Positions 1 to 64,000 of a stretch of 64,000 bases of DNA are shown here, piece after piece. This DNA is from Methanovulcanius yangii (GTDB taxonomy: Archaea; Halobacteriota; Methanomicrobia; Methanomicrobiales; Methanomicrobiaceae). The stretch covers positions 1,541,780 to 1,605,779 of the forward strand of contig NZ_LTBL01000001.1 of assembly GCF_018687785.1 (NCBI RefSeq), written 5' to 3'. The stretch's first letter is position 1, and every line of letters begins with the position of its first letter. The notes under the pieces were generated by a model, which worked only from the letters and a program-made list of their open reading frames with translations, did not search any database and was not told the origin of the DNA. A program made the translations under genes and the position numbers.

Positions 1-132
1 GAGCTCGAGGGAGAGCGAGCGTCCCGCCTCGAGGGAGACCTCCACCTCGTCGGCCATCTTCTCGCCCGCCCGGAGGATGTCATCGATGAGGGACTCGAAG
101 GGGGCGATCTCCGGCGGGATGATTGGGCTCAT
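1..132 (-). CDS. TldE/PmbA-family protein, N-terminal fragment (runs off window)
   Basis: Only the first 44 codons are present, beginning MSPIIPPEIAPFESLIDD and continuing in frame to base 1. The ATG overlaps the stop of the upstream tldD gene as ATGA, so the two are translationally coupled. The readable part (an amphipathic helix, then ADEVEVSLEAGRSLSLEL) resembles the start of TldD/PmbA proteins, where a strand of the form EV.. follows the first helix. TldD and TldE (PmbA) form a heterodimeric metalloprotease; TldE is the non-catalytic partner. Assignment rests mainly on position beside tldD plus this short N-terminal match. Confidence 0.75.
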   Translation of the reverse strand, partial: MSPIIPPEIAPFESLIDDILRAGEKMADEVEVSLEAGRSLSLEL

Positions 133-1463
133 GCCTGCCCACCCCCGATGACGGCGTCTTCGAGGAGGATGTGGGGCGACCCGTCGCTCACCGGCACGCT
201 CTGGCCCGCCTTGCCGCAGTAGCCCTGGCTCATCGTCCGGTCGCCTGCGACCATCGTGATGGTGTGGAGCGTCGTGAGGATGTCGCCCGAGAGGGAGACG
301 TCGCGGACCATCGCGGTCATCTCCCCGCCCTCGACGAGGTAGCCGTACTCCGCGTTGAACTGGAAGACGCCTCTCCCCGGGTCCACCTGCCCGCCGCGGG
401 AGCCCTTCAAAAGGATACCGTCGCCGCACGCCTCCAGCAGCTCCTCCAGCGTCGCATCGCCGTTTTCGATGAAGGTGTTCGACATCCGGACGACCGGGGG
501 CGAACCGCCCTGCGCACGGGCGTGGCCCGCGATGCCGCCGCCGACGGCCGCAAGCGTCTGCCGGTCGTGGAGGAAGTTTTCGAGGACGCCGTTTCGGATG
601 ATGGGGGTCCGCTGAACGGCGGTGCCCTCGTCATCGACCGGCATGAACCCGAATTCGGGCATCGTGGGATCGTCGGTCACGTTGACGACGGGGCTTGCGA
701 TGGCGACCCCGCGTTTGTCCTTGACGACCGAGGCGCCCTCCTTGACGAGGTCACCCTCGCTTGCGTGCCCGATCGCCTCGTGGGCGAAGACGCCGCCGAG
801 TTCGGGGTCGAGGATGGCGGTCATCTTCCCACCCTTTGCCGGCCGGGCGTCGAGGAGCGAGAGGGCCCGTTCGGCGGCCTCGCGTCCCTTCGCCTCCTTG
901 TGGCGGATGTTGAGGCCCGTGATGCCGTGTTCGCTCTCCCGGCCCATCTGCATCTGCCCGTCCCTGCCGGCGACGGCGAGGATGGAGTAGCCCGAGCGGA
1001 CGATCTCGTAGGCGTAGGATGCCCCTTCGGAGTTTTCGAACCGCACCGTGGCGGCGGTCTCGACGTAGCGGGTCCGCGTGTTGACGATGCCCGTAAGAGC
1101 GGCGGCCCGCTCGATGCCGAGGAGGATCTCGGTCTTCTCCTCCAAAGAGACGTTTCTCGGGTCCTCGGCGACGCCGGGAACCGGAAGGATGGAGGAGGTC
1201 ACGTCCGCAAGGGCGACGTCCTCGCCCGTCGCACGGGCGAGGGTGAGCGCCTCGTCCACTTTGCGGCGGATGCCGGCATCTCCCAGTGCGGAGAAGTTGT
1301 CGACGACCACCGTTCCCCAGCCCTTCTCGCCGAGGGCACGGATGACGGCGGTGTCGGAAAAAGCGGTTCCCGCGGACTCGATGACCCCGTTATCGATGTC
1401 GATATGGGTCCCGGAGCCTTCGAGGGCGCGGATATCGTAATATCGTGGTTCTGCAAACCCCAT
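129..1463 (-). CDS. tldD: TldD metalloprotease subunit
   Basis: This 444-aa protein is the catalytic subunit of the TldD/TldE peptidase, which degrades unfolded peptides and matures some peptide substrates. The zinc motif HEAIGHASEGD is visible in the middle of the protein, and the C-terminal half has the family signature GYCGKAGQSVPVSDG. Length matches the family. I chose the ATG at 1463, not a GTG 12 bases upstream, because AGGTG lies about 9 bases before it; the GTG has no such site. The gene starts 4 bases after the lon stop and overlaps tldE by 4 bases, so lon-tldD-tldE look like one operon with a protein-quality-control theme. Confidence 0.93.
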   Translation of the reverse strand: MGFAEPRYYDIRALEGSGTHIDIDNGVIESAGTAFSDTAVIRALGEKGWGTVVVDNFSALGDAGIRRKVDEALTLARATGEDVALADVTSSILPVPGVAEDPRNVSLEEKTEILLGIERAAALTGIVNTRTRYVETAATVRFENSEGASYAYEIVRSGYSILAVAGRDGQMQMGRESEHGITGLNIRHKEAKGREAAERALSLLDARPAKGGKMTAILDPELGGVFAHEAIGHASEGDLVKEGASVVKDKRGVAIASPVVNVTDDPTMPEFGFMPVDDEGTAVQRTPIIRNGVLENFLHDRQTLAAVGGGIAGHARAQGGSPPVVRMSNTFIENGDATLEELLEACGDGILLKGSRGGQVDPGRGVFQFNAEYGYLVEGGEMTAMVRDVSLSGDILTTLHTITMVAGDRTMSQGYCGKAGQSVPVSDGSPHILLEDAVIGGGQA

Positions 1464-1467
1464 GTAG

Positions 1468-3537
1468 TCAAGCACCTGTCGGTGCTATTTCGGCTGTATC
1501 CCCAAATAACTTGGGTCGCCGGCTGGAGAGGTCGCGGATTTTTGCAAGGAAGTCTTCCTTCTTTTCGGGCACGAGCGCGTGTTCGAGGACCTCCTCGATC
1601 TTCGTGACGGGGATGATCTCGATCATCTTCGCATACCGGTCCTCGATGACGACGTCGTCGAGGTTCGACTGCGGGATGATGACCTTTTTTATGCCCGCCT
1701 TTGCGGCGGCCTCGATCTTGTAGGTGACCCCCCCGATGGGGAGGACGTCACCCCGGACCGAGAGCGACCCGGTCATCGCGACGTCCTGCCGGACGGGGAT
1801 GTTTTCTATGGCGCTGATGACCGCGGTTGCGACCGTCACCGACGCGGAGTCGCCCTCGACGCCGCTGTAGGTCCCGATGAACTGGACGTGGACGTCCATG
1901 TTTTTGATGTCCTTGCCGGTGAACTTCTTGATAATTGCGCTCACGTTCTTGATCGATTCCTGTGCAATCTCCTTCAAGAGGCCGGTCGCGATCACGCTGC
2001 CGGTCGCCCCCTGGGTGGGGGTCACCTCGGCCATGATCGGAAGCACCGACCCGGAGTCGCTGCCCATCACCGCAAGCCCGTTGACCCTGCCTACGAGGGA
2101 GCCGTCGACGACCGTGAGGTCGTAGTCCCGGCTGCGGGTGATGTACTCGTCAGAGACCTGCTCCTCGATGGAGCGGGCCATGCTCTTTGCGGCGAGCACG
2201 TGGCGGGATGTCGCAATCTCCGCCCCTTCCTGTCGGGCCATGTCGCCCGCCACACGGATGAGACCGCCCATGTCACGGAGCTTGAGGGTGAGGTGGTCCT
2301 TGCGATTCGACCGCCGCCGGGCCTCGAGGATCATCTCCGCGATGGCGGACTGGTCGAACGGCGGAATCTTGCCGTCGTTTTTGATCTCCTGTGCGATGAA
2401 GCGGACGAACTTGTTCCGGTTCTCCGGGGTGTCGGGCATCGTCTCCTGCATGTAGACCTCGTAGCCGTACCCGCGGATACGGGACCGGAGCGCCGGGTGC
2501 ATGCCCTGGATGGCGTCCATGTTTCCTGCCGCGATCATCACGAACCGGCACGGGACGTCCTCGGTCCGGACCATCGCACCGGACGAGCGCTCGGACTGGC
2601 CGGTGATCGCAAACTGCCCCTCCTGCAGGGCGGTCAGAAGGCTCTGCTGGGAGTGCGGGGTGAGCGTGTTGATCTCGTCGATGAAGAGGACCCCCTTGTG
2701 GGCCTTGTGGATGGCCCCCGCCTCGACACGGTCGTGGGCGGGCGTCTCGAGGCCGCCGGACTGGAACGGGTCGTGGCGGACATCGCCGAGGAGCGCACCT
2801 GCGTGCGACCCGGTCGCGTCGATGAAGGGTGCGGTGGAGTCCGGCTTCGTCGAGACGAGGAGCTTCGGGACCATCGCCTCGTCCTTCGGGCGGGAGTACT
2901 GGAGCGCCATGAAGATGAAGGCGGAGGCGATGATGCCGAAGAGGAGCTGGCCGGCAATCAGGGCGTAGCCCATGATGCCGAAGATGAGGAGCATGATGAG
3001 GGTGCTTCTCGTCTGGGCACGCTTGCGGGCCTCGGCCTTGTGGGCGCCGACGATCTCCTTGCCCCGTCCCGAGGGGACGGTCCGGACGATGGGGGTGTTC
3101 GAGTCCTCCGAGTTGGGGTAGATGAGGATGTCCTGCATCTCCTCCTTGGGGAGGAGTTCCGCCATCGCCTTTGCAAGCATCGACTTGCCGGTACCGGGCG
3201 TCCCTATCATGAGGACGTGGCGGCGCTGGATGGCGGCCTTTCGCACCACCTCGACGGCGTGCTCCTGCCCTATCACCTGGTCGATGAGCTGTTCAGGGAC
3301 CTCGATGTCGGACGAGCTCTTCACCTCGGTGAGGGGAGCGTCCTCTTCAGGGGCGGGAACCGCAGCGTCTGCTGCCACCTCCCCGTCCGTCTCCGGTCCG
3401 TCGGTCGGTGCGGGGCCGTCTGCGGGTGCCTCCGGTACGGCGGCAGCATCGGTGCCGGTTGGGGCATCGTCCTGCAGAACCCCGTCTTTTGCGGGTATCA
3501 TATCATCGGATATTCTGGTATCGTTAGTATTGTCCAT
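1468..3537 (-). CDS. lon: Archaeal membrane-anchored Lon protease (LonB)
   Basis: This 689-aa ATP-dependent protease is of the archaeal LonB type. In order it has an acidic, Ala/Pro-rich N-terminal tail (about 75 aa), an AAA+ domain with Walker A GTPGTGKS at about 112-119, two membrane segments inserted within the AAA+ module at about 179-214, Walker B GVLFIDE, and a C-terminal protease domain. The catalytic dyad is Ser in EGDSAS (about residue 564) and Lys in GGVTYK (about 607), 43 residues apart as in other LonB enzymes. The membrane insertion places it on the inner face of the cell membrane. The ATG at 3537 has GAGGT 11 bases upstream; a GTG at 3555 is the alternative start. Confidence 0.95.
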   Translation of the reverse strand: MDNTNDTRISDDMIPAKDGVLQDDAPTGTDAAAVPEAPADGPAPTDGPETDGEVAADAAVPAPEEDAPLTEVKSSSDIEVPEQLIDQVIGQEHAVEVVRKAAIQRRHVLMIGTPGTGKSMLAKAMAELLPKEEMQDILIYPNSEDSNTPIVRTVPSGRGKEIVGAHKAEARKRAQTRSTLIMLLIFGIMGYALIAGQLLFGIIASAFIFMALQYSRPKDEAMVPKLLVSTKPDSTAPFIDATGSHAGALLGDVRHDPFQSGGLETPAHDRVEAGAIHKAHKGVLFIDEINTLTPHSQQSLLTALQEGQFAITGQSERSSGAMVRTEDVPCRFVMIAAGNMDAIQGMHPALRSRIRGYGYEVYMQETMPDTPENRNKFVRFIAQEIKNDGKIPPFDQSAIAEMILEARRRSNRKDHLTLKLRDMGGLIRVAGDMARQEGAEIATSRHVLAAKSMARSIEEQVSDEYITRSRDYDLTVVDGSLVGRVNGLAVMGSDSGSVLPIMAEVTPTQGATGSVIATGLLKEIAQESIKNVSAIIKKFTGKDIKNMDVHVQFIGTYSGVEGDSASVTVATAVISAIENIPVRQDVAMTGSLSVRGDVLPIGGVTYKIEAAAKAGIKKVIIPQSNLDDVVIEDRYAKMIEIIPVTKIEEVLEHALVPEKKEDFLAKIRDLSSRRPKLFGDTAEIAPTGA

Positions 3538-3620
3538 AAACAAGAGTGACCTCACTAACCGGTAGTGCTTTAGTAGTTCTCTCCTGATACTTTAAGTACT
3601 TTCCAGAACAGGTAATGGCA

Positions 3621-4463
3621 ATGAAGGTCGCATGTACGGAAAAATCGCAGGTTTTGGCCTCAAAACTTGCAAAAGCGCTTGAAATCCCATTAATTCATAC
3701 CCAATTCAAATCCTTTCCGGATGGGGAGATATATCTCCGCAATGGTGACCCCGACGAGGAAACGGTGATTGTGGCGGGCTTTGCGGGCAGCGATTCGCTG
3801 GTGCAGACGCTGCTTCTCATCGATGCATGCGAGGGCTCGGATGTCACCCTCGTCCTGCCCTACATGGGCTATGCCCGGCAGGACAAAAAGTTCAATCCCG
3901 GCGAACCCGTCAGCGCCCGTGCCATGGCGGCCGCCCTCTCGCGGGGCGTCTCCCGGGTCCTCACCGTCAATATCCACGAGTCGACCGTCCTTGGCCACTT
4001 TACCGTGCCGGCGACGGATGTGACGCTTGCCCCGGAGATAGGGGCCCACATCGCGACCCTCGGCCTCGAGAACCCGCTCATCCTCGGGCCGGACGGGGGA
4101 GCGGCCACCTTCGCCCGCGACGTCGCCGCCGCCGGCGGATGGGAGGCCGACCACCTCACAAAGACCCGTCTCTCGGGCGAGGAGGTCAGGATCGCCCCGA
4201 AGGAGGTCGCCGTGCAGGACCGCGACGTCGTGATTGTCGACGACATCATCTCCACGGGCGGCACGCTTGCGACCGCCGCCGGGATGCTCCGGGAGCAGGG
4301 GGCGGCCTCGGTCCGGGCGGCCTGCGTCCACGGGGTCTTCGCCTCGGCGGGCTACGCCCGGCTTGCGGCGGCGGGGCTCGAGGCGGTCATGGCCTCCGAC
4401 ACCATCGAGTCGGCGGCCTCGGCCTACACCGCCGCGGACGCGATCGCCCGTGCGTTGAGATAA
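3621..4463 (+). CDS. prs: Ribose-phosphate pyrophosphokinase (PRPP synthetase)
   Basis: The 280-aa enzyme makes PRPP from ribose 5-phosphate and ATP for nucleotide, histidine and tryptophan synthesis. Visible signatures are the loop YARQDKKFNPGEPVSARA, the KTRLSGEEV segment, and the PRPP-binding loop VIVDDIISTGGTLATA near residue 208. The length fits the compact archaeal form. The ATG at 3621 has AGGT 7 bases upstream; an in-frame ATG at 3615 is possible but too close to that site. A TATA-like TTTAAGTA at 3591 sits in the 83-base region shared with the divergent lon gene. Downstream, nob1 follows after 17 bases. Confidence 0.95.
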   Translation: MKVACTEKSQVLASKLAKALEIPLIHTQFKSFPDGEIYLRNGDPDEETVIVAGFAGSDSLVQTLLLIDACEGSDVTLVLPYMGYARQDKKFNPGEPVSARAMAAALSRGVSRVLTVNIHESTVLGHFTVPATDVTLAPEIGAHIATLGLENPLILGPDGGAATFARDVAAAGGWEADHLTKTRLSGEEVRIAPKEVAVQDRDVVIVDDIISTGGTLATAAGMLREQGAASVRAACVHGVFASAGYARLAAAGLEAVMASDTIESAASAYTAADAIARALR

Positions 4464-4480
4464 CGAACCGTACTATATAC

Positions 4481-4951
4481 ATGACCGACACTCCGCCGCG
4501 AAGGCTCGTCCTCGACTCCTCCGCCTTTTTTGTTCAGATTCCCGTGGACGGGGAACTCTATACCACCCACTCGGTCGTCGCCGAACTGCATGACGTCACC
4601 TCACAGGCCCGTCTCGAGCTGCTCCGGGCGCAGGGGCTCGTCGTCCTCACCCCGGCCCCCCTCCGCTGTGCGGAGGTGCGGGCCGCGGCCGCGAAGTCCG
4701 GGGACGTGACCGTGCTTTCCCCGACCGACGTCGAGGTGCTCGCCCTCGCCCTCGAGACGGGGGCCGCCGTGATGACCGACGACTATGCCGTCCAGAACAC
4801 CGCGATGCGCCTTTCGGTCGGGGTCGTCCCGGTCCAGATGCGGGCGGCACGAAAGCGGAAATGGAAGTACCGGTGCAGCGGATGCGGCCGCTACTGGTCC
4901 CACCCGGGCGAATGCGAGGTCTGCGGCGCCGAGATCAGACGAAAGTTTTAG
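4481..4951 (+). CDS. nob1: Nob1-like PIN-domain endoribonuclease with zinc ribbon
   Basis: This 156-aa protein has an N-terminal PIN nuclease domain ([12 protein letters not shown], with the first catalytic Asp; a central Glu in [17 protein letters not shown] near residue 105 with further acidic residues). A C-terminal zinc ribbon is formed by CSGCGRYW and CEVCGAE. This is the architecture of archaeal Nob1, which cleaves pre-16S rRNA to form the mature 3' end. It begins 17 bases after prs and is followed by gfcR 28 bases later, so the three may be cotranscribed. The start is the first ATG that leaves a complete PIN domain. Confidence 0.9.
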
Positions 4952-4979
4952 TCCTTCCTGTGCCGACTCTCTACGTACT

Positions 4980-5594
4980 ATGTCATCCCTCGACGAACTG
5001 ATTGCAAAGGCAAAGATGCTCCACTCAGAGGGCCACAGCCCGTCGCAGATTGCTGATGAGCTCTCGCTTTCGATGGAGACGGTGACCTGGCTGCTCACCC
5101 AGCAGAAGGACACCGAGGCCCCCAAGGACGTCCATATCGACTGGACGGCTATTGCAGGCCACGCCGACCTCCTGCAGGCGGCGGCGTGCATGATGATCTC
5201 CCAGTACTACCATGACGAGTCCCGCTCGGAGACGGCCGCGACCGAGCCCACCCCCGACGTCGTAGTGGGCATCGGCCAGTCCGGCATCCCCCTTGCAACC
5301 CTCATCGCCGCCGAGGAGGGCTGCAACTTCACGATGTACTACCCCAAAAAGCACGCCGCGGGTGAGAAGCCGAAGGGCTCCCTCTCCGGTTCGTTTGCGA
5401 AGGTGGCAGGCGCCCGCTGCCTGATCATCGACGACGTCATCACCTCCGGCAACACCGTCCGCGAAGTCGTCGACTACCTCAGAAGCCACGGGGCCGTCCC
5501 GGCGGGTATCTGTGTCCTCTTCGACAAGCGGGGCGTAAAAGAAGTGGACGGGGTGCCGGTGCATGCACTGGTGCGGATTTCGAGGATTGATTGA
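4980..5594 (+). CDS. gfcR: GfcR: PRTase-like DNA-binding transcriptional regulator
   Basis: The 204-aa protein has an N-terminal helix-turn-helix (about residues 5-40, with [19 protein letters not shown]) fused to an orotate phosphoribosyltransferase-like domain containing the PRPP loop [16 protein letters not shown] near residue 155. In haloarchaea this family (GfcR) is a regulator of sugar and central carbon metabolism and not an enzyme; that role here is by family. The last 14-18 codons occur again as relics at about 8403 and 9971, so this gene marks the left edge of a duplicated region. It converges with the first of three tandem secreted-protein genes. Confidence 0.9.
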
Positions 5595-5756
5595 GAGCAG
5601 AATCTGATAGCTATCTCGCGAGAAGGGAAAAGAGTCCGATGGACTCTCGGAATATATATTTTTTATAATCTTGGACAAACTGGAATTTTGTATTCATTAT
5701 TCGCAGTTCACCTATGCAGGCATGCAGCAAAATCCATCCAGGTAGCATTCCCGTTG

Positions 5757-5789
5757 AGGAAAAAAAGGAAGGGGAGCATGAACGCTCCC
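5757..5789 (-). terminator. Hairpin/T-run terminator of secreted paralogue A
   Basis: On the minus strand a perfect 6-bp hairpin GGGAGC-N6-GCTCCC (5772-5789) is followed by a run of seven T (A-run on the plus strand at about 5760). It lies 28 bases beyond the stop of paralogue A. The same arrangement with a longer stem recurs after paralogue B, and an imperfect version after C, which supports a shared origin. Confidence 0.6.
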
Positions 5790-5816
5790 TGTTCTCTATC
5801 GGAGTACACCTCTTTC

Positions 5817-6887
5817 CTACACAGCGGTCATCGCAGCCGTTGTGGTATACGTGTTGCCGTCAATGGTTGTTAAGATGATGCGGGCCGTAAAGGGGGGGCT
5901 CCGAGCCCATTCAGTGGTTGGGCACAGGTCCAGGTCCTCCTCATGACACCCAATCCAGGAGTACCCGTCATCCCATGAGAACGTCGAGACCAGAGGGAGT
6001 TCCTGGGGTGGGAGGCCTGGGTATCCCGGGGAACGCACCTCGTATACATGTAATGCCTGGTAGGTTCCCCCCATCCACCACGATCCGTCGATATACCAGT
6101 CAATTCTTTGCAATACAACCCCGGGCGGGAGGTGGCTCGCATCCCAGGTTGAATCGTAGTGCAGGTTCCAGTACCAGTTATATGACTCAAAGTAGCCATC
6201 CCCAACCCTATACGGAGAATAGGTTCCTGAAACCGTCATAACAGGGGGCGTGTACGGGCACGATGAGGAATAGTCGGCCGTATAATAGACGCCCTGGTAC
6301 CCAAACATGAGCATGGTGGCGCTGTATATCTTGACATAGTCGACGGGGGCCGGCTCGGCGATCACGGTCGGCAAATCATATCCACCCTCCGCATAGGTGA
6401 TGGCGTCAAAGGGAAGATACACGGTGTAGTCGCCATAGGCGTCCGAATATATGAGGGCATAGCAGTATTCTCCTGCGACACGTTGTATCGTGCCTGTCAT
6501 CGCTAATGATGCCCCCACGCCAAAGCCCGCTTCGTCCGGGTCGGCAAAGTCCCCATCCCATCTACCCTCTATATGCAGGTTCCCGGAGGGGGTAACCTTC
6601 CCCATGGCAAACACACGGAGATCCGCACCGCCCGCCGTTTCGTAGTGTAGAACATACCGGGTACCGGGCTCAAAGTCCACCCCGTTGAAGGTGAACTTCT
6701 TCTGGCCCGGATTGATCATCAGCTTGCCCGACCCGTGCGTGTCGGTCGCCGCGACGTCATAGAAGTAGACCGACGACGCTCCCGCCTGACGAGGGTTCTC
6801 GTCCTGCTTTGCAGCAGCGACGCCCACTCCTGCGGCCGCAAGCAGCAGGATGCAGAGGGTTATCGCTATAATTCTCGTTCGTTTCAT
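5817..6887 (-). CDS. Secreted protein, tandem paralogue A (unknown function)
   Basis: This 356-aa protein starts with a clear signal peptide (MKRTR, a hydrophobic stretch ITLCILLLAAAGVGVAAA, cleavage near AAA-KQ). The N-terminal half (about 35-215, with SSVYFYDVAATDTHGSGKLM near its start) is nearly identical to paralogues B and C; the C-terminal half is variable, Tyr/Trp/Pro-rich, and ends in a shared tail of the form PPFTA..I.T.DGNTYTTT. Only two Cys remain near the end (GCHEEDLDLCP), where B and C have four or five. The start was set at MKRTR because paralogue C cannot use the upstream ATGs, and GAGATGAT precedes all three like a ribosome site. I do not recognise the family; export to the cell surface is the only safe inference. 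Confidence 0.85.
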   Translation of the reverse strand: MKRTRIIAITLCILLLAAAGVGVAAAKQDENPRQAGASSVYFYDVAATDTHGSGKLMINPGQKKFTFNGVDFEPGTRYVLHYETAGGADLRVFAMGKVTPSGNLHIEGRWDGDFADPDEAGFGVGASLAMTGTIQRVAGEYCYALIYSDAYGDYTVYLPFDAITYAEGGYDLPTVIAEPAPVDYVKIYSATMLMFGYQGVYYTADYSSSCPYTPPVMTVSGTYSPYRVGDGYFESYNWYWNLHYDSTWDASHLPPGVVLQRIDWYIDGSWWMGGTYQALHVYEVRSPGYPGLPPQELPLVSTFSWDDGYSWIGCHEEDLDLCPTTEWARSPPFTARIILTTIDGNTYTTTAAMTAV

Positions 6888-6990
6888 GTTCATCATCTCA
6901 TGGTTCAGCCGGCGGCTGTTCCGGCATGGTGTGTAGGCCGCCTGCTAAATGAATCCCAGATGGCGAACGGTGGCAATAAAGATTGGCGTG
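6888..6990 (-). promoter_or_regulatory. Conserved promoter/leader block, copy A
   Basis: About 100 bases upstream of paralogue A closely match the blocks before B and C. They contain a degenerate TATA element (minus strand GGATTCATTTAG, 6945-6956), a GCCGGAACAGCC leader hairpin candidate and a GAGATGAT ribosome site next to the start. The TATA element differs from the ATTTATTTAG of B and C, so A may be expressed more weakly. Confidence 0.6.
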
Positions 6991-7133
6991 CAATGCAGTC
7001 GATGTGGAGAGCGGCATACGGGGAGGAAGAGATGAATGCACGCCGTATGAATGTGACGGGACGTTCGCTAAATTGGCTATTTATTGAGGAGGGATCCGTC
7101 GCAGGTGGCATTCCCCATGTGGGATAAGAAGGA

Positions 7134-7157
7134 ACGGGGAGCATGGCCGCTCCCCGT
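7134..7157 (-). terminator. Hairpin terminator of secreted paralogue B
   Basis: A perfect 9-bp inverted repeat ACGGGGAGC-N6-GCTCCCCGT lies 27 bases past the stop of paralogue B and is followed on the minus strand by a T-rich tract. It matches the position and stem core of the hairpin after paralogue A. Confidence 0.6.
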
Positions 7158-7183
7158 TTCGCCACCGGCGTCGAACGCTCCCT

Positions 7184-8290
7184 TCAAAACGCAGCAGTCA
7201 TCGTAGCCGTCGTGGTATACGAGTTGCCGTCAGTGGTTGTTATGGTGATGATGGCTGTAAATGGAGGTCCTAAATCCCATTCTTCTTCCGGACAGACTTC
7301 ATCACCGCACAATGCACAGGTGGTACACCCTATCGATTCCCAGTTGGCATTTATGGAGTATGAGTTGGTCACGGGGAGTTCAATAGCCGGGAAGCCAAGC
7401 CATGCGTCAGTACGTTGCGTGTATTGGCTCAGACAGGTATGAGGTATGTTGTCTTCCCAAGGGGTGTGCCAGTCATCATACATGCCGATTATGGACCATG
7501 AAACTCTTTGCAATACAACTCCGGGCGGGAGATGGCTCGCATCATATGTTGCATGGTAGTTGAGATTCCAATACCAGTCATACCAACCCCATTCACTATT
7601 CCACTCACGATATGGCGAATAACTTCCCGAAACCGTCATAACAGGAGGCGTGTACGGGGGCGATGAGGAATAGTCAGCCGTATAATAGACGCCCTGGTAC
7701 CCAAAAATGAGCAGGGTGGAGCTGTATATCTTGACATAATCGACGGGGGCCGGCTCGGCGATCACTTTTGGCAAATCATATCCGCCCTCCGCATAGGTGA
7801 TGGCGTCAAAGGGAAGATACACGGTATAGTTCCCAAAGGCATCCGAATAGATGAGGGCGTAGCAGTATTCTCCTGCGGCACGCTGTATGGTGCCGCCCGT
7901 GATCGCCGATGATGCCCCCACGCCAAAGCCCGCTGCGCCGGGGTCGGCAAAGTTGCCTTCCCACCTCCCTTCAACATGCAGGTTCCCGGAGGGGGTTACC
8001 TGCCCCGTGGCGAAGACGCGGAGATCCGGGCTCCCTGATGTACTGTAGTGCAGGATGTACTTGGTGCCGGGCTTGAAGTCCTTCCCGTTGAGGACGAACT
8101 TCTTCTGGCCCGGATTGATCATCAGCTTGCCCGAACCGTGCGTGTCGGTCGCCGCCACATCATAGAAGTAGACCGACGACGCACCCGCCTGACGGGGGTT
8201 CTCGTCCTGCTTTGCAGCAGCGATACCTGCGCCTGCGGCCGCAAGCAGCAGGATGCAGAGCGTTATCGCTATCATTCTCGTTCGTTTCAT
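7184..8290 (-). CDS. Secreted protein, tandem paralogue B (unknown function)
   Basis: The 368-aa protein has the same signal peptide and conserved N-terminal domain as paralogues A and C. Its C-terminal part carries a Cys cluster GCTTCALCGDEVCP near residue 325 that could form disulfides or bind metal, followed by the shared GPPFTA...DGNSYTTTATM tail. The start MKRTR at 8290 is preceded by GAGATGATTCCT; an ATG 9 bases upstream is in frame but is lost in paralogue C. Divergence is concentrated in the C-terminal half, as expected if that face meets different partners. Function is unknown. Confidence 0.85.
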   Translation of the reverse strand: MKRTRMIAITLCILLLAAAGAGIAAAKQDENPRQAGASSVYFYDVAATDTHGSGKLMINPGQKKFVLNGKDFKPGTKYILHYSTSGSPDLRVFATGQVTPSGNLHVEGRWEGNFADPGAAGFGVGASSAITGGTIQRAAGEYCYALIYSDAFGNYTVYLPFDAITYAEGGYDLPKVIAEPAPVDYVKIYSSTLLIFGYQGVYYTADYSSSPPYTPPVMTVSGSYSPYREWNSEWGWYDWYWNLNYHATYDASHLPPGVVLQRVSWSIIGMYDDWHTPWEDNIPHTCLSQYTQRTDAWLGFPAIELPVTNSYSINANWESIGCTTCALCGDEVCPEEEWDLGPPFTAIITITTTDGNSYTTTATMTAAF

Positions 8291-8394
8291 AGGAATCATC
8301 TCATGGTTTTAGTCGGCGGCCGTTCCGGCATGGTGTGTAAGCCGTCCGCTAAATAAATCTCAGATGGTGAATGGTGGCAATAAAGATTGGCGTG
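8291..8394 (-). promoter_or_regulatory. Conserved promoter/leader block, copy B
   Basis: This block is nearly identical to copy C. It has the TATA box AGATTTATTTAG (minus strand, 8349-8360), predicted start of transcription about 8325, a leader of about 35 bases with a GCCGGAACGGC hairpin candidate, and the GAGATGAT ribosome site. It ends abruptly at GGCGTG, and nine bases later the gfcR-tail relic begins. Confidence 0.65.
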
Positions 8395-8402
8395 CCGAGG
8401 GA

Positions 8403-8446
8403 GTGCCGGTGCATGCACTGGTGCGGATTTCGAGGATTGATTGAGA
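8403..8446 (+). pseudogene. Relic of the gfcR 3' end (copy 2)
   Basis: These 44 bases are identical to 5553-5596, the last 14 codons of gfcR ([13 protein letters not shown] plus stop) and two bases beyond. No start or upstream coding sequence is attached. The relic sits between the promoter of paralogue B and the terminator side of paralogue C, which corresponds to the place the intact gfcR end holds relative to paralogue A. It is a scar of tandem duplication. Confidence 0.85.
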
Positions 8447-8659
8447 ATACCGGTATTCCAACCCCATACTTTTTTGATCGCTTCAGCAGGTCCGTGATCG
8501 GATCGAGATTTTTATAGGAGAAAGCACGCCCCATGAACCTTGCGTCAGGTCGCTATTCGCGCAATGGACATTCACCGATGAAGGCGTGCAGCAGATTTGT
8601 CTGGAGATGGTGTTCCGGTTGAGGAAAAAGGAAGGAAAGGAGAGTGCGGGAACGCTCCT
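8447..8659. other. Spacer between duplicated units
   Basis: No gene is visible. The segment GCACGCCCCATGA at 8524 and the following CTATTCGC resemble sequences at 7038 and 9900, and its right end (GTTGAGGAAAAAGGAAGG) matches the terminator region of paralogue A. It is therefore diverged duplicate spacer carrying the imperfect terminator hairpin of paralogue C near 8640. Confidence 0.5.
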
Positions 8660-9751
8660 TCATTCCGCGGGAGGCAACGTAATGGTAGTGGTATACGTGT
8701 TGCCGTCACTGGTTTCTATGATGGCGCTGGCATAAAATGGGGGACCAAATAACCATTCATCGGGTGGACAGACCTCATCATCACACACTGCACAGGTGTA
8801 ACACCCTACCCACTGGCTATCACCGGTATGGAACGGCGGGTAGACCGCTTTGGGGGGGATGTTCCATTCAGGATATCCCGGGGAACCTACCTGGTATGCA
8901 CCTCCCGTCCAGACAGTTTCGTTGTTCCACTCGTATGATGTAGCGTAGAGGTCAATAGTACTCTTGTACACTACCACTCCGGGCGGGAGATGGGCGTAAT
9001 CCCATGATGTTGCAGCATACAGGCTCCAATACCAGTCATTCAGCTTAATGTCGTCAAGCCACACACTATATGGCGGCGAATAGCTCCCACAAACGTCGGG
9101 AACAGGAGGGATGTACGGGGGCGACGAGTAAAAGTCGGCCGTATAATAGACGCCCTGGTACCCAAAGTACAGCACGGTGGAGCTGTATATCTTGACATAG
9201 TCGACGGGAGTCGGCTCGGCGATCACGGTCGGCAACGCATGACCCCCTTCGGAATAGGTGATGGCGTCGAAGGGGAGATAGACGGTGTAGTCCCCATAGG
9301 CGTCCGAATAGGTGAGGTTATAACAGTATTCTCCTGCGGCACGTTGTATCGTGCCCATCATCACCGATGACGCCCCCACGCCAAAGCCCGCTTCGTCCGG
9401 GTCGGCAAAGTCCCCATCCCACCTACCCTCGACATGCAGGTTCCCGGAGGGAGTGACCTTCCCCATGGCGAATATGCGCAGGTCCGGGCTCCCTGATGTG
9501 CTGGAGTGCAGGACATACTCAGTACCGGGCTCGAAGTCCTTTCCGTTGAAGACGAACTTCTTCTGGCCCGGATTGATCATGAGCTTGCCCGAACCGTGTG
9601 TGTCGGTCGCCGCGACGTCATAGAAGTAGACCGACGACGCACCCGCCTGACGAGGGTTCTCGTCCTGCTTTGCAGCGGCGACGACACCTGCGCCTGCGGC
9701 CGCAAGAAGCAGGATGCAGAGCGTTATCGCTAAAATTCTCATTCGTTTCAT
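8660..9751 (-). CDS. Secreted protein, tandem paralogue C (unknown function)
   Basis: This 363-aa third paralogue has the signal peptide MKRMRILAITLCILLLAAA and the conserved N-terminal domain. The C-terminal half is the most divergent of the three, with a Cys cluster GCYTCAVCDDEVCP and a shortened tail ending TTTITLPPAE. Here the upstream ATG is out of frame, which fixes the start of the family at MKR. It is followed by an imperfect hairpin and a poly-T tract. The function is unknown; a surface or extracellular role is inferred from the signal peptide. Confidence 0.85.
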   Translation of the reverse strand: MKRMRILAITLCILLLAAAGAGVVAAAKQDENPRQAGASSVYFYDVAATDTHGSGKLMINPGQKKFVFNGKDFEPGTEYVLHSSTSGSPDLRIFAMGKVTPSGNLHVEGRWDGDFADPDEAGFGVGASSVMMGTIQRAAGEYCYNLTYSDAYGDYTVYLPFDAITYSEGGHALPTVIAEPTPVDYVKIYSSTVLYFGYQGVYYTADFYSSPPYIPPVPDVCGSYSPPYSVWLDDIKLNDWYWSLYAATSWDYAHLPPGVVVYKSTIDLYATSYEWNNETVWTGGAYQVGSPGYPEWNIPPKAVYPPFHTGDSQWVGCYTCAVCDDEVCPPDEWLFGPPFYASAIIETSDGNTYTTTITLPPAE

Positions 9752-9853
9752 AGAATCATCTCATGGTGTTAGTCGGCGGCCGTTCCGGCATGGTGAGCAG
9801 CCGTCCGCTAAATAAATCTCAGATGGTGAATGGTGGCAATAAAGATTGGCGTG
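9752..9853 (-). promoter_or_regulatory. Conserved promoter/leader block, copy C
   Basis: The TATA box AGATTTATTTAG (minus strand, 9808-9819), leader and GAGATGAT ribosome site match copy B almost base for base. The strong conservation of noncoding sequence indicates recent duplication or gene conversion. Confidence 0.65.
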
Positions 9854-9970
9854 GCCTGGAGGCGGTACGGAGACCGGCATGATTGGATGAAGAGAGAATG
9901 CACGCCGTATGAGCCTGGCGACAGGTTGCTATTCGGAATGTACAGCCAATGACGCAGGCGGGGTATCAGG

Positions 9971-10024
9971 GAAGTCGATGGGGTGCCGGTGCATGCACTG
10001 GTGCGGATTTTGAGGATTGATTGA
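9971..10024 (+). pseudogene. Relic of the gfcR 3' end (copy 3)
   Basis: These 54 bases match gfcR 5541-5594 with three differences (two silent, one Ser to Leu if translated) and keep the TGA. Weaker similarity continues to the left through GCGGGG at about 9958. This copy is longer than copy 2 but more diverged, so the two relics probably arose in different events. It marks the right edge of the duplicated region and the left edge of the AT-rich island. Confidence 0.8.
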
Positions 10025-10183
10025 AAAGGTATGAATAAAGAGAAGTAAATTAGAGAGCAGCGGTTAGATCTAATTGAGGATTGTAACTCTTCGAGTTTTA
10101 CTTTTTTGTATTCAATAAAATTAAGATAAAACTTCAATTTTTCAAATATTAAACTAAAGAAGTGAAAAATAAATATCAAATTT
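10025..10183. other. AT-rich noncoding segment
   Basis: Composition drops sharply right after the gfcR relic. I see no gene or convincing RNA here; it is downstream of the minus-strand 63-aa gene. Confidence 0.5.
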
Positions 10184-10375
10184 TTAATGCAATCTCTGAC
10201 TCTTTTTTGTTTTAGAAATTGACTTGTTTATAGAAGCAATAATACTGTCCCGATCATTCACTATATTCCGTTGAATTTTTTCCCAATCTTCCTGACGAAC
10301 AAAATTAAGCGATGTAGATCTGGTATTGATTGTCCTTTTTTTAGAGATTGGCATGATGCTCACTGTCTTCTTCAC
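10184..10375 (-). CDS. Small basic protein of the AT-rich island
   Basis: The predicted 63-aa protein is Lys/Arg/Ser-rich (MKKTVSIMPISKKRTINTRS) with a single helix-prone middle (QEDWEKIQRNIVNDRDSII). It starts 11 bases after the stop of the upstream 312-aa gene. The AGGTGA in that gap would suit a GTG at 10363 better than the first GTG at 10375, so the true start is uncertain. Codon use is AT-rich like its neighbour and unlike the rest of the window. No family recognised; it may be a small partner of the membrane protein. Confidence 0.5.
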   Translation of the reverse strand: MKKTVSIMPISKKRTINTRSTSLNFVRQEDWEKIQRNIVNDRDSIIASINKSISKTKKSQRLH

Positions 10376-10385
10376 CTAAATTAAC

Positions 10386-11324
10386 TTAAAAGTTGCTAAA
10401 TTTTAGAATTGAGAAAAAAAGAATTATTAGAATTACTTGGACGAATAAAAAATAAACACTCCAAATTATCGCTTTATCGTATCCAAAACGCCCAAAAGGG
10501 AGATCTATAGATACAATTTTGTCAATTTCAAAGTCATAAAGCCACCCCTTTGAAAGCAATAAATATGATATTACAATTGAATTTACGGTAATTAATATTG
10601 GAAGACACTCATTTGATTGTGTAAAACACAGAAGAATATTCATGAGTGTGACAATTAGTACAAAAGCATAACCTAATTCGAACCATTTTTTTTGTGTACC
10701 ACTTAATCTATGCTTAATATAAATTCGAAAATCACAATTTGGAATGGATTTCTTAGAGATTATAGTTATACGGGTATCTGACTCAAATAGTTGTATAGCA
10801 TCGTTTTCTTTTAATGAATCCAGACTATAGTATTTCCCGTCACTTTTATAAAACAGAGAATGAGCTTTTAATGAGAATTTTCTGGAAGGGCGAATTTCAA
10901 CATAATTTCTAGGAGCATCATCTAAAGGGAAACTCAATACAAATCTGCCTTCTTCTTCGGTATAACTCTCAATTTCATAGGTATATTCTAATCTAATAAT
11001 TCGATAATCGCCACTACAAATTTTATTTTTCTTTGACAATTCGATTTTAATAATTCCATTATTAATCTGATTCTTTTCCTCTGATGAAATATCGTCATCT
11101 CGATAATAGTTTTTTAGATCTGTATGAAATGGTAGATATTCCCCATTTGCATCAATCACGTGCAAATTGGACTTGAAAGAACCTATATTGAATGATAAAC
11201 TATCGACTGCGTCATCAGATTTATTGTATAGCGTATACTCCTCCACACAAGCTATGATAAAAGGATTTTGAAAATTGGAGAAATGCCGAATTCTGATTAT
11301 TAAAATATCTCCAGATTCGGGCAT
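10386..11324 (-). CDS. Orphan membrane protein of the AT-rich island
   Basis: This 312-aa protein has a long N-terminal region (1-215) predicted mainly beta-strand and charged, followed by three membrane segments at about 217-235, 240-258 and 286-308. No signal peptide or catalytic motif is evident. Its strong A/T bias contrasts with the neighbouring GC-rich genes and suggests recent acquisition. The ATG at 11324 has no obvious ribosome site, and the upstream sequence is too AT-rich to single out a TATA box. It lies next to the duplicated secreted-protein array. I do not recognise the family. Confidence 0.7.
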   Translation of the reverse strand: MPESGDILIIRIRHFSNFQNPFIIACVEEYTLYNKSDDAVDSLSFNIGSFKSNLHVIDANGEYLPFHTDLKNYYRDDDISSEEKNQINNGIIKIELSKKNKICSGDYRIIRLEYTYEIESYTEEEGRFVLSFPLDDAPRNYVEIRPSRKFSLKAHSLFYKSDGKYYSLDSLKENDAIQLFESDTRITIISKKSIPNCDFRIYIKHRLSGTQKKWFELGYAFVLIVTLMNILLCFTQSNECLPILITVNSIVISYLLLSKGWLYDFEIDKIVSIDLPFGRFGYDKAIIWSVYFLFVQVILIILFFSILKFSNF

Positions 11325-11416
11325 TAATTAATGATATAAATTTCAACTTAATTAATATTCGGTTTACAAAATACCCACTGTTAAAATAATCACGTAAAAT
11401 TTTAAAAAAGATTACC

Positions 11417-11424
11417 TTTATATA
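11417..11424 (+). promoter_or_regulatory. TATA box of the thermosome gene
   Basis: TTTATATA is centred about 30 bases before the predicted transcript start (about 11450). A GGAG ribosome site at 11455-11458 lies 10 bases before the ATG. Confidence 0.65.
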
Positions 11425-11468
11425 GAACCTCAAATCCAATTTAATGACACACGTAGGAGTATCTGCAA

Positions 11469-13061
11469 ATGTTAGCGGGACAACCAATAGTAATTCTTCG
11501 CGACAACGTTGAGCGCGTTGGCGGCAGCGAGGCGCAGAAATCGAATATCATGGCGGCCAAGGCGATCGCGGAGGCCGTGCGCACCACCCTCGGACCACGG
11601 GGAATGGACAAGATGCTCGTCGCTCCGGGCGGCGATGTCGTCATCACGAACGACGGCGTGACCATCCTCCACGAGATGAAGGTCGAACACCCGACCGGCA
11701 AGCTGATCATCGAGGTTGCCGAGACCCAGGACGAGGAAGTCGGCGACGGAACCACCACCGCGACCATCTTCATGGGCGCCCTCATGGCAGAGGCCGAGGC
11801 GATGCTCGAGAAGAAGATCCACTCGACGATCATCGCAAACGGCTACACCCTCGGCATGAACAAGGCACTCGAGATCCTCGAGCAGCAGTCCATCACCGCG
11901 ACCGATGACCGTGAGATGCTCAGGAAGGTCGCCCTTACGAGCGTCACCGGCAAGACCATCGAGGATGTCAAGGACAAGATCGTCGACATCGTCGTCGATG
12001 CCGTCACCGCCGTCGCCCGCAAGAACGAGGACGGCAAGTACGAGATCGACGAGGACGACGTCGTCATCAAGACGATGATCGGCGACCAGATGAGCGACGC
12101 CGAGTTCCTCGACGGGTTCCTCATCGACAAGACCCGTGTCCAGTACGGCATGCCCAAGGTCGTCGAGGGCGCCCGCATCGCCTGCCTCTCCCAGGCACTC
12201 GAGGCGGCCAAGACCCAGACGAAGGCCAAGATCAAGATCACCAGCTCCGAGCAGATGGAGGCCTTCAACGAGAAGGAGCAGGAGACCCTCCGCGAGTTCG
12301 CCGACACCCTCAAGGCAAAGGGCGTCAACGCCGTCTTCTGCCAGAAGGGCATCGCCGATGCGGTCCAGTACCACCTCCTGAAACACGGCATCTTCGCCAT
12401 CCAGGACGTCCCGGAAAAAGACCTCAAGCGCATGGCCCGTGCCGTCGGCGCAACGATCGTCAACAAGCCCGAGGACATCACCGAGGAGACCATCGGCGAA
12501 GCAGAGAAGATCGCCGAGATGAAGGACATCGTCATCACCCAGATCACCGGGTGCAAAAACAAGAACACCGTCTCCATCCTCCTCAAGGGAACCAGCCAGG
12601 TCTTCGTCGATGAACTCGAACGCGGCGTCTACGACGGCATCCGTGTCGTGATGGACGCCCTCGAGGACGGCAAGTTCGTCGTCGGCGGTGCCGCCATCGA
12701 CACCGAACTCATGCTCCAGCTCCAGGCATTCGCCGCAACGCAGGAAGGCAGGACCCAGCTCGCCATCGAGGCATTCGCACGGATCTTCGAGGCCATCCCG
12801 AACACCCTCGCCGAGAACTCCGGCTACGACCCCATCGACAAGGTCGTCGCCCTCAAGGCAGCCCACGCCGCCGGCAACAACCACGCCGGCCTCGACGTCT
12901 ACACCGGCGAGATCATCGACATGTACGAGGCAGGTGTCATCGAGCCGATGCGGGTCAAGAAGCAGGCCATCATGTCCTCTGCGGAGACCGCATCCCTCAT
13001 CATCCGTGTCGATGACATGATGCTCTCCAAGAATGCCCAGCAGATGTCTCGCGGCATGTAA
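11469..13061 (+). CDS. ths: Thermosome subunit (group II chaperonin)
   Basis: The 530-aa protein is a full-length archaeal chaperonin subunit. It starts LAGQPIVILRDNVERVGG and has the ATP-site motifs TTLGPRGMDKML, NDGVTIL and VGDGTTTATIF in the first 100 residues, and GGAAIDTEL in the C-terminal equatorial part. It lacks the Gly/Met-rich tail of some subunits and ends QMSRGM. It assembles into a double ring that folds proteins in the cytoplasm. It is transcribed alone: an AT-rich island lies upstream and a T-rich stop region downstream. Confidence 0.97.
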   Translation: MLAGQPIVILRDNVERVGGSEAQKSNIMAAKAIAEAVRTTLGPRGMDKMLVAPGGDVVITNDGVTILHEMKVEHPTGKLIIEVAETQDEEVGDGTTTATIFMGALMAEAEAMLEKKIHSTIIANGYTLGMNKALEILEQQSITATDDREMLRKVALTSVTGKTIEDVKDKIVDIVVDAVTAVARKNEDGKYEIDEDDVVIKTMIGDQMSDAEFLDGFLIDKTRVQYGMPKVVEGARIACLSQALEAAKTQTKAKIKITSSEQMEAFNEKEQETLREFADTLKAKGVNAVFCQKGIADAVQYHLLKHGIFAIQDVPEKDLKRMARAVGATIVNKPEDITEETIGEAEKIAEMKDIVITQITGCKNKNTVSILLKGTSQVFVDELERGVYDGIRVVMDALEDGKFVVGGAAIDTELMLQLQAFAATQEGRTQLAIEAFARIFEAIPNTLAENSGYDPIDKVVALKAAHAAGNNHAGLDVYTGEIIDMYEAGVIEPMRVKKQAIMSSAETASLIIRVDDMMLSKNAQQMSRGM

Positions 13062-13292
13062 GGACCGTACACCTACACTCAACCATACTGGGGCGAAATA
13101 TTGGCCCTCCACCCATTTTTTCACGCACCACCCCGAGCGACGCCCCCCGGCGCCGGGTCGGGCCGCATCGGAGGATGACACCGGCCACCCACAGGACGGG
13201 ACCAAAACGGGCCGCTCACCGCCCGACAGGGGGGCGACGGCGAAGCGGCAGGGAAGGGTACGCCCCCCTCCCGACCGTATATAGATTCTATA

Positions 13293-13308
13293 GTTTCCGC
13301 GCGGAAAC
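13293..13308. promoter_or_regulatory. Perfect palindrome, candidate operator
   Basis: GTTTCCGCGCGGAAAC is a perfect 16-bp palindrome directly after TATA-like sequences (GTATATAG at 13278 and CTATAG at 13288). Such symmetry suits a dimeric regulator. It lies about 180 bases before echA, so it could control ech or an unannotated transcript. Confidence 0.4.
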
Positions 13309-13396
13309 GCCCGGTTTTATGGTCATTGGTTAATTCGTTTGCGGTCGCACCGGCCATCCTCCGGGCGCCCCCGGACGGCTGAAAATCTCAAATTAA

Positions 13397-13418
13397 GGGA
13401 AATTAACTCTAATTTCCC
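13397..13418. promoter_or_regulatory. Inverted repeat upstream of echA
   Basis: GGGAAATTA-ACTC-TAATTTCCC has 9-bp perfect arms and is followed by a TTTTT tract (13420-13424). It can be read as an operator near the ech promoter or as a terminator hairpin for a transcript from the left. Confidence 0.4.
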
Positions 13419-13489
13419 GTTTTTAGGCGATTTGTGCCGAATGATAATGATAAATAATGATAGTTCCTAACTCCACATGAGGTGTTTTC

Positions 13490-15397
13490 GTGGAGCTATT
13501 GCTGTTCCTAATACTGTTCCCTGCCTTGATGGGATTTGTTTTTCTCATATTCCCCAACACCAAGGCACGGGATGCAATGGTCGCACTCGCGGCGCTGGTG
13601 CTCATTGCAGCTACAGTCATATTCTTCCTTCAAAACTACGGCGCCGGGACCGTGCTATACGAAATAGAACCGGGACTCGTCTCCACTGCGATGATGGCAA
13701 TCGAAGTGGTGCTCGCCCTCGGTATCCTGTATCTTGCGGCAAAATACAAACAGTGGATCGTCGCCGCCCTGGCCGTCATCGGCACCGGCGTCGCCCTCTA
13801 CGCCGAGACGCTCTTCACCGGTCCCGAACACCTGAATAACCTGTTCGTGGACGAGTTCACCCTGATCATGGCAGTGATCATCGGTGTCATCGGGAGTCTC
13901 ATCTGTATCTTTGCCACCGGATATATGCGGGACTACCACGACCATCACAAGGAGATCAAGGACAAGCGGCAGGGATTCTTCTTCCTCCTCTTCGTCTTCC
14001 TCTCGGCGATGTTCGGGGTGGTCTTCTCGAACAATATCTTCTGGCTCTTCTTCTTCTGGGAGATAACCACGCTCTGTTCGTTCCTCCTCATCGGGTACGC
14101 ATGGGACGAACAGGCGCAGAAAAACGCCTTCTGGGCACTGCTCCTAAACCTCCTCGGCGGACTCGGATTCGGAGCGACGTTCCTCTACCTCGCGTTCACC
14201 GACCCTGCAGGAGACCTCGTCATGCTCGACTCGCTCATTGCCGCAGGACCCGCGGTTGCGATGATCCCCGCGGCCCTGATAGGCTTTGCGGGCCTCGCAA
14301 AGGCGGCGCAGATGCCCTTCTCCTCGTGGCTCCTCGGTGCGATGATCGCCCCGACACCCGTCTCGGCACTCCTGCACTCCTCCACCATGGTCAAGGCAGG
14401 CGTGTATGTCATCGTCCGGTTCGCCCCCATCTATGACGCAAGCTTCGTTGGATTCCTTGTCGCACTGGTCGGCGGCTTCACCTTCCTCCTTGCATCGGGC
14501 ATCGCCATCTCGCAGAGCAACGCCAAGAAGGTCCTTGCATGGTCGACCATTGCAAACCTCGGCCTCATCGTCACCTGTGCGGGCATCGGCAACGCCGCGG
14601 CCGTCTGGGCGGCAATCCTCCTCATCGTCTTCCATGCGATTGCAAAGTCGCTCCTCTTCCTCTGTACCGGCACGGTCGAGCACCGCATCGGCAGCAGGGA
14701 CATCGAGGACATGGGAGGCCTCGTTTCCATCCTGCCGAAGGTCACCATCATGATGATCATCGGCATCGCCGGCATGTTCCTCGCCCCGTTCGGGATGCTC
14801 ATCTCGAAGTGGGCGGCACTCAGGGCATTCCTGGAGACCCCCTACGGCATCGTCGCGGTCATCCTCATCGCCTTCGGCAGTGCGGTCACCCTCTTCTTCT
14901 GGACGAAGTGGATGGGCAAGCTCCTTCAGGTCGCATGGAAGCCGGAACCCAAACGGGAAGGCGAGGTGTCAAAGCCGGAGTTCTACTCCCTCCTCGCGCT
15001 TGCAGGAGGCGTCGTCATCATCTGTCTCGGCTTCCCGCTCCTCTCATCGGTCGTCGTCGAGCCCTTCCTTGAGGGCATCTACGGCATCGGAGCCTCGCTC
15101 GGGGACCAGAACATCGCCATCATGCTGATGATGATGGTCGTCGTCTTCATCCTGCCCATCTCGCTCATCTTCTTCCGCAGGAACCCCAAGATGATTCCCC
15201 ACTACGTGGGAGGACGAATGGAAACCGGCGACATGCACTTTGCAGGCTCCATGGGCATCCAGCGCAAGGTGGAGATGTCCAACTACTACTTTGAGGGCAT
15301 CTTCGGCGAAGCGAAACTCGGCAGGGTGGGCAACATCCTCTGCACGCTCTTCATCGCCTGCATAGGGATCGTGCTGGCCACGGGGGTGATCGCATGA
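13490..15397 (+). CDS. echA: Ech hydrogenase subunit A (NuoL-like antiporter-type membrane subunit)
   Basis: This 635-aa protein is the large ion-translocating membrane subunit of an energy-converting [NiFe] hydrogenase. It has about 16 membrane helices and the conserved proton-path residues of the NuoL/MrpD family: Glu in FFWEITTLCSF and Lys in GLAKAAQMPFSSWL and LLHSSTMVKAGVY. The GTG start is chosen because GAGGTG (13479-13484) lies 5 bases upstream and the protein then starts with its first helix. It is the first gene of echABCDEF and overlaps echB by 4 bases. The complex couples ion flow to reduction of ferredoxin with hydrogen. Confidence 0.93.
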   Translation: MELLLFLILFPALMGFVFLIFPNTKARDAMVALAALVLIAATVIFFLQNYGAGTVLYEIEPGLVSTAMMAIEVVLALGILYLAAKYKQWIVAALAVIGTGVALYAETLFTGPEHLNNLFVDEFTLIMAVIIGVIGSLICIFATGYMRDYHDHHKEIKDKRQGFFFLLFVFLSAMFGVVFSNNIFWLFFFWEITTLCSFLLIGYAWDEQAQKNAFWALLLNLLGGLGFGATFLYLAFTDPAGDLVMLDSLIAAGPAVAMIPAALIGFAGLAKAAQMPFSSWLLGAMIAPTPVSALLHSSTMVKAGVYVIVRFAPIYDASFVGFLVALVGGFTFLLASGIAISQSNAKKVLAWSTIANLGLIVTCAGIGNAAAVWAAILLIVFHAIAKSLLFLCTGTVEHRIGSRDIEDMGGLVSILPKVTIMMIIGIAGMFLAPFGMLISKWAALRAFLETPYGIVAVILIAFGSAVTLFFWTKWMGKLLQVAWKPEPKREGEVSKPEFYSLLALAGGVVIICLGFPLLSSVVVEPFLEGIYGIGASLGDQNIAIMLMMMVVVFILPISLIFFRRNPKMIPHYVGGRMETGDMHFAGSMGIQRKVEMSNYYFEGIFGEAKLGRVGNILCTLFIACIGIVLATGVIA

Positions 15398-16287
15398 TAG
15401 AACAGATCATCGGAGCTCTCCTCTTCGTCATCCTCGCCCCCGTCGTCGGCGGTCTCGTCGCGGGTATCGACCGGAAGGTCACCGCTCACATGCAGGGCAG
15501 GGTCGGCCCCCCGATCCTCCAGCCCTTCTACGACATCTTCAAGCTCTTCGAGAAGGAGAGCGTCGTCGTCAGGCCGGAGATCAACTTCTATATCTTCTGC
15601 TACCTGGTCTTCCTCGTGATCACGGGGGCGATCTTCTTTGCAGGAGAGGACATCCTGCTCGTGATCTTCGCCCTCACCCTCGCCCACGTCTTCATCGTGA
15701 TTGCGGCGTTCGCCTCGAGCTCGCCCTATTCCCACGTGGGTGCCGAGCGCGAACTCCTGATGATGATGGCGGTCGAACCGATGCTCATCCTCGCCGCGGC
15801 CGGGATGTACATGGCGACCGGGTCGTTCTTCGTTGCGGACATCATCGCGTTCCAGAGCATGGGCGGCGACCTCCTGGTCTCCTCGATCCCGCTCCTCTTC
15901 CTCGGCGTTGTATACATCCTGACGATCAAGCTGAGAAAGTCCCCCTTCGACATCTCCACCTCGCACCATGCGCACCAGGAGCTCGTCAAGGGACTGACGA
16001 CCGAGTTTGCAGGCCCGACCCTCGGGATGTACGAGATCGCCCACCTCTACGAGACGGTCTTCCTTCTCGGGTTCGTCTGGCTCTTCTTTGCGGGCGCACC
16101 CATCCTCGGCATCGTCGTGGTGGCGGTCGTCTACTTCCTCGAGATTGTAATCGACAATACGAACACCCGTGCCAAGTGGCAGTTCGCCCTGCGCAGTGCG
16201 TGGCTGGTGGCGCTCATCCTCGGGGCCGTCAACCTCGCCCTGCTCGTGCTCGGGATCATTCAGCCGGGGACCCTGGGGGTCCTCTAG
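15394..16287 (+). CDS. echB: Ech hydrogenase subunit B (NuoH-like)
   Basis: The 297-aa membrane protein anchors the hydrophilic hydrogenase module. It shows the NuoH/EchB features GRVGPPILQPFYDIFKLFEKE near the N-terminus (a 21-residue stretch abbreviated here as QGRVGPPILQPFYD then IFKLFEKE), the acidic motif SSPYSHVGAEREL, and KSPFDISTSHHAHQELVKG near residue 185. About eight helices are predicted. It overlaps echA by ATGA and is followed 16 bases later by echC, preceded by GGAGGTGA. Confidence 0.93.
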   Translation: MIEQIIGALLFVILAPVVGGLVAGIDRKVTAHMQGRVGPPILQPFYDIFKLFEKESVVVRPEINFYIFCYLVFLVITGAIFFAGEDILLVIFALTLAHVFIVIAAFASSSPYSHVGAERELLMMMAVEPMLILAAAGMYMATGSFFVADIIAFQSMGGDLLVSSIPLLFLGVVYILTIKLRKSPFDISTSHHAHQELVKGLTTEFAGPTLGMYEIAHLYETVFLLGFVWLFFAGAPILGIVVVAVVYFLEIVIDNTNTRAKWQFALRSAWLVALILGAVNLALLVLGIIQPGTLGVL

Positions 16288-16303
16288 GAGGAGGTGAAAG
16301 AGA

Positions 16304-16753
16304 ATGGCAAATATTACAAAATCCCCGTGGATCATCCACTACGACGGCTCGTCCTGCAACGGATGTGATATCGAAGTGCTTGCATGCCTCACCCCCCTCT
16401 ACGATATCGAACGGTTCGGCATCATCAACACGGGCAACCCGAAGCATGCCGACATCTTTCTCATCACGGGCGGCATCAACCACCAGAATGTCGATATCGT
16501 GAAGAACACCTACGAACAGATGGTCGAGCCCAAGGTCGTCGTGGCGGTCGGCATCTGTGCGACCTCCGGCGGCGTCTTCCGCGAGTGCTACAACATCATG
16601 GGCGGCGTCGACGAGGTCATCCCGGTCGACGTCTACGTGCCGGGCTGCGCCGTGCGCCCCGAGGCGATCATCGACGGCGTGGTGCAGGCACTGGGCATCC
16701 TCGAGGAGAAACGGGCAAAGCTTGCAGAAGAACAGGGAGGCGCAAAGAAATGA
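16304..16753 (+). CDS. echC: Ech hydrogenase small subunit (proximal [4Fe-4S])
   Basis: The 149-aa NuoB-like small subunit carries the single [4Fe-4S] cluster next to the active site. Four ligands are visible: C18 and C21 in SSCNGCDIE, C85 in GICATSGG and C115 in VPGCAVRPE. A GGAGGTGA site lies 10 bases before the ATG. It overlaps echD by 4 bases. Confidence 0.94.
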   Translation: MANITKSPWIIHYDGSSCNGCDIEVLACLTPLYDIERFGIINTGNPKHADIFLITGGINHQNVDIVKNTYEQMVEPKVVVAVGICATSGGVFRECYNIMGGVDEVIPVDVYVPGCAVRPEAIIDGVVQALGILEEKRAKLAEEQGGAKK

Positions 16754-17157
16754 AAGAGCAGAACACCACGCTCAGAGAGATTGCGGTCGCCGACCTCGTC
16801 ACAGAGACCGGCGGCTTCAAGGCAAAGGGATGCCGCCTCGTGCAGATCGGCTGCACCGGCACCGGGGACGCATACGAGATCAACTACACCTTTGAAAAGG
16901 GCGACGTCTTCGAGACCGTGCGCATCACCGTCCACGACGGCGATGTCATCCCGTCGATTGCAGAACACTTCTGGGCCTCATTCATCTATGAAAACGAGAT
17001 CCACGAACTCTACGGCCTTGCGATCGAGGGGATGAGCATCGACTTCGGCGGCCACCTCTACCACACGGCCGTCGAGAACCCCTTCAAAAACCCCCCGGAG
17101 GTCACAAAAGTGGAGAAGGAACGACCCGCACCCAAACCCGAGGGAGGTGATGCCTGA
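16750..17157 (+). CDS. echD: Ech hydrogenase subunit D (NuoC-like)
   Basis: The 135-aa subunit corresponds to NuoC/30-kDa-like EchD. It contains the pattern WASFIYENEIHELYG near residue 78, equivalent to the family W...W.ERE..D..G block, and a Pro/Lys-rich C-terminus. It has no cofactor ligands and helps dock the large subunit. Its ATG overlaps echC and its TGA overlaps the echE ATG by one base. Confidence 0.92.
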   Translation: MKEQNTTLREIAVADLVTETGGFKAKGCRLVQIGCTGTGDAYEINYTFEKGDVFETVRITVHDGDVIPSIAEHFWASFIYENEIHELYGLAIEGMSIDFGGHLYHTAVENPFKNPPEVTKVEKERPAPKPEGGDA

Positions 17158-18239
17158 TGGGCAGACAGATCGTCGTCCCCTTCGGGCCGCAGCACCCCGT
17201 GCTCCCCGAACCCATCCACCTCGACCTCGTCCTCGAGGATGAGGTCGTCGTCGAGGCGGTCCCCTCCATCGGCTACATCCACCGCGGGCTGGAGAAGCTC
17301 GTCGAGAAGCGCGAATACACCGATTACATCAGGATTGCCGAGCGCATCTGCGGCATTTGTTCCTTCACCCACTCGGTCACCTATGCAGAGGCCGTGGAGA
17401 AGGTGATGGGGCTCGAGGTCCCGCCCCGCGCCCACTACATCCGCACCATCCTGATGGAGTACTCGAGGCTGCACTCCCATATGCTCTGGCTGGGGCTCAC
17501 CGCCGATGCGATGGGATTCGAAAACCTCTTCATGAACTCATGGCGCATCCGTGAGGCGATCCTCGACGACATGGAGATGGCAACCGGCGGACGGGTCATC
17601 CAGGGCCTCACCATCGTGGGCGGCCTGAGAAAGGACGTCCCCGACGAGATGCTCGGGCAGATGAGCGATAACCTGAAGGCGTTAACCCCCCAGATGGAGG
17701 AGCTCTGCAGGATCTTCTCCCACGACACATCGGTCCGTCACCGGATGCGTGGCCTGGGTGTCCTTACGAAGGATGAGATGTGGGAGCTCGGCGGCGTCGG
17801 CCCGACCGCCCGCGGCTCCGGCCTCGCCCTCGACGCCCGCACCACCGGCTACTCCGCCTACGACGAGCTCGGGTTCAAGCCCGTTGTGGAGACGGAGGGC
17901 GACTGCCTGGCCCGGTGTATCGTTAGGGCACGGGAACTGATGGCCGCGGCCGACCTCGTCCATGCGGCGGTGAAGAAGATGCCCGACGGCCCGGTCGACG
18001 TAGGGAAGATCAAGGGCGGCCCGGACGGCGACGCATTCGTCTTCACCGAACAGCCCCGCGGCGAAGTGCTCCACTACGTCAAGGGCAACGGGTCGAAGTA
18101 CCTCGTCCGCCACCGGGTGCGGACCCCGACGTTCGCGAACATCCCGCCCCTGGTGAAGATGCTCGCAGGTGCCGACCTCGCCGACGTCCCGGTCGTCGTT
18201 CTGACTATCGACCCGTGTATCGGGTGCATGGAGAGGTGA
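17157..18239 (+). CDS. echE: Ech hydrogenase large subunit ([NiFe] catalytic)
   Basis: The 360-aa catalytic subunit has both nickel-binding motifs: C65 and C68 in ERICGICSF, and C354 and C357 in DPCIGC. The protein ends three residues after the last Cys (CMER), so there is no C-terminal peptide to remove and no maturation protease would be needed for this subunit. The start GRQIVVPFGPQHPVLPEP is typical of Ech/NuoD proteins. Having both Cys pairs shows that it is a hydrogenase and not a complex I-type subunit. Confidence 0.95.
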   Translation: MGRQIVVPFGPQHPVLPEPIHLDLVLEDEVVVEAVPSIGYIHRGLEKLVEKREYTDYIRIAERICGICSFTHSVTYAEAVEKVMGLEVPPRAHYIRTILMEYSRLHSHMLWLGLTADAMGFENLFMNSWRIREAILDDMEMATGGRVIQGLTIVGGLRKDVPDEMLGQMSDNLKALTPQMEELCRIFSHDTSVRHRMRGLGVLTKDEMWELGGVGPTARGSGLALDARTTGYSAYDELGFKPVVETEGDCLARCIVRARELMAAADLVHAAVKKMPDGPVDVGKIKGGPDGDAFVFTEQPRGEVLHYVKGNGSKYLVRHRVRTPTFANIPPLVKMLAGADLADVPVVVLTIDPCIGCMER

Positions 18240-18246
18240 TGAGAAA

Positions 18247-18627
18247 ATGGGACTCTTCGCTATGACCAAAAGGGCGCTTGCAAACGTCATCACAAAGCCG
18301 GCGACCCTGATGTACCCTGTAAAGCCCGCAAAACAGTTCGAACGCTCCCGCGGGATGCTTGTCATCACCATCGAGGACTGCATCTACTGCGGGCTCTGTT
18401 CCCGCCACTGCCCCGCCGATGCGATCGAGGTCTCGAAGCAGGATCGGACCTGGCAGGTCGACCGTCTCCGCTGCATCATCTGTGCCCAGTGCGTCGACGC
18501 CTGCCCGAAGTCGTGCCTCGACATCGTTCCCGAATACGAGAAATCGGTCGCACAGCCCCCCTTCGTGGACTTTTACCAGGGGCCGCCCGCCCCCCCCAAG
18601 CCCGAGAAGAAGCCAAAGGAAGAATAA
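18247..18627 (+). CDS. echF: Ech hydrogenase ferredoxin-like subunit
   Basis: The 126-aa polyferredoxin has two [4Fe-4S] motifs, C45-C48-C51-C55 (CIYCGLCSRHCP) and C76-C79-C82-C86 (CIICAQCVDACP). It passes electrons between the small subunit and soluble ferredoxin. The N-terminal 35 residues are basic and resemble NuoI-type leaders; the C-terminus is Pro/Lys-rich. GAGGTGATGAG just before the ATG is a strong ribosome site. It is the last gene of the operon; T-runs at 18657 and 18673 probably end the transcript. Confidence 0.94.
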   Translation: MGLFAMTKRALANVITKPATLMYPVKPAKQFERSRGMLVITIEDCIYCGLCSRHCPADAIEVSKQDRTWQVDRLRCIICAQCVDACPKSCLDIVPEYEKSVAQPPFVDFYQGPPAPPKPEKKPKEE

Positions 18628-18995
18628 TGTTCCCCTGAATACTATCCCCCCGCATCCTTTTTTCCCCCTCGACTGTTTTTCTCCCTGCGCCGTTGCCAAT
18701 CAGACAATTCCTCCCGCCATCCACCCCGTACATGGCCATCGGTGAGATGCATGCCTGCAGGGAACCGGGCGGTGATGCCATCTGCCGGGTATGGGCCGGG
18801 CGAGACGAAAACGAAGCGATCTCAGCAGCATATCGGGACCGACGGACGGAAATGGAGCCATTGGGAGCCTGCACAGGACAGATGGCATACCGACAGGGCA
18901 TGGGCTCATGAACAATAGCTCCGTTTCGTGCAGAAATATCATGAAAAGAGCGCGGGATCGCCGCGAATAAGTGGAGTTTGGGTTCCCCCTTCGCC
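18628..18995. other. Noncoding region after ech
   Basis: Two pyrimidine/T-rich tracts (18656-18668 and 18672-18683) look like ech transcript ends. The remaining roughly 300 bases have scattered short open frames but no ribosome site or recognisable protein. It may be decayed sequence. Confidence 0.5.
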
Positions 18996-19109
18996 TTAGT
19001 AGGCAAAACACCCGGTTACATAGATGATACAGGAGATGATGAAGCAGATCCCCAGGGCAAGGGTAATACCGTCGATGCCGCCGAGATGCCCGTTTCGTTT
19101 CTCGTTCAT
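18996..19109 (-). CDS. 37-aa single-pass membrane microprotein
   Basis: The predicted peptide begins MNEKRNGHLGG and continues with one hydrophobic helix (GITLALGICFIISCIIYVTG) before ending CFAY. A basic N-terminus followed by one helix is the typical look of a small membrane protein. A strong TATA element (minus strand GATATATATTTAA, about 19135-19147) is centred about 31 bases before the ATG, giving a nearly leaderless transcript, which agrees with the lack of a ribosome site. Three Cys lie in or near the helix. No family is recognised. Confidence 0.55.
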   Translation of the reverse strand: MNEKRNGHLGGIDGITLALGICFIISCIIYVTGCFAY

Positions 19110-19491
19110 CCAGTTAGATATTGGCACGGCCAGTTAAATATATATCGTATGATGATCGGTCCGGGCGCCAACCTCCCCCATTTATTTCCGCAATATTTAT
19201 ATTGCATTTTTCAGTATTCAAGCAGATCCGCCATTGAATTCCAATATATCTCGAATTATTACCCAAATATTAGAAAATAGCCCTAAAATGTGTCCAATAC
19301 TTTCGGAAGAGTGAAAACGCAAATTTGCCTATCAATAATGATCCCCAAATAACCCCGATGTCAGACGCCATTATGGCAGTCACCCCCCTCAGGAGAAACG
19401 CTTTATATCCCGCTCTCATTATCTCGCGTATGGCCGGATGGTCCGGTCCGAATGTCCCCCGCCGGGGGGCGGATTTTCAAGGGTGAACCAT
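19110..19491. other. Divergent promoter region between microprotein and mscS
   Basis: This AT-rich stretch holds the TATA element of the minus-strand microprotein at its left end (19135-19147) and that of mscS at 19401. I see no gene between. The middle (19180-19330) is strongly AT-rich with no clear symmetry. Confidence 0.5.
19401..19408 (+). promoter_or_regulatory. TATA box of mscS
   Basis: CTTTATAT predicts a transcript start near 19430 and a leader of about 60 bases. The leader ends in GGGTGA (19481-19486), six bases before the ATG. Confidence 0.6.
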
Positions 19492-20364
19492 ATGCAGATT
19501 TTTACAGGAAGCTCCGGCGATGCCGCCGGTGCGTCAGGACTGAACCTTTCACTGAATATTACCCCGGAGTCGCTTCTCCTTGCCGTCCTTGCGCTGGTGA
19601 TCGGCTACCTCGTGGCAAAGCTGCTCGTGCGGTGGATTGAACGCCTGCTCCAGAAGCAGGGCCACCTGTCCGAGGTGGCGTCCGGACTTCTCGGACGGAT
19701 CATCTCGGTGCTCCTCTACATCATCGTGATCCTCATCGCCGTGAGTTTTCTTGGGGTGGATGTAAACGGCGTCGTCCTCGGCCTCTCGGCGATCGTGGGG
19801 CTCGTCGTCGCCTTCGGGCTCAAGGATACGATCAACAACTTTGCCGCAGGCATCTGGATCGCCTCGATGAACCTCTTCGAGAAGGGCGAGGAGGTCACCA
19901 TCGCCGGGCACTGGGGTATCGTGCAGGAGATCGGCATCATGGCGACCCAGATCACCGCCGCGGGGAGCACCATCATCACGATCCCCAACGGCAAGGCATG
20001 GAACGACTCGATCATCAACTACACGAGAAACCCGCAGCGGCGTATCGACCAGTCCTTCGGGGTGAGCTATGAGTCCGATATGGGCGAGGTGGTGCGCATC
20101 GCGCTCGGCATCGCCCGCGATCACCCGAAGGTGCTGGATACCCCCGAGCCCGCCGTCATCTTCGCGGAGATGGCGGACTCCTCGGTGAACTTCACGCTGC
20201 GCTGCTGGGTGAATACCCCGGACTACTACGGGACAAAGGCGGATATTCTCCGCTCGCTGCACGCCGACCTCATCGCCGCAGGCATCGAGATTCCCTATCC
20301 GCACGTCGATGTCGCCTTCAGGAATGCAATTCCGGAGGCGGGGGAGAACGAGGGAACCGGATAA
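19492..20364 (+). CDS. mscS: Small-conductance mechanosensitive channel (MscS family)
   Basis: The 290-aa protein has three membrane helices, the third with the pore-lining Gly/Ala pattern (LGLSAIVGLVVAFGLKDTI). A beta-domain (GEEVTIAGHWGIVQEIG) and an alpha/beta C-terminal domain follow, ending YPHVDVAFRNA. It opens under membrane tension to release solutes on osmotic downshock. I chose ATG 19492 because GGGTGA precedes it; a longer frame from 19438 would add a Pro/Gly-rich segment without hydrophobic character. Confidence 0.93.
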   Translation: MQIFTGSSGDAAGASGLNLSLNITPESLLLAVLALVIGYLVAKLLVRWIERLLQKQGHLSEVASGLLGRIISVLLYIIVILIAVSFLGVDVNGVVLGLSAIVGLVVAFGLKDTINNFAAGIWIASMNLFEKGEEVTIAGHWGIVQEIGIMATQITAAGSTIITIPNGKAWNDSIINYTRNPQRRIDQSFGVSYESDMGEVVRIALGIARDHPKVLDTPEPAVIFAEMADSSVNFTLRCWVNTPDYYGTKADILRSLHADLIAAGIEIPYPHVDVAFRNAIPEAGENEGTG

Positions 20365-20434
20365 CAACCGAACCGGAGGGGCTGTACTCCCCTCCCGGGA
20401 TGAGACGGGGCCCTGCCCCCGCCCTTCTTCCTCC

Positions 20435-20641
20435 TCATCCCCGTGAGGCGGCGGTCATCACGGTGGCGGCATCCCCCTCCACCGGGGCATCCTCGGGAAT
20501 GCTCTTCCCGTCCCGCAGGATGATGACCGTATCGGGGATGATGCAGAGACGGAGCAGCACGTCCTGGTAGGCGTCCCCTTCCTCGTAGTCGGTCTCGAGA
20601 ATTTCGCCTTCGCGAATGAAATGCAGTGTGAGTTTCGGCAT
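20435..20641 (-). CDS. ThiS/MoaD-like beta-grasp protein with atypical C-terminus
   Basis: The 68-aa protein has the sulfur-carrier/ubiquitin-like pattern: TLHFIREGEILETDYEEGDAYQDVLLRL, given here in two parts as TLHFIREGEILETDY and EEGDAYQDVLLRL, then PDTVIILRDGKSIPEDAPV and a final strand. ThiS, MoaD and archaeal SAMP proteins end in Gly-Gly, which is adenylated or conjugated; this one ends AASRG. It may be a non-conjugating relative, or the family match may be only structural. GGAAGG lies 10 bases before the ATG. It converges with mscS. Confidence 0.7.
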   Translation of the reverse strand: MPKLTLHFIREGEILETDYEEGDAYQDVLLRLCIIPDTVIILRDGKSIPEDAPVEGDAATVMTAASRG

Positions 20642-20844
20642 AAACGACGCCTTCCGTTATCAGGAGGTTGGACGGACGAGGGTTTGTACCTTTTGGGACG
20701 GGCGGTTTGCGCCGTACATCGGGCAGCATCCCGCAAGGCGAAGGTCCGGGCCCCCCGTACAGCGCCATTGGAAGCCCGTCACCGCCACGAACACCACGTC
20801 CAGGTCACCCTATTCACAACAGTTATACCTGACCAGCAGAAATA

Positions 20845-20852
20845 GATATATT
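20845..20852 (+). promoter_or_regulatory. TATA box of tRNA-Ser
   Basis: GATATATT lies about 32-39 bases before the mature tRNA 5' end, the usual archaeal spacing. Confidence 0.6.
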
Positions 20853-20883
20853 CACATTAGTGCCCCGTAGGGAGCATGCATGT

Positions 20884-20968
20884 GCCGAGATAGTCTAGTC
20901 CGGGAAGGCGGGGGCCTCGAAAGCCTCTGGTGCTTGGCACCACGGGAGTTCAAATCTCCCTCTCGGCG
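20884..20968 (+). tRNA. tRNA-Ser (anticodon CGA)
   Basis: The 85-base sequence folds as a class II tRNA. The acceptor stem is GCCGAGA/TCTCGGC with discriminator G. The D stem is GTC/GGC. The anticodon stem is GGGGC/GCCTC with loop CTCGAAA (anticodon CGA at 20918-20920, reading UCG). The long variable arm is GGTGC/GCACC, and the T arm is GGGAG-TTCAAAT-CTCCC. The long variable arm and discriminator G agree with serine. No CCA is encoded and no intron is seen. Confidence 0.96.
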
Positions 20969-21059
20969 TTTCTTCTTCAGATTTCTTCGAGAGAGTATGC
21001 TCTCTTTGATCAAGGTGCGAATATCAGATAAAAACCGCAAACTCAAGAGAAGGATCACG

Positions 21060-21890
21060 TCACTTCTTCTTTCTGTGATATATCACATCCCTTCGGGAAT
21101 GGGTGGAATGGGAGGATTTTTTCCGGCCACGGACTAAATACCACTCATTTTGACTTCCCCACGTATGATCGACACTGTCCTGTGATGTCTTTTGCTTCTT
21201 TGGAGATGTCCCGGAGAAGCCATAGATTCCCATCCACGACAGACCGACCAGAGCGACAGCAATCATTCCCAGAAGAGATACGGATATATCAAAAACAACA
21301 CCCAAACCGATGATGCCCGCCGCCATGAATAACTGGATCTTTGAAAAAAGTTCGGGCCTGTCTTCCCTTGCATTGGTCGTGCTGATACCACCACTGAAGT
21401 GCCGATAAGAAATCGGCGCAAATGGTCTGAGTCCACTTACCGTACAGCAATCCTCAACCAAGTGCAGGACGCCTCCAAGGAATAGTCCGAGATAAAAGAC
21501 AAGAACAAAATTGCTCCAGAACCCGGTGACCATCAGGATGAAAAAACTCAATATCAGTAGTATGATCGAATAGATGCCAATGGAAAATATCGTATGAACC
21601 GATTGTCGATGGCGATAATCAAAGTCAAATCCCGCTTTTATGTGAATGAACCGTACAATAGGAAGGATCAACGGTCGCATCACAAATCCAAATAACCAGG
21701 CAATTCCCTCGAGGTGGTTGATTTTTGCATCAGAAGCATCCACATCAGGGAGAAGACATCCAATGAAAATTCCAGAAAGCAACGTGACAATGAAATACGT
21801 TGTTCCCGTAGTCAGATCACTCCCCAACAGCGGCGAGACCAGCAGAAAGCCCGTTGCCATGGAAAGCATCAGATGATCCTTCCCTCTCAC
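21060..21890 (-). CDS. YdjM-like membrane-bound metal-dependent hydrolase family protein
   Basis: This 276-aa membrane protein belongs to the YdjM/DUF457 family. It starts MRGKDHLMLSMATGFLL and has the family motif GCLLPDVDASDAK, then YRHRQSVHTIFSIG and HLVEDCCTVSG, which supply the conserved Asp/His residues. About five or six helices and a basic, His/Ser-rich tail are predicted. Members are inner-membrane proteins with a putative phosphoesterase-like site; the activity is unproven. The start is GTG at 21890, with GGAGGGTG just upstream. The AT-rich 3' end suggests some foreign or drifting sequence. Confidence 0.82.
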   Translation of the reverse strand: MRGKDHLMLSMATGFLLVSPLLGSDLTTGTTYFIVTLLSGIFIGCLLPDVDASDAKINHLEGIAWLFGFVMRPLILPIVRFIHIKAGFDFDYRHRQSVHTIFSIGIYSIILLILSFFILMVTGFWSNFVLVFYLGLFLGGVLHLVEDCCTVSGLRPFAPISYRHFSGGISTTNAREDRPELFSKIQLFMAAGIIGLGVVFDISVSLLGMIAVALVGLSWMGIYGFSGTSPKKQKTSQDSVDHTWGSQNEWYLVRGRKKSSHSTHSRRDVIYHRKKK

Positions 21891-21903
21891 GCACCCTCCC
21901 CCC

Positions 21904-22095
21904 CTATTTCCGTTCCTTCTTCCCTTTCTCCGGTCGCGTCAGCTCTGCGTAGAGCGTCTGGTTGAAGACGATCGGCTGCATGAAATAGAGAATCGTCGTG
22001 GGCAGGGTTTTGATATAATCCACCAGAAAGCTGGCAACCCTCCGCGGGATGCCCTTGCGCCCTCCCTTCCCCGGGCGCGATGGTGTCGCGGTCAT
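21904..22095 (-). CDS. Small basic protein upstream of the YdjM-like gene
   Basis: The predicted 63-aa protein has a basic N-terminus (MTATPSRPGKGGRKGIPRR), an amphipathic or membrane-associated middle (VDYIKTLPTTILYFMQPIVF) and a Lys-rich end. It ends 13 bases before the next start, so the two genes are probably cotranscribed. The ATG at 22095 has GGAGA about 12 bases upstream. Periodic third-position GC and the orderly protein support it as coding, but no family is known to me. Confidence 0.6.
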   Translation of the reverse strand: MTATPSRPGKGGRKGIPRRVASFLVDYIKTLPTTILYFMQPIVFNQTLYAELTRPEKGKKERK

Positions 22096-22428
22096 GCGGA
22101 CATCATATCTCCTTTGGGGAGAGGGCCCCCATAAATGTTCCTGCGGCCTCGGGAGGGGGCCTGACAACCGAAGGGACCCGTCCGGCTTTAAACGGCCGGC
22201 ACCGACCCGTCGAAGAAAAAAAAGTGTTATTGGTCCAAAAACACACGAATCCGGTCCCCGACATTCTGCTCCAGATTCCGGTACCAGAATGCATAGTCGT
22301 AGCGGTGATACACCCCCTCGGGGGCGGTAAGTCGATCACATGCATGCCCCGGCTAAGCCCGCATCCCTTCTTCCGGGGGCGATATTATCATCCCGACCGT
22401 CCATCCTCCGGTATGGAGTGCGTCGGCC
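22096..22428. other. Intergenic region between divergent small genes
   Basis: No gene is supported. A TATA-like GATATTAT at 22381 is placed for the plus-strand 58-aa gene. Confidence 0.45.
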
Positions 22429-22605
22429 ATGCCTGAGAAGAGATACCGCGGATATGCCACCGCCATCGCCGGAGGAGTGGGACTGGGGCTCCTTTTGGGA
22501 AGCGAGTTTCCCGGGACGTATGCAACCCTTGCAGGAGCGGCGATAACCCTCCTTGCCATCGGAAGCATGGTCCTCTTCTCCTCCCGGGCACCCCAAACAG
22601 GATGA
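22429..22605 (+). CDS. 58-aa two-helix membrane protein
   Basis: The peptide begins MPEKRYRGYATAIAGGVGLG and has two hydrophobic, Gly-rich segments (about 10-24 and 30-50) separated by a short SEFPGT turn, with a polar tail SSRAPQTG. GGAGTG lies 8 bases before the ATG, and a TATA-like GATATTAT at 22381 would start the transcript about 20 bases earlier. These signals support a real small gene. Function unknown. Confidence 0.6.
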   Translation: MPEKRYRGYATAIAGGVGLGLLLGSEFPGTYATLAGAAITLLAIGSMVLFSSRAPQTG

Positions 22606-22770
22606 ATGGGAGAGGGCACATCCGCGTCGATGCGAGGGAACGGGAGATGACACTATGCCCTCCGGCCATGGATCCCCCAGGCAGGCCAGGGTGAAGAGAG
22701 GGGCCATGATGGCGAGATTACCCCCGGACCCACCAAATACATTTGAAAGAACACCGCCATATCCTCTTCA

Positions 22771-23433
22771 ATGATGCCCGACTCCTTCCCCTGCGAACTT
22801 GTCACATGGAACCGCTCGGCCGATCTTGCAACCACCCTCGGAAACGCAGTCCGGGCCTCCGGCTATGCACCGGACATCGTGGTCGCCATCGGCAGGGGAG
22901 GATATGTCCCGGCCCGCGTCGTCTGCGACGTTCTTCTGCTGAATCTGCTCACCAGCATCAAGATCGAACACTGGGGAGTGGCGGCCGCGGAGAAGGAGGA
23001 GACCATCGTCCGTTTCCCGCTCGCGGTCGACATCACGGCGAAACGGGTCCTCATCGTCGACGATGTGACCGATACCGGCGACACGCTCGCGGCGGCCTTC
23101 CGGTACCTGAAGGGATTCGACCCGGCGGAGGTGCGCACCTCCGTCCTCCAGCACAAGGAGTGCTCATCGTTCGTGCCCGACTACTACGCCGAGCTGGTGA
23201 CCGAATGGCGGTGGATCATCTACCCGTGGGCGGTATGGGAGGACGCCTCGGGCTTCGTCCTCCGGGTGCTCGCAGACGGACCGGCCACCCGGGGCGGGGT
23301 CGCAGACGCCCTCCGGAAGCGGTTTTCGATCATCCTCGATGGGGGGATGCTCTCCGGCATCTGCGCCGACCTCGTCCGCCGGGGAGAGGCGGAGGAGGAC
23401 AACGGCTGCTTTGCCCTCCCTGCCAGACGATGA
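22771..23433 (+). CDS. Purine phosphoribosyltransferase family protein
   Basis: The 220-aa protein has the type I PRTase core: DIVVAIGRGGYVPARVV (residues about 31-47) and the PRPP loop VLIVDDVTDTGDTLAAA (about 92-108). It matches archaeal xanthine/hypoxanthine PRTase-like proteins, which salvage purine bases with PRPP. A C-terminal extension of about 60 residues looks like a small winged helix (GVADALRKRFSIILDGGML), so a regulatory role is also possible. The start is the first of two adjacent ATGs; there is no ribosome site, suggesting a short leader. Confidence 0.85.
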   Translation: MMPDSFPCELVTWNRSADLATTLGNAVRASGYAPDIVVAIGRGGYVPARVVCDVLLLNLLTSIKIEHWGVAAAEKEETIVRFPLAVDITAKRVLIVDDVTDTGDTLAAAFRYLKGFDPAEVRTSVLQHKECSSFVPDYYAELVTEWRWIIYPWAVWEDASGFVLRVLADGPATRGGVADALRKRFSIILDGGMLSGICADLVRRGEAEEDNGCFALPARR

Positions 23434-23554
23434 TGCTCTGTGCGGCAACAGTAATTCAATAATTCTGAATCGTAAGATTAAGTAAGAAAAGAATCGTTGT
23501 TATTAAAAACGGTTGTGGGTACTGTCTCATATGTCCCCGCCCCGGAGACCCTCC

Positions 23555-23995
23555 ATGCAGAGCGCTGAAGTATATCCAATCGGCATCGTCACCTCCCCCT
23601 ACCGGAAGCACGGCGACGCTCCCCGCCAGGGCCGCCTCGACCCCGACGTCGAGATGGCAATCGAGATCCACGAAGAGTATGCGGCAGGTCTGGGGGACCT
23701 TGCCGGCATCAGCCACATCTTCGTTCTCCTCTGGTTCGACCGGGCTTCCCGGACGACCCTCACCGGCCATCCCCCGGGAGCGACGCAGAGCAGACCCGTC
23801 TTTGCCACCCGCTCCCCGCACCGGCCGAACCCCATCGGTCTCGACATCGGCAAAGTCCTCGGAGTCGACGGGCGCATCATCCGGGTCTCCGGTCTCGATG
23901 CCCTCGACGGCACCCCCGTCCTCGACATCAAACCCTACGTCCCCTCCCTCGACGCCGTTCCGGACGCGACCGAACCGTTCCGGACCGGGCGCTAA
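23555..23995 (+). CDS. trmO: TrmO-family protein (tRNA t6A37 N6-methyltransferase)
   Basis: This 146-aa protein is a compact TrmO/TsaA-fold protein: it starts AEVYPIGIVTSPYRKHGDAP, has HIFVLLWFDRA, the signature SPHRPNPIGLDIGKVLGVDG, and DGTPVLDIKPYVPSLD. The family methylates threonylcarbamoyl-adenosine 37 in tRNA using S-adenosylmethionine. The ATG at 23555 has GGAGA 6 bases upstream; earlier in-frame starts add unconserved residues. A second, more distant copy lies at 43932 in a transporter operon. Confidence 0.88.
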   Translation: MQSAEVYPIGIVTSPYRKHGDAPRQGRLDPDVEMAIEIHEEYAAGLGDLAGISHIFVLLWFDRASRTTLTGHPPGATQSRPVFATRSPHRPNPIGLDIGKVLGVDGRIIRVSGLDALDGTPVLDIKPYVPSLDAVPDATEPFRTGR

Positions 23996-24051
23996 AGGCT
24001 GCAACGAGATGCGGCGGGATACCGCCAGTACCCTGACCCGGTGAAGACCCG

Positions 24052-25005
24052 ATGAATGAATTCCTGTATCAGACCGCTCTCCTCGCCCTCGATCTCCTCA
24101 TCCGCACCATCCCGATGATGGTCGCGGGCGTCATCGCAGCGGAGCTGATCCTCGCATTCAATGCGACCGACCGCATCTCCCGCGTCTCCCGGCCGCTCAC
24201 GACCTTCTCCAACCTCCACCCGTCATGCGGCATCTCCTTCATGATGGCCTTCGTCTCCCCGAAGGCCGCAGGTGCGATGCTCGCGAAGTACGAGCGTGAT
24301 GGGACGATCACCCGCCGGGAGATGGTGATCGCCGCCCTGATGAACTCCTTTCCGAACGTCGTGATGCACTGGCGCTACCTGCTGCCGGTCTACGTCCCCC
24401 TCCTCGGGATTACGGGTCTCGTCTACTTTGCCATCCTCGTCGTGGTAGGATTCATCAAGACCGGCATCATCATGGTCGCAGGCCGGTGGACTCTCCCCCC
24501 GCCCGGGGACGAACGGGCCGCAGAGGAGAATGGACCGAAGCCGCGGCCGCCGTGGCGGGAGGGGATACGGGCAGCCCTCGCCGCGTCCCGGGACTCGCTT
24601 TCCCACATCCTCCTCATCAGCATTCCCACCATCATCGTCGTCGCGGTCCTCATCACCCTTGGGTTCTTCGATGTGGTGGCGGACGTCATGCAGGGCTTCG
24701 GCGCCTGGTTCCCGGTGCCCCCCGCAGGCTTTGCCATCATCGCCGCCCAGTTCGGCTCCTTCATCGCGGGCGCAAGCGTCGCATCGACCCTCCTTGCGGC
24801 AGGAACGCTCACCCCGCAGGAGATCGTCATCACCCTCCTCGTGGGCAACATCCTCACGAGCGTCACCCGCGGGATCCGGTGGTACGGCTCCTCCTATGCC
24901 GCCATATTCGGTCCGCGGACGGGGGCGGAGATCCAGATCCTCTCGACCGGCCTGCGGGTCGCCATCATGGTAGTCTTCGTCGCGATCCTCGCGGTGCTCT
25001 GGTGA
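24052..25005 (+). CDS. Gate-domain (nucleoside recognition-like) membrane permease
   Basis: The 317-aa protein has two similar halves, each with Gate-type helices: FSNLHPSCGISFMMAFVSPKAAGAM (quoted as NLHPSCGISFMMAFVSPKA) near residue 57 and FAIIAAQFGSFIAGASVAST near 230. A hydrophilic loop (about 150-175) separates them. Gate domains also form the pore of FeoB and nucleoside transporters. The substrate is unknown. GGTGA lies 7 bases before the ATG, and the gene follows trmO by 56 bases. Confidence 0.8.
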   Translation: MNEFLYQTALLALDLLIRTIPMMVAGVIAAELILAFNATDRISRVSRPLTTFSNLHPSCGISFMMAFVSPKAAGAMLAKYERDGTITRREMVIAALMNSFPNVVMHWRYLLPVYVPLLGITGLVYFAILVVVGFIKTGIIMVAGRWTLPPPGDERAAEENGPKPRPPWREGIRAALAASRDSLSHILLISIPTIIVVAVLITLGFFDVVADVMQGFGAWFPVPPAGFAIIAAQFGSFIAGASVASTLLAAGTLTPQEIVITLLVGNILTSVTRGIRWYGSSYAAIFGPRTGAEIQILSTGLRVAIMVVFVAILAVLW

Positions 25006-25193
25006 CGGGCTTTCCGGCAGGAGGACGGGCCGAAGGAAAGAGATCGATCAAGAGTCGAATCGCAGGTTTCCATCCTTAAACCAACCACCTCCGGGACCCC
25101 CCCGGACAGGACGGGCACGGCCCTGTGGCCGCCCCTCCCCCGCACCTTGATAAGCCTCCACGACGATTCTCCCCGGTAACTTACGGAGCAGAC

Positions 25194-25523
25194 ATGGCAC
25201 TCACAGCATGGGCCTCACTCGTCATCGCCGGCCTCATGGAGACCGGCTGGGCCATCGGCCTCAAATATACGGAAGGATTCACCCGCCTCCTCCCCTCGGC
25301 GGTCACGGTTGCACTGATGGCGGGCAGCTTCTACTTCCTCTCGCAGTCGCTCAGGGAGCTTCCCATCGGGACCGCCTATGCCGTCTGGACCGGCATCGGG
25401 GCGGTGGGCACGGTGATCCTCGGCATCCTCCTCTTCGGAGAGTCACGGGACATCGCCCGCATCCTCTTTCTGATGCTGATCATCACGGGCATCTTCGGCC
25501 TGAAGATGGTTGCCGGGGAGTAG
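25194..25523 (+). CDS. sugE: SMR-family guanidinium exporter (SugE/Gdx)
   Basis: The 109-aa four-helix protein has the SMR catalytic Glu in [20 protein letters not shown] and the motif [27 protein letters not shown] is characteristic of the SugE/Gdx branch, which exports guanidinium in exchange for protons, and not of the EmrE multidrug branch. GGAG lies 5 bases before the ATG. The upstream leader was inspected for a guanidine riboswitch and none was convincing. Confidence 0.9.
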
Positions 25524-25660
25524 GAGCGGGCACGTGGTCATGCAGAATGCAGGTGTATGTATCGGTAATAATGGCCGGAATTGTATGGAAAAAGCAAGAA
25601 AGGTGATATCACCCGCCACCCCGCCCAATCATGAGAGGTACATTTTCACCGGCCGAAGAA

Positions 25661-25668
25661 ATATATAG
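25661..25668 (+). promoter_or_regulatory. TATA box of the wHTH regulator
   Basis: ATATATAG is centred about 32 bases before the TTG start at 25697, so the transcript would begin only a few bases before it. Confidence 0.5.
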
Positions 25669-25696
25669 GACAAACCAGACGTTTTTTTGATCGATT

Positions 25697-26884
25697 TTGA
25701 GAGAGATTGCCGGATTTATCCACCGGTTCGGACCGGAAGCACAGTCGCTGTTCAGGTCGGGCCTCTGCATTCGCATAGTGCTTGCCCTCCATGACGGCCC
25801 CGCTGCCCTCCCGGCGCTCACCCGCAGGATTCGGGGGAGCACATCGGGGTCGATACACCGGAATCTCAAACGCCTCGTGGAGGAGAAACTGGTGGAAGAG
25901 GAGGACGGCCGCTACCGGCTCACCAACGCCGGCACGATTCTCGTACGGCGGCTGGGCCCTCTCATCCGGACCTTCCGTGATCCCGCACAGCCACCCGAGT
26001 CATCCATGGATCTCTCCCGCCGCTATCACGAGTACGAATCCGGGATGAACGCCATCCTCCTCTCCGGCCATGCACTGACCATCCTCTGCGCCCTCAGGGA
26101 GGGGCCCTGTACCCGCGATGCACTGAGAGACCTGACCGGGGCCCGCTCGACGACGCTGCGGACCCGCATCCGGCTCCTCACGGGGAGCGGCCATCTCCGG
26201 GAGGATGACGACGGATTCTCCCTGACAACTCGTGGAATGGAGGTGGCAGACCAGGTGTTGCGGTTCCTGCGGACGGTTGCCCTTCTCTCCCGGCAGAAGG
26301 ATTTCTGGAATGACCACAATATTGAAAAACTTCCTGCATCCGCAGTTGAAACACTCTATCATCTGACCGATGTGAATGTTGATTTTGACACTCCCGAATC
26401 CATTCCGACAAAGATCATCAAATATTTCGAAATGGTTGCCACAGCACACCGGCTATTCGGCATCTCGGAATGGACTGCACCGCAACTTGCAGAAGAATAT
26501 ACAAAAAGAGTTCTTGCGCGAAAAGACCTCGATTTGATCGTCACTGAGAAGATTCTGCATTCCATGCTTGAAGAACCATCTCTCGAAATACTTCAGAAGT
26601 ACACTCTCTACCCTGATTTTCGATTACATGTGATAAGTGACCGCTTCTGGTGCGGTATGACCATCGCTGATTCCAATTTTGCCATAAAATTTTATTCTAA
26701 AGACGGGCAGGCTCACACCAATGCACGTCTGAAAGCCTCTGAAACCCAAGAAGCGGTGGAATGGGGGATGGCGCTGTTCGGATACTTTAAGGCGCGGAGC
26801 ACACCATTTGAAGATTATCTGAGATATCACCCCCATTTACTCAATTCCAACAGCTTGAAACCCGATTCCACTCGGATGCAGTAA
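25697..26884 (+). CDS. Winged-helix transcriptional regulator with C-terminal DUF1724-like domain (1)
   Basis: This 395-aa protein has two winged-helix units (about 10-85 and 120-190; the first reads LCIRIVLALHDGPAALPALT, the second ILCALREGPCTRDALRDLTG) and a C-terminal alpha/beta domain. This is the pattern of methanogen regulators with an ArsR-like wHTH plus DUF1724. The start appears to be TTG at 25697, close behind a TATA box; the next Met is about 100 residues in, past the first DNA-binding unit. GC content falls in the 3' half. It is paralogous to the next gene. Confidence 0.8.
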   Translation: MREIAGFIHRFGPEAQSLFRSGLCIRIVLALHDGPAALPALTRRIRGSTSGSIHRNLKRLVEEKLVEEEDGRYRLTNAGTILVRRLGPLIRTFRDPAQPPESSMDLSRRYHEYESGMNAILLSGHALTILCALREGPCTRDALRDLTGARSTTLRTRIRLLTGSGHLREDDDGFSLTTRGMEVADQVLRFLRTVALLSRQKDFWNDHNIEKLPASAVETLYHLTDVNVDFDTPESIPTKIIKYFEMVATAHRLFGISEWTAPQLAEEYTKRVLARKDLDLIVTEKILHSMLEEPSLEILQKYTLYPDFRLHVISDRFWCGMTIADSNFAIKFYSKDGQAHTNARLKASETQEAVEWGMALFGYFKARSTPFEDYLRYHPHLLNSNSLKPDSTRMQ

Positions 26885-27442
26885 CAATCCTGTGGTAAAA
26901 TGGAGAGAATAGCGGGGACAATGTGGATAAGGGGGCCTGTCACGGCCCGGGCGTGGACTTTCAGAGAATGGCCGCCTGCCTCTTGGCACCGGCCCAGTCA
27001 TGCCGGAATTCCCCAAAATTCCTTTTCGCACCCGCGGTGAGACCCATCGTTCACCGCAATGGTGGCACATCCCACCGAACGACCCATTCCCCCGGCCATT
27101 CGAAGGACGGTCCACCATCTTCTCATGTGTTGCAATTCAACCAGATCATTACGAAAATGACGCCTGGAAGTGCCACACCACCCATATCCCGATGAAAAAT
27201 CATTCATAAGCATGATATTTATTCGGGACGTATATTTTAACCAGAAAAACAAATAAATATTAGAACTGACGCTTTTCACCCGAAACTCCCTGCGAAAAAG
27301 CCAATATTTTGGATCAATTTAATCCAAAAAGGAAATTTAGATATTATTCACAAAACCTGAATATAAATATTTATTATGATTAATAAATAGATCTCCAATC
27401 GTTAAGACAGGCTTTCATTCCCAGCATTACGGACATGTTTCC
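26885..27442. other. Long intergenic region, AT-rich right half, with inverted repeat
   Basis: No gene is supported in these 558 bases. The left half is GC-rich without a plausible frame; the right half (27190-27430) is strongly AT-rich, contains an 8-bp inverted repeat (27307-27329) and ends with a TATA-like TTAATAAATAG near 27380 for the second regulator. Confidence 0.55.
27307..27329. promoter_or_regulatory. Inverted repeat in regulator promoter region
   Basis: TTTTGGAT-CAATTTA-ATCCAAAA has perfect 8-bp arms. It lies about 115 bases before the second wHTH regulator and about 50 bases upstream of its TATA-like element, a position suited to an operator, possibly autoregulatory. Confidence 0.4.
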
Positions 27443-28585
27443 ATGAACGACGACGCCCGCCTCACCTCATGCCTTTCCACCACCCTGACTATCTTCCGCT
27501 CAGACCTTGCGATCAGAATCTTTCTTGCACTCCTTCCCCACCCGTCATCCCTCCAGGCGCTTTCCGCGTCGACAGAGAGCAGCCCTTCATCGATCACCCG
27601 TACCAGCCACGACCTCACCTGCCTCGGGCTCGTGGACCGCAGCCATGGGACATACGGCCTTTCCCGTACGGGAGAGCAATTCACCACCCTCTACATATCC
27701 CTGATGGAGACCGTCGAACGGGCGAATCCGGGGGCGGAGGACAAAACCGGGAAGAGCCTGGTGCACCGGCACATCATGACCTGGGAGGTCATCGGCCATA
27801 TCCTTCGATCGCCCATCCTCATCTCGGCCCTCCTTGCGATGAGCGATCACGGGATGTCCCGCACCGATCTCCGGGATCTGACCGGCAGCAGAACCGCTTC
27901 CCTGACCCCCAGGATGCAATGGCTCCGGCAGCATCACCTCGTTAATGAGTGGAAGGGTGAATATCATCTGACCACCGCAGGAAATGAGGTTGCCTCCCGG
28001 CTGCGTACACTCATCCGGTTCACCAGGGTGGCCGTCGACCACCACGAATTCTGGAGGCATCATACACTTGACGGCATCCCCGCATTCGCAATGGAGAATT
28101 TGGGAGACCTGTGGGAGAGCAGGATCATCTCCGGCCGGCATGACGACCCCTATACCATCCATACCCACTTCTTTCAGGCTGTCGCCGATGCAGAATATAT
28201 CTGTGCCGTCTGCGACTACGTGCTCCCGCGGATTGCACAGGCGATCCCTCATCATGTCCGGCCGGGCATTCCCATCGAGGTCGTCATCAGCCCCCGGGCG
28301 GCAGCCCGCATGGTACGTGAACCGGACCTGCAGTACCTCGGCCATTTGGAAAATTACGATACCATCCGGTTCTTCGTTGCCGACATCCCCCCGTCGCTTG
28401 GTATCTCCCTCACCGATACGACGATGACCCTCAAGCTCTCCCACACAGGCACGGACATCTTCGACACCTCCCGGAGCCTCGTCTCCGAGGCGGCGGACGC
28501 TCACCGCTGGGCCATGCGACTGTTCCGTTTCTTCCGGGACGGGGCGGTCCCGCTGGAGGAGTTTCTGGCGGGCCGGAACCGTTGA
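27443..28585 (+). CDS. Winged-helix transcriptional regulator with C-terminal DUF1724-like domain (2)
   Basis: The 380-aa protein has the same layout as the gene at 25697: wHTH 1 (LAIRIFLALLPHPSSLQALS), wHTH 2 (LISALLAMSDHGMSRTDLRD), and a C-terminal ligand-type domain with GIPIEVVISPRAAARMV and ISLTDTTMTLKLSH, ending in a short helix EWGMALFGYF-like block (here RWAMRLFRFFRDGAVPLEEF). The two genes are neighbours in the same direction but have separate promoters. Ligand and targets are unknown. Confidence 0.82.
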   Translation: MNDDARLTSCLSTTLTIFRSDLAIRIFLALLPHPSSLQALSASTESSPSSITRTSHDLTCLGLVDRSHGTYGLSRTGEQFTTLYISLMETVERANPGAEDKTGKSLVHRHIMTWEVIGHILRSPILISALLAMSDHGMSRTDLRDLTGSRTASLTPRMQWLRQHHLVNEWKGEYHLTTAGNEVASRLRTLIRFTRVAVDHHEFWRHHTLDGIPAFAMENLGDLWESRIISGRHDDPYTIHTHFFQAVADAEYICAVCDYVLPRIAQAIPHHVRPGIPIEVVISPRAAARMVREPDLQYLGHLENYDTIRFFVADIPPSLGISLTDTTMTLKLSHTGTDIFDTSRSLVSEAADAHRWAMRLFRFFRDGAVPLEEFLAGRNR

Positions 28586-28675
28586 CCGGCCATCGGATCA
28601 TGTCGGCGGGAGACGGGCACCTTTCTCCGGTGCCGGAAACGCCGACAGCATTGCATCGTCCGCGGGGAGAGACCG

Positions 28676-29575
28676 TCACACAAAGAATCCGAGGACGATG
28701 CCCCCCGCATACACCACCATCGCGACATGGAAGAGCGGCAACGCCCGCATCCCCGCCTCCGGCGCCCCATTCCCCCGGAGAATGATCCCGGTTGCAGCAA
28801 CGAGCAGCAGGAATCCGATGAGGAGCCCCGCCTGTGCCACCGGTACGAGAACTCCCGCAAAGAAGACCGCCATGATGCCATGCAGGACGGTGCAGACCGC
28901 AATCCAGGTGACGGTGCCCCCCACCCCGTAGAGCACCGGGACCGTCTGCATTCCCCGTGCACGGTCGTTTCTCAGATCGGCGAGGTCGTTTGCCGCGAGA
29001 TGGGCGAGGGCATAGGGGTAGAAGAAGAGGAAGTAGAGAAGCCCCGTCACATCCGGCATCCCGGCGGCGAGATACCCGGCGACGGGGAAGAGGGCGAAGT
29101 CGGTCCGGCCCACCAGCTGGGCCACGGGGACCGACTGCGACCGCTTCCTCACCTGGTAGAAGACCTCGGCCATGTAGCTGTATCCCATGATGAGGGCGAC
29201 GAAGATGGCGTGAGGGAAGGGGAGCGTGAATATCAGGACGAGAGCAGCCGCCGCGAGAACGACACAAAGAATGAGGGCGCTGCGGGCCGGGATGAGCCCT
29301 TCTGCAATGGGCCGGGTCCCGAACAGCCGCCAGTACCGGGTCATCCGCCCGTCGACGTCCCGCGTATCGTAGACCCGGTCCACATAATCGTTGAGAACCA
29401 TGCCCGCTTCGAAGCCGAAGAACCCGATCAGTGCGGCGGTGAGGAGATACGGCCATGAAAACCCGCCATAGGCGGCAAAGGCCAGGACTGTTCCCGAACA
29501 GAAGAGAAGCGGCCAGGCGAAGCCGAAGTGCATCCGGAGAAGATCGACGTATGCCCGCACGGTGCTGCCGTCCAT
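28676..29575 (-). CDS. UbiA-family prenyltransferase
   Basis: The 299-aa membrane protein has about eight helices and the two Asp-rich motifs of UbiA enzymes, NDYVDRVYDTRDVDG near residue 60 and NDLADLRNDRARG near residue 195, which bind magnesium and prenyl diphosphate. Such enzymes attach isoprenoid chains to aromatic or glycerol-phosphate acceptors in lipid or cofactor synthesis; the acceptor cannot be told from sequence. I prefer ATG 29575 to TTG 29596. Confidence 0.87.
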   Translation of the reverse strand: MDGSTVRAYVDLLRMHFGFAWPLLFCSGTVLAFAAYGGFSWPYLLTAALIGFFGFEAGMVLNDYVDRVYDTRDVDGRMTRYWRLFGTRPIAEGLIPARSALILCVVLAAAALVLIFTLPFPHAIFVALIMGYSYMAEVFYQVRKRSQSVPVAQLVGRTDFALFPVAGYLAAGMPDVTGLLYFLFFYPYALAHLAANDLADLRNDRARGMQTVPVLYGVGGTVTWIAVCTVLHGIMAVFFAGVLVPVAQAGLLIGFLLLVAATGIILRGNGAPEAGMRALPLFHVAMVVYAGGIVLGFFV

Positions 29576-29677
29576 GGAGAGACTCTCGGAGGTCAATGTA
29601 GATGTAATTTTGTACGGAGGGGGAGGGCGGTTGTCCCGGTTCGAGGGAACCGGCCCTACTCGCTCACAAAAAAATGA

Positions 29678-30082
29678 TCAGAGGAGCCGGTCTCCTGCCC
29701 GGGGGCCGGGAGTGCAGGTGTAGACGTCACGGATCTTCATGATCAGAAGTCCCTTGGCCGGTGCCTGCGCCATCTTCGACCGGACGGTCTCCTGCATCTT
29801 CGCAAACTCCGGCCCTTCGGTCTTCAGCTCAACGTCTCCCTTGATCTGGAAGCAGCCCTTCGTTTCAGGGCCCCAGACATAGAGGGAAACCTTTGGATTT
29901 TCCTTGATGTTTGCAAGGGTCTTCTTCATGAAGTTGTCCGCCATCCAGATCGTCTCGTCGTCGACGAGTTCCACGAACCCGATGGGGACCACGTTCGGCC
30001 ACCCGTCCGTTGCGGCGGTGGCGACCGGGAATGTCTTGATCGTTGCAAACGCGGCTTTCATCTCTTCTGTGAGTGCGGCCAT
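29678..30082 (-). CDS. Pyridoxamine 5'-phosphate oxidase-like FMN-binding protein
   Basis: The 134-aa protein has the split-barrel pattern: FPVATAATDGWPNVVPIGF, DDETIWMADNF, NPKVSLYVWGPETKGCFQIKG (first 20 residues NPKVSLYVWGPETKGCFQIK). These small flavoproteins bind FMN or F420 and reduce or oxidise small molecules. ATG 30082 has GGTGA 5 bases upstream. It diverges from a wHTH regulator across 121 bases with a TATA-like TATATTTG at about 30114 on the minus strand. Confidence 0.85.
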   Translation of the reverse strand: MAALTEEMKAAFATIKTFPVATAATDGWPNVVPIGFVELVDDETIWMADNFMKKTLANIKENPKVSLYVWGPETKGCFQIKGDVELKTEGPEFAKMQETVRSKMAQAPAKGLLIMKIRDVYTCTPGPRAGDRLL

Positions 30083-30203
30083 TTTGTTCACCATATACTC
30101 TGTTGGCGCATACAAATATATACAAATCCGTTACAAAAATATACAAAACAGGGAGGAGGTGCAGATTTCTGACTCACGGGCGCTGCACCACAAGGAGCCG
30201 TGT

Positions 30204-30947
30204 ATGCCGACAGATACCATACCCATCAATGAACTTCGAGAACTGAAGGCGGAGATTGCCGCCCTCAGGAGTGACATGAACCGGTTTAGCACCGACACAT
30301 CCCGCCTGCGGGCCGCATCCCTCATTGCAGACTTCCGGAGTACCTGTGCGGAAGCAATTGCAAGCAGTTACCGGGAGACGGGGTGCGAGGCAGTGGGAAA
30401 CCGGGCAGGGGACTGTGCCAGGTGGGAGAAATGCCGCCCGGCATTCGCGGCGCTCTTTGACAATGTACTGTCCACCATACGGTCGGGAGAGCTCACCCCA
30501 GAGGCGACGAAGGAGATCTACGACGGGATTGCCAGCCTGCGGGCACGGGCACCCATTGAGCGGTGCGAATCCTGCTTTGCCGAGGCGGAGAACCAGCTTT
30601 CCGGGCAGATCAGGCTGCTTGAAACGATTGGAGTCGGCCGAAAAAACCCGGACACCGGCGCCATCGTCCGTTCCCTCCCCGAGGAGGAAGCGGCCGCACT
30701 CTTCAGTGACGCCCTCGCAAGCCCTGTCCGCATCCAGGTGATCAAGGCCTGTTACGACGACGGAAAGACCTTCACCGACCTCTCCAGGCTGACGGGGCTG
30801 AGGGGCGGAAATCTCCTCTTCCATCTCGAAAAACTCATCAAGAGCGGCATCATCCACCAGAAGGGCGACCGCGGCGAGTACCGGATCACCTACCGCGGGT
30901 CTGAACTGGCCGGTGCCGCCGCAGAACTGTTCAACAAGGTACGATGA
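30204..30947 (+). CDS. Winged-helix regulator divergent from the FMN protein
   Basis: The 247-aa protein has a helical N-terminal half with two Cys pairs (CARWEKC about residue 64 and CESC about 106) and a C-terminal ArsR-like winged helix (SPVRIQVIKACYDDGKTFTD, then GGNLLFHLEKLIKSGIIHQ). The Cys pairs might sense redox state or metal. AGGAG lies 6 bases before the ATG. The divergent arrangement suggests control of the FMN-binding gene and itself. AT-rich direct repeats of ATACAAA lie between them (30108-30146). Confidence 0.8.
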   Translation: MPTDTIPINELRELKAEIAALRSDMNRFSTDTSRLRAASLIADFRSTCAEAIASSYRETGCEAVGNRAGDCARWEKCRPAFAALFDNVLSTIRSGELTPEATKEIYDGIASLRARAPIERCESCFAEAENQLSGQIRLLETIGVGRKNPDTGAIVRSLPEEEAAALFSDALASPVRIQVIKACYDDGKTFTDLSRLTGLRGGNLLFHLEKLIKSGIIHQKGDRGEYRITYRGSELAGAAAELFNKVR

Positions 30948-31044
30948 CATCCCTCACTTTTGAAGAGGTCACGGGGTGAACCCTGAACAACGGACACGCC
31001 GCCCCACTTCCTCTTCACCCGCCAACCCGCCGTTCCGGCAATCC

Positions 31045-31052
31045 TTTATATA
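31045..31052 (+). promoter_or_regulatory. TATA box of flavodoxin-RNR unit
   Basis: TTTATATA predicts a start near 31076. GGTGAGG (31073-31079) lies about 7 bases before the flavodoxin ATG. Confidence 0.6.
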
Positions 31053-31086
31053 TCCCCGCGTGCTGAAGAGGGGGTGAGGATATATC

Positions 31087-31629
31087 ATGACACCGGATAC
31101 CGACACGGCACCTCCCGGCCCCCCCGGTGCGGGGGAGGGAGGGGTTGCCATCATATTCCACTCCGAGACGGGCCATACCCGGGCCATCGCCCGTCGCGCC
31201 GCTTCGCTGATCGGGGCGACGCTCATCGAAGTAAAGCCGAAATACCCCTACTGCAGGATGGGTAAATTTCTCCGCGGAGGAGAGATGGCGGCCCTCGGAC
31301 TGAAGGAGGCGATCATCCCCGCCGAGATCGACATCTCCCCCTTCGATATCATCATCGTGGGAACGCCGGTCTGGTCGCAGCACCCGACGCCCGTGATCAA
31401 CCGGGCGGTGACCGTCCTTGAGGGGGCACGTGAGGGGTGCGGGGCCATCGTCTTTGCTACCTGCTTCCGGTATGCAGGCAAGGCCACCACGCCCGTAAAG
31501 GAGGCGCTCGGACGGGCGGGCATCCCGACCGGAAAGTCCTACATCTTCCCCAACCGGGCCCCGGTCGCCGACTGTGCCGCCGCCCTTGCCGAGGGGGTCG
31601 CGGCCCTGCGCACCGGACGGACCTCCTGA
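31087..31629 (+). CDS. Flavodoxin-family protein
   Basis: The 180-aa protein has a Pro/Gly-rich N-terminal tail (about 18 aa) followed by a flavodoxin fold: FMN phosphate loop HSETGHTRAIAR, and VGTPVWSQHPTPVINR for the isoalloxazine face. It ends 14 bases before nrdJ, so it probably shares its transcript. A flavodoxin here could supply electrons to the reductase or reduce its cobalamin cofactor; that link is an inference from position. Confidence 0.82.
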   Translation: MTPDTDTAPPGPPGAGEGGVAIIFHSETGHTRAIARRAASLIGATLIEVKPKYPYCRMGKFLRGGEMAALGLKEAIIPAEIDISPFDIIIVGTPVWSQHPTPVINRAVTVLEGAREGCGAIVFATCFRYAGKATTPVKEALGRAGIPTGKSYIFPNRAPVADCAAALAEGVAALRTGRTS

Positions 31630-31642
31630 GCACACGGGGGCC

Positions 31643-33373
31643 ATGACGGGGAGCATTGCAGGAAGCGTCCTCGCCGCCCGCTACCTCCGGGGCGGGGAGA
31701 CCTCCTTTTCCGACGTCTGCCGCCGGGTGGCGGACGCTCTTGGGCAGAACGATACCGAGACGGCGGCGTTCTTCGACGAGATGCAGAGCCTGCGCTTTCT
31801 GCCGAACTCCCCGACCCTGATGAACGCCGGGACCGACCTCGGCCAGCTCGCCGCCTGCTTCGCCCTCCATGTCGGCGACTCCATCCCGGAGATCTTCGAC
31901 GCCCTGAAGTGGGGGGCCTTAATCCACCAGAGCGGCGGCGGGACCGGGTACAACTTCTCCTCCATCCGCCCGAAGGCCTCACCCGTCCGGCTGACCGAGG
32001 GGGTCGCCTCGGGGCCGGTCTCGTTCATGCGCATATTCAACGAGGCGACCGAGGTGATCCGGCAGGGCGGGCGGCGCCGGGGGGCGAATATCGGTATCCT
32101 CGATGTCGGCCACCCGGACATCCTCGAATTCATCCGCTCGAAACAGACCGAGGGCGACCTCGCGAACTTCAACATCTCAGTGATGGCCTCCGACGCCTTC
32201 ATGCGGCGGGTCACCGGGGGGCATACGGACGAGGTCTGGCTCACCCACCCCTGCACCGGGGAGGAGGTGACGGTGGGCGCCGTCTGGGACGCCGTCGTGG
32301 ACGGTATCTGGATGAACGGCGAACCCGGCATCCTCTTCCATGACGAGATCAACCGCCACAACCCCACCCCGCGCCTGGGGACGATCGAGGCCACCAACCC
32401 CTGCGGGGAACAGCCGCTCCTCCCCTTCGAGAGTTGCGTCCTCGGGTCGGTCAACCTTGCCCGGTTCGTGACGGACGGCGGGGTCGACCACGAGGCGCTC
32501 CGGCGGACCGTCGCCGTCGCGGTCCGCTTCCTCGACCGGGTGATCGACGTGAACCGGTACCCCGTCCCGGCCATCGAGGAGGCGACGAAACGGACCCGGA
32601 AGATCGGCCTCGGGGTGATGGGGGTGCACGACGCCCTCCTGATGCTCGCCGTCCCCTACGATACGGAGGAGGCGCGGACCCTCTGCGGGGGCATCATGGA
32701 GACGATGAAGGAAGCCGCGGTGGCGGCATCCCACGCGCTCGCACGGGAGGACGGTCCGTTCCCTGCCTGGAAGGGGAGCATCTGGGAACCGCAGACGATG
32801 CGAAACGCCGCCCTCACCTCCATCGCCCCCACCGGGAGCATCTCCCTTCTGGCGGAATGCTCCGGCGGGATAGAACCCCTCTACTCCTTTGCATATACGA
32901 GAAAAAAGACCATCAACGCAGAGTTTGAGATGATTCATCCCCACTTCGCCCGTGCGCTCGATGCCACCGTCCGCGGCCTCTGCCCTTCCCCCCCTGAGGC
33001 GGACCGCCGCATCGCGGAGGTGATCCGCCATGTCCGGGCAACGGGCACCGTGCAGGACATCGACTGGCTGCCCCCCTCCTTTCGCCGCCTCTATAAGGGG
33101 GCGCTCGACATCGGCTGGGAGGACCATATCGGGATGCAGGCGGCCTTCCAGAAGCATGTTCACGCCTCCATCTCCAAGACCATCAACATGCCCCGAACGG
33201 CAACCCGCGACGACGTCGCCGCCGCCGTCATCCTCGCATGGGAGTTGCGCCTCAAGGGCGTGACCATCTACCGCACCGGGAGCCGCCATGATGAGGTGCT
33301 CGTCCTCGGAGAGGAGGGGGGCGATCAACCATGGCCGAGCATCTGCTGCCGCCCGCCGGAGCTCGTCCGTTAG
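31643..33373 (+). CDS. nrdJ: Adenosylcobalamin-dependent (class II) ribonucleotide reductase
   Basis: The 576-aa enzyme reduces ribonucleotides to deoxyribonucleotides. The core residues are all present: C72 in AACFALHVGDS and C265 in PFESCVLGS (redox pair), and N252-C254-E256 in TNPCGEQ (radical Cys and its partners). Substrate-loop motifs RFLPNSPTLMNAGT and APTGSISLLAECSGG are clear. There is no ATP cone and no glycyl radical motif, so it is class II. The C-terminus ends with two adjacent Cys (SICCRPPELVR) in place of a spaced CxxC-type pair. ATG 31643 gives a start typical of the family. Confidence 0.93.
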   Translation: MTGSIAGSVLAARYLRGGETSFSDVCRRVADALGQNDTETAAFFDEMQSLRFLPNSPTLMNAGTDLGQLAACFALHVGDSIPEIFDALKWGALIHQSGGGTGYNFSSIRPKASPVRLTEGVASGPVSFMRIFNEATEVIRQGGRRRGANIGILDVGHPDILEFIRSKQTEGDLANFNISVMASDAFMRRVTGGHTDEVWLTHPCTGEEVTVGAVWDAVVDGIWMNGEPGILFHDEINRHNPTPRLGTIEATNPCGEQPLLPFESCVLGSVNLARFVTDGGVDHEALRRTVAVAVRFLDRVIDVNRYPVPAIEEATKRTRKIGLGVMGVHDALLMLAVPYDTEEARTLCGGIMETMKEAAVAASHALAREDGPFPAWKGSIWEPQTMRNAALTSIAPTGSISLLAECSGGIEPLYSFAYTRKKTINAEFEMIHPHFARALDATVRGLCPSPPEADRRIAEVIRHVRATGTVQDIDWLPPSFRRLYKGALDIGWEDHIGMQAAFQKHVHASISKTINMPRTATRDDVAAAVILAWELRLKGVTIYRTGSRHDEVLVLGEEGGDQPWPSICCRPPELVR

Positions 33374-33437
33374 CCTGATTTCTAATATTTGGACGGCTGT
33401 ACCGTCACCCGTGGAATTGCCGGGAAAAAAAGGGAAT

Positions 33438-33782
33438 TCAGTTTTCCACAGAGATCATCTTCATCGCCTGTCCGTTCGACGAGATCTCCGTCAGTTCGAG
33501 GGGGGTGCCCCACTGCTGGATGGTCATGACCTCCTCCCGGGGATACCCGGTGAATTCAACAGCAAGCCCGTCCTCACTGAACTCCTCAGGGAGGTTGAGT
33601 GGCAGGTACTGGGTCCCGTCATCGGCGACGATACCATAGAACCCGCCTTCGAGGTCGATGAACTGTACTGTCCCGGCGCCGCTCACGGTGGGTGGCTCCG
33701 GCTCCCCCAGGCAGCCGCAGACGCAGACCGCGGCGAAGGTGGCGAGGAGGAGGGCAAGGATGGGTATGCGAAGTCCACTCAT
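33438..33782 (-). CDS. Small exported lipoprotein, unknown function
   Basis: The 114-aa protein has a hydrophobic signal (IPILALLLATFAAVCVCGCLG) (21 residues; core ILALLLATFAAVC) with a Cys-rich lipobox-like end, so it is probably lipid-anchored outside the cell. The mature part is a small beta-rich domain (VQFIDLEGGFYGIVADDGTQ, ...LAVEFTGYP). No family recognised. It stands alone between nrdJ and the radical SAM gene. Confidence 0.75.
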   Translation of the reverse strand: MSGLRIPILALLLATFAAVCVCGCLGEPEPPTVSGAGTVQFIDLEGGFYGIVADDGTQYLPLNLPEEFSEDGLAVEFTGYPREEVMTIQQWGTPLELTEISSNGQAMKMISVEN

Positions 33783-33909
33783 CTCAGATCACACCAGTAG
33801 CATACCCCCCGCACCAAGATTAATCTACCTTTGACTTCGAAAAAAATCGGAGTTATGAGGGATCAGGCCATTCCCGTGGCTCTCCGGGCAAATGCCGGGA
33901 CTCCCTCCC

Positions 33910-34845
33910 CTACACGGCGACAAAGAAGACGCCGCGTTCCTCGAACCGCTCCGCAATGAGCCCCTTTGCCGCAAGGGCATCCGTGTACTTGCGAATTTCA
34001 TTCGGGTGCAGACCGCAGGTCTTTGAGAGGTCCTCGACGGTCGAGGGGCGTCGCCGGATGATCAACAGGATGGACTCCAGCGTGTCCTGCGAGAAGGAGG
34101 GGATATCCGTCCGGGTGGTCGGGCTTCGTACGATCTCCGTTGCCGGATACCCGATCCGGTCACGAAACCGCGTCATCTCGGCCTCGGTCGGTGCATGGAC
34201 CCACGCGGCGATGCCGGGGCGGTCGAGGCCGTTGAGCTGGACCAGGTCGGGACCGATCCTGCGGATCACGTCCGCAAAGAGGGCGAGCTCCCCGTCCGTG
34301 TCATTGACGCCCGGGACGACGAAGATCTCGAGCCACACCTCTCCCGGATGCTCCTGTTTGAGGGCCACCAGGCCGTCGATGATCGCATCCACCGAAAGCT
34401 CCCTGCAGGGCCGGTCGATACGTCTGAATACCTGTTCCGAGACCGCGTCCAGCGAGGGGATGACCACATGAATGTCGGCGACCTCCCGGCGCACCTGCGG
34501 GTCAAAGAAGAGGCTCCCGTTCGTCAGAAGCGCCATCCTGTATGCAGGATAGTGCTCCCGGATATGACGGGCAATCTCCCCGATACCCGTATGGAGCGTC
34601 GGCTCACCCGACCCGGCAAAGGTGATGAAATCGAGGTCCGGACCGGTCACGAGGTATTCATCCAGTTCACGGATGATGTCCTCCGTCGGAAAATACTCCT
34701 TTCGTCCGGTCGTGAGCTCCGTCGTCTTCCCGCATTCGCAGTAGACGCAGTTGTAGCTGCAGGTCTTCAGGGGGACGAGATCAATTCCCAGCGAGACGCC
34801 GAGTCGCCGGGAAGGAACCGGTCCGAAGAGATACGAAAATCCCAT
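33910..34845 (-). CDS. Radical SAM protein with C-terminal winged helix
   Basis: The 311-aa protein has the radical SAM motif C29-x3-C33-x2-C36 (CSYNCVYC) within a domain that starts SYLFGPVPSRRLGVSLGID, as in the wyosine base/COG0731 branch. FAGSGEPTLH binds SAM. After about residue 235 a short winged helix follows (ESILLIIRRRPSTVEDLSKT). The combination suggests a regulator-like substrate recognition, but the reaction is unknown. A TATA-like CCTTAATG about 30 bases before the ATG suggests a short leader. Confidence 0.85.
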   Translation of the reverse strand: MGFSYLFGPVPSRRLGVSLGIDLVPLKTCSYNCVYCECGKTTELTTGRKEYFPTEDIIRELDEYLVTGPDLDFITFAGSGEPTLHTGIGEIARHIREHYPAYRMALLTNGSLFFDPQVRREVADIHVVIPSLDAVSEQVFRRIDRPCRELSVDAIIDGLVALKQEHPGEVWLEIFVVPGVNDTDGELALFADVIRRIGPDLVQLNGLDRPGIAAWVHAPTEAEMTRFRDRIGYPATEIVRSPTTRTDIPSFSQDTLESILLIIRRRPSTVEDLSKTCGLHPNEIRKYTDALAAKGLIAERFEERGVFFVAV

Positions 34846-34939
34846 GTCGGATAGTCATAGCGGGCGCATCTGCATTAAGGTGTAGTATTGAACAAGAACG
34901 CAGGACGCAGACCACACGGGAGAGGCAGGGGGAACCGGT

Positions 34940-35389
34940 TCATTTTCCACCGGATTCGCCGGCCTTCCCCCTGCAAAATGCCTCGAATGCTCCCTGTACG
35001 TCGGCAGGCGCATCGGGGGAGTCCAGGAAGTCCACGAAGAGGCGGATGCGCCGGATTGACTCCTCGGAGAGTTCATGCTCCATCAGGCACGCATCCTCAT
35101 CCGCCGCCCGTTCGGAGACGCCAAGGAGGAGAAACAGCCGTTTCAGCGTGTCGTGCCGGAACTTGATCACCTCGGCAACCGCCCGGCCCTTTTCGGTCAG
35201 GGTCACCCCCTCATATTTCCGGTACTCGACCAGGTGCATGGCATCGAGCTTGCGAAACATCTCCACGACACTCGAGGGGCTGACGCCGAGGTCGCCCGCC
35301 ACATCCTTCGTCCGGGCGTAGCCCTTCTCGAGAATGACGTTTAATATGGCCTCAAGATAGTCTTCCGCCTTCCTGCTGAGGGAGTACAC
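34940..35389 (-). CDS. DtxR/MntR-family metal-dependent repressor
   Basis: The 149-aa protein has an N-terminal winged helix (AEDYLEAILNVILEKGYART, DLGVSPSSVVEMFRKLDAM) and a dimerisation/metal-binding domain (FRHDTLKRLFLLLGVSE, CLMEHELSEESIRRIRLF) with the expected Cys/Met/His/Glu ligands. It uses Fe2+ or Mn2+ as corepressor. It is the last gene of the feo cluster and likely represses it. The start is GTG at 35389. An SMR-like SH3 third domain is absent. Confidence 0.9.
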   Translation of the reverse strand: MYSLSRKAEDYLEAILNVILEKGYARTKDVAGDLGVSPSSVVEMFRKLDAMHLVEYRKYEGVTLTEKGRAVAEVIKFRHDTLKRLFLLLGVSERAADEDACLMEHELSEESIRRIRLFVDFLDSPDAPADVQGAFEAFCRGKAGESGGK

Positions 35390-35482
35390 AGGTTCATATG
35401 CACCATAATTTCCAAAAAGGATTTGCTTCCCCGCCGGCGGGAGGGGGACTTCCGGTCGCGGATACCACCGGCCCGGGGATGC

Positions 35483-35998
35483 TCAGGTTTCATGCCGTCG
35501 GACTCTCCCCCGGAAGACCAGGAGGAGGCCCACCGTGAAGGGGAGGAGGAGGACGGCGGGGGTATAGGGGGGTGCAAACCCGGCAAAAAATCCGGCCGGG
35601 GTGTTGAGGAACGCCGGGGACGAGGCGTCCGCCGGAATCGCCGCACAGAGCATTGCAAGGAGATCCGTCCCGGCAATCAGCCAGACAAGGATGGCGCCGA
35701 CCGCCACCTTTGCCGCCTGGTGCAGGGAGGTGGCCGCATGGGCGGCACCGCTGATGAGTAGGACGCCGCCGCAGGCCATCACCACTCCGCCCCACGCCCA
35801 GCGGAAGAAATCGTCCCCCGTGATGGTGAGTATGCCCCAGGTAAACCCGTCGCTGGCACCCGCCCAGACAAGGATGTCCGCACAGCCGAAGCCGAGCGTG
35901 ACCAGACCAAGGAGGGCCACATAGATGCTGTAGACCATCCCGGGCCCCCGGAGGGGAGAGGAAGGCCGGATAGTGCGGTTGGTGCCGGTGTGCTTCAC
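35483..35998 (-). CDS. Membrane protein encoded in the feo operon
   Basis: The 171-aa protein has four helices (about 22-42, 62-82, 95-115 and 142-160) and no recognised motif. Its GTG start directly follows the feoB permease stop (TAAGTG), so it is translationally coupled to iron uptake. It may assist the split FeoB pore; function unknown. Confidence 0.75.
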   Translation of the reverse strand: MKHTGTNRTIRPSSPLRGPGMVYSIYVALLGLVTLGFGCADILVWAGASDGFTWGILTITGDDFFRWAWGGVVMACGGVLLISGAAHAATSLHQAAKVAVGAILVWLIAGTDLLAMLCAAIPADASSPAFLNTPAGFFAGFAPPYTPAVLLLPFTVGLLLVFRGRVRRHET

Positions 35999-37213
35999 TT
36001 ATGCCACCCCCAGAAGGATGCCGATCGCATGGATCATCCCCCCGTAGACAAAGACCACGGCAAGGAGCACCGCAACCGATGCCAGAAGCTGGCGCCACCC
36101 CTCCCTGAGCATCACCACGAAGGTGGCGACACAGGGGAAGTAGATGGTGACGAGCACCACGGAGGCGATGAGCTGGTACGGGGTCATTGCGATGGTGGAG
36201 AGCTGGGCGATGGCGAGGTCCTTTCGCAGAAACGCCGCGATGAGCGGACCCGCGGTCTCCTTCGGCACGCCGAACCAGACGACGAAGACCGGTTCGAGGA
36301 GGTCGGCGAGCGCCTGGATCACCCCGCCAAGGTAGAGGAGGTTGACGAGGAGGATGCCGACGAGGACGAAGGGGACCGCCTCCTTCAAAAACGCCTTCGT
36401 CCGGTTCCAGAGCTTCTTTGCCACGTACTCCGGCACCGGCCAGTGGTAGGCCGGCACATCCACGAGGATCTCCGGGTTCTCCCCCGGAATCAGCCGGCTA
36501 AGGATGAACCCGAAGAGCCCGAAGCCGATGAGAAGGCAGAGGAAGACCACCCCGACGCTCTCCGGGATCACCGCCATCATGATGCCCAGCTGGGCACCGC
36601 AGGGGATGAAGAGGGCAAGGAGCGTCATCATGATGAACCGCTGCTTCTTCGTCTCGAGGATGCGGGTGGCGGTCACGGCGGGGACATTGCACCCGAGCCC
36701 GAGAATCGTGGGCACGATGGCGTACCCGTGCAGGCCGATCCGGTGAAGGACGGTGTCCATCAGGACGGCCAGCCGCGGCAGGTAGCCCGAGTCCTCCATG
36801 AGGGTCATCGTCAGGTAGAAGACGAGGACCGCCGGCAGCACGACACCGATGGAGACGAAGAATCCCGACGTGAGCACCCCGAACGCCTCGAGGCTGCTCT
36901 CTGCGAGGGGGTTTCCCACGAAGATGAAGTAATGCCAGCTTCCGGGGTCGGGCCAGACGGACTGGAGGTACGGGAGCCAGTAGCCGTCGAAGAGCTTCAC
37001 CATGAACCCGTCGGTCATAAGCGTGCCGGCAAACGAGGTGAAGATGCTCCAGAAGGCATAGAGGGCGGCAAGGGCGACCGGGATTCCCGTGAGCGGCCGG
37101 ACGGTCAGCTCACCCGCCACGTCCGCAAGGGACGGTTCGTAGCTGCCGGGGGTGACGGTGCGTGTCGCGAGGATATCGACCATCTCCCACCGTGCATCGG
37201 GTGACAGGACCAT
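35999..37213 (-). CDS. feoB: FeoB permease half (ferrous iron transport, separate gene)
   Basis: This 404-aa protein is only the membrane part of FeoB: helices with two Gate units, including LPRLAVLMDTVLHRIGLHGY, PTILGLGCNVPAVTATRILE and GPLIAAFLRKDLAIAQLS. In most organisms this is fused behind the G domain. Here the GTPase gene stops 5 bases upstream, and this gene has its own ATG preceded by GGGGGGTG. It imports Fe2+ across the cell membrane. Confidence 0.92.
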   Translation of the reverse strand: MVLSPDARWEMVDILATRTVTPGSYEPSLADVAGELTVRPLTGIPVALAALYAFWSIFTSFAGTLMTDGFMVKLFDGYWLPYLQSVWPDPGSWHYFIFVGNPLAESSLEAFGVLTSGFFVSIGVVLPAVLVFYLTMTLMEDSGYLPRLAVLMDTVLHRIGLHGYAIVPTILGLGCNVPAVTATRILETKKQRFIMMTLLALFIPCGAQLGIMMAVIPESVGVVFLCLLIGFGLFGFILSRLIPGENPEILVDVPAYHWPVPEYVAKKLWNRTKAFLKEAVPFVLVGILLVNLLYLGGVIQALADLLEPVFVVWFGVPKETAGPLIAAFLRKDLAIAQLSTIAMTPYQLIASVVLVTIYFPCVATFVVMLREGWRQLLASVAVLLAVVFVYGGMIHAIGILLGVA

Positions 37214-37218
37214 CGCGC

Positions 37219-37824
37219 TCAGCACCCCCCGCAGCCGCCGCAGCCGAAACACCCGCGGCCCGGTTCCGTCTCCCCGCCTTCGCCTCGCAGCCGCCGTGAG
37301 ACGGCCATCACATCCGCCACCCGCGCCTTGCGCAGCATCTCCGCAAGGGAGCGGACCCCCTCGCCGCTGATCGCGGTCGTCGGGATGACGGGGATGCCAA
37401 GGAGGCGCTGAAGTTCGGCGGTATCGACGGTGATCTGCTTCTCATGGGCGGCATCGATCATATTGACCGCGAGGATGCAGGGCATGCCCCGCTCCATCAC
37501 CTCGAGGGCAAGGTAGAGCCCCCGTTCAATCCGGGTCGCATCGAGGACGATCATCACGACGGCATCCGGATGGTGCCGGAGCATCCGGACCGCGACCTCC
37601 TCCGCCGCATCCCGCGGTTCGAGGGAGTACGTGCCGGGCACATCGATGATCACGTAGGTCCGGTTGCCCTCGATGAGGGTTCCCTTCGTAAAATCAACCG
37701 TCGTCCCCGGATAGTTCGAGACCACCGCATTTCCGCCCGTCATCCGGTTGAAGAGAGCACTCTTCCCCACGTTCGGGTTGCCGACCATGAGGACGGTCGT
37801 GACCTCACCTGCCTCCGCCACCAT
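37219..37824 (-). CDS. feoB: FeoB GTPase half with Cys-rich tail
   Basis: The 201-aa protein is the FeoB G domain: P-loop GNPNVGKS at 15-22, G3 DVPGTYSLEP, G4 NMID, plus helical GDI-like residues. It ends in four Cys spaced by two residues (C192, C195, C198, C201 in CFGCGGCGGC), followed by TGA. GGAGGT lies 5 bases before the ATG at 37824. The natural Cys-rich end and the separate ribosome site before the permease argue that the split is real and not a frameshift. The Cys tail might bind iron or an Fe-S cluster. Confidence 0.92.
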   Translation of the reverse strand: MVAEAGEVTTVLMVGNPNVGKSALFNRMTGGNAVVSNYPGTTVDFTKGTLIEGNRTYVIIDVPGTYSLEPRDAAEEVAVRMLRHHPDAVVMIVLDATRIERGLYLALEVMERGMPCILAVNMIDAAHEKQITVDTAELQRLLGIPVIPTTAISGEGVRSLAEMLRKARVADVMAVSRRLRGEGGETEPGRGCFGCGGCGGC

Positions 37825-37825
37825 T

Positions 37826-38062
37826 CTATACCTCCGGCGGGGGGGTGACGAGCACATCCACCCGCTCTGCGGTACCGATGCCCATCGCGATCTCGACCTC
37901 GCCGGAGAGGACGACCACCGGACCCTTCGCCGGCTGCCGTGTGACCATTTTGACGGCCTTTCCGGTCCGGAGCCCCAGGCACATCAGGTCATGGACAGGG
38001 CCGTGGATGGTATCGATGATGCCGGTCTCTCCCGATGCAAGATCTGCAAGGCGTTTCTTCAT
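37826..38062 (-). CDS. feoA: FeoA-like SH3 protein (second copy)
   Basis: The 78-aa protein has the FeoA pattern: ADLASGETGIIDTIHG, HDLMCLGLRTGKAVKMV, and GPVVVLSGEVEIAMG. FeoA binds FeoB and modulates iron uptake. It overlaps the first feoA by ATGA and is one base from the GTPase gene. Confidence 0.9.
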   Translation of the reverse strand: MKKRLADLASGETGIIDTIHGPVHDLMCLGLRTGKAVKMVTRQPAKGPVVVLSGEVEIAMGIGTAERVDVLVTPPPEV

Positions 38063-38301
38063 ATCTCCATCCTCCGGACCCGGACCTTTGCGGCCATTCC
38101 CCGTCCGAGGGCGACCGTCGTCCCCTGCACGCCGACGACCACGGGTCCGTGCGAGGAGGAGACCACCGTCACAACGGACCCTTCGGCAATGCCCCGCAGG
38201 GCAAGATTCTGCCGGGTGCCATGGCCGCCTTCCACTGCCGTGACACAGACACGGCTCCCCGGTGATATGGTATTCAGGAACATGGGATTGTCACTCATCA
38301 T
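38059..38301 (-). CDS. feoA: FeoA-like SH3 protein (first copy)
   Basis: The 80-aa protein is a second FeoA-type domain: TISPGSRVCVTAVEGGHGTR, NLALRGIAEGSVVTVV, and GTTVALGRGMAAKVRV. It is the first gene of the feo operon. Two adjacent ATGs (38301, 38298) are possible starts. A TATA-like ATTATTTAG at about 38331-38340 (minus strand) lies 30-40 bases upstream. Confidence 0.88.
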   Translation of the reverse strand: MMSDNPMFLNTISPGSRVCVTAVEGGHGTRQNLALRGIAEGSVVTVVSSSHGPVVVGVQGTTVALGRGMAAKVRVRRMEI

Positions 38302-38368
38302 GTCTGCCGTTCGGTCGGTATGAACCCATTCCTAAATAATTTCGGCTTTTTTGAAAAAAGAAATGAAT

Positions 38369-38394
38369 TTTCGGATTTTAGAGGGAATCCGAAA
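38369..38394. promoter_or_regulatory. Inverted repeat upstream of feo / end of CMD gene
   Basis: TTTCGGATT-N8-AATCCGAAA has perfect 9-bp arms. It lies about 30 bases upstream of the feo TATA element, suiting a metal-regulator operator. On the minus strand it is also followed by a T-rich tract (CTTTTTTC near 38354), so it could equally terminate the upstream gene at 38492. Confidence 0.45.
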
Positions 38395-38491
38395 CACTCT
38401 GTGGGGAAGATCCCGTCCCGTGGGGGATCGCCGTTCCACGTCCCCGGGGAAGAACCGCCGCAGACCGGCGCACCGGACACCCGACAGGCGT

Positions 38492-38920
38492 CTATTCCTC
38501 GTCGGGGATGGCATCCCGCATGACGCGGTAGGCTCCGCCGAGAATGCCGGTCTTGCCGATGGTGGCGGCGATCGCGATGGCATCCCGGACCTGCTCCCGT
38601 GTTGCGCCCTCCTTCAGGGCGGCACCGATGTGCACCTTCAGGCAGCCATCCGCCCCGGTGGCCGCCGCGGCGGCAACAGCGATCAGTTCGGCTGTCATAC
38701 GGCCCATGCTCTCCGGATTGAAGGTATACAGATCACCGAGGCCGTTGAAGGCAAAAGCGTCGGGGCGTTCCCTGAGGATGGGCAGGATGAACGGGATTCG
38801 CCCAAGTGTCTCTTCAAACTGTTCGAAGACGCCGTCGCAGATCTCTTCCTTATTCTCGAGGAATGCATCGATTGTGGTACTGGTATCTGGATTCATGGAG
38901 AAATAGAGATCTGTCGTCAT
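38492..38920 (-). CDS. Carboxymuconolactone decarboxylase/AhpD-family protein
   Basis: The 142-aa protein has the AhpD-like core: MTAELIAVAAAAATGADGC, then LKVHIGAALKEGATREQVRD, and AIAIAATIGKTGILGG. The usual CxxC active site is reduced to one Cys (GCLKVH), as in several non-peroxidase members. It probably handles peroxide, thiols or a small carbonyl substrate; not determinable. No ribosome site precedes the ATG closely. Confidence 0.83.
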   Translation of the reverse strand: MTTDLYFSMNPDTSTTIDAFLENKEEICDGVFEQFEETLGRIPFILPILRERPDAFAFNGLGDLYTFNPESMGRMTAELIAVAAAAATGADGCLKVHIGAALKEGATREQVRDAIAIAATIGKTGILGGAYRVMRDAIPDEE

Positions 38921-39002
38921 CCACCCTTAAGAACACGCTTTGGGCACGGACCCTCCCATGCGACGGAACACCCGTGTCGCCAACAGCGCAGGCATTCGCC
39001 CC

Positions 39003-39254
39003 TCAGATATCCTTCGAGAAGACGTCCGCCCCCCATTTTTTCAGGTGCGCCCTCAACCAGCGCTGGGCCTCCCCGCCGTCGGGAAACCCATCCCTGAGGA
39101 GTATCTTCTCATACCCGCCTTCGGCCAGGAGATAAAACCCGTACACTCCCCAGATGCCATTCACCTCCTCGGTCATGAATGTTGAGAACTGGTGCAGGTT
39201 GAAGAACACCTCATCCCGGCCGTCGGGAAAGAGGCCGATGAATACCGGTTTCAT
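39003..39254 (-). CDS. Small conserved orphan, paralogue 1
   Basis: This 83-aa protein starts MKPVFIGLFPDGRDEVFFNL and is clearly paralogous to the gene at 40354 (shared MKPVFI, NL.Q..SFM, GVYGFYLLAEGGYEKILLRD-type block, and W.....WG..IF end). A TATA box (CAGTATATATGC, minus strand, 39276-39287) is centred 27 bases before the ATG, so the transcript is probably leaderless. No function is known; the form suggests a small single-domain cytosolic protein. Confidence 0.7.
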   Translation of the reverse strand: MKPVFIGLFPDGRDEVFFNLHQFSTFMTEEVNGIWGVYGFYLLAEGGYEKILLRDGFPDGGEAQRWLRAHLKKWGADVFSKDI

Positions 39255-39360
39255 ACTGCTCCAATGGGCATCAACGCATATATACTGCTATGGGCCCCGG
39301 CGGGCCGGGACGGCCTGTCGGGGGCACCGGCCCGCGCCCGCCACGCTCCTCCGGTGATAC

Positions 39361-39369
39361 CTTTATGTA
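39361..39369 (+). promoter_or_regulatory. TATA box of ferredoxin gene
   Basis: CTTTATGTA predicts a start near 39391 and a leader of about 18 bases that contains GAGGAG before the ATG. Confidence 0.55.
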
Positions 39370-39408
39370 GGGGGGCCTGAGTATAGACGTCAATCAAACG
39401 AGGAGACG

Positions 39409-39636
39409 ATGATGACAAAAGTGAGCATTGACCGTGAAGAATGCACCGGGTGTTCCCAGTGCTGGGAAGACTGTCCGGAGGTTTTTGAAGAAGGGCCCGA
39501 TGACAACCTGAGCCGTATCGTGAAAAAATACCGCACCGATGATGACGGTGCGGAGGGCGACATCCCCGATGACCTCGTCGAATGTGCCCGGGACGCTGCC
39601 GACTCGTGTCCCGTCGAGGTCATCACCGTCGACTAA
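39409..39636 (+). CDS. Small ferredoxin ([4Fe-4S])
   Basis: The 75-aa acidic protein has the cluster motif C12-C15-C18-C22 (CTGCSQCWEDCP) and a further Cys near the end (DSCPVEVI). This is a single-cluster ferredoxin with a long acidic insertion (EGPDDNLSRIV...DDDGAEGDIPDD) in place of the second cluster. Its partner is unknown. GAGGAG lies 4 bases before the first ATG; an ATG three bases later is the alternative. Confidence 0.9.
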   Translation: MMTKVSIDREECTGCSQCWEDCPEVFEEGPDDNLSRIVKKYRTDDDGAEGDIPDDLVECARDAADSCPVEVITVD

Positions 39637-39673
39637 AAACGACACGGTGACCGGGCCAGGGGAATTAACCCTG

Positions 39674-39958
39674 TCATTCCACTTTTTTCAGGTATTTGAG
39701 ATACTCCGCATAGACGGCGTCCGCGTACGCCGCCTCCTTTTTCGTCGGAACATAATTGAGAGCCTTCACGCGGGCGAGGAGGGCGTCTTTGATCGCCGCC
39801 ACCCCCTCCGGCCGGTGGTCCGCCACCTCCCTGATGATGAACGCCAGCCGGTTGATGCCGACCTCCTTGCCGTCCACCGTGATGATGACGACATCGCTTC
39901 CCTTCGGGACCATCCCGCCGCAGATGGTGCAGTAGTCTCCGTCCTTGTCGTCTGCCAT
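39674..39958 (-). CDS. Small protein with CxxC knuckle
   Basis: The 94-aa protein begins MADDKDGDYCTICGGMVPKG, with C10 and C13 forming half of a zinc or redox site, and ends in a Tyr/Lys-rich helix (YADAVYAEYLKYLKKVE). The middle contains VIITVDGKEVGINRLAFII. It is 15 bases downstream of a cupin gene and probably cotranscribed. Not recognised. Confidence 0.7.
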   Translation of the reverse strand: MADDKDGDYCTICGGMVPKGSDVVIITVDGKEVGINRLAFIIREVADHRPEGVAAIKDALLARVKALNYVPTKKEAAYADAVYAEYLKYLKKVE

Positions 39959-39972
39959 GCCCCGCGTCCCCC

Positions 39973-40308
39973 TCAGGCCCGGATCATCGTAAGCATCATC
40001 TTGAACTTCGTCACCGCCGAGAGGGCATGCGGGGCATTTGCCGGGAAGATGATCGTATCCCCTTCCGTCATCCGGTGCGTCTCCCCCGAGAGCCAGACCT
40101 CGCACTCGCCCTCGAGGATGGTGACGAGGGCGTCATAGGGCGCGGTATGCTCGCTCAGGCCCTCGTCCTCGTCGAACGAGAAGAGAGTGACCGTCCCGAC
40201 CGGTTTGTTGATGATCATCCTGCTCGCCACCGTTCCCTCCTGGTATGCCACCAGATCTTTGAGGCGCAGAACGGCCCCTTTGATCTCATTGCGTTTCTCT
40301 TCCGTCAT
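39973..40308 (-). CDS. Cupin-domain protein (1)
   Basis: The 111-aa protein has one cupin barrel: VTLFSFDEDEGLSEHTAPYD (motif 1 with one His) and EGDTIIFPANAPHALSAV (motif 2). The metal ligands are partly changed, so catalysis is uncertain. GAGGA lies 8 bases before the ATG. It follows the small orphan at 40354 in the same direction. Confidence 0.82.
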   Translation of the reverse strand: MTEEKRNEIKGAVLRLKDLVAYQEGTVASRMIINKPVGTVTLFSFDEDEGLSEHTAPYDALVTILEGECEVWLSGETHRMTEGDTIIFPANAPHALSAVTKFKMMLTMIRA

Positions 40309-40353
40309 GTATCAGTTCCTCATACCGATGACCTGCCAGCCCCTGCCGGGCCT

Positions 40354-40644
40354 TCAGATAAGCTCGCCCGTCCCTTCCGCCGCGGCTGCCTCTTCACCCG
40401 TCGGATCGAAGATCGCGACACCCCATTCGACCAGTTTTGCGTCCAGCCACTCACGCCCGTCGTCCTTTGAGGAGAATCCGTCCTTCAGGATGATATTCTC
40501 GTAATTCCCCCCGTTATAGAGGGTGCCGTAGACGGTGGCACCGGCGCCTTCCTCCATGATGACCATAAAGGAGGTGATCTGGTTGAGATTGAACAGGGCT
40601 TCGTGATTCCCGGGAAGGGGAATTCTGATAAAGACCGGCTTCAT
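40354..40644 (-). CDS. Small conserved orphan, paralogue 2
   Basis: The 96-aa protein starts MKPVFIRIPLPGNHEALFNL and is paralogous to the gene at 39003, with an acidic extra tail (DPTGEEAAAAEGTGELI). TATA sequence TTTGATATAG (minus strand, 40666-40675) is centred 26 bases before the ATG, giving a leaderless transcript; this argues against the longer frame starting at 40662. It may be the first gene of a unit with cupin 1 and the CxxC protein. Confidence 0.72.
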   Translation of the reverse strand: MKPVFIRIPLPGNHEALFNLNQITSFMVIMEEGAGATVYGTLYNGGNYENIILKDGFSSKDDGREWLDAKLVEWGVAIFDPTGEEAAAAEGTGELI

Positions 40645-40728
40645 GAATGTGTGTTGGCGCACCCCCTATATCAAAGTGTACGTATGGTGGCAGATAACGG
40701 GGAACAGCGGTGAATTCCTGTATTATTA

Positions 40729-41067
40729 TCAGAGCAGTTTCGTCTCCGCCACCGGCCGCGGCACCTTCACGACGAGCACCCGGAAGATGCCGTCCCCTTC
40801 GTTTCTCCAGAGATGCGGAATCTGAGCAGGGCTGTCGACCAGATGGTCGGGCCCCACCTCTTCCTCCTCATCGCCGATACGGACGATGCCGCACCCTTCC
40901 AGCACATAGAAGAATACATCGACCGGTGTCTTGTGCAGCTTCAGGGACTCCCCCGGCTGCAGGGTGATGTGCACGCCGACGGCATGCTCCGTATCATAGA
41001 TCTTCCGGGCGTCCACGCCGTGCGGGTTCGGGCCGGACGGGACCCCGGCAACATCGACAATCATCAT
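40729..41067 (-). CDS. Cupin-domain protein (2)
   Basis: The 112-aa protein has a cupin barrel with VHITLQPGESLKLHKTPVDV (motif 1, His and Glu), then FFYVLEGCGIVRIGDEEEEV and SPAQIPHLWRNEG (motif 2 with His). Metal binding is plausible. A TATA-like GATTGATATG (minus strand, about 41090-41099) is centred 27 bases before the first of two ATGs, again leaderless. Substrate unknown. Confidence 0.82.
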   Translation of the reverse strand: MMIVDVAGVPSGPNPHGVDARKIYDTEHAVGVHITLQPGESLKLHKTPVDVFFYVLEGCGIVRIGDEEEEVGPDHLVDSPAQIPHLWRNEGDGIFRVLVVKVPRPVAETKLL

Positions 41068-41272
41068 GGGGAAAAGATGGCGTCACCGTCATATCAATCT
41101 GTAGGTATCCCGGAGGAAACCCGGCAAACGGTCACCGCTGCATACCCGACCGCCGTCTGATCTCATTTGTTTCCTTTTGCCCGGGATATGAAGGGATTAT
41201 CTGGCTTGAATGCTATTACCATCATAAGTGGCCGGCATGCAAACCCGTCCGGTCGAACAGAGAGGTATCCAT

Positions 41273-41998
41273 ATGACATCCAGAAATATGAGCATCATCG
41301 CAATTCTCATGATCCTCATGCTCCTCACCATGCCGGCGGCCGCGGCGGCAGGCGGGGTGATGGGCATGACGATACAGGCAGGAAAGAGCACCCAGGCACC
41401 GGGAGACGGAGCGGGGCAGCAGCCGACGCAGGCCCCCGGCTTAGCGAACCAGTCGCAGGCAGGCACCCTTCTGCAGACGCAGACACAGGACCAGCTCAAA
41501 GCCTGCGAACCCGGGACCGCCTGCAACGGATCCGAGCTGCGCCGGATGGTCGCCGAACAGGAACAGCTGATCAATGCCGCCGCCGACCAGCAGATCAGAG
41601 AGTCGAACACCGTCCGGCTCGCCGTCCACACGTTCACCATCGCAGCTCCTCTCCTTGGAAACGAAAGCGGCCGGATGCTCGGACTTGCCGGGCAGGTGAA
41701 CACCTCGGCACAGGTGACCCTTCAGGCCGAGGAGCGGATCCAGACCAGGAGTGCCATCATGCGGGCACTCTTCGGTGGTGACGCCGGGGCGGCCGCAATC
41801 CTCCAGCAGGAGATCACCGCCAATCAGGAACGCATCACCGAGATGAACCAGCTCATCGACGAATGTGACTGCGACCCCGAGACCCGCGAGGTCCTCATGG
41901 AACAGGTTGCCCTCCTCGAACAGGAGCAGCAGCGCCTCCGTGACCTTGCACAGGGCGAAGTGGCGGATACCGGCCTTCTGGGCTGGCTCTTCAGGTAA
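41273..41998 (+). CDS. Exported coiled-coil protein
   Basis: The 241-aa protein has a signal peptide (MTSRNMSIIAILMILMLLTM, then PAAAAAGG), a Gln/Ala-rich linker (STQAPGDGAGQQPTQAPGL) and long helical segments rich in Gln/Glu (LRRMVAEQEQLINAAADQQI; QEITANQERITEMNQLIDE; LEQEQQRLRDLA). It ends GLLGWLFR, a possible membrane-contact tail. Cys pairs (CEPGTAC, CDC) may form disulfides. GAGAGG lies 7 bases before the ATG. Function unknown; a run of T after the stop (42004-42012) may terminate it. Confidence 0.75.
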   Translation: MTSRNMSIIAILMILMLLTMPAAAAAGGVMGMTIQAGKSTQAPGDGAGQQPTQAPGLANQSQAGTLLQTQTQDQLKACEPGTACNGSELRRMVAEQEQLINAAADQQIRESNTVRLAVHTFTIAAPLLGNESGRMLGLAGQVNTSAQVTLQAEERIQTRSAIMRALFGGDAGAAAILQQEITANQERITEMNQLIDECDCDPETREVLMEQVALLEQEQQRLRDLAQGEVADTGLLGWLFR

Positions 41999-42237
41999 CC
42001 ATCTTTTTTTTGGCGCTATAGTTCGGCCCCTCTTCCCCGGTGCATACGCCGTCTCCGGGAGCAGGGCCCGTTCGCCCCTCACCCACGGGCACCATGCAAA
42101 AACGTGCAAACAACTGGTTAGCAGAGAAATATCCATAATGATCGCTTCATTGTTCAGCACGCATAAAATAAACTGCATTTACTTAACACAGCGTCTAATC
42201 AAAATCGTTTAATTTCCTTCCTGTCTAAATTACACAT

Positions 42238-43062
42238 ATGAGTAAAAAACTGATGGGTATCGCGGCGCTCTGTGTCGCACTCCTCGCTGCCTGCATGATC
42301 TGCGGATGCACGGGAGAGGCGGCGACGGACACGCCCGCGGCCGGAACACCGGCCGCATCCGAAGAGTCCCTCGTCGTCTTCTGTGGTGCGGGACTTCGCG
42401 AACCGATGGACGAGATCGCCCAGGTCTACCAGGACCGGACGGGAACGGAGATACGGTACACCTACGGCGGTTCGGCTCAGCTGCTCTCGCAGATTGAACT
42501 CCTGCAGGAGGGCGATGCCTACATGCCCGGTGCAAAGTCGTACATCGACTCGGCCGCTGAGAAGGGCTTCATCGCCGGCAGCACTCCCTGCATCTACCAC
42601 GTGCTCGCAATTGCCGTCCAGCCCGGCAACCCGCTGAACATCACCAGCCTTGAAGACCTGACGGAGGACGGCGTCCGCGTCGCCATCGGCGAACCGACCG
42701 GCCCTGCGGTAGGCAGTGCGGCAAAGAAGATGCTTGACAAGGCGGGCTACTGGGAGGATATTCAGGACAACATCGTGGTCCGGTCCGGCACGGTGAATGA
42801 ACTGCTCGTCTACACGACGATGGACCAGGCAGACGCCGCCATCATCTGGGAAGACCTTCTCGACAACTCCGACCTCGAACAGGTCGATATCCCCATCGAC
42901 GAGGGGTTCATCAAGGTCGTCCCCATCGGCACACTGACCTTCTCCGAAAACCCGGACGAGGCAGAAGCATTCGCGGACTTCGTTGCATCTGACGAAGGAC
43001 TTGCCATCTTCGAAAAACACGGATTCGAGACCTACCCCTGCGCAAAGTACGGGGATGCCTGA
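42238..43062 (+). CDS. Molybdate/tungstate-type ABC substrate-binding lipoprotein (1)
   Basis: The 274-aa protein has a lipoprotein signal (LCVALLAACMICGCTG) and a ModA-like type II binding fold: SLVVFCGAGLREPMDEIAQV, YGGSAQLLSQIELLQEGDAY, and ADAAIIWEDLL. Family members bind molybdate, tungstate or sulfate. No strong ribosome site is present; a TATA-like GTTTAATTT near 42207 suggests a short leader. It is the first gene of a five-gene operon. Confidence 0.88.
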   Translation: MSKKLMGIAALCVALLAACMICGCTGEAATDTPAAGTPAASEESLVVFCGAGLREPMDEIAQVYQDRTGTEIRYTYGGSAQLLSQIELLQEGDAYMPGAKSYIDSAAEKGFIAGSTPCIYHVLAIAVQPGNPLNITSLEDLTEDGVRVAIGEPTGPAVGSAAKKMLDKAGYWEDIQDNIVVRSGTVNELLVYTTMDQADAAIIWEDLLDNSDLEQVDIPIDEGFIKVVPIGTLTFSENPDEAEAFADFVASDEGLAIFEKHGFETYPCAKYGDA

Positions 43063-43101
43063 TATCCGTCACCCACTCTTTTTTCGACTGACATTATCGG
43101 A

Positions 43102-43935
43102 ATGATACACATGAAACACGCACCACTACTTTGTACAGCCTGCATTCTTCTCGTCTGTGCGGCATTCTTCTGCGGATGCACGGATACCGGGAGTGCAGAG
43201 GCGGCCCCTTCCGTCGAAGCGGGCGCGGAAACGGATGAGAGCATCATTGTCTACTGCGGCGCAGGCATGCGCGAACCGATGGAGGAGATCGGCAGGGCGT
43301 TCGAGGACGAGACGGGCGTGACCGTCTGCTATACCTTTGCCGGGTCCAACACCCTCCTCTCGCAGATGGAACTGACGGAAATCGGCGACGTCTACATGCC
43401 GGGGGCCACCTACTACTTCGAGGCCGCCCAGGACAAGGGCTTTGTCGAGGAGAACTACCTCGTCGCCTACCACGTCCCCATCATCGGGGTCCCCAAGGGC
43501 AACCCGGCAAACATCACCTGCCTTGACGATCTTGCAAACGACGGCGTCGCCGTCGAACTGGGTGACCCGAGCGCCTGCGCCATCGGCAAACTCGCCAACC
43601 AGATCCTCGAGAAGAACGGGATCTTCGACGAGGTCGACGCAAATGTCGTCAGCCGCGGGGCTACGGTGAACGAACTCGTCGTCCACACGGCCCTCGGCCA
43701 GGTAGACGCCTCGATCATCTGGGAAGATCTCTACAAGCAGGACACGATGGAACGCATTGATATCCCGAATGACCAGAATATCATCAAAGTGGTACCGATC
43801 GGCCTTCTGACCTTCTCCGGGAACAAGGACGCAGCGTCCGCATTCGTGACCTTCGTCGCCGCAGAGGACGGAGGCAAGGAGATCTTCAGGAGCCATGGGT
43901 TTACCACGTACCCGAATGAGGCGTTTGAAGGATGA
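43102..43935 (+). CDS. Molybdate/tungstate-type ABC substrate-binding lipoprotein (2)
   Basis: The 277-aa protein is paralogous to the preceding gene, with lipobox AAFFCGCTD and the core SIIVYCGAGMREPMEEIGRA, FAGSNTLLSQMELTEIGDVY, and VDASIIWEDLY. The pair differ enough to bind different oxyanions or with different affinities. A T-run between them (43078-43085) may attenuate transcription. The ATG at 43102 or 43111 is the start; its TGA overlaps the next ATG. Confidence 0.88.
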   Translation: MIHMKHAPLLCTACILLVCAAFFCGCTDTGSAEAAPSVEAGAETDESIIVYCGAGMREPMEEIGRAFEDETGVTVCYTFAGSNTLLSQMELTEIGDVYMPGATYYFEAAQDKGFVEENYLVAYHVPIIGVPKGNPANITCLDDLANDGVAVELGDPSACAIGKLANQILEKNGIFDEVDANVVSRGATVNELVVHTALGQVDASIIWEDLYKQDTMERIDIPNDQNIIKVVPIGLLTFSGNKDAASAFVTFVAAEDGGKEIFRSHGFTTYPNEAFEG

Positions 43936-44462
43936 AAGAATCTGACATCAGGGAGATGAAAATCACCTATAAACCGATTGGAATCGTCCACTCCGGGCAC
44001 ACCCGGCACGAGGACACCCCCATCCAGGGAATCTTCAACCCGGCACCGGGGACCGTCGAAGTCTTCGAGGAGTATGCAGAGGGGCTGCAGGACATCGAGT
44101 CCTTCTCCCATCTCATCCTCATCTACCACTTCCACCGGGCGACCGGCAACGCCCTCGTGCAGGCCCCGTTCCTGGACGGGGAGAAGGCCCGCGGCATCTT
44201 CTCGATCCGCCACTTCAACCGCCCGAATCCCATCGGCATCTCCATCGTCGACCTGAAGGCGGTCAAAGGCACCACCCTCGAGATCAGCGGGTGCGACATC
44301 CTCGACGGGACCCCCCTCCTGGACATCAAGCCCTACGTCTACCAGTTCGACAACCGTCAGGAAGTGACGAGCGGGTGGGTGGACGGCACCCACGTCGACG
44401 ATATCCGGGAATGGAACGCAACCCCGAAGCAGCTGAGGGACCGCCGGAGGGCACACCTGTGA
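43932..44462 (+). CDS. TrmO-family protein embedded in the transporter operon
   Basis: The 176-aa protein has the TrmO/TsaA fold: ITYKPIGIVHSGHTRHEDTP, FSHLILIYHFHRAT, the signature HFNRPNPIGISIVDLKAVKG, and DGTPLLDIKPYVYQFD. A 25-residue C-terminal extension is absent in the copy at 23555. It overlaps both neighbours by 4 bases (ATGA and GTGA), so it is a true member of the transporter operon. Whether it methylates tRNA or has become a SAM-binding accessory protein is unknown. Confidence 0.87.
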   Translation: MKESDIREMKITYKPIGIVHSGHTRHEDTPIQGIFNPAPGTVEVFEEYAEGLQDIESFSHLILIYHFHRATGNALVQAPFLDGEKARGIFSIRHFNRPNPIGISIVDLKAVKGTTLEISGCDILDGTPLLDIKPYVYQFDNRQEVTSGWVDGTHVDDIREWNATPKQLRDRRRAHL

Positions 44463-45256
44463 GTGGTGATCTGCGGCGAAACGGCGTGAAGATGGCCACC
44501 ATCGCCATCGCCCTCGTCATCACCGCGTTCATCATCTCGCTCCTCCTTCTCGTCATCACCCGCCCCCACCCGGAGGCGGTCATCGAATCCCTCCTCTCGC
44601 CGGAGATCCAGTTCGCCATCTACCTGAGTCTGGTCACCTCGATCATCTCTACGCTGCTCTGTATTGCCGTCGCCGTGCCGGCGGCGTATGCACTCGCACG
44701 CTACAACTTCTTCGGCAAGAGCTTTGTGAGCATGATCCTCGACCTGCCCCTCGCCCTCCCTCCGCTCGTCGCCGGTGTGGCGCTTCTCCTCTTCTTCGGG
44801 ACGACCGCATTCGGCGATGCGCTCGCCTCCATCGGCCTGGTCTTCGTCTTCACCCCGCTCGGTATCATCATTGCCCAGTTCTTCGTGAACCTGCCCTTCA
44901 TGCTGCGCATCATGCGCTCCACCTTCACGGACATATCCCCACGGTACGAGTATGTCGCCTGTACCCTCGGGTGCACGAACCTGCAGGCGATCCGCCGGGT
45001 GACCCTTCCCATGGCGGGAAGCGGCTTTCTCGCGGGTGCGGTGATCACCTGGGCAAAGGGAATCGGCGAGTTCGGGGCGGCCCTGATGATCGCGGGAGCC
45101 ACCCGCATGAAGACCGAGACCCTGCCGATCTCGCTCTTCCTGAATATGTCATGCGGTGAACTCGAACTCGCTCTCTCGGCGGCGATCATCCTGATCGTCA
45201 TCTCTGTCGTATCGCTCTATATCTTCGAGCTCTACGGAGGCTCGGCGAAATTCTAA
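44459..45256 (+). CDS. ABC permease, molybdate/tungstate type
   Basis: The 265-aa protein has six membrane helices and the ATPase-contact loop EYVACTLGCTNLQAIRRVTL-type EAA motif near residue 170. The segment AALMIAGATRMKTETLPISL is characteristic of ModB/WtpB/CysT permeases. The GTG at 44459 overlaps the upstream stop; an ATG at 44492 is the alternative, removing a short polar leader. Confidence 0.9.
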   Translation: MSGDLRRNGVKMATIAIALVITAFIISLLLLVITRPHPEAVIESLLSPEIQFAIYLSLVTSIISTLLCIAVAVPAAYALARYNFFGKSFVSMILDLPLALPPLVAGVALLLFFGTTAFGDALASIGLVFVFTPLGIIIAQFFVNLPFMLRIMRSTFTDISPRYEYVACTLGCTNLQAIRRVTLPMAGSGFLAGAVITWAKGIGEFGAALMIAGATRMKTETLPISLFLNMSCGELELALSAAIILIVISVVSLYIFELYGGSAKF

Positions 45257-45269
45257 AGGAGGAAAAAAC

Positions 45270-46331
45270 GTGCTATCCATACAGAACATCTCAAAGGATC
45301 TTGGAGAGTTCCTCCTCGATGACATCTCCCTCACGATCGGCGAGGGCGAGTACTTCGTGATCATCGGCCCCACCGGAGCGGGCAAGACGATCCTCCTCGA
45401 GACCATTGCCGGCATCTACCCCCCGGACGCGGGGAGCGTTGCCATCGGCGGGCGGGATGTCACCTTCGCCCCGCCACGGGAACGCAATGTGACGATGGTC
45501 TACCAGGACTACATGCTCTTCCCCCACCTCACGGTGGAGCAGAACATCGGGTTCGGTCTCGAGTACCGCAAGGTGCCCCCGGAGGAGCGAACGGCAAAGG
45601 TGCAGGAGGTCGCGGAGATCTTCGGCATCGGCCACCTGCTCCACCGGTACCCCGAGACCCTCTCGGGCGGGGAACAGCAGCGGGCCGCCATATCAAGGGC
45701 CATCGTCCTCGAACCGGCCGTGCTCCTGCTCGACGAACCGCTCAGCGCCCTCGATGGGCAGACCCGCGAGCGTCTCCGCCATGAACTGAGAAAACTCCAT
45801 GCGCGATACAGAACGACGATCATCCACATCACCCACAACTTCGACGAGGTCTTTTCCCTCGCATCCCGGGTTGCGGTGATGAACAAGGGCAGGGTTGTCC
45901 AGACCGGCACCCCGGAAGACGTCTTCCGTCATCCCGAGTCATCGTTTGTCGCGCAATTTGTCGGGGTCCAGAACATCTTCTCCGGCACCTGCACCACGGA
46001 AGACGCCCTGAGCAGGATCAGTGTGCCCCGGCCCGACAGCACCGACGCGCTCTTCTGTTCGCTCACCCCCCACCCCGGGGAGACGGCGACCGTCACCATC
46101 CGGCCCGAGGACATCATGATCGGGCGGGACACCTGTACCACCTCTGCCCGCAATTCATTCGAGGGAACCGTGACCGATATCGTGGACAACGGCATGGTGG
46201 TCGCGGTGCACGTCGATGCCGGCCTCCCCTTCATCGCCTATGTCAGCCGGCAGGGATGGGCGGCGGTAGGGGCCGCCGTCGGCGATACCGTACACCTCAC
46301 CATCATGGCGGATGCGGTGCACGTCTTCTGA
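45270..46331 (+). CDS. ABC ATPase, molybdate/tungstate type
   Basis: The 353-aa ATPase has Walker A GPTGAGKT (about residue 34), Q-loop YQDYMLFP, signature LSGGEQQR, Walker B VLLLDEPLSALD and H-loop HITHNFDE. A C-terminal TOBE/MOP-like domain follows (FCSLTPHPGETATVTIRPED, then FEGTVTDIVDNGM), typical of ModC/WtpC. AGGAGG lies 7 bases before the GTG start. It completes the operon. Confidence 0.92.
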   Translation: MLSIQNISKDLGEFLLDDISLTIGEGEYFVIIGPTGAGKTILLETIAGIYPPDAGSVAIGGRDVTFAPPRERNVTMVYQDYMLFPHLTVEQNIGFGLEYRKVPPEERTAKVQEVAEIFGIGHLLHRYPETLSGGEQQRAAISRAIVLEPAVLLLDEPLSALDGQTRERLRHELRKLHARYRTTIIHITHNFDEVFSLASRVAVMNKGRVVQTGTPEDVFRHPESSFVAQFVGVQNIFSGTCTTEDALSRISVPRPDSTDALFCSLTPHPGETATVTIRPEDIMIGRDTCTTSARNSFEGTVTDIVDNGMVVAVHVDAGLPFIAYVSRQGWAAVGAAVGDTVHLTIMADAVHVF

Positions 46332-46420
46332 CGGCGCCCGCCACCTTTTTTTCGCACCAGTATCATCGGCCGTTCCCGTGAGAAACGGCCTCACCACCAT
46401 AAAAAAAGTGACAGGGCAGG

Positions 46421-47356
46421 TTACGCTTCTTCTTCCGGGATTCCGTCCACCTCGTCACGGGCCAGTATGGCATCAAGGGAGGCGGCAACGGCTCCTTCGA
46501 CCCGTTCCCGGGCCCCGTCGACGGCACCGATACCGGGGACATGGTCCATGCCGTCAAAGCAGGGGGTGGCCGCAAGCGGGTAGGCCACCAGCGAGAAGAA
46601 GGCCGTGGCGACCGGGAGGATGGCGGCAAAGTTCTCGGTTCCCACCCTGCCGGCAACGCTGAAGAAGAGACCGCTGCGCCCTTTATCCGGAGGCCTTGTC
46701 CCGGTGATCGTGCGCCGGGCATGCAGGGCCTGGCACCGGTCCATCACCGCCTTGAGGCCCGCAGGCACCGTATTCGTGTACACCGGGGAGACGACTGCGA
46801 GGAGCAGGGCGTGCTCCAGCGCCTCGTAGACCGGGTCCATGTCATCCTCGAAGGTGCAGACGCCGTCGTTGAAACAGCGGTAGCACCCGATGCAGGGATG
46901 AAGGATCAGGTCGTCGAGATAGAGCACCTGTACGGAAAGACCCCTCTCCTTCACCACCTCCGCCACCCATCCGGCGATGGCGGCACAGTTCCCGTCCGGC
47001 CGGGGACTTCCCTGTATGACGACGACATCGGTGACGGGCGCATCCGGTGCCGGGTAATGGTGCCGGGGGGTGTGGTACTCGACGAACCCCGCCACATCTC
47101 CGGCAAGGTGCGCCTCCCAGTCATCGGCATGGGAAAATGCCGCCTGTTCCGCAGTAAGGGCGACACCCGGCGAATACTCGTAGCTGTTCGTTCGGAATGA
47201 CGCGATGACCTCCTCACCCAGCACCGCCTCGACGAAGTAGCGCTCCATGCCGGGGTAGAGAGAGGAGACGTCCTGGTGCAGGATTCGAACCGTCACCTCG
47301 CCGCGGGAGGTGGAGACGATACGGCTCCGGAGGGGAGAGGGGAGGGGAAGCTTCAC
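46421..47356 (-). CDS. Iron-sulfur flavoprotein with extra N-terminal domain
   Basis: The 311-aa protein has a C-terminal NADPH-dependent FMN reductase/Isf domain (about 105-300): VVVIQGSPRPDGNCAAIAGW, the compact cluster motif CIGCYRCFNDGVC near 155, and AVVSPVYTNTVPAGLKAVMD. The first about 100 residues are an additional beta-rich domain (RILHQDVSSLYPGMERYFVE...) not usual in the family. Such proteins transfer electrons from ferredoxin in methanogens. The start is GTG at 47356 with GAGGT upstream. Confidence 0.87.
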   Translation of the reverse strand: MKLPLPSPLRSRIVSTSRGEVTVRILHQDVSSLYPGMERYFVEAVLGEEVIASFRTNSYEYSPGVALTAEQAAFSHADDWEAHLAGDVAGFVEYHTPRHHYPAPDAPVTDVVVIQGSPRPDGNCAAIAGWVAEVVKERGLSVQVLYLDDLILHPCIGCYRCFNDGVCTFEDDMDPVYEALEHALLLAVVSPVYTNTVPAGLKAVMDRCQALHARRTITGTRPPDKGRSGLFFSVAGRVGTENFAAILPVATAFFSLVAYPLAATPCFDGMDHVPGIGAVDGARERVEGAVAASLDAILARDEVDGIPEEEA

Positions 47357-47467
47357 ACCCTAACCTCGGTGCGACGGCATAAAAGGTATCCCCTGCACCG
47401 GCCGTTGCGGGGATGGGGGGAGAGAGACAGAGGAACGCCCCCCCGTCCCACCGGGCCTGCAGACCGG

Positions 47468-49711
47468 TCAGGACACCGCATCGGCACCGCGGCGCCAGAC
47501 GCCGGGCGGAACCCTGAGTTCGAAACGGGCACCCTCGCCCACCCGACCGGTCTCATGAATGGTAATGCTGGTCAGCCCCAGCACCTCGCGGGTTAAAAAG
47601 AGGCCGAATCCCGTGTTTTTCCCCACTCCACGCTCGAATATCCGTTCCTTTTCACCCTCGGGAACCCCGCTTCCGTCGTCCTCCACCACGATGATACCCG
47701 CCCCGTTCTCCTCCCGAAAGCTGACCGTTACGGTGGTGACCCCGTTCCCGTGGCGGACCGCGTTGTCGAGGAGGTTGTAGAAGACCTTCTCGAGCATCGG
47801 GTCGGCATAGACCTCGACATCGTCCACATCCGTCCTGACCGTCAGCGTATCGGGACCCCATGCATACCGGTTCTCCTGGAAGACCTCCGCCACCCGCTGC
47901 CACACCGGCGCCTCCACCCCCATCCGGTGGTAGTCCCGGGTGAAGTTGATCTGTCCGTGGATGGTGTGGGCCGCGGTCTCCACTCCCTTCAGGTAGGTGG
48001 TTGCCGGTTCCAGCGGGGGAAGCTCGTCTTTCAGAAGCTCCACATACGAGAGGATCACGTGGATCTGGTTGAGGACGTCGTGGCGGGTGATCGAGGAGAG
48101 GAGTCCCAACTTCTTGTTCGCCTCCTCGAGGGCCTTGCGGTAGAGCTGCATCTCGGTGACATCGACAACCGAGGCCATCGTGCAGATGGGTGTGCCGTCG
48201 GCATCGGTCGCCACCGTCGCGGAGACGAGGAGATCCACCACCCGGCCGTCCCTGACCCTTGCGCGGTACTCCCCCGTCCAGTGTCCGCCATCACCAATCG
48301 CACCCAACATCTCGCGGATACGATTCGGGTCGGCCGCGACATCCGTAATCCGCCTCCCCAGTATCTCGTCTGCGGTCCGGAATCCGAGGAGCTGCAGGTA
48401 TGCGGGGTTGGCATACATGATCCGTTCGTCCGGCCCGATGATGACGACCCCGTCGGGCGAGGAGGAGATCGCCGCATCCTTGATCATAAGGCCACGCTGC
48501 GCCTCCCGCAGGTCCGTGATGTCCTCCCCCGAACTGAGGATCCCGACGACGGTGCCGTTCCTGTCATGGATCACTGCATTGCGCCACGAGATCGTCCGCC
48601 TCCTTCCGTCCGCCGCGATGATATCGTTTTCCGAATGGGCAGGGATCTCCGCCGACCCGCTCATTGCTGCCGACAGCCGCTTTCGTGCCTCTTCGCGCTG
48701 GTCTTCCGGGACATACGTTGCAAACCAGTCCTTCCCGATGATCTCCGCGGGGGTGAGGCCGAGGAGTTCGGACCCCTTCCGGTTGATCAGGGTTGTCACC
48801 CCCCTTGTGTCGAAGGCCAGAAGGATCACCTCGGCGATGTTGAGATACTGGGCGACCCGGTCACGCTCCCGGCGGACGTCCTGCTCGCTTCTTGCCAGGT
48901 CCCTGAATATCAGGTCGAAGGGGCGCTGAAGGGCGGAGACCACGATCGCCCGGTATACGAGGGCGAACGAGACGAGCGTCAGGAGATGACCCAGCAGGTT
49001 GGCAAAGCCGTAGACATTGAGATAGAGGGTGAAGAAGACCTCGGCCGCAATGGTGAAGAAAATCGAGGCTGCAAGGAGACGGAAGATGATCGGCTCGAAG
49101 GACGCCTGCTTCTTCCACAGGAGAACGAGGGCTCCCAGAAGGAGAACGATGATCAGGTACTCGCAGACGACCTTGAAGAGGGTGAGACCCTCCCCCTCGA
49201 TATAGCATATAGGAAACGTCCCGGTGACAAAGACCGCGACGATGATTCCTGTGGTCACCACCCCGAAGATGAGGAATTCCCGGTACGGGTGCAGCCGCCG
49301 AGAGAGCATGAAGGGGGCAATGAGGAGGACGACCGCCTCCAGCAGCCGGGCAGCGACCCAGAGCTGTGTGGCAAGGTTCGTCCCGTAGCCTGTGAAGATG
49401 TTCATTCCCGTGTAGGCAAGCGTATGCAGGAGTTCGATGACGGCGATGAAGAAGTAGCCGATGCCAAGGAAGAGCAGATAGTTGTTGTTCAGGTATCTGC
49501 GGGTGTTCCAGGCAATGATGAACATGACACCAGCAATGAGAATGATGAAGAGTTCGGTGATGGTGTGGAAGAGAAGATAGTTGTAGAGGGACAGTGCCAC
49601 CGTGAGGATCAGGAAGAGAGCGAGAAAGATAAAGAACCGCAGCTCACTTCCCTGCATCAGGGCTGCCTGCCGCAATGACACTGTCTGCCCGTCTTCTCCC
49701 CCGCCGGTCAT
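47468..49711 (-). CDS. Membrane PAS sensor histidine kinase (MASE3-type input)
   Basis: The 747-aa protein has about eight N-terminal helices (25-265) resembling the MASE3 sensor domain, two PAS domains (about 285-400 and 405-525), a helical phosphoacceptor region with His544 in SSITRHDVLNQIHVILS, and a C-terminal ATPase (N-box NLLDNAVRHG, G-box DDGSGVPEGEK). The HD.LNQ form of the H-box is common in methanogen kinases. No response regulator is next to it. GGGTGGGTG precedes the ATG. Confidence 0.9.
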   Translation of the reverse strand: MTGGGEDGQTVSLRQAALMQGSELRFFIFLALFLILTVALSLYNYLLFHTITELFIILIAGVMFIIAWNTRRYLNNNYLLFLGIGYFFIAVIELLHTLAYTGMNIFTGYGTNLATQLWVAARLLEAVVLLIAPFMLSRRLHPYREFLIFGVVTTGIIVAVFVTGTFPICYIEGEGLTLFKVVCEYLIIVLLLGALVLLWKKQASFEPIIFRLLAASIFFTIAAEVFFTLYLNVYGFANLLGHLLTLVSFALVYRAIVVSALQRPFDLIFRDLARSEQDVRRERDRVAQYLNIAEVILLAFDTRGVTTLINRKGSELLGLTPAEIIGKDWFATYVPEDQREEARKRLSAAMSGSAEIPAHSENDIIAADGRRRTISWRNAVIHDRNGTVVGILSSGEDITDLREAQRGLMIKDAAISSSPDGVVIIGPDERIMYANPAYLQLLGFRTADEILGRRITDVAADPNRIREMLGAIGDGGHWTGEYRARVRDGRVVDLLVSATVATDADGTPICTMASVVDVTEMQLYRKALEEANKKLGLLSSITRHDVLNQIHVILSYVELLKDELPPLEPATTYLKGVETAAHTIHGQINFTRDYHRMGVEAPVWQRVAEVFQENRYAWGPDTLTVRTDVDDVEVYADPMLEKVFYNLLDNAVRHGNGVTTVTVSFREENGAGIIVVEDDGSGVPEGEKERIFERGVGKNTGFGLFLTREVLGLTSITIHETGRVGEGARFELRVPPGVWRRGADAVS

Positions 49712-49749
49712 GCACCCACCCCGCCCCCGCCCGGGCGGTCGTATGTGAG

Positions 49750-50547
49750 TTATCGGCGTCTCATGTCAAAAGCCCATCGGGCAATACCGGGTGCAACATT
49801 CCCGCAGCGCGTCACCTTCCGGACGGTCATGCCCATATTCCGGAACCGTGCCTCCAGGATATCGATCTCGTTGGTCGCCCGGAAGGTATAGAAGTGAATG
49901 ATCCCGCCCCGGCGGACGAGGGGGATCACCTCGTCGAGGATCAGGTCCATGCCATACGGCGTCGGCACAATGACCCGATCGAAGGCGGCGGTGAGCATCG
50001 GGAGGGCCTGAAACGCATCGTCCTCGATGATCGTCACCTGCCCTGCGAGATTGTTTGCCGCCACATTCTCGCAGAGCCAGTGGCAGGCGGCGGGGTTCTT
50101 CTCGATGGCGGTCACCCGGCCCCCCGCGGCGGCCGCAGGGATGACGAAGGGGCCGATCCCGGCGAACGGGATGAGCACCTCCTCGCTCTCCCTCACCTGC
50201 CCGGTCACCCGCCGCCGTTCGGAGGCGAGCCGCGGGTTGAAGAAGACCTCGCGCACATCAAGGCGGTATGTGCAGCCGTACTCGCGATGGAGGGTCTCCG
50301 TGCGGTCTCCCGTGATCACCTCATAGTCGCAGACCCGGTGATCCCCCTCCAGCCGTGAGGTCTTGTTGAGGACGGTCGCGATATTGTGCCTGACCGCCTG
50401 CACGGCTGCAGCTATGTCACCGGCATAGGCCGCCGCCTCCGGGGGGAGGGAGACGATGGCGACATCGCCGATCACGTCGAAGTGGTCGGGGATGCAGGAG
50501 AGCACCCCATCCGGGAGCGTTCCTGCAAGGCATTCTTTGAGTGTCAT
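49750..50547 (-). CDS. Short Trm5-like SAM-dependent methyltransferase
   Basis: The 265-aa protein has the Trm5/Taw2 pattern: a preceding HREYGCTYRLDVREVFFNP, then SERRRVTGQV, the SAM loop LIPFAGIGPFVIPAAAA, and AIEKNPAACHWLCENVAANN. The family methylates guanosine 37 of tRNA (Trm5) or transfers an aminocarboxypropyl group in wyosine synthesis (Taw2). The motif IV region reads VPTPYGMD, which differs from the usual forms, and the length lacks room for the N-terminal D1 domain of full Trm5. Exact reaction uncertain. Confidence 0.8.
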   Translation of the reverse strand: MTLKECLAGTLPDGVLSCIPDHFDVIGDVAIVSLPPEAAAYAGDIAAAVQAVRHNIATVLNKTSRLEGDHRVCDYEVITGDRTETLHREYGCTYRLDVREVFFNPRLASERRRVTGQVRESEEVLIPFAGIGPFVIPAAAAGGRVTAIEKNPAACHWLCENVAANNLAGQVTIIEDDAFQALPMLTAAFDRVIVPTPYGMDLILDEVIPLVRRGGIIHFYTFRATNEIDILEARFRNMGMTVRKVTRCGNVAPGIARWAFDMRRR

Positions 50548-50648
50548 GTCCTCTGTGGTAATGATGTACCTGTAGCGTGGTTAATCCATCGGACGGGAAA
50601 TCCGGAAGAGGGGCGGCTGAAGGGCGTGTCTGCTGCGCACGGGACGGG

Positions 50649-51197
50649 CTATACGAGGCCGAGGTCGTCCCTGATGCCCTGAAGGGCATCGACGGCAAGC
50701 CCATAGAACTCGGGCAGTTCCATGTATGCCTCGATGCGCCGAATCCGGTCGCGGTTGCATCCGGCGGCGAAGGCCTTCTCCTTGAACTTCTTTTTCACCG
50801 ACTTCGCCGTCACATCCGTCACCGTCCCGCCCTTCACCATGGCGCAGGCGATGACGAGTCCCGAGATGTTGTCTGCCGCTGTGAGCGCGATGTCCTCCGG
50901 TTCGTCGAAGTCGCCGAACTTCATGTAGTTGTGACGCCGGATGGGTTCTGCAATCTCATCGGGAACGCCCGCCTCCTTCAGGATGGCGTATCCCGCCTCG
51001 CCATGGCGATCCATGTCCTCGTCGATCTCCTCGAAATCGATGTCATGGAGGATGCCGATGAGCTCCCAGCGGTCGGGGTCGCCCCCCATCGCCGGGGCGA
51101 CCGCCCGCATGATCGCGGCCGTTGCGAGGCAGTGGTTTTTCAGGCTCTCCTTGTGGACGTGCTCGCCCAGGAGGGCGAGGGCTTCGTCTCTGTCCAT
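50649..51197 (-). CDS. HD-domain hydrolase
   Basis: The 182-aa protein has the metal motif H...HD...[36 protein letters not shown], and [16 protein letters not shown] proteins of this size hydrolyse phosphate esters of nucleotides. ATG 51197 is supported by a TATA element (CTATATGC, minus strand, 51219-51226) centred about 26 bases upstream, making a leaderless transcript. It diverges from the arc genes. Confidence 0.85.
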
Positions 51198-51449
51198 ATA
51201 CTGGCATTGGCGCCCGTGGCATATAGATGGCATGGAATTGCCAGACGGTCGTCCCTGCCGGCGATACCGGACCGGGATGAACGGCCTGCCCGGAACATGG
51301 TCCGGAATGGAATGCCGCCCGCCCGTGCGAAACGTGGAGAAGAGCCGATCTCCTCTCCCTGCGCCGAAACCCATATCATCCTGTACGTATCCTGTGCGTG
51401 TATCAGACCTGTCCCGGCAGGGACGCCGGGGCGGGGAGGGAGAAGGAAC
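51198..51449. other. Divergent region between HD gene and arc operon
   Basis: No gene is visible. It carries the HD-gene TATA element at its left end. No clear TATA was found for arcB, though CATCCTGTACGTATCCTG around 51368 is AT-poorer than usual; a GAAGGAAC ribosome site precedes the arcB ATG. Confidence 0.4.
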
Positions 51450-52499
51450 ATGTCAGACAGCATACCCCCCTGCACGGGCATCCTCAGGAAAGTCGTTGCC
51501 CACCGCAGTTTCATAAAACTCCTCGATTTTGAACCGGAAGAGCTGGCCGCCCTCATGGGGCTCGCCGCCGACCTGAAGACGGCGCGGATCCAGGGACGGG
51601 AAAAGCAGTACCTCAGGGGCATGCAGATTGCCCTCATCTTCGAAAAGAGCTCCACACGCACCCGGTGTGCATTTGAGGTCGCGGCCCATGACCAGGGCGC
51701 CCATGTCACCTATCTCGGACCCGAGGGGACGCAGATCGGCCATAAGGAATCGATGAAGGACACCGCCCGCGTGCTCGGCCGCCTCTACGACGCCATCGAG
51801 TACCGGGGATTTTCACAGGAGAACGCCGAGATACTCGCGGATTATGCGGGCGTTCCGGTCTACAACGGTCTGACGGACGAGTTTCACCCGACGCAGATCC
51901 TCGCCGACATTCTCACGATGGTCGAACATTCCGGACGGCCCCCGCAGGACATCAGCTTCTGTTTCGTGGGCGACGGGAGAAACAACGTCGCCCACTCGCT
52001 CCTTGTGGGAGCCGCAAAGCTCGGTATGGACATCCGCATCTGCGCCCCCCAGTCCCTCATGCCGGACGAGGCCCTCGCCGAAACCTGCCTTGAGATCGCC
52101 CACACAACAGGAGCGAAGATCATGCTCACGGAGGTGATCGAAGAGGCGGTGAGGGGCGTGGATTTCATCTACACCGACGTCTGGGTCTCGATGGGCGAAC
52201 CGCAGGAGGTCTGGGACAAACGGATACGTCTTCTCAGCCCCTACCGGGTCACCGCAAAGATGCTCGATGCCGCCGGAAACCCCGACGTGAAGTTCATGCA
52301 CTGCCTCCCCTCCTTCCACAACCGGGAGACGACGGTAGGCGAGGAGATCTACGAACGGTACGGCCTCGACGCCCTCGAGGTGACCGACGAGGTCTTCGAG
52401 TCCGACCGGTCCATCGTCTTCGACCAGGCGGAGAATCGCATGCATACGATAAAGGCGGTCATGGTCGCGACCCTCTGCGGGGAGGTGACCACCCGATGA
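51450..52499 (+). CDS. arcB: Ornithine carbamoyltransferase, catabolic type
   Basis: The 349-aa enzyme has the carbamoyl-phosphate motif SSTRTR at 67-72, [11 protein letters not shown], and the ornithine motif HCLPS with C285. It is longer than the usual archaeal anabolic enzyme (about 305-315 aa) and resembles bacterial ArcB. With arcC and arcA downstream, it would work in the phosphorolysis direction: citrulline plus phosphate to ornithine plus carbamoyl phosphate. It overlaps arcC by ATGA. An anabolic ArgF role cannot be excluded from sequence. Confidence 0.9.
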
Positions 52500-53422
52500 G
52501 AATCGTCATCGCCCTCGGCGGCAACGCCCTCCTGCGTCGCGGCGAACCGATGACCGCCTTCGTCCAGCGCCAGAACATCCACCGGGCCGTCGCCGCCATC
52601 GCCCCGCTCGTCCGGGAGCACGAGATCGTCCTTACGCACGGCAACGGCCCGCAGGTCGGCCTTCTCGCCCTCCAGGCAGCCTACGCAGGGACCGAGGCCT
52701 ACCCGCTCGACGTCCTCGGTGCGGAGAGCGAGGGAATGATCGGCTATATGATCGAACAGGAACTCTCCGGCCTCCTCCCACCCCATACGCCGATCGCCAC
52801 CCTCCTTACCATGGTGGAGGTGGACCCGGACGACCCCGCCTTCGCCCATCCCACGAAGTTCGTAGGGCCGGTCTACACGAAGGAGCAGATGGAGGCCGTC
52901 AAAGAAGACCGGAACTGGACCTTCGCCCGCGACGGCGGCCGGTGGCGCCGGGTCGTCCCCTCCCCCGACCCGAAACGCATCTTCGAAGTCCGGCCGGTCA
53001 GCTGGCTCCTCGAGAAGGGGGCCATTGTGATCTGCACCGGCGGCGGGGGCATCCCCACGGCCTTCACCACCGAGCGGCGGCAGACACTCCATGGAGTCGA
53101 GGCGGTGGTTGACAAGGATCTCGCAAGCGCCCTCCTCGCCGAAGAGGTGGAGGCGCACCTCCTCGTCATGGCAACCGACGTCGACGGCGTCTACCTCGAC
53201 TGGGAGACCGACCACCCGGAAAAGATCGGCGGCGTCACCCCCGAAGAGCTCGCCGCCCATACATTTGCAGAGGGTTCCATGGGCCCGAAGGTCGATGCCG
53301 CCTGCCGGTTCGTGAGCAGGAGCGGCGGCCGGGCAGCCATCGGGAGCCTCACCGAACTGGAGGAGCTGGTGGCGGGCACCGCCGGCACCCAGGTCGGCGG
53401 CGGGGGACTCGGGCATGCCTGA
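52496..53422 (+). CDS. arcC: Carbamate kinase
   Basis: The 308-aa protein is a full carbamate kinase: [15 protein letters not shown] at the start, [38 protein letters not shown] and [12 protein letters not shown]. It makes ATP from carbamoyl phosphate and ADP. Position between arcB and arcA, overlapping arcA by 8 bases, shows an ATP-generating arginine deiminase pathway. Confidence 0.94.
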
Positions 53423-54674
53423 GTTCGGGGTCCATTCCGAGGTCGGACACCTCCGGGCAGCCCTCGTCCACCGGCCCGGCCTCTCGCTCAGACGGCTCAC
53501 TCCGGAGAACCACGACGCCCTCCTCTTCGACGACATCCCGTGGGTGGACCGGGCGATGGAGGAGCACGACGAGTTCGCCACCCTCCTCTACAACGAAGGG
53601 GTGCAGGTGCTCTACCTCCATCACCTCCTCGAGGAGACGCTCCGGGGGGGCGAGGCGGCCCGCGGGGAAGCGGCCGCCCTCTTCGTCAACGATTGCACCG
53701 TCGGCATCTCCCTCCGGGACCACCTCACGACCCTCTTTCTTGACATGGACCCGGCTCTTCTCACCCGCCACCTGATCGGGGGGATGACCTATGCCGAGGC
53801 GGGATGCATCGGTCTCCCCTCCGGAATCGAACGATCCCTTGCTGCCGCCGTCGCCCGTGCAGACGACTTTCTCCTTCCGCCGCTCCCGAATACCCTCTTC
53901 ATGCGGGATTCCTCGTTCTGGGTCTACGAGGGAGTCGGGCTCAGTTCAATGGCTCATCCCATCCGGCGACGGGAGGTGGCGCACGTCGCGGCCGTCTACC
54001 GTCACCACCCGCTCTTTGCGGGGGAGACCTTCCCCGTCTGGTATCCCCCGGATGCCGGCGCCACACCGGGTGGGGAACACTTCGGCCTCACATCTCTCGA
54101 GGGGGGGGACGTGATGCCCATCGGCAACCGGACGGTACTCGTCGGCCTCTCCGCCCGGACGAACGCCGTGAGCGTGGAACAGCTCGCAGACCGCCTCTTT
54201 GCCACCGGTGCCGCCGACCGGGTGATCGTGTGCTCCATACCGCCCGAACGTGCCCAGATGCACCTTGATACGGTCTTCACCATGCTCGATGGCGCGACCG
54301 CTACCGCCTACCCCCGGGTCCTCGACCAGACCGCTGCATGGTCCCTCTTTCCCGGCGAGGGGGACGCGGCCTTCGCAGTCGAGGAGGAGGCAAGCTTCCC
54401 CGCCGCCGTGGCGGACGCGCTCGGCGAGGACGGCATCACCCTCATCCCCACCGGCGGCGACCGCTACGAGGCGGCCCGGGAACAGTGGGACGACGGCAAC
54501 AACGTCCTTGCCATCCGGCCCGGCGTCGTCGTCGCCTACGCCCGCAACACCTGCACGAACCGCAACCTGGAAGAGGCGGGCATCGACGTGATTCCCATCT
54601 GCGGGGCCGAACTCGGGCGCGGCCGCGGAGGGAGCCACTGCATGGCCTGCCCGGTCCGGCGCGACGGCCTGTGA
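53415..54674 (+). CDS. arcA: Arginine deiminase
   Basis: The 419-aa enzyme hydrolyses arginine to citrulline and ammonia. Catalytic regions are LFMRDSSFW (the family FTRD site), [22 protein letters not shown] and the nucleophile C409 in GSHCMACP. It starts [20 protein letters not shown], typical of the family. Gene order arcB-arcC-arcA differs from the usual bacterial arcA-arcB-arcC. No arginine/ornithine antiporter lies nearby. Confidence 0.93.
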
Positions 54675-54837
54675 GAACGGAGGAGGAGAAGGGAAGGGCC
54701 CGGATCACTGACATAGGGCCGCATATCACACGTTTTTTCAGCATATTACCCCATATTGAGGATTATTCTTTTTGATCCAAACCATTATCACGGGTCAGGT
54801 GCTCTCTTCCCCCATCCACAACAGGGAGGCGAAGACG

Positions 54838-56394
54838 ATGGGGAAAATCACCTATGTCTCACTCGAAGGAGACGAAACCATACACGAACAGTTCGAAGAG
54901 GGGCTTGCACAGGCGAACCGCCTGCTGGGAAAGACCCACCCGCTGTATATCGGCGGGAGAGAGGCATATGCCGGTGAAGTGTTTTCGGTCACCTCTCCCA
55001 TCGACCGCCACCTGACGATCGGAACCTTCCAGCGTGCGGGTGCCGGTCTTGCGGGCGCGGCCATCGATGCGGCCGATGCGGCGTTTGGAAAATGGAGCAG
55101 TCGCCCGTGGGAGGAACGCACGGTGATCATCGAAGAGGCTGCCGACCGGCTGGAACATTCACTCTACCTCCTCGCCGCCCTCATCACCCTTGAGTCCGGC
55201 AAACCCCGGGGGGAGGCCATTGCCGAAGTCGGTGAAGCCATCGAACTCTTCCGGTACAACGCCCGGATCATGTGGGAACGAAACGGATTTGTCACCCCCA
55301 TGCCCGCAAACACGCCGGAACAGCCCCATACGAGCGTGATGCGTCCGTACGGCACCTGGGCGGTCATCTCTCCCTTCAACTTCCCCCTCATGCTCGCCGC
55401 CGGGGCAGCGTCCTCGGCGCTGATGACGGGCAACACCGTCGTTCTCAAACCGACGAGTGCCACACCGCTTACTGCCATCCACCTCTACCACGCCCTTGCG
55501 GCGGGGGTTCCCGACGGCGTCATCAATCTCATCACCGGCCCGGGCGAGCCGTTCGGGGATGTCATCGTCGGTTCGCCGAAGGTTGCGGGCATTGCCTTCA
55601 CCGGCTCACGGGCCGTGGGCATGCGGCTCAAACGCGAATTTACCGCATCCCAGCCCTATCCCAAACCGGTCGTCCTTGAGATGGGGAGCAAAAACCCCTG
55701 TATCGTCACGGCCCACGCGGACATCGAAAAGGCCGCGGAAGGGGTTGCCCGGGGGGCATTCGGGGCCACTGGCCAGAAATGCAGCGCCACCTCCCGGGTC
55801 TATGTCCACGAATCCGTCTTTGATGCCTTTGCGGGAGCGCTCACGCGGCATGTGCAGGATCTGCCGGTCGGGGACCCGCGCCTGAGGGAGACCTTCATGG
55901 GGCCTCTCATCGACGAACAGGCGGCCGGACGCTTCCGGGCATCGGTGGACGAGGTGCGGCGGGCGGGCGGCACCATCCTCTGCGGCGGCGATTTTGTCCG
56001 GGGCGGCATCCTCGACGAGGGATACTACCCCCAGGCGACCGTGGTGACGGGTATCCCCGACAGCCACCGCCTGATGAAGGAGGAACTCTTCGTCCCCTTC
56101 CTCATCCTCGCCCCGTATGCCACCCTTGCCGAGGCGCTCGAACGTGCAAATAATACCGAATACGGACTGACCGCGGGAATATTCACTGAAAACCCCGCCG
56201 AAGCGGACGAATTCTTCGAGCAGATCCGCTTCGGGGTCTGCTACGCCAACCGCAGGGGCGGCGCAACCACCGGCGGATGGCCCGGCGCCCAGTCCTTCGG
56301 CGGCTGGAAGGCGAGTGGTGCGACGGGAAAAGGGGTGGGGGGGCCGTACTACCTCCTGAGCTACATGCATGAACAGGCGAGGACACGGCTATAG
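54838..56394 (+). CDS. 1-Pyrroline-5-carboxylate dehydrogenase (aldehyde dehydrogenase)
   Basis: The 518-aa protein oxidises P5C/glutamate semialdehyde to glutamate with NAD(P). Visible motifs are PFNFPLM, GNTVVLKPTSATPL, FTGSRAVG, general base E281 in VLEMGSKNPC and nucleophile C315 in TGQKCSATSR; the GQKCSA form is typical of P5C dehydrogenases. GGAGG lies 8 bases before the ATG. It is followed 10 bases later by proline dehydrogenase, which makes its substrate. Confidence 0.9.
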   Translation: MGKITYVSLEGDETIHEQFEEGLAQANRLLGKTHPLYIGGREAYAGEVFSVTSPIDRHLTIGTFQRAGAGLAGAAIDAADAAFGKWSSRPWEERTVIIEEAADRLEHSLYLLAALITLESGKPRGEAIAEVGEAIELFRYNARIMWERNGFVTPMPANTPEQPHTSVMRPYGTWAVISPFNFPLMLAAGAASSALMTGNTVVLKPTSATPLTAIHLYHALAAGVPDGVINLITGPGEPFGDVIVGSPKVAGIAFTGSRAVGMRLKREFTASQPYPKPVVLEMGSKNPCIVTAHADIEKAAEGVARGAFGATGQKCSATSRVYVHESVFDAFAGALTRHVQDLPVGDPRLRETFMGPLIDEQAAGRFRASVDEVRRAGGTILCGGDFVRGGILDEGYYPQATVVTGIPDSHRLMKEELFVPFLILAPYATLAEALERANNTEYGLTAGIFTENPAEADEFFEQIRFGVCYANRRGGATTGGWPGAQSFGGWKASGATGKGVGGPYYLLSYMHEQARTRL

Positions 56395-56403
56395 GAGGGG
56401 CGG

Positions 56404-57219
56404 ATGACAGGACAGCACGATCCCCATCGCTGGGCCCTTCCCGACCTCCCCTCCGCCCTTGCCTGGTGCAATGACCGCACGGACGAGGACATCCGGGGGA
56501 TTCTCCACCCCCTCGGGGAATTTGCCCGGTCGCAATCCGAGGCAGAGGAGGCCGCGGAGGCATATATCGCCTGCGCCGCCGCCATTGCCGATGCAGGCAC
56601 AGGCGCCTCCGTCGCGGTGAAGCCGACGGCACTCGGCATATCCTTCGACCCTGACCGTGCGGCGGAGATCTTTCGCACCGTCCTCGATGCCTGTGCCGGA
56701 GACGGTGTTGCGGTGGAGTGCGACATGGAAGGAAGCCCTACCGTCTCCCCGACCATCCGCATGGCCCTTGCGGCCGCGAACGAAGGCCACACGTTCACCA
56801 TCGCCCTCCAGTCCTACCTCACCCGCACGGCCGAGGACATCGCCCGTGCCACCGGCGCGGGCCTTACGGTCCGCCTCGTCAAGGGGGCCTACCTCGGCGA
56901 TCTCCGCGACCGGGAGGAGATCCGCCGTGCCTACCGGAATCACCTCCTCCTCCTCGCCCGCCAGCAGCACGCGTTTTGTATCGGGACCCTCGACCGCTCG
57001 GTCATCCACTGGGCGCAGGAGAACTTCCCCGACGCCCGCGACCGCATCGAGTTCGGGTTTCTGAAGGGCATCGGCGAGCGGACGGCGGCGCATATGGCGG
57101 CCGACGGGTGGCGGATTGCCCAGTACATCCCCTTCGGCAACGACGGCGGCATCTATGCCCGCAGGCGGGAGATCTACCTGAACCTCCTCGCCCGTTCCGG
57201 TGAGGCGCCGCTCCATTGA
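56404..57219 (+). CDS. Proline dehydrogenase (PRODH barrel)
   Basis: The 271-aa protein has the flavin-dependent proline dehydrogenase core: VAVKPTALGISFD, RLVKGAYLGDLRDREE, IEFGFLKGIGERT and the substrate arginine pair in YIPFGNDGGIYARRRE. It oxidises proline to P5C. The length matches stand-alone PRODH enzymes. The P5C dehydrogenase gene just upstream completes proline to glutamate. AGGAGG lies in the 9 bases before the ATG. Confidence 0.88.
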   Translation: MTGQHDPHRWALPDLPSALAWCNDRTDEDIRGILHPLGEFARSQSEAEEAAEAYIACAAAIADAGTGASVAVKPTALGISFDPDRAAEIFRTVLDACAGDGVAVECDMEGSPTVSPTIRMALAAANEGHTFTIALQSYLTRTAEDIARATGAGLTVRLVKGAYLGDLRDREEIRRAYRNHLLLLARQQHAFCIGTLDRSVIHWAQENFPDARDRIEFGFLKGIGERTAAHMAADGWRIAQYIPFGNDGGIYARRREIYLNLLARSGEAPLH

Positions 57220-57277
57220 ACGGCCCCCCCCGCCTCATACATTCCTCTTTTTCACCACCACCCTCCAACCATAGTAC

Positions 57278-58525
57278 ATGGACCGGGTATCAGGCGACCC
57301 CGCCACCTCAGAGGCCGTCCTGGCGGAGATGAGACGCCAGCACGAGACCGTCACCCTCATCGCATCGGAGAACTATGCAAGCCCCGCGGTGCTCGAGTCG
57401 GCGGGAAGCATCCTTACCAACAAATACGTCGACGGCGTCCCCGGCGCACGGGAGTACATGGGCTGCGAGCACTGCGATACGATCGAGCGCCTCGCCCGCG
57501 ATCGCCTCTGCGCCCTCTTCGGGACGGAGTACGCAAACGTCCAGCCCTACTCGGGCTCGGTCGCCAACCTCGCCGTCTACCTGTCGGCGCTCCGGCCGGG
57601 GGACCGCATCCTCTCCCACGCCACCGGGGACGGCGGGCATCACACCCACGGCTCTCCCGACCACATATCGGGACGCCTCTATGACGCGGCACGCTACGGG
57701 GTCGACCCGGAAACCGGCCTCCTCGACTACGCGGAGATCGCCGCCATCGCCCGCAGGGTCCGGCCCCATCTCCTCATCTGCGGGGCAAGCGCCTACCCGC
57801 GGACCATCGACTTTGCCATCTTCGGTGAGATCGCAGAGGAGGTCGGCGCCACGGGACTCGCCGATATCGCCCACATCGCAGGGCTCATCGCAGCAGGCGT
57901 CCATCCTTCCCCGGCGGGCCACCAGGAGTGGATCACCACCACGACGCACAAGACCCTCCGCGGGCCTCGCGGCGGGGCGATCATGTGCCTGAAGGAGGAC
58001 GCGGGCGCCATCGATGCGGCCGTCGCGCCGGGCATCCAGGGCGGCCCTCTCATGCATACCATCGCAGGCAAGGCGATCTGTTTCGCCGAGGCCCGGACAG
58101 AGGAATTCCGCCACTATGCCCGGCAGGTCGTGACCAATGCCCAAACCCTCGCTGCCGCCCTGGAAACGGAGGGGCTTGCGGTCTTCTCCGGCGGCACCGA
58201 CAACCACCTCCTTATCGTGGACTGCGAGGGGACCGGCCTCTCCGGTCATGCGGCGGAGGCCGCCCTCTTTGCCGCGGGCATCTGTGCAGACCACTGCCCG
58301 GTGCCGGGAACAGGGCAGGAATATGCCACCGCAGGCGGCATCCGCCTCGGAACGCCCGCGGTGACGACCCGGGGCATGGGCGAAGGCGAGATGCAGGCAC
58401 TCGCCGGGCACATCGCCACCGTCCTCGCCCGGCCGGATGACCGGGACACCCTTGCGGGGGCACGGGAGGAGGTCCGGTCCCTGGTCACCGGGTTTCTGCC
58501 GCCGGAATCCCCGCTGAAGGATTAA
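57278..58525 (+). CDS. glyA: Serine hydroxymethyltransferase
   Basis: The 415-aa PLP enzyme interconverts serine and glycine with a tetrahydropterin one-carbon carrier (tetrahydromethanopterin is expected in a methanogen). PLP Lys is K225 in TTTTHKTLRGPRGG, with D196/H199 in LADIAHIAG. The start TLIASENYASPAV and GVPGAREYMGCEHCDTIE are recognisable; the second block is somewhat unusual, carrying two Cys. It follows proline dehydrogenase by 58 bases and may have its own promoter. Confidence 0.93.
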   Translation: MDRVSGDPATSEAVLAEMRRQHETVTLIASENYASPAVLESAGSILTNKYVDGVPGAREYMGCEHCDTIERLARDRLCALFGTEYANVQPYSGSVANLAVYLSALRPGDRILSHATGDGGHHTHGSPDHISGRLYDAARYGVDPETGLLDYAEIAAIARRVRPHLLICGASAYPRTIDFAIFGEIAEEVGATGLADIAHIAGLIAAGVHPSPAGHQEWITTTTHKTLRGPRGGAIMCLKEDAGAIDAAVAPGIQGGPLMHTIAGKAICFAEARTEEFRHYARQVVTNAQTLAAALETEGLAVFSGGTDNHLLIVDCEGTGLSGHAAEAALFAAGICADHCPVPGTGQEYATAGGIRLGTPAVTTRGMGEGEMQALAGHIATVLARPDDRDTLAGAREEVRSLVTGFLPPESPLKD

Positions 58526-58632
58526 ATTTCAAAAATATACCATATACAGCGTAATTCGGGAAAACCAAAGCTTCATATTTTTTCCCACCGCGATAACTTT
58601 TACCAGACACTGGCAGGGCGGCAGGAGCAGGT

Positions 58633-59787
58633 ATGAACAAATATGGGAATGAGAAGGAGGACGGGACGTATCTTCCGGGCATCGCCCTCATCCTTGCCGG
58701 CCTCTTTGCCTGCCTTGCCCTCGTCGCCTGCGGGTGTGGCGGGGTCGAACTGCAGGAATTCGCATGGTCCGGCCTCGAGGTCTTCCCCCTCGCCTTTCTT
58801 GCCATCCTCGCCTGGGGGAGCACCCGGCGCCCGGAACTGAGATGGGCGGCATATCTCTGGCTGCTCTTTACGGTCTTCATCATCTACGCGGCGACGCTCG
58901 TCTTCGGCATCCTCAGTCTCATCCCGCCCGGGGGGCTTCCCGGCGGCACCGGCGCCCTGCTGGAGAACGGGGCCACCTCCCGGAGTACATGGCTGATTGC
59001 GGCGGGATGCTTTGTCGCGGGGCTCTTCAGCCTCATGCCCTTCGAACGGGCGTTCTTCACCCGGTTTGCCCGCCGCCTCCCCCTCGACGCTGACTCGCCC
59101 GTTCATATGCTCGCGCTCTGCGTCGTCCTGGCGGCGACCCTGATCCCCCTCGTCCCCCTCCTCGTGACGGGCAGCCCCCCCTATCTCTCGCCGTTCTTCC
59201 TCGCAGGAGCGCAGACCGGCGGGATCACCCCGGCGGCGGGCGTCGGTCTCTACAGCCTCTTCTGGATGACGGTCCTCTCGGTCGTGGCCGTCGGGTTCTG
59301 GATCACCCGCAACGGGACGGCGGTCCTCGCACGCCTCGGGCTCGTCCGTCCCACCGTCCGGGAATGCGCCCTTGCAGTCGGGGGAGGGGCGGGACTTGCC
59401 GGCTTCTTCACGCTCTTCAACATGGGCATCGGCGCCCTGTGGGGGGCGTTCGGCTGGCCCGTCACCGACACGGCGGCATTCACGGTTCTCATCGCCCACA
59501 CGCTCACCCCGACAGGCATCCTCCTCCTCGCCGTCTCGGCGGGAGTCGGGGAGGAGATCGCCTTTCGCGGCGTCCTCCAGCCGCGGTTCGGGATTATCAT
59601 CCCGTCGCTCCTCTTCGCCTCCCTGCACAGCTTCCAGTACGGCTGGGACGGGCTGATCTCCGTCTTCCTCCTTGGCATCGCCTTCGCCCTCATACGCCGG
59701 AGGACCTCCACCACGGTGAGCGCCATCACCCACACCGTCTACGACCTCGTCCTCCTCGCAGCCCTCATGGCAGGCGTCGCTCTGTGA
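58633..59787 (+). CDS. CPBP-family intramembrane metalloprotease
   Basis: The 384-aa protein has about ten membrane segments and the three CPBP (Rce1-like) motifs in the C-terminal third: GEEIAFRGVLQPRFG, ASLHSFQYGWDG and ITHTVYDLVLL. The Glu pair and His residues form the metal site. Substrates are unknown. AGGAGCAGGT precedes the ATG. It converges with the PH-domain gene; T-rich tracts lie between. Confidence 0.88.
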   Translation: MNKYGNEKEDGTYLPGIALILAGLFACLALVACGCGGVELQEFAWSGLEVFPLAFLAILAWGSTRRPELRWAAYLWLLFTVFIIYAATLVFGILSLIPPGGLPGGTGALLENGATSRSTWLIAAGCFVAGLFSLMPFERAFFTRFARRLPLDADSPVHMLALCVVLAATLIPLVPLLVTGSPPYLSPFFLAGAQTGGITPAAGVGLYSLFWMTVLSVVAVGFWITRNGTAVLARLGLVRPTVRECALAVGGGAGLAGFFTLFNMGIGALWGAFGWPVTDTAAFTVLIAHTLTPTGILLLAVSAGVGEEIAFRGVLQPRFGIIIPSLLFASLHSFQYGWDGLISVFLLGIAFALIRRRTSTTVSAITHTVYDLVLLAALMAGVAL

Positions 59788-59817
59788 AGGGGGTACCAAT
59801 AAAAAAAGATATTTTCC

Positions 59818-60429
59818 CTATTTTTCGGCTATCGTCCGGAGAATCGCCTTTATCTCACGGAGTTCTGCGAGGACGTCTCCCGCCTCCGGCGCGGCGGAAG
59901 TGGGGAACGGGCGTCCCTGCACGGATTCCGCGCCGCCGGTCACTGCGGCAACAGGGGGTCGTTCCCGGACATACCCCATGATCATGTCCCGCAGGGGAGC
60001 CGGGTCGGCGATGCCGTTGAGCCGGATCTCCGCGGTCGCCTTTGCCGAGTAGCCGGCGGTCTGGATGCGGAGATCGGAGATGCCGAAGACCCGCATCACC
60101 GGCCCCTGCAGGATATCGACATTCGTGATCCGGTTGTAGGGGACGATGCCCGTCTGCCGGAACCAGACGCCTCGCCGCCAGGCGATCTCGGTCTCGTTCA
60201 GGTTGTAGACGACGGTGTCGAAGTAGAGGCGCGCCCAGATGAGAGTGAACCCCACCACCACGAGGAGGAGCACGATACCCGCCACCAGCCAGGGGAACCC
60301 CGCCATCCCCAGCGGGAAGATGAGGAAGAAGAGAATGAAGACGACGAGGAGGAGTGAACTTGCGGAGAGATAGGTCCGGTAGGCCGGTTCCGGTCGGAAA
60401 TCCTCTCCGATGCGGATGGTCTCTGTCAT
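59818..60429 (-). CDS. PH-like (YdbS/bPH2) membrane protein
   Basis: The 203-aa protein has two adjacent N-terminal helices (about 20-65) and a cytoplasmic bacterial PH-like domain (TVVYNLNETEIAWRRGVWFR, VPYNRITNVDILQGPVMRVF). A helical C-terminus follows (VLAELREIKAILRTIAEK). Function unknown; related proteins stabilise membranes or bind protein partners. Confidence 0.82.
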   Translation of the reverse strand: MTETIRIGEDFRPEPAYRTYLSASSLLLVVFILFFLIFPLGMAGFPWLVAGIVLLLVVVGFTLIWARLYFDTVVYNLNETEIAWRRGVWFRQTGIVPYNRITNVDILQGPVMRVFGISDLRIQTAGYSAKATAEIRLNGIADPAPLRDMIMGYVRERPPVAAVTGGAESVQGRPFPTSAAPEAGDVLAELREIKAILRTIAEK

Positions 60430-60590
60430 GCGTAATTCATCATCCTGCGGGGCAATAGAGGTTGCCGTGGCAGAGAACCGTGGAGGGACACATGGGATGG
60501 CGACATGGTCCGCCTCCACGGAAACGCTCCACGGACAACCTCCGAATCGCCGGCATTCATCGCTCCGGCCGTTCAGCAGGTTAAGCCAAC

Positions 60591-60598
60591 CTTATATG
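60591..60598 (+). promoter_or_regulatory. TATA box of MBL hydrolase gene
   Basis: CTTATATG predicts a start near 60622 and a leader of about 12 bases, fitting the ATG at 60634. Confidence 0.55.
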
Positions 60599-60633
60599 CT
60601 ATACCTGCACAAGCCCGATACTCAGTCAGGCCT

Positions 60634-61344
60634 ATGAACGACACCTCCGATACCTGCCGGGTGCATGCCATCAGGAGCGGGACCTCCCATGCCTACCTCC
60701 TGACCGGCGGCAGAGGCGCCATCCTCATCGACACGGGCAGCGGCACCGATATCGACCGCTTCGGCGATCAGCTTGCAGCGGCGGGCATACGCCTTCAGGA
60801 CATCAGCCTCCTGATTCTCACGCACGCCCACTATGATCACGTCGCCCTTGCAGCAGAGATACGCGAGCATGCGAACTGCCGGATCCTCGCCCATGATGCA
60901 GCCGCACCCTTTCTGAAGCAGGGCCATACCCCCTTTCCCCACGGGACGGGGATCGTTTCCCGGGCGATATCTTCGGCAGGAACCGGATTTTTCTCCGCTA
61001 AAGGCGATTTCACTGCCTTTTCTCCGGACATCACCATCAGCCGCCGCACCGTCCTCGAGGAGTACGGCCTTCCCGTGACCGTCCTTCCCACCCCCGGCCA
61101 CACGGCGGATTCCCTCTCGGTGCTCACTTCCGCCGGGGACGCATTTGTCGGCGACACCTGCTTTCATGTCTTCCCATGGACCGTCATTCCGCCCTTCGCA
61201 GACGACCCGGCAGCACTCGCTCTCACCTGGGAGGCACTCCTCGCGGAGGACGTCACCACCTTCCATCCGGGCCATGGTTCTCCCTTCGGCCGCGACCTCC
61301 TCGAACGCTCGCTCCCTGCCCTGCGAAGAAAGGCCGGGCGCTGA
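60634..61344 (+). CDS. Metallo-beta-lactamase-fold hydrolase
   Basis: The 236-aa protein has the MBL metal motif THAHYDH (about residue 68), GHTADSLSVL with a His ligand, FVGDTCFH and HPGHGSPFG. This is the glyoxalase II-like branch; the substrate is unknown. An upstream in-frame extension to 60505 is rejected because a TATA box lies inside it. Confidence 0.87.
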   Translation: MNDTSDTCRVHAIRSGTSHAYLLTGGRGAILIDTGSGTDIDRFGDQLAAAGIRLQDISLLILTHAHYDHVALAAEIREHANCRILAHDAAAPFLKQGHTPFPHGTGIVSRAISSAGTGFFSAKGDFTAFSPDITISRRTVLEEYGLPVTVLPTPGHTADSLSVLTSAGDAFVGDTCFHVFPWTVIPPFADDPAALALTWEALLAEDVTTFHPGHGSPFGRDLLERSLPALRRKAGR

Positions 61345-61425
61345 AATCTCCATTTTTCCCGTACCGTCACGGTTATGGCGCCACCGGTATAACGACTCAT
61401 CATCATCAGGACGAGCGGTGAAACC

Positions 61426-62670
61426 ATGCAGTATAGGACCATGCCCTCGGGGGACGACCGCCTCTCCGCCCTCGGATTTGGGGCGATGCGGCTTCCCCTC
61501 GCGGCAAAGAGGATAGACGAGGAACGGGCGACCCGCCTCGTCCGGGAGGCTATCGAGGCGGGGGTCAATTACATCGACACGGCGATGCCCTACCACAACG
61601 GCGAGAGCGAGAGCTTTCTCGGCCGGGCGCTCGCGGACGGCTACCGGGAGAAGGTCTATCTCGCAACGAAGCTTCCACCCTGGTCGGTGGAGGCACGGGA
61701 GGACATGGACCGTCTCCTCGTAACCCAGCTTGCCAAGCTGCGCACGGACCACATCGATTACTACCTCCTCCACAGCCTCACCCGCCGGAGCTGGGAGCGG
61801 ATGCGGGACCTCGGGGTGATTGAATTCCTGGAGACGGCAAAGGAGAAGGGCAGGATCCGCCACATCGGGTTCTCCTTCCATGACAATCCCGAGGCATTCC
61901 GCGAGGTGGTCGACGCCTATGCATGGGACTTCTGCCAGATCCAGTACAATATACTCGACGAATGCCACCAGGCCGGGACCGCAGGCCTTGAATACGCCGC
62001 CGCCCGCGGCCTCGGCGTGATCATCATGGAGCCCCTCCGCGGCGGCCATCTCGCGAGGGCCGTCCCGGACGAGGTGCGGGCCATCGAGGCGGAGACCGGG
62101 GTGTCCCGGACGCCCGCCGAGTGGGCTCTCAGGTGGATATGGAACCGTCCCGAAGTCACCGTCGTCCTCTCCGGCATGAGCGATGAGGCGCAGCTGCGGG
62201 AGAACATCCGGACGGCTGAAGACGCCCTTCCCGGTTCGCTTTCGCAGGGCGACCTTGCAATGATGGCACGCGTCCGCGACATCTACCGGGACCGGATGAT
62301 GGTGGACTGCACGGGATGCGGCTACTGCATGCCCTGCCCCTATGGGGTCGACATCCCCGGCTGTTTTGCCCACTACAACAATTACGGCCTCTTCGGAAAG
62401 GAACCGGCCGTCCGGTATTATTTTGCACAGATGACCGGGATCATGGATAAGGAGGGGTATGCAGGCCTCTGCCGCGGGTGCGGAAAGTGCGTCCGGGCAT
62501 GCCCGCAGCACCTCCCCATCCCGGACCTCCTGCAGGATGTCTCCCGCACGTTCGAGGGCCCTGCCTTCACGGTGCTCCGCCCTGCAATGAAGCACCTGAA
62601 GGGGATCCACCGCCACTGGACAAACCTAAAAAACCGCCGCTATGCGGCATCCGGAGGAGAAGAGTCATAA
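61426..62670 (+). CDS. Aldo/keto reductase with C-terminal [4Fe-4S] domain
   Basis: The 414-aa protein has an AKR barrel (GFGAMRLPL at the start, YIDTAMPYHNGESE with the catalytic Tyr, KLRTDHIDYYLLHS). A C-terminal ferredoxin-like region has CTGCGYCMPCPYGVDIPGC and CRGCGKCVRACPQ. These oxidoreductases are frequent in methanogens; the substrate is unknown. GCGGTGA lies 5 bases before the ATG. Confidence 0.9.
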   Translation: MQYRTMPSGDDRLSALGFGAMRLPLAAKRIDEERATRLVREAIEAGVNYIDTAMPYHNGESESFLGRALADGYREKVYLATKLPPWSVEAREDMDRLLVTQLAKLRTDHIDYYLLHSLTRRSWERMRDLGVIEFLETAKEKGRIRHIGFSFHDNPEAFREVVDAYAWDFCQIQYNILDECHQAGTAGLEYAAARGLGVIIMEPLRGGHLARAVPDEVRAIEAETGVSRTPAEWALRWIWNRPEVTVVLSGMSDEAQLRENIRTAEDALPGSLSQGDLAMMARVRDIYRDRMMVDCTGCGYCMPCPYGVDIPGCFAHYNNYGLFGKEPAVRYYFAQMTGIMDKEGYAGLCRGCGKCVRACPQHLPIPDLLQDVSRTFEGPAFTVLRPAMKHLKGIHRHWTNLKNRRYAASGGEES

Positions 62671-62770
62671 TACATCCCGGCATCCCCGGCAGGGCCCCGA
62701 CCACCGCCGGTGCGCCCCGTGTGAATCGCGGACGCCCACATCTCTGTCTCCGGGGGAGTGGCCAATCAGG

Positions 62771-63376
62771 GTGACCGTCGCCGGGAGGGTTATCACCCTC
62801 CACGACGGCGTTCCGGCCGCCTCCGACGGATTCGTCACCGGCCTCGCCGCTACAATCAGGGATTCCTGCGGGTATGTAATGACCGGCCCCTACCTCGCCA
62901 CCCTCTTCGGGAGGGAAGGCGGATGCCGGGAGGCAGAGTTCCTCCTGCCGCACCTGAGCCCCTCGCTCTTTCTCGACGTCATGGCAGGAATCCGTGCGGC
63001 CGGGTATACCATCATGACGCCGGGGGAGGAGAGGGACCTCTTCCGGATGGTGGGCGGGCAGGGCATCCGCATCGCCCCCGGGGACGGGTTTTTCCCCAAC
63101 GCACTCGTCCGCTGCATCCATCATGACGCCGAGGAGTACGCCTACCTCCACCGCCGCCATCTCCGGTTCGGCCCGCACCGCCTCTTCATCACGCCCCCGG
63201 AGATTCTGATCCCCTCCATACTCATGCCGGGAGCACACTGCGGGACTTCGGGGGACGCCGTGTATCTCCATACCCTCCTCGAAGATCAGCTCTGCCGGCG
63301 GGATCTCAGGACCTGGATACGGCATCTCGGGGTCACGGCGGAGGCTTCGGCCGCAGGAATCGAAGCACCGCCCTGA
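62771..63376 (+). CDS. Conserved hypothetical protein
   Basis: The 201-aa protein starts at GTG (VTVAGRVITLHDGVPAASDG) with GGGAGTG about 9 bases upstream; a longer frame from 62642 lies mostly in low-complexity leader. It has no transmembrane segment or known motif. Several Cys/His residues (CIHHDAEEY, HCGTSGD) are spread through it. No family recognised. Confidence 0.7.
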   Translation: MTVAGRVITLHDGVPAASDGFVTGLAATIRDSCGYVMTGPYLATLFGREGGCREAEFLLPHLSPSLFLDVMAGIRAAGYTIMTPGEERDLFRMVGGQGIRIAPGDGFFPNALVRCIHHDAEEYAYLHRRHLRFGPHRLFITPPEILIPSILMPGAHCGTSGDAVYLHTLLEDQLCRRDLRTWIRHLGVTAEASAAGIEAPP

Positions 63377-63545
63377 ACCGCCGCACCGGCGTTTCCGGCA
63401 GAACCCCGGCCGATTCCCCTCTCTCCTGCACCCTGCTACTTTCATGAGAGAAAATCGTTGTTTTAATCCCGGATTTCGAAAAAATTATGGAAATGCTGAT
63501 GTATCCGGCAGGCAACATGAACATACATTAAACGGAGATATCCCC

Positions 63546-64000
63546 ATGGCCGCACGGAATTTTGCCCAGTGGCAACAATATATCATCACCGGCGGGGCGC
63601 TCGCCCTTCTCATCATCGGGATGATGATGACCGCCGACGTCCTCAATATCATATTCTTCGGCTTCTTCTTCGCGCTGCTCGGCGCTCCCTTCTCTGCGTG
63701 GCTGCAGGAACACCGGGTCCCGCTGCCCCTCGCCGTCGCCATCGTCCTCGGCCTTCTCTTCATCGTCCTCGCATCATTCTTCGGGGTGTTCGCCCTCTCG
63801 TTCGGCCTCCTGATCGAGGATCTCCCAACGTACCAGGCCCAGCTGAATGCGAACCTGTCGGCGATCACCGTACTCCTGCAGCAGTACGGGTTCAGCGGGT
63901 TTACGGAGGAGACGTTCCTCCATCCCGACCTGTCCACCCTCGTCAAACCAGCGGTGACCATCCTCTCCAACCTGACCGTCGTCGCTGCGGATGCGTTCTT
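63546..64000 (+). CDS. AI-2E-family (PerM-like) transporter, N-terminal part (runs off window)
   Basis: The first 151 codons are present. They have three hydrophobic helices (about 13-33, 35-52 and 58-90) and then LIEDLPTYQAQLNANLSAIT, the extracytoplasmic helix region of AI-2E-family permeases. GGAGAT lies 6 bases before the ATG at 63546. The gene continues past base 64000; members have been linked to sodium/proton exchange or signal export. Confidence 0.85.
   Translation, partial: MAARNFAQWQQYIITGGALALLIIGMMMTADVLNIIFFGFFFALLGAPFSAWLQEHRVPLPLAVAIVLGLLFIVLASFFGVFALSFGLLIEDLPTYQAQLNANLSAITVLLQQYGFSGFTEETFLHPDLSTLVKPAVTILSNLTVVAADAF

Follow-up and report, generated by a model that had tools for sequence, protein, structure and literature searches.

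Why does a gene resembling the tRNA methyltransferase gene trmO lie inside an operon for a molybdate/tungstate importer? The question is raised by a 64,000-nucleotide stretch of the Methanovulcanius yangii genome (hereafter, the window). We know of no ModABC/WtpABC operon in which a SAM-binding gene has been described between the binding protein and the permease.

The operon and its two binding proteins

The locus comprises five genes, all on the forward strand, in the order SBP1-SBP2-TrmO-permease-ATPase (window 42238-46331; Table 1). Both binding proteins exceeded the cut-off of the NCBIfam modA model (95.1 and 76.2 bits for SBP1 and SBP2, respectively; cut-off, 62.5), and the permease exceeded that of TIGR01581 Mo_ABC_porter (239.6 bits; cut-off, 210.3). 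From these scores, the predicted substrate is molybdate/tungstate rather than sulfate. The best score of the ATPase was with WtpC (420.3 bits), just below the cut-off of 440. A ModA-type binding protein, a ModB-type permease, and a ModC-type ATPase are therefore adjacent on one strand, and these are the families that make up ModABC/WtpABC importers.

Table 1. Features of the window discussed in the text
Feature	Position	Strand	Family match
SBP1, ModA-type oxyanion-binding lipoprotein	42238..43062	+	PF13531; NCBIfam modA above cut-off
SBP2, second ModA-type binding protein	43102..43935	+	NCBIfam modA above cut-off; 47% identical to SBP1
TrmO-like single-domain SAM-binding protein, 176 aa	43932..44462	+	TIGR00104, Pfam TrmO_N
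ModB/WtpB-type permease, GTG start	44459..45256	+	TIGR01581 above cut-off
ModC/WtpC-type ATPase with TOBE domains	45270..46331	+	best score WtpC, under cut-off
4-base overlap ATGA, SBP2 stop and TrmO-like gene start	43932..43935	+	
4-base overlap GTGA, permease start and TrmO-like gene stop	44459..44462	+	
Second TrmO_N protein, located outside the operon; resembles AF0241, not E. coli-type TrmO	23555..23995	+	TIGR00104

The TrmO-like gene overlaps both of its neighbors by 4 bases, as the preliminary description had stated. Its strict membership in the operon, also claimed there, is supported, and the arrangement is kept in relatives. We show here that the gene is coupled in translation to an importer of the ModABC/WtpABC type. 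An Rfam scan of the window operon revealed no riboswitch, the sole match being a sub-threshold snoRNA. Operon leaders aligned from six family genomes contained no clear operator; they had in common a short A/T-rich stretch with TTAAC before the start codon, and CATATGAG at the start.

The lipobox GC is kept in SBP1, whose orthologue in a genome of the same genus (G115) is 92% identical. The closest solved structures of SBP2 are molybdate-binding ModA proteins; in the alignment, a Gly of SBP2 lies opposite a Ser that we take to belong to the first shell of ModA. Judged by its sequence, SBP2 is not a recent duplicate of SBP1 (47% identity). The earlier suggestion that the two proteins separate molybdate from tungstate finds no support: besides this divergence, the G115 operon (L050) has a single binding protein, and a separate duplication gave the sister genus its own pair.

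The TrmO-like protein and its homologues

The operonic TrmO-like protein scored 134.9 bits against Pfam TrmO_N PF01980 (cut-off, 26.8) and 128.2 bits against TIGR00104 (cut-off, 93.25). Its AlphaFold model had a mean pLDDT of 92.7, and the best PDB match was Archaeoglobus fulgidus AF0241 in complex with SAM (2nv4; TM score by target, 0.94; rmsd, 1.3). The best ten Foldseek chains were all YaeB/TrmO, which places the protein in the beta-barrel TrmO fold. The alignment indicated that the SAM-binding residues are kept as Q32, R93, D122, and K133, equivalent to Q22, R82, D111, and K122 of AF0241, the residues given in the available part of PMC4132733.

E. coli TrmO/YaeB, an m6t6A37 tRNA methyltransferase, and its Pseudomonas aeruginosa counterpart (7btu, 7btz, 7bu1) share with the operonic protein the N-terminal beta-barrel, the SAM residues, and the TIGR00104 and PF01980 matches. 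However, the operonic protein ends after the barrel and lacks TrmO_C, and with it the C-terminal domain with DPRxxY that marks the E. coli-type enzyme; it also lies on a separate deep branch and in a different operon context. A profile search for TrmO_C (PF18389) found no match in the whole genome, while the E. coli control was positive. The operonic protein further carries F95, next to the SAM-binding R93, and a G148-W149 motif, a signature absent from E. coli and P. aeruginosa TrmO. In tool-chosen loci, ModA/ModB lay within 1.4 kb for 16 of 20 proteins with F95 versus 15 of 100 others, and F95 beside the SAM-binding Arg marks the operonic subfamily, for which we propose F95 plus G148-W149 as the signature of a Mo-linked group. 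AF0241 is likewise a single-domain protein, but the part of its sequence examined shows no G-W motif, and it groups with another copy. Rhodopseudomonas palustris RPA0152 (3okx) is also single-domain and YaeB-like, but its branch is a separate, starred one that lacks the G-W motif; of five kin fetched, two (L103, L112) adjoin Peripla_BP_2/FecCD-type importers, L112 with MoeA.

The copy that groups with AF0241 in the tree (52% identity) is the second TrmO_N protein of the window, which scored 144.5 bits against TIGR00104. It had been described as a canonical trmO; the copy is real but not canonical, being AF0241-like and in a genome without TrmO_C. TrmO_N genes number four in this genome rather than two, and one of them is fused to RNase H. 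Seven TrmO/YaeB paralogues are reported for Methanoculleus marisnigri in the accessible text of PMC4132733. A large COG1720/TrmO branch is annotated as tRNA t6A37 methyltransferase. Net charge was considered as a test for RNA binding and dropped, the difference between mod-linked proteins (-4.8) and the rest (-2.8) being too small.

Linkage to molybdenum and tungsten genes in relatives

In 28 genomes of the family, 35 over-cut-off TIGR01581 permeases were found in 25, and 78 full-length TrmO rows were used after 4 partial rows had been dropped. TrmO lay directly upstream of 19 of the 35 permeases on the same strand (18 genomes), with a nearly constant gap of 200-227 bases between profile ends. 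It lay within 2.5 kb of 6 further permeases and was not found near the remaining 10. Across a phylum sample of 80 genomes, TrmO was within 1 kb of 9 of 33 over-cut-off permeases (0.07 expected) and within 2.5 kb of 11 (0.19 expected). Related genomes are not independent, and the tallies for both samples are inflated by descent. Three phylum genomes with such a permease had no TrmO at all. The linkage of TrmO and permease is not a matter of chance. Its absence in relatives, which the preliminary description had named as part of what would refute the idea, was not observed: this neighborhood survey found the linkage in both samples.

Two TrmO genes flank the binding protein gene in some operons (L038, L039, L042, L043, and L085). 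At L053, identity to the window copy is 85% for TrmO but only 58% for the permease, which suggests that TrmO was exchanged without its partner.

Bacterial relatives, too, tend to adjoin molybdenum genes, and independent cases occur there, including in Burkholderiales. Comamonas antarctica has the order tsaA-modA-modB-ATPase, with modA and modB above cut-off, and others were found in Variovorax (L117-L120), Pseudodesulfovibrio (L165, ModABC-TrmO), and Chloroflexi (L130). Ketogulonicigenium, also an independent case, has MoeA-DUF2478-TrmO followed by a Peripla_BP_2 ABC importer. TrmO relatives adjoin Mop, MOT1, NifX, FmdE, and DUF364 genes (DUF364 at L037, L038, L109, L121, and L122), and a TrmO_N-FmdE fusion protein adjoins an ABC importer. 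Several lie near unrelated systems, namely MOT1 (L170, L149), Peripla_BP_2/FecCD importers (L103, L112), and NifX/MinD clusters (L099, L101, L128). DUF364 (PF04016) and FmdE (PF02663) differ in fold from TrmO, but both have a published Mo/W context: the available text of PMC2954201 gives molybdate/tungstate/vanadium as the genome context of DUF364, and that of PMC2954224 mentions fusions of FmdE to UPF0066 (TrmO_N) and to a molybdopterin-binding domain.

Pfam families were tallied for the first 150 of 176 immediate neighbors, from loci picked by TrmO similarity alone, and for the first 150 of 176 genes drawn at random from 311 far genes. Near TrmO, we counted TOBE 5, SBP_bac_11 4, Nitro_FeMo-Co 4, Oxidored_molyb 3, and MFS_MOT1 2 times; none of the five was among the top 25 families of the 150 distant genes at the same loci. 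Our own HMM panel gave 31 features in 421,876 near bases versus 5 in 298,111 far bases, a comparison biased because the panel was chosen after the neighbors had been read; the Pfam tallies are the fairer test. Because our "Mop" and "TupA" HMMs drifted (81 and 52 members taken in), Pfam TOBE was used instead and the TupA label was ignored. The "SulP" label was rejected, as the families matched were MFS_MOT1, and a gene at L086 first taken as NifX proved to be AnfO. Six-frame searches were adopted because TrmO had escaped the gene caller at 6 of 132 loci; a Pfam search of one 25-letter fragment gave no match.

Other contexts were seen as well: a cobalamin riboswitch with CbiK (L169), a peptide-type ABC importer (L105), and 5-oxoprolinase/carboxylase genes (L107). 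No mod genes were found near TrmO at L114 and L116, and for 99 of 184 tree rows the panel detected nothing within 3.5 kb, in some of them because the available DNA stops nearby.

In a Chloroflexi relative (L121), a Moco/tungsten riboswitch, RF01055, was detected at 6596-6758 (64.8 bits; gathering score, 36; E value, 6e-13), upstream of TrmO (ATG at 6924); another copy lies at 7552-7713 (65.7 bits). The two copies adjoin Mo-hydroxylase genes and DUF364. Folding of the stretch between riboswitch and ATG showed no unusual stability. RF01055 was detected in 1 of the 80 genome-contig loci scanned.

Proposed role and competing explanations

We consider it reasonably likely that the operonic gene encodes a specialized protein of the TrmO/YaeB superfamily of beta-barrel (class VIII) SAM-dependent methyltransferases, with a function in molybdate/tungstate supply instead of tRNA t6A37 methylation. 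This TrmO branch probably serves metal-cofactor supply rather than tRNA. The importer would first bring in molybdate or tungstate, and the TrmO-like enzyme would then carry out a SAM-dependent modification of a ligand in the metal path, which may be a small molecule (a pterin, a cofactor intermediate, or a chelator) or a metal-handling protein. A new role had been suggested in the preliminary description, such as regulating uptake or processing a cofactor precursor. The tie to Mo/W is strengthened by the conserved linkage, the bacterial relatives with other transporters, and the riboswitch. Precursor processing is close to our preferred reading, while regulation of uptake stays as a rival.

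It is unlikely, though the best of the alternatives, that the operonic copy is still an RNA methyltransferase. Its target would be t6A37 or a different position in RNA, and it would share no more than its regulation with Mo/W supply, perhaps to adjust how Mo/W enzymes are translated. The TIGR00104 match, the TrmO fold, and the four SAM residues are consistent with such an activity. In seven Burkholderiales-type genomes (L114-L120), PF01980 is represented by the GW-type protein alone, so a tRNA role is possible there, and the RNase H fusion suggests that some relatives may act on nucleic acid. However, the operonic protein lacks TrmO_C, and, in the part of PMC4132733 available, the C-terminal DPRxxY is required for E. 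coli TrmO and found in no archaeal homologue, and detection of m6t6A had not been reported for any tRNA of archaea as of 2014. Nor does a housekeeping tRNA role predict up to seven copies per genome, repeated Mo neighbors, or a Mo/W riboswitch.

We regard as more doubtful still that the protein is an accessory or regulatory importer subunit, which would respond to SAM and gate uptake through protein contact, not catalysis. Cotranslation with the permease, the constant place between binding protein and permease, and the operons with two flanking TrmO genes would suit such a subunit, but not the relatives beside MOT1, Peripla_BP_2/FecCD importers, and NifX/MinD clusters, nor the apparent exchange at L053. 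Contact with one particular importer is probably not how the enzyme works, given that relatives adjoin unrelated transporters and that divergent operons have apparently exchanged TrmO.

SAM-dependent detoxifying enzymes are known in other folds, and the pairing of a SAM enzyme with an oxyanion importer would fit a protective methylation of toxic oxyanions, or of their reduced forms (selenium, arsenic, tellurium), taken up through the molybdate importer. The neighbors, however, are Mo-cofactor and Mo-storage genes, with no arsenic or tellurium family in the near-gene Pfam tally, and we hold this explanation to be very improbable. Least probable of all is a coincidental neighbor kept by descent in one methanogen lineage, since, although most of the operonic subfamily forms a single clade (26 tree rows, 24 with modABC), the phylum-wide count is 11 against about 0.2 expected, and separate cases exist in other phyla and in different gene orders.

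Returning to a role in metal supply, we put forward tentatively that a large COG1720/TrmO branch of archaea and bacteria may represent an unrecognized SAM-dependent step in Mo/W acquisition or cofactor maturation, possibly methylating a metal-carrying pterin, cofactor intermediate, or chelator. The operon linkage, the bacterial counterparts, and the riboswitch together provide a concrete hypothesis for the archaeal TrmO/YaeB homologues, whose function was left open in 2014; Variovorax, Comamonas, and Pseudodesulfovibrio are indicated as possibly tractable organisms. In open-licence PMC texts, we found no report that connects TrmO/YaeB/TsaA with transport of Mo or W. Two papers come nearest: PMC2954224, with its remark on the FmdE-UPF0066 fusion, and PMC6365646, where tsaA is mentioned in passing alongside moaA in a set of P. 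simiae genes showing a deoxyribose phenotype, which the authors dropped as inconsistent.

Operon structure and the TrmO-like protein

To examine the operon, we compared its five genes with family profiles. All five were located where the preliminary description had placed them, and the TrmO-like gene overlapped its neighbors by 4 bases on either side (ATGA and GTGA), as claimed. Four-base ATGA/GTGA overlaps are a usual sign of translational coupling. NCBIfam scores of the binding proteins, permease, and ATPase support a putative specificity for molybdate/tungstate over sulfate.

Coordinates of operon genes, additional TrmO_N copies, and riboswitch features
Feature	Region	Position	Strand	Remark
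SBP1, ModA-type binding lipoprotein	window	42238-43062		NCBIfam modA above cut-off
SBP2, ModA-type binding lipoprotein	window	43102-43935		NCBIfam modA above cut-off
TrmO-like gene	window	43932-44462		between SBP2 and permease
ModB/WtpB-type permease	window	44459-45256		TIGR01581 above cut-off
ModC/WtpC-type ATPase	window	45270-46331		WtpC best match, just below cut-off
Third TrmO_N copy, behind RNase H domain (fusion)	L003, own genome (C1 about 430,000)	1471-2430	(-)	
Fourth TrmO_N copy	L004 / L036, own genome (C1 about 1,196,700)	6555-7097		SAM-binding Gln and Arg lost (Arg to Cys)
RF01055 aptamer (Moco/tungsten riboswitch)	L121	6596-6758		64.8 bits, gathering score 36, E 6e-13
TrmO reading frame after first aptamer	L121	ATG at 6924, ORF end 7412		
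Second RF01055 aptamer	L121	7552-7713		65.7 bits, before next gene

SBP1 and SBP2 were 47% identical. The same-genus genome G115 carries an SBP1 orthologue (92% identical) and holds one SBP in its operon (L050). SBP2 groups with an SBP from another family (support 92), and a separate SBP pair is present in the sister genus. None of these comparisons supports a fixed division in which SBP1 and SBP2 separate Mo from W.

The TrmO-like protein keeps all four SAM-binding residues named in PMC4132733. In an alignment of 184 TrmO domains, the branch holding the operonic proteins comprised 168 rows, with F58 invariant and W149 present in 166; the G148-W149 (G-W) pair of this branch is missing in E. 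coli, P. aeruginosa, the Archaeoglobus fulgidus protein AF0241, and the second window copy at 23555. Most rows of the branch carry Pro at position 95, close to the SAM-binding Arg93 (two residues away), and 43 carry Phe. ModA/ModB was nearby for 38 of the 43 F95 proteins when all rows were counted, and for 16/20 F95 versus 15/100 other proteins among tool-picked loci with enough flank. Because the rows are related, the Fisher value cannot be read as how probable the hypothesis is. With a pLDDT of 92.7, the AlphaFold model (77 rows) had the AF0241-SAM structure as its best structural match. These data show that a protein coupled to an oxyanion importer retains its SAM site intact and carries a lineage-specific change next to it.

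The 23555 copy had been taken for a canonical trmO, which was not borne out: this TrmO_N protein pairs with AF0241 (FastTree, support 89, 52% identity) and lacks the G-W motif among the 184 aligned domains, and a profile search of the whole genome detected no TrmO_C domain. The genome has two further TrmO_N members. The RNase H fusion gene adjoins an Mrp-like (MinD-HMM) ATPase, and long TrmO frames of similar size also occur in relatives. The fourth copy may be a non-catalytic member, because the SAM-binding Gln and Arg are missing; similar low-scoring copies were found repeatedly in the same family.

Linkage of TrmO-like genes to importers

In 28 genomes of the same taxonomic family, searched for permease and TrmO (78 TrmO rows used after dropping 4 partial ones), 35 permeases in 25 genomes exceeded the TIGR01581 cut-off. 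A TrmO_N gene lay directly upstream on the same strand for 19 (18 genomes; 200-227 bases between profile ends) and within 2.5 kb in other arrangements for 6 more; 10 had no TrmO nearby. Among 33 over-cut-off permeases (27 genomes) in a phylum sample of 80 genomes, TrmO was within 2.5 kb of 11 and within 1 kb of 9, versus 0.19 and 0.07 expected under random placement, with kinship among genomes inflating such linkage counts. The neighborhood survey proposed in the preliminary description therefore confirmed that the importer linkage recurs in relatives.

The first 20 fetched neighborhoods were hand-picked from the match list and serve as illustration rather than estimate; 16 contained TrmO with the SBP-permease-ATPase set, and L035, L036, L037, and L040 did not. 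A second TrmO stood upstream of the SBP in five operons (L038, L039, L042, L043, L085). In L053 (6476-7006, minus strand), TrmO is 85% identical to the window copy and the adjacent permease only 58%, while the values in the second operon of that genome (L052) are 75% and 85%; it looks, from these identities, like TrmO was exchanged between operons. Small conserved proteins of about 70 and 270 aa, starting with MKIYVRER and M.KR.EI.NKLQGE or alike, recurred near Mo operons (L047, L048, L054, L091).

Beyond the order, a second batch of 20 regions, partly selected for a nearby permease, included ten (L082-L091) with TrmO near molybdate-type importers, several also with MOT1, MoeA, Fwd, or nitrogenase genes. 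TrmO adjoined FmdE in L096, was fused to it (TrmO_N-FmdE) in L100, lay inside NifX/MinD clusters in L099 and L101, and was near a MobB-HMM match in L097; no trustworthy gene of our HMM panel was beside TrmO in L092-L095 and L098. L078 (1411-2448, minus strand), which belongs to a same-phylum archaeon, encodes TrmO_N preceded by a fused DJ-1/PfpI domain. A 720-aa frame in L183 (4758-6920, plus strand) has TrmO_N in its C-terminal part and no Pfam match in its N-terminal part; it closely follows a FecB-FecCD-ATPase importer set and is itself followed by a second TrmO.

Twelve bacterial and haloarchaeal plasmid regions were also examined (L103 and L113 unannotated). Gene orders were tsaA-modA-modB-ATPase in Comamonas antarctica, MoeA-DUF2478-TrmO plus a Peripla_BP_2-type importer in Ketogulonicigenium, and TrmO-TauE-DUF364-NifX-DUF134 in Dongshaea; a Mo neighbor was absent in seven annotated plasmid records. 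A contig scan by TrmO similarity alone yielded 80 loci, where the Pfam tally for 150 of 176 neighbors within 600 b gave Radical_SAM 6, TOBE 5, SBP_bac_11 4, TauE 4, Nitro_FeMo-Co 4, Oxidored_molyb 3, and MFS_MOT1 2. Mo families were absent from the top 25 Pfam families (each with at least 2 members) of 150 genes at least 3.5 kb from TrmO at the same loci. Several family members lacked a Mo context: for 99/184 TrmO rows, no gene of the panel lay within 3.5 kb, in part owing to short flanks. A radical SAM protein (HMM score 301) is encoded in the window at 33916-34836 (minus strand), and this kind also occurs near TrmO in L037, L099, L171, L176, and L184.

Proposed role and riboswitch contexts

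The TrmO-like protein would catalyze a reaction on a ligand of Mo/W handling. A catalytic function is preferred to a structural one in view of the retained SAM residues and of relatives located next to unrelated transporters (ModABC, MOT1, Peripla_BP_2/FecCD). A tRNA role of the GW-type protein is possible in seven Burkholderiales-type genomes, since it is their only TrmO_N member and TrmO_C was not found in them. For the Mo/W-related enzyme, a methylated pterin or chelator is a reasonable but unproven candidate product, in view of the neighbor DUF364, for which PMC2954201 gives a structure-based proposal of flavin, pterin, or siderophore-like compound synthesis for rare metals.

An RF01055 riboswitch was present at TrmO in 1 of the 80 loci, a Chloroflexi MAG (L121) with a Mo hydroxylase set upstream and DUF364 and an importer downstream. 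This riboswitch is regulatory rather than positional evidence for the Mo/W link. In L169 (5686-7678), CbiK under a cobalamin riboswitch is followed by TrmO, a second cobalamin riboswitch, and a TonB receptor; the TrmO family is therefore not exclusively tied to Mo, and operons for other metal cofactors may also have acquired TrmO-like genes.
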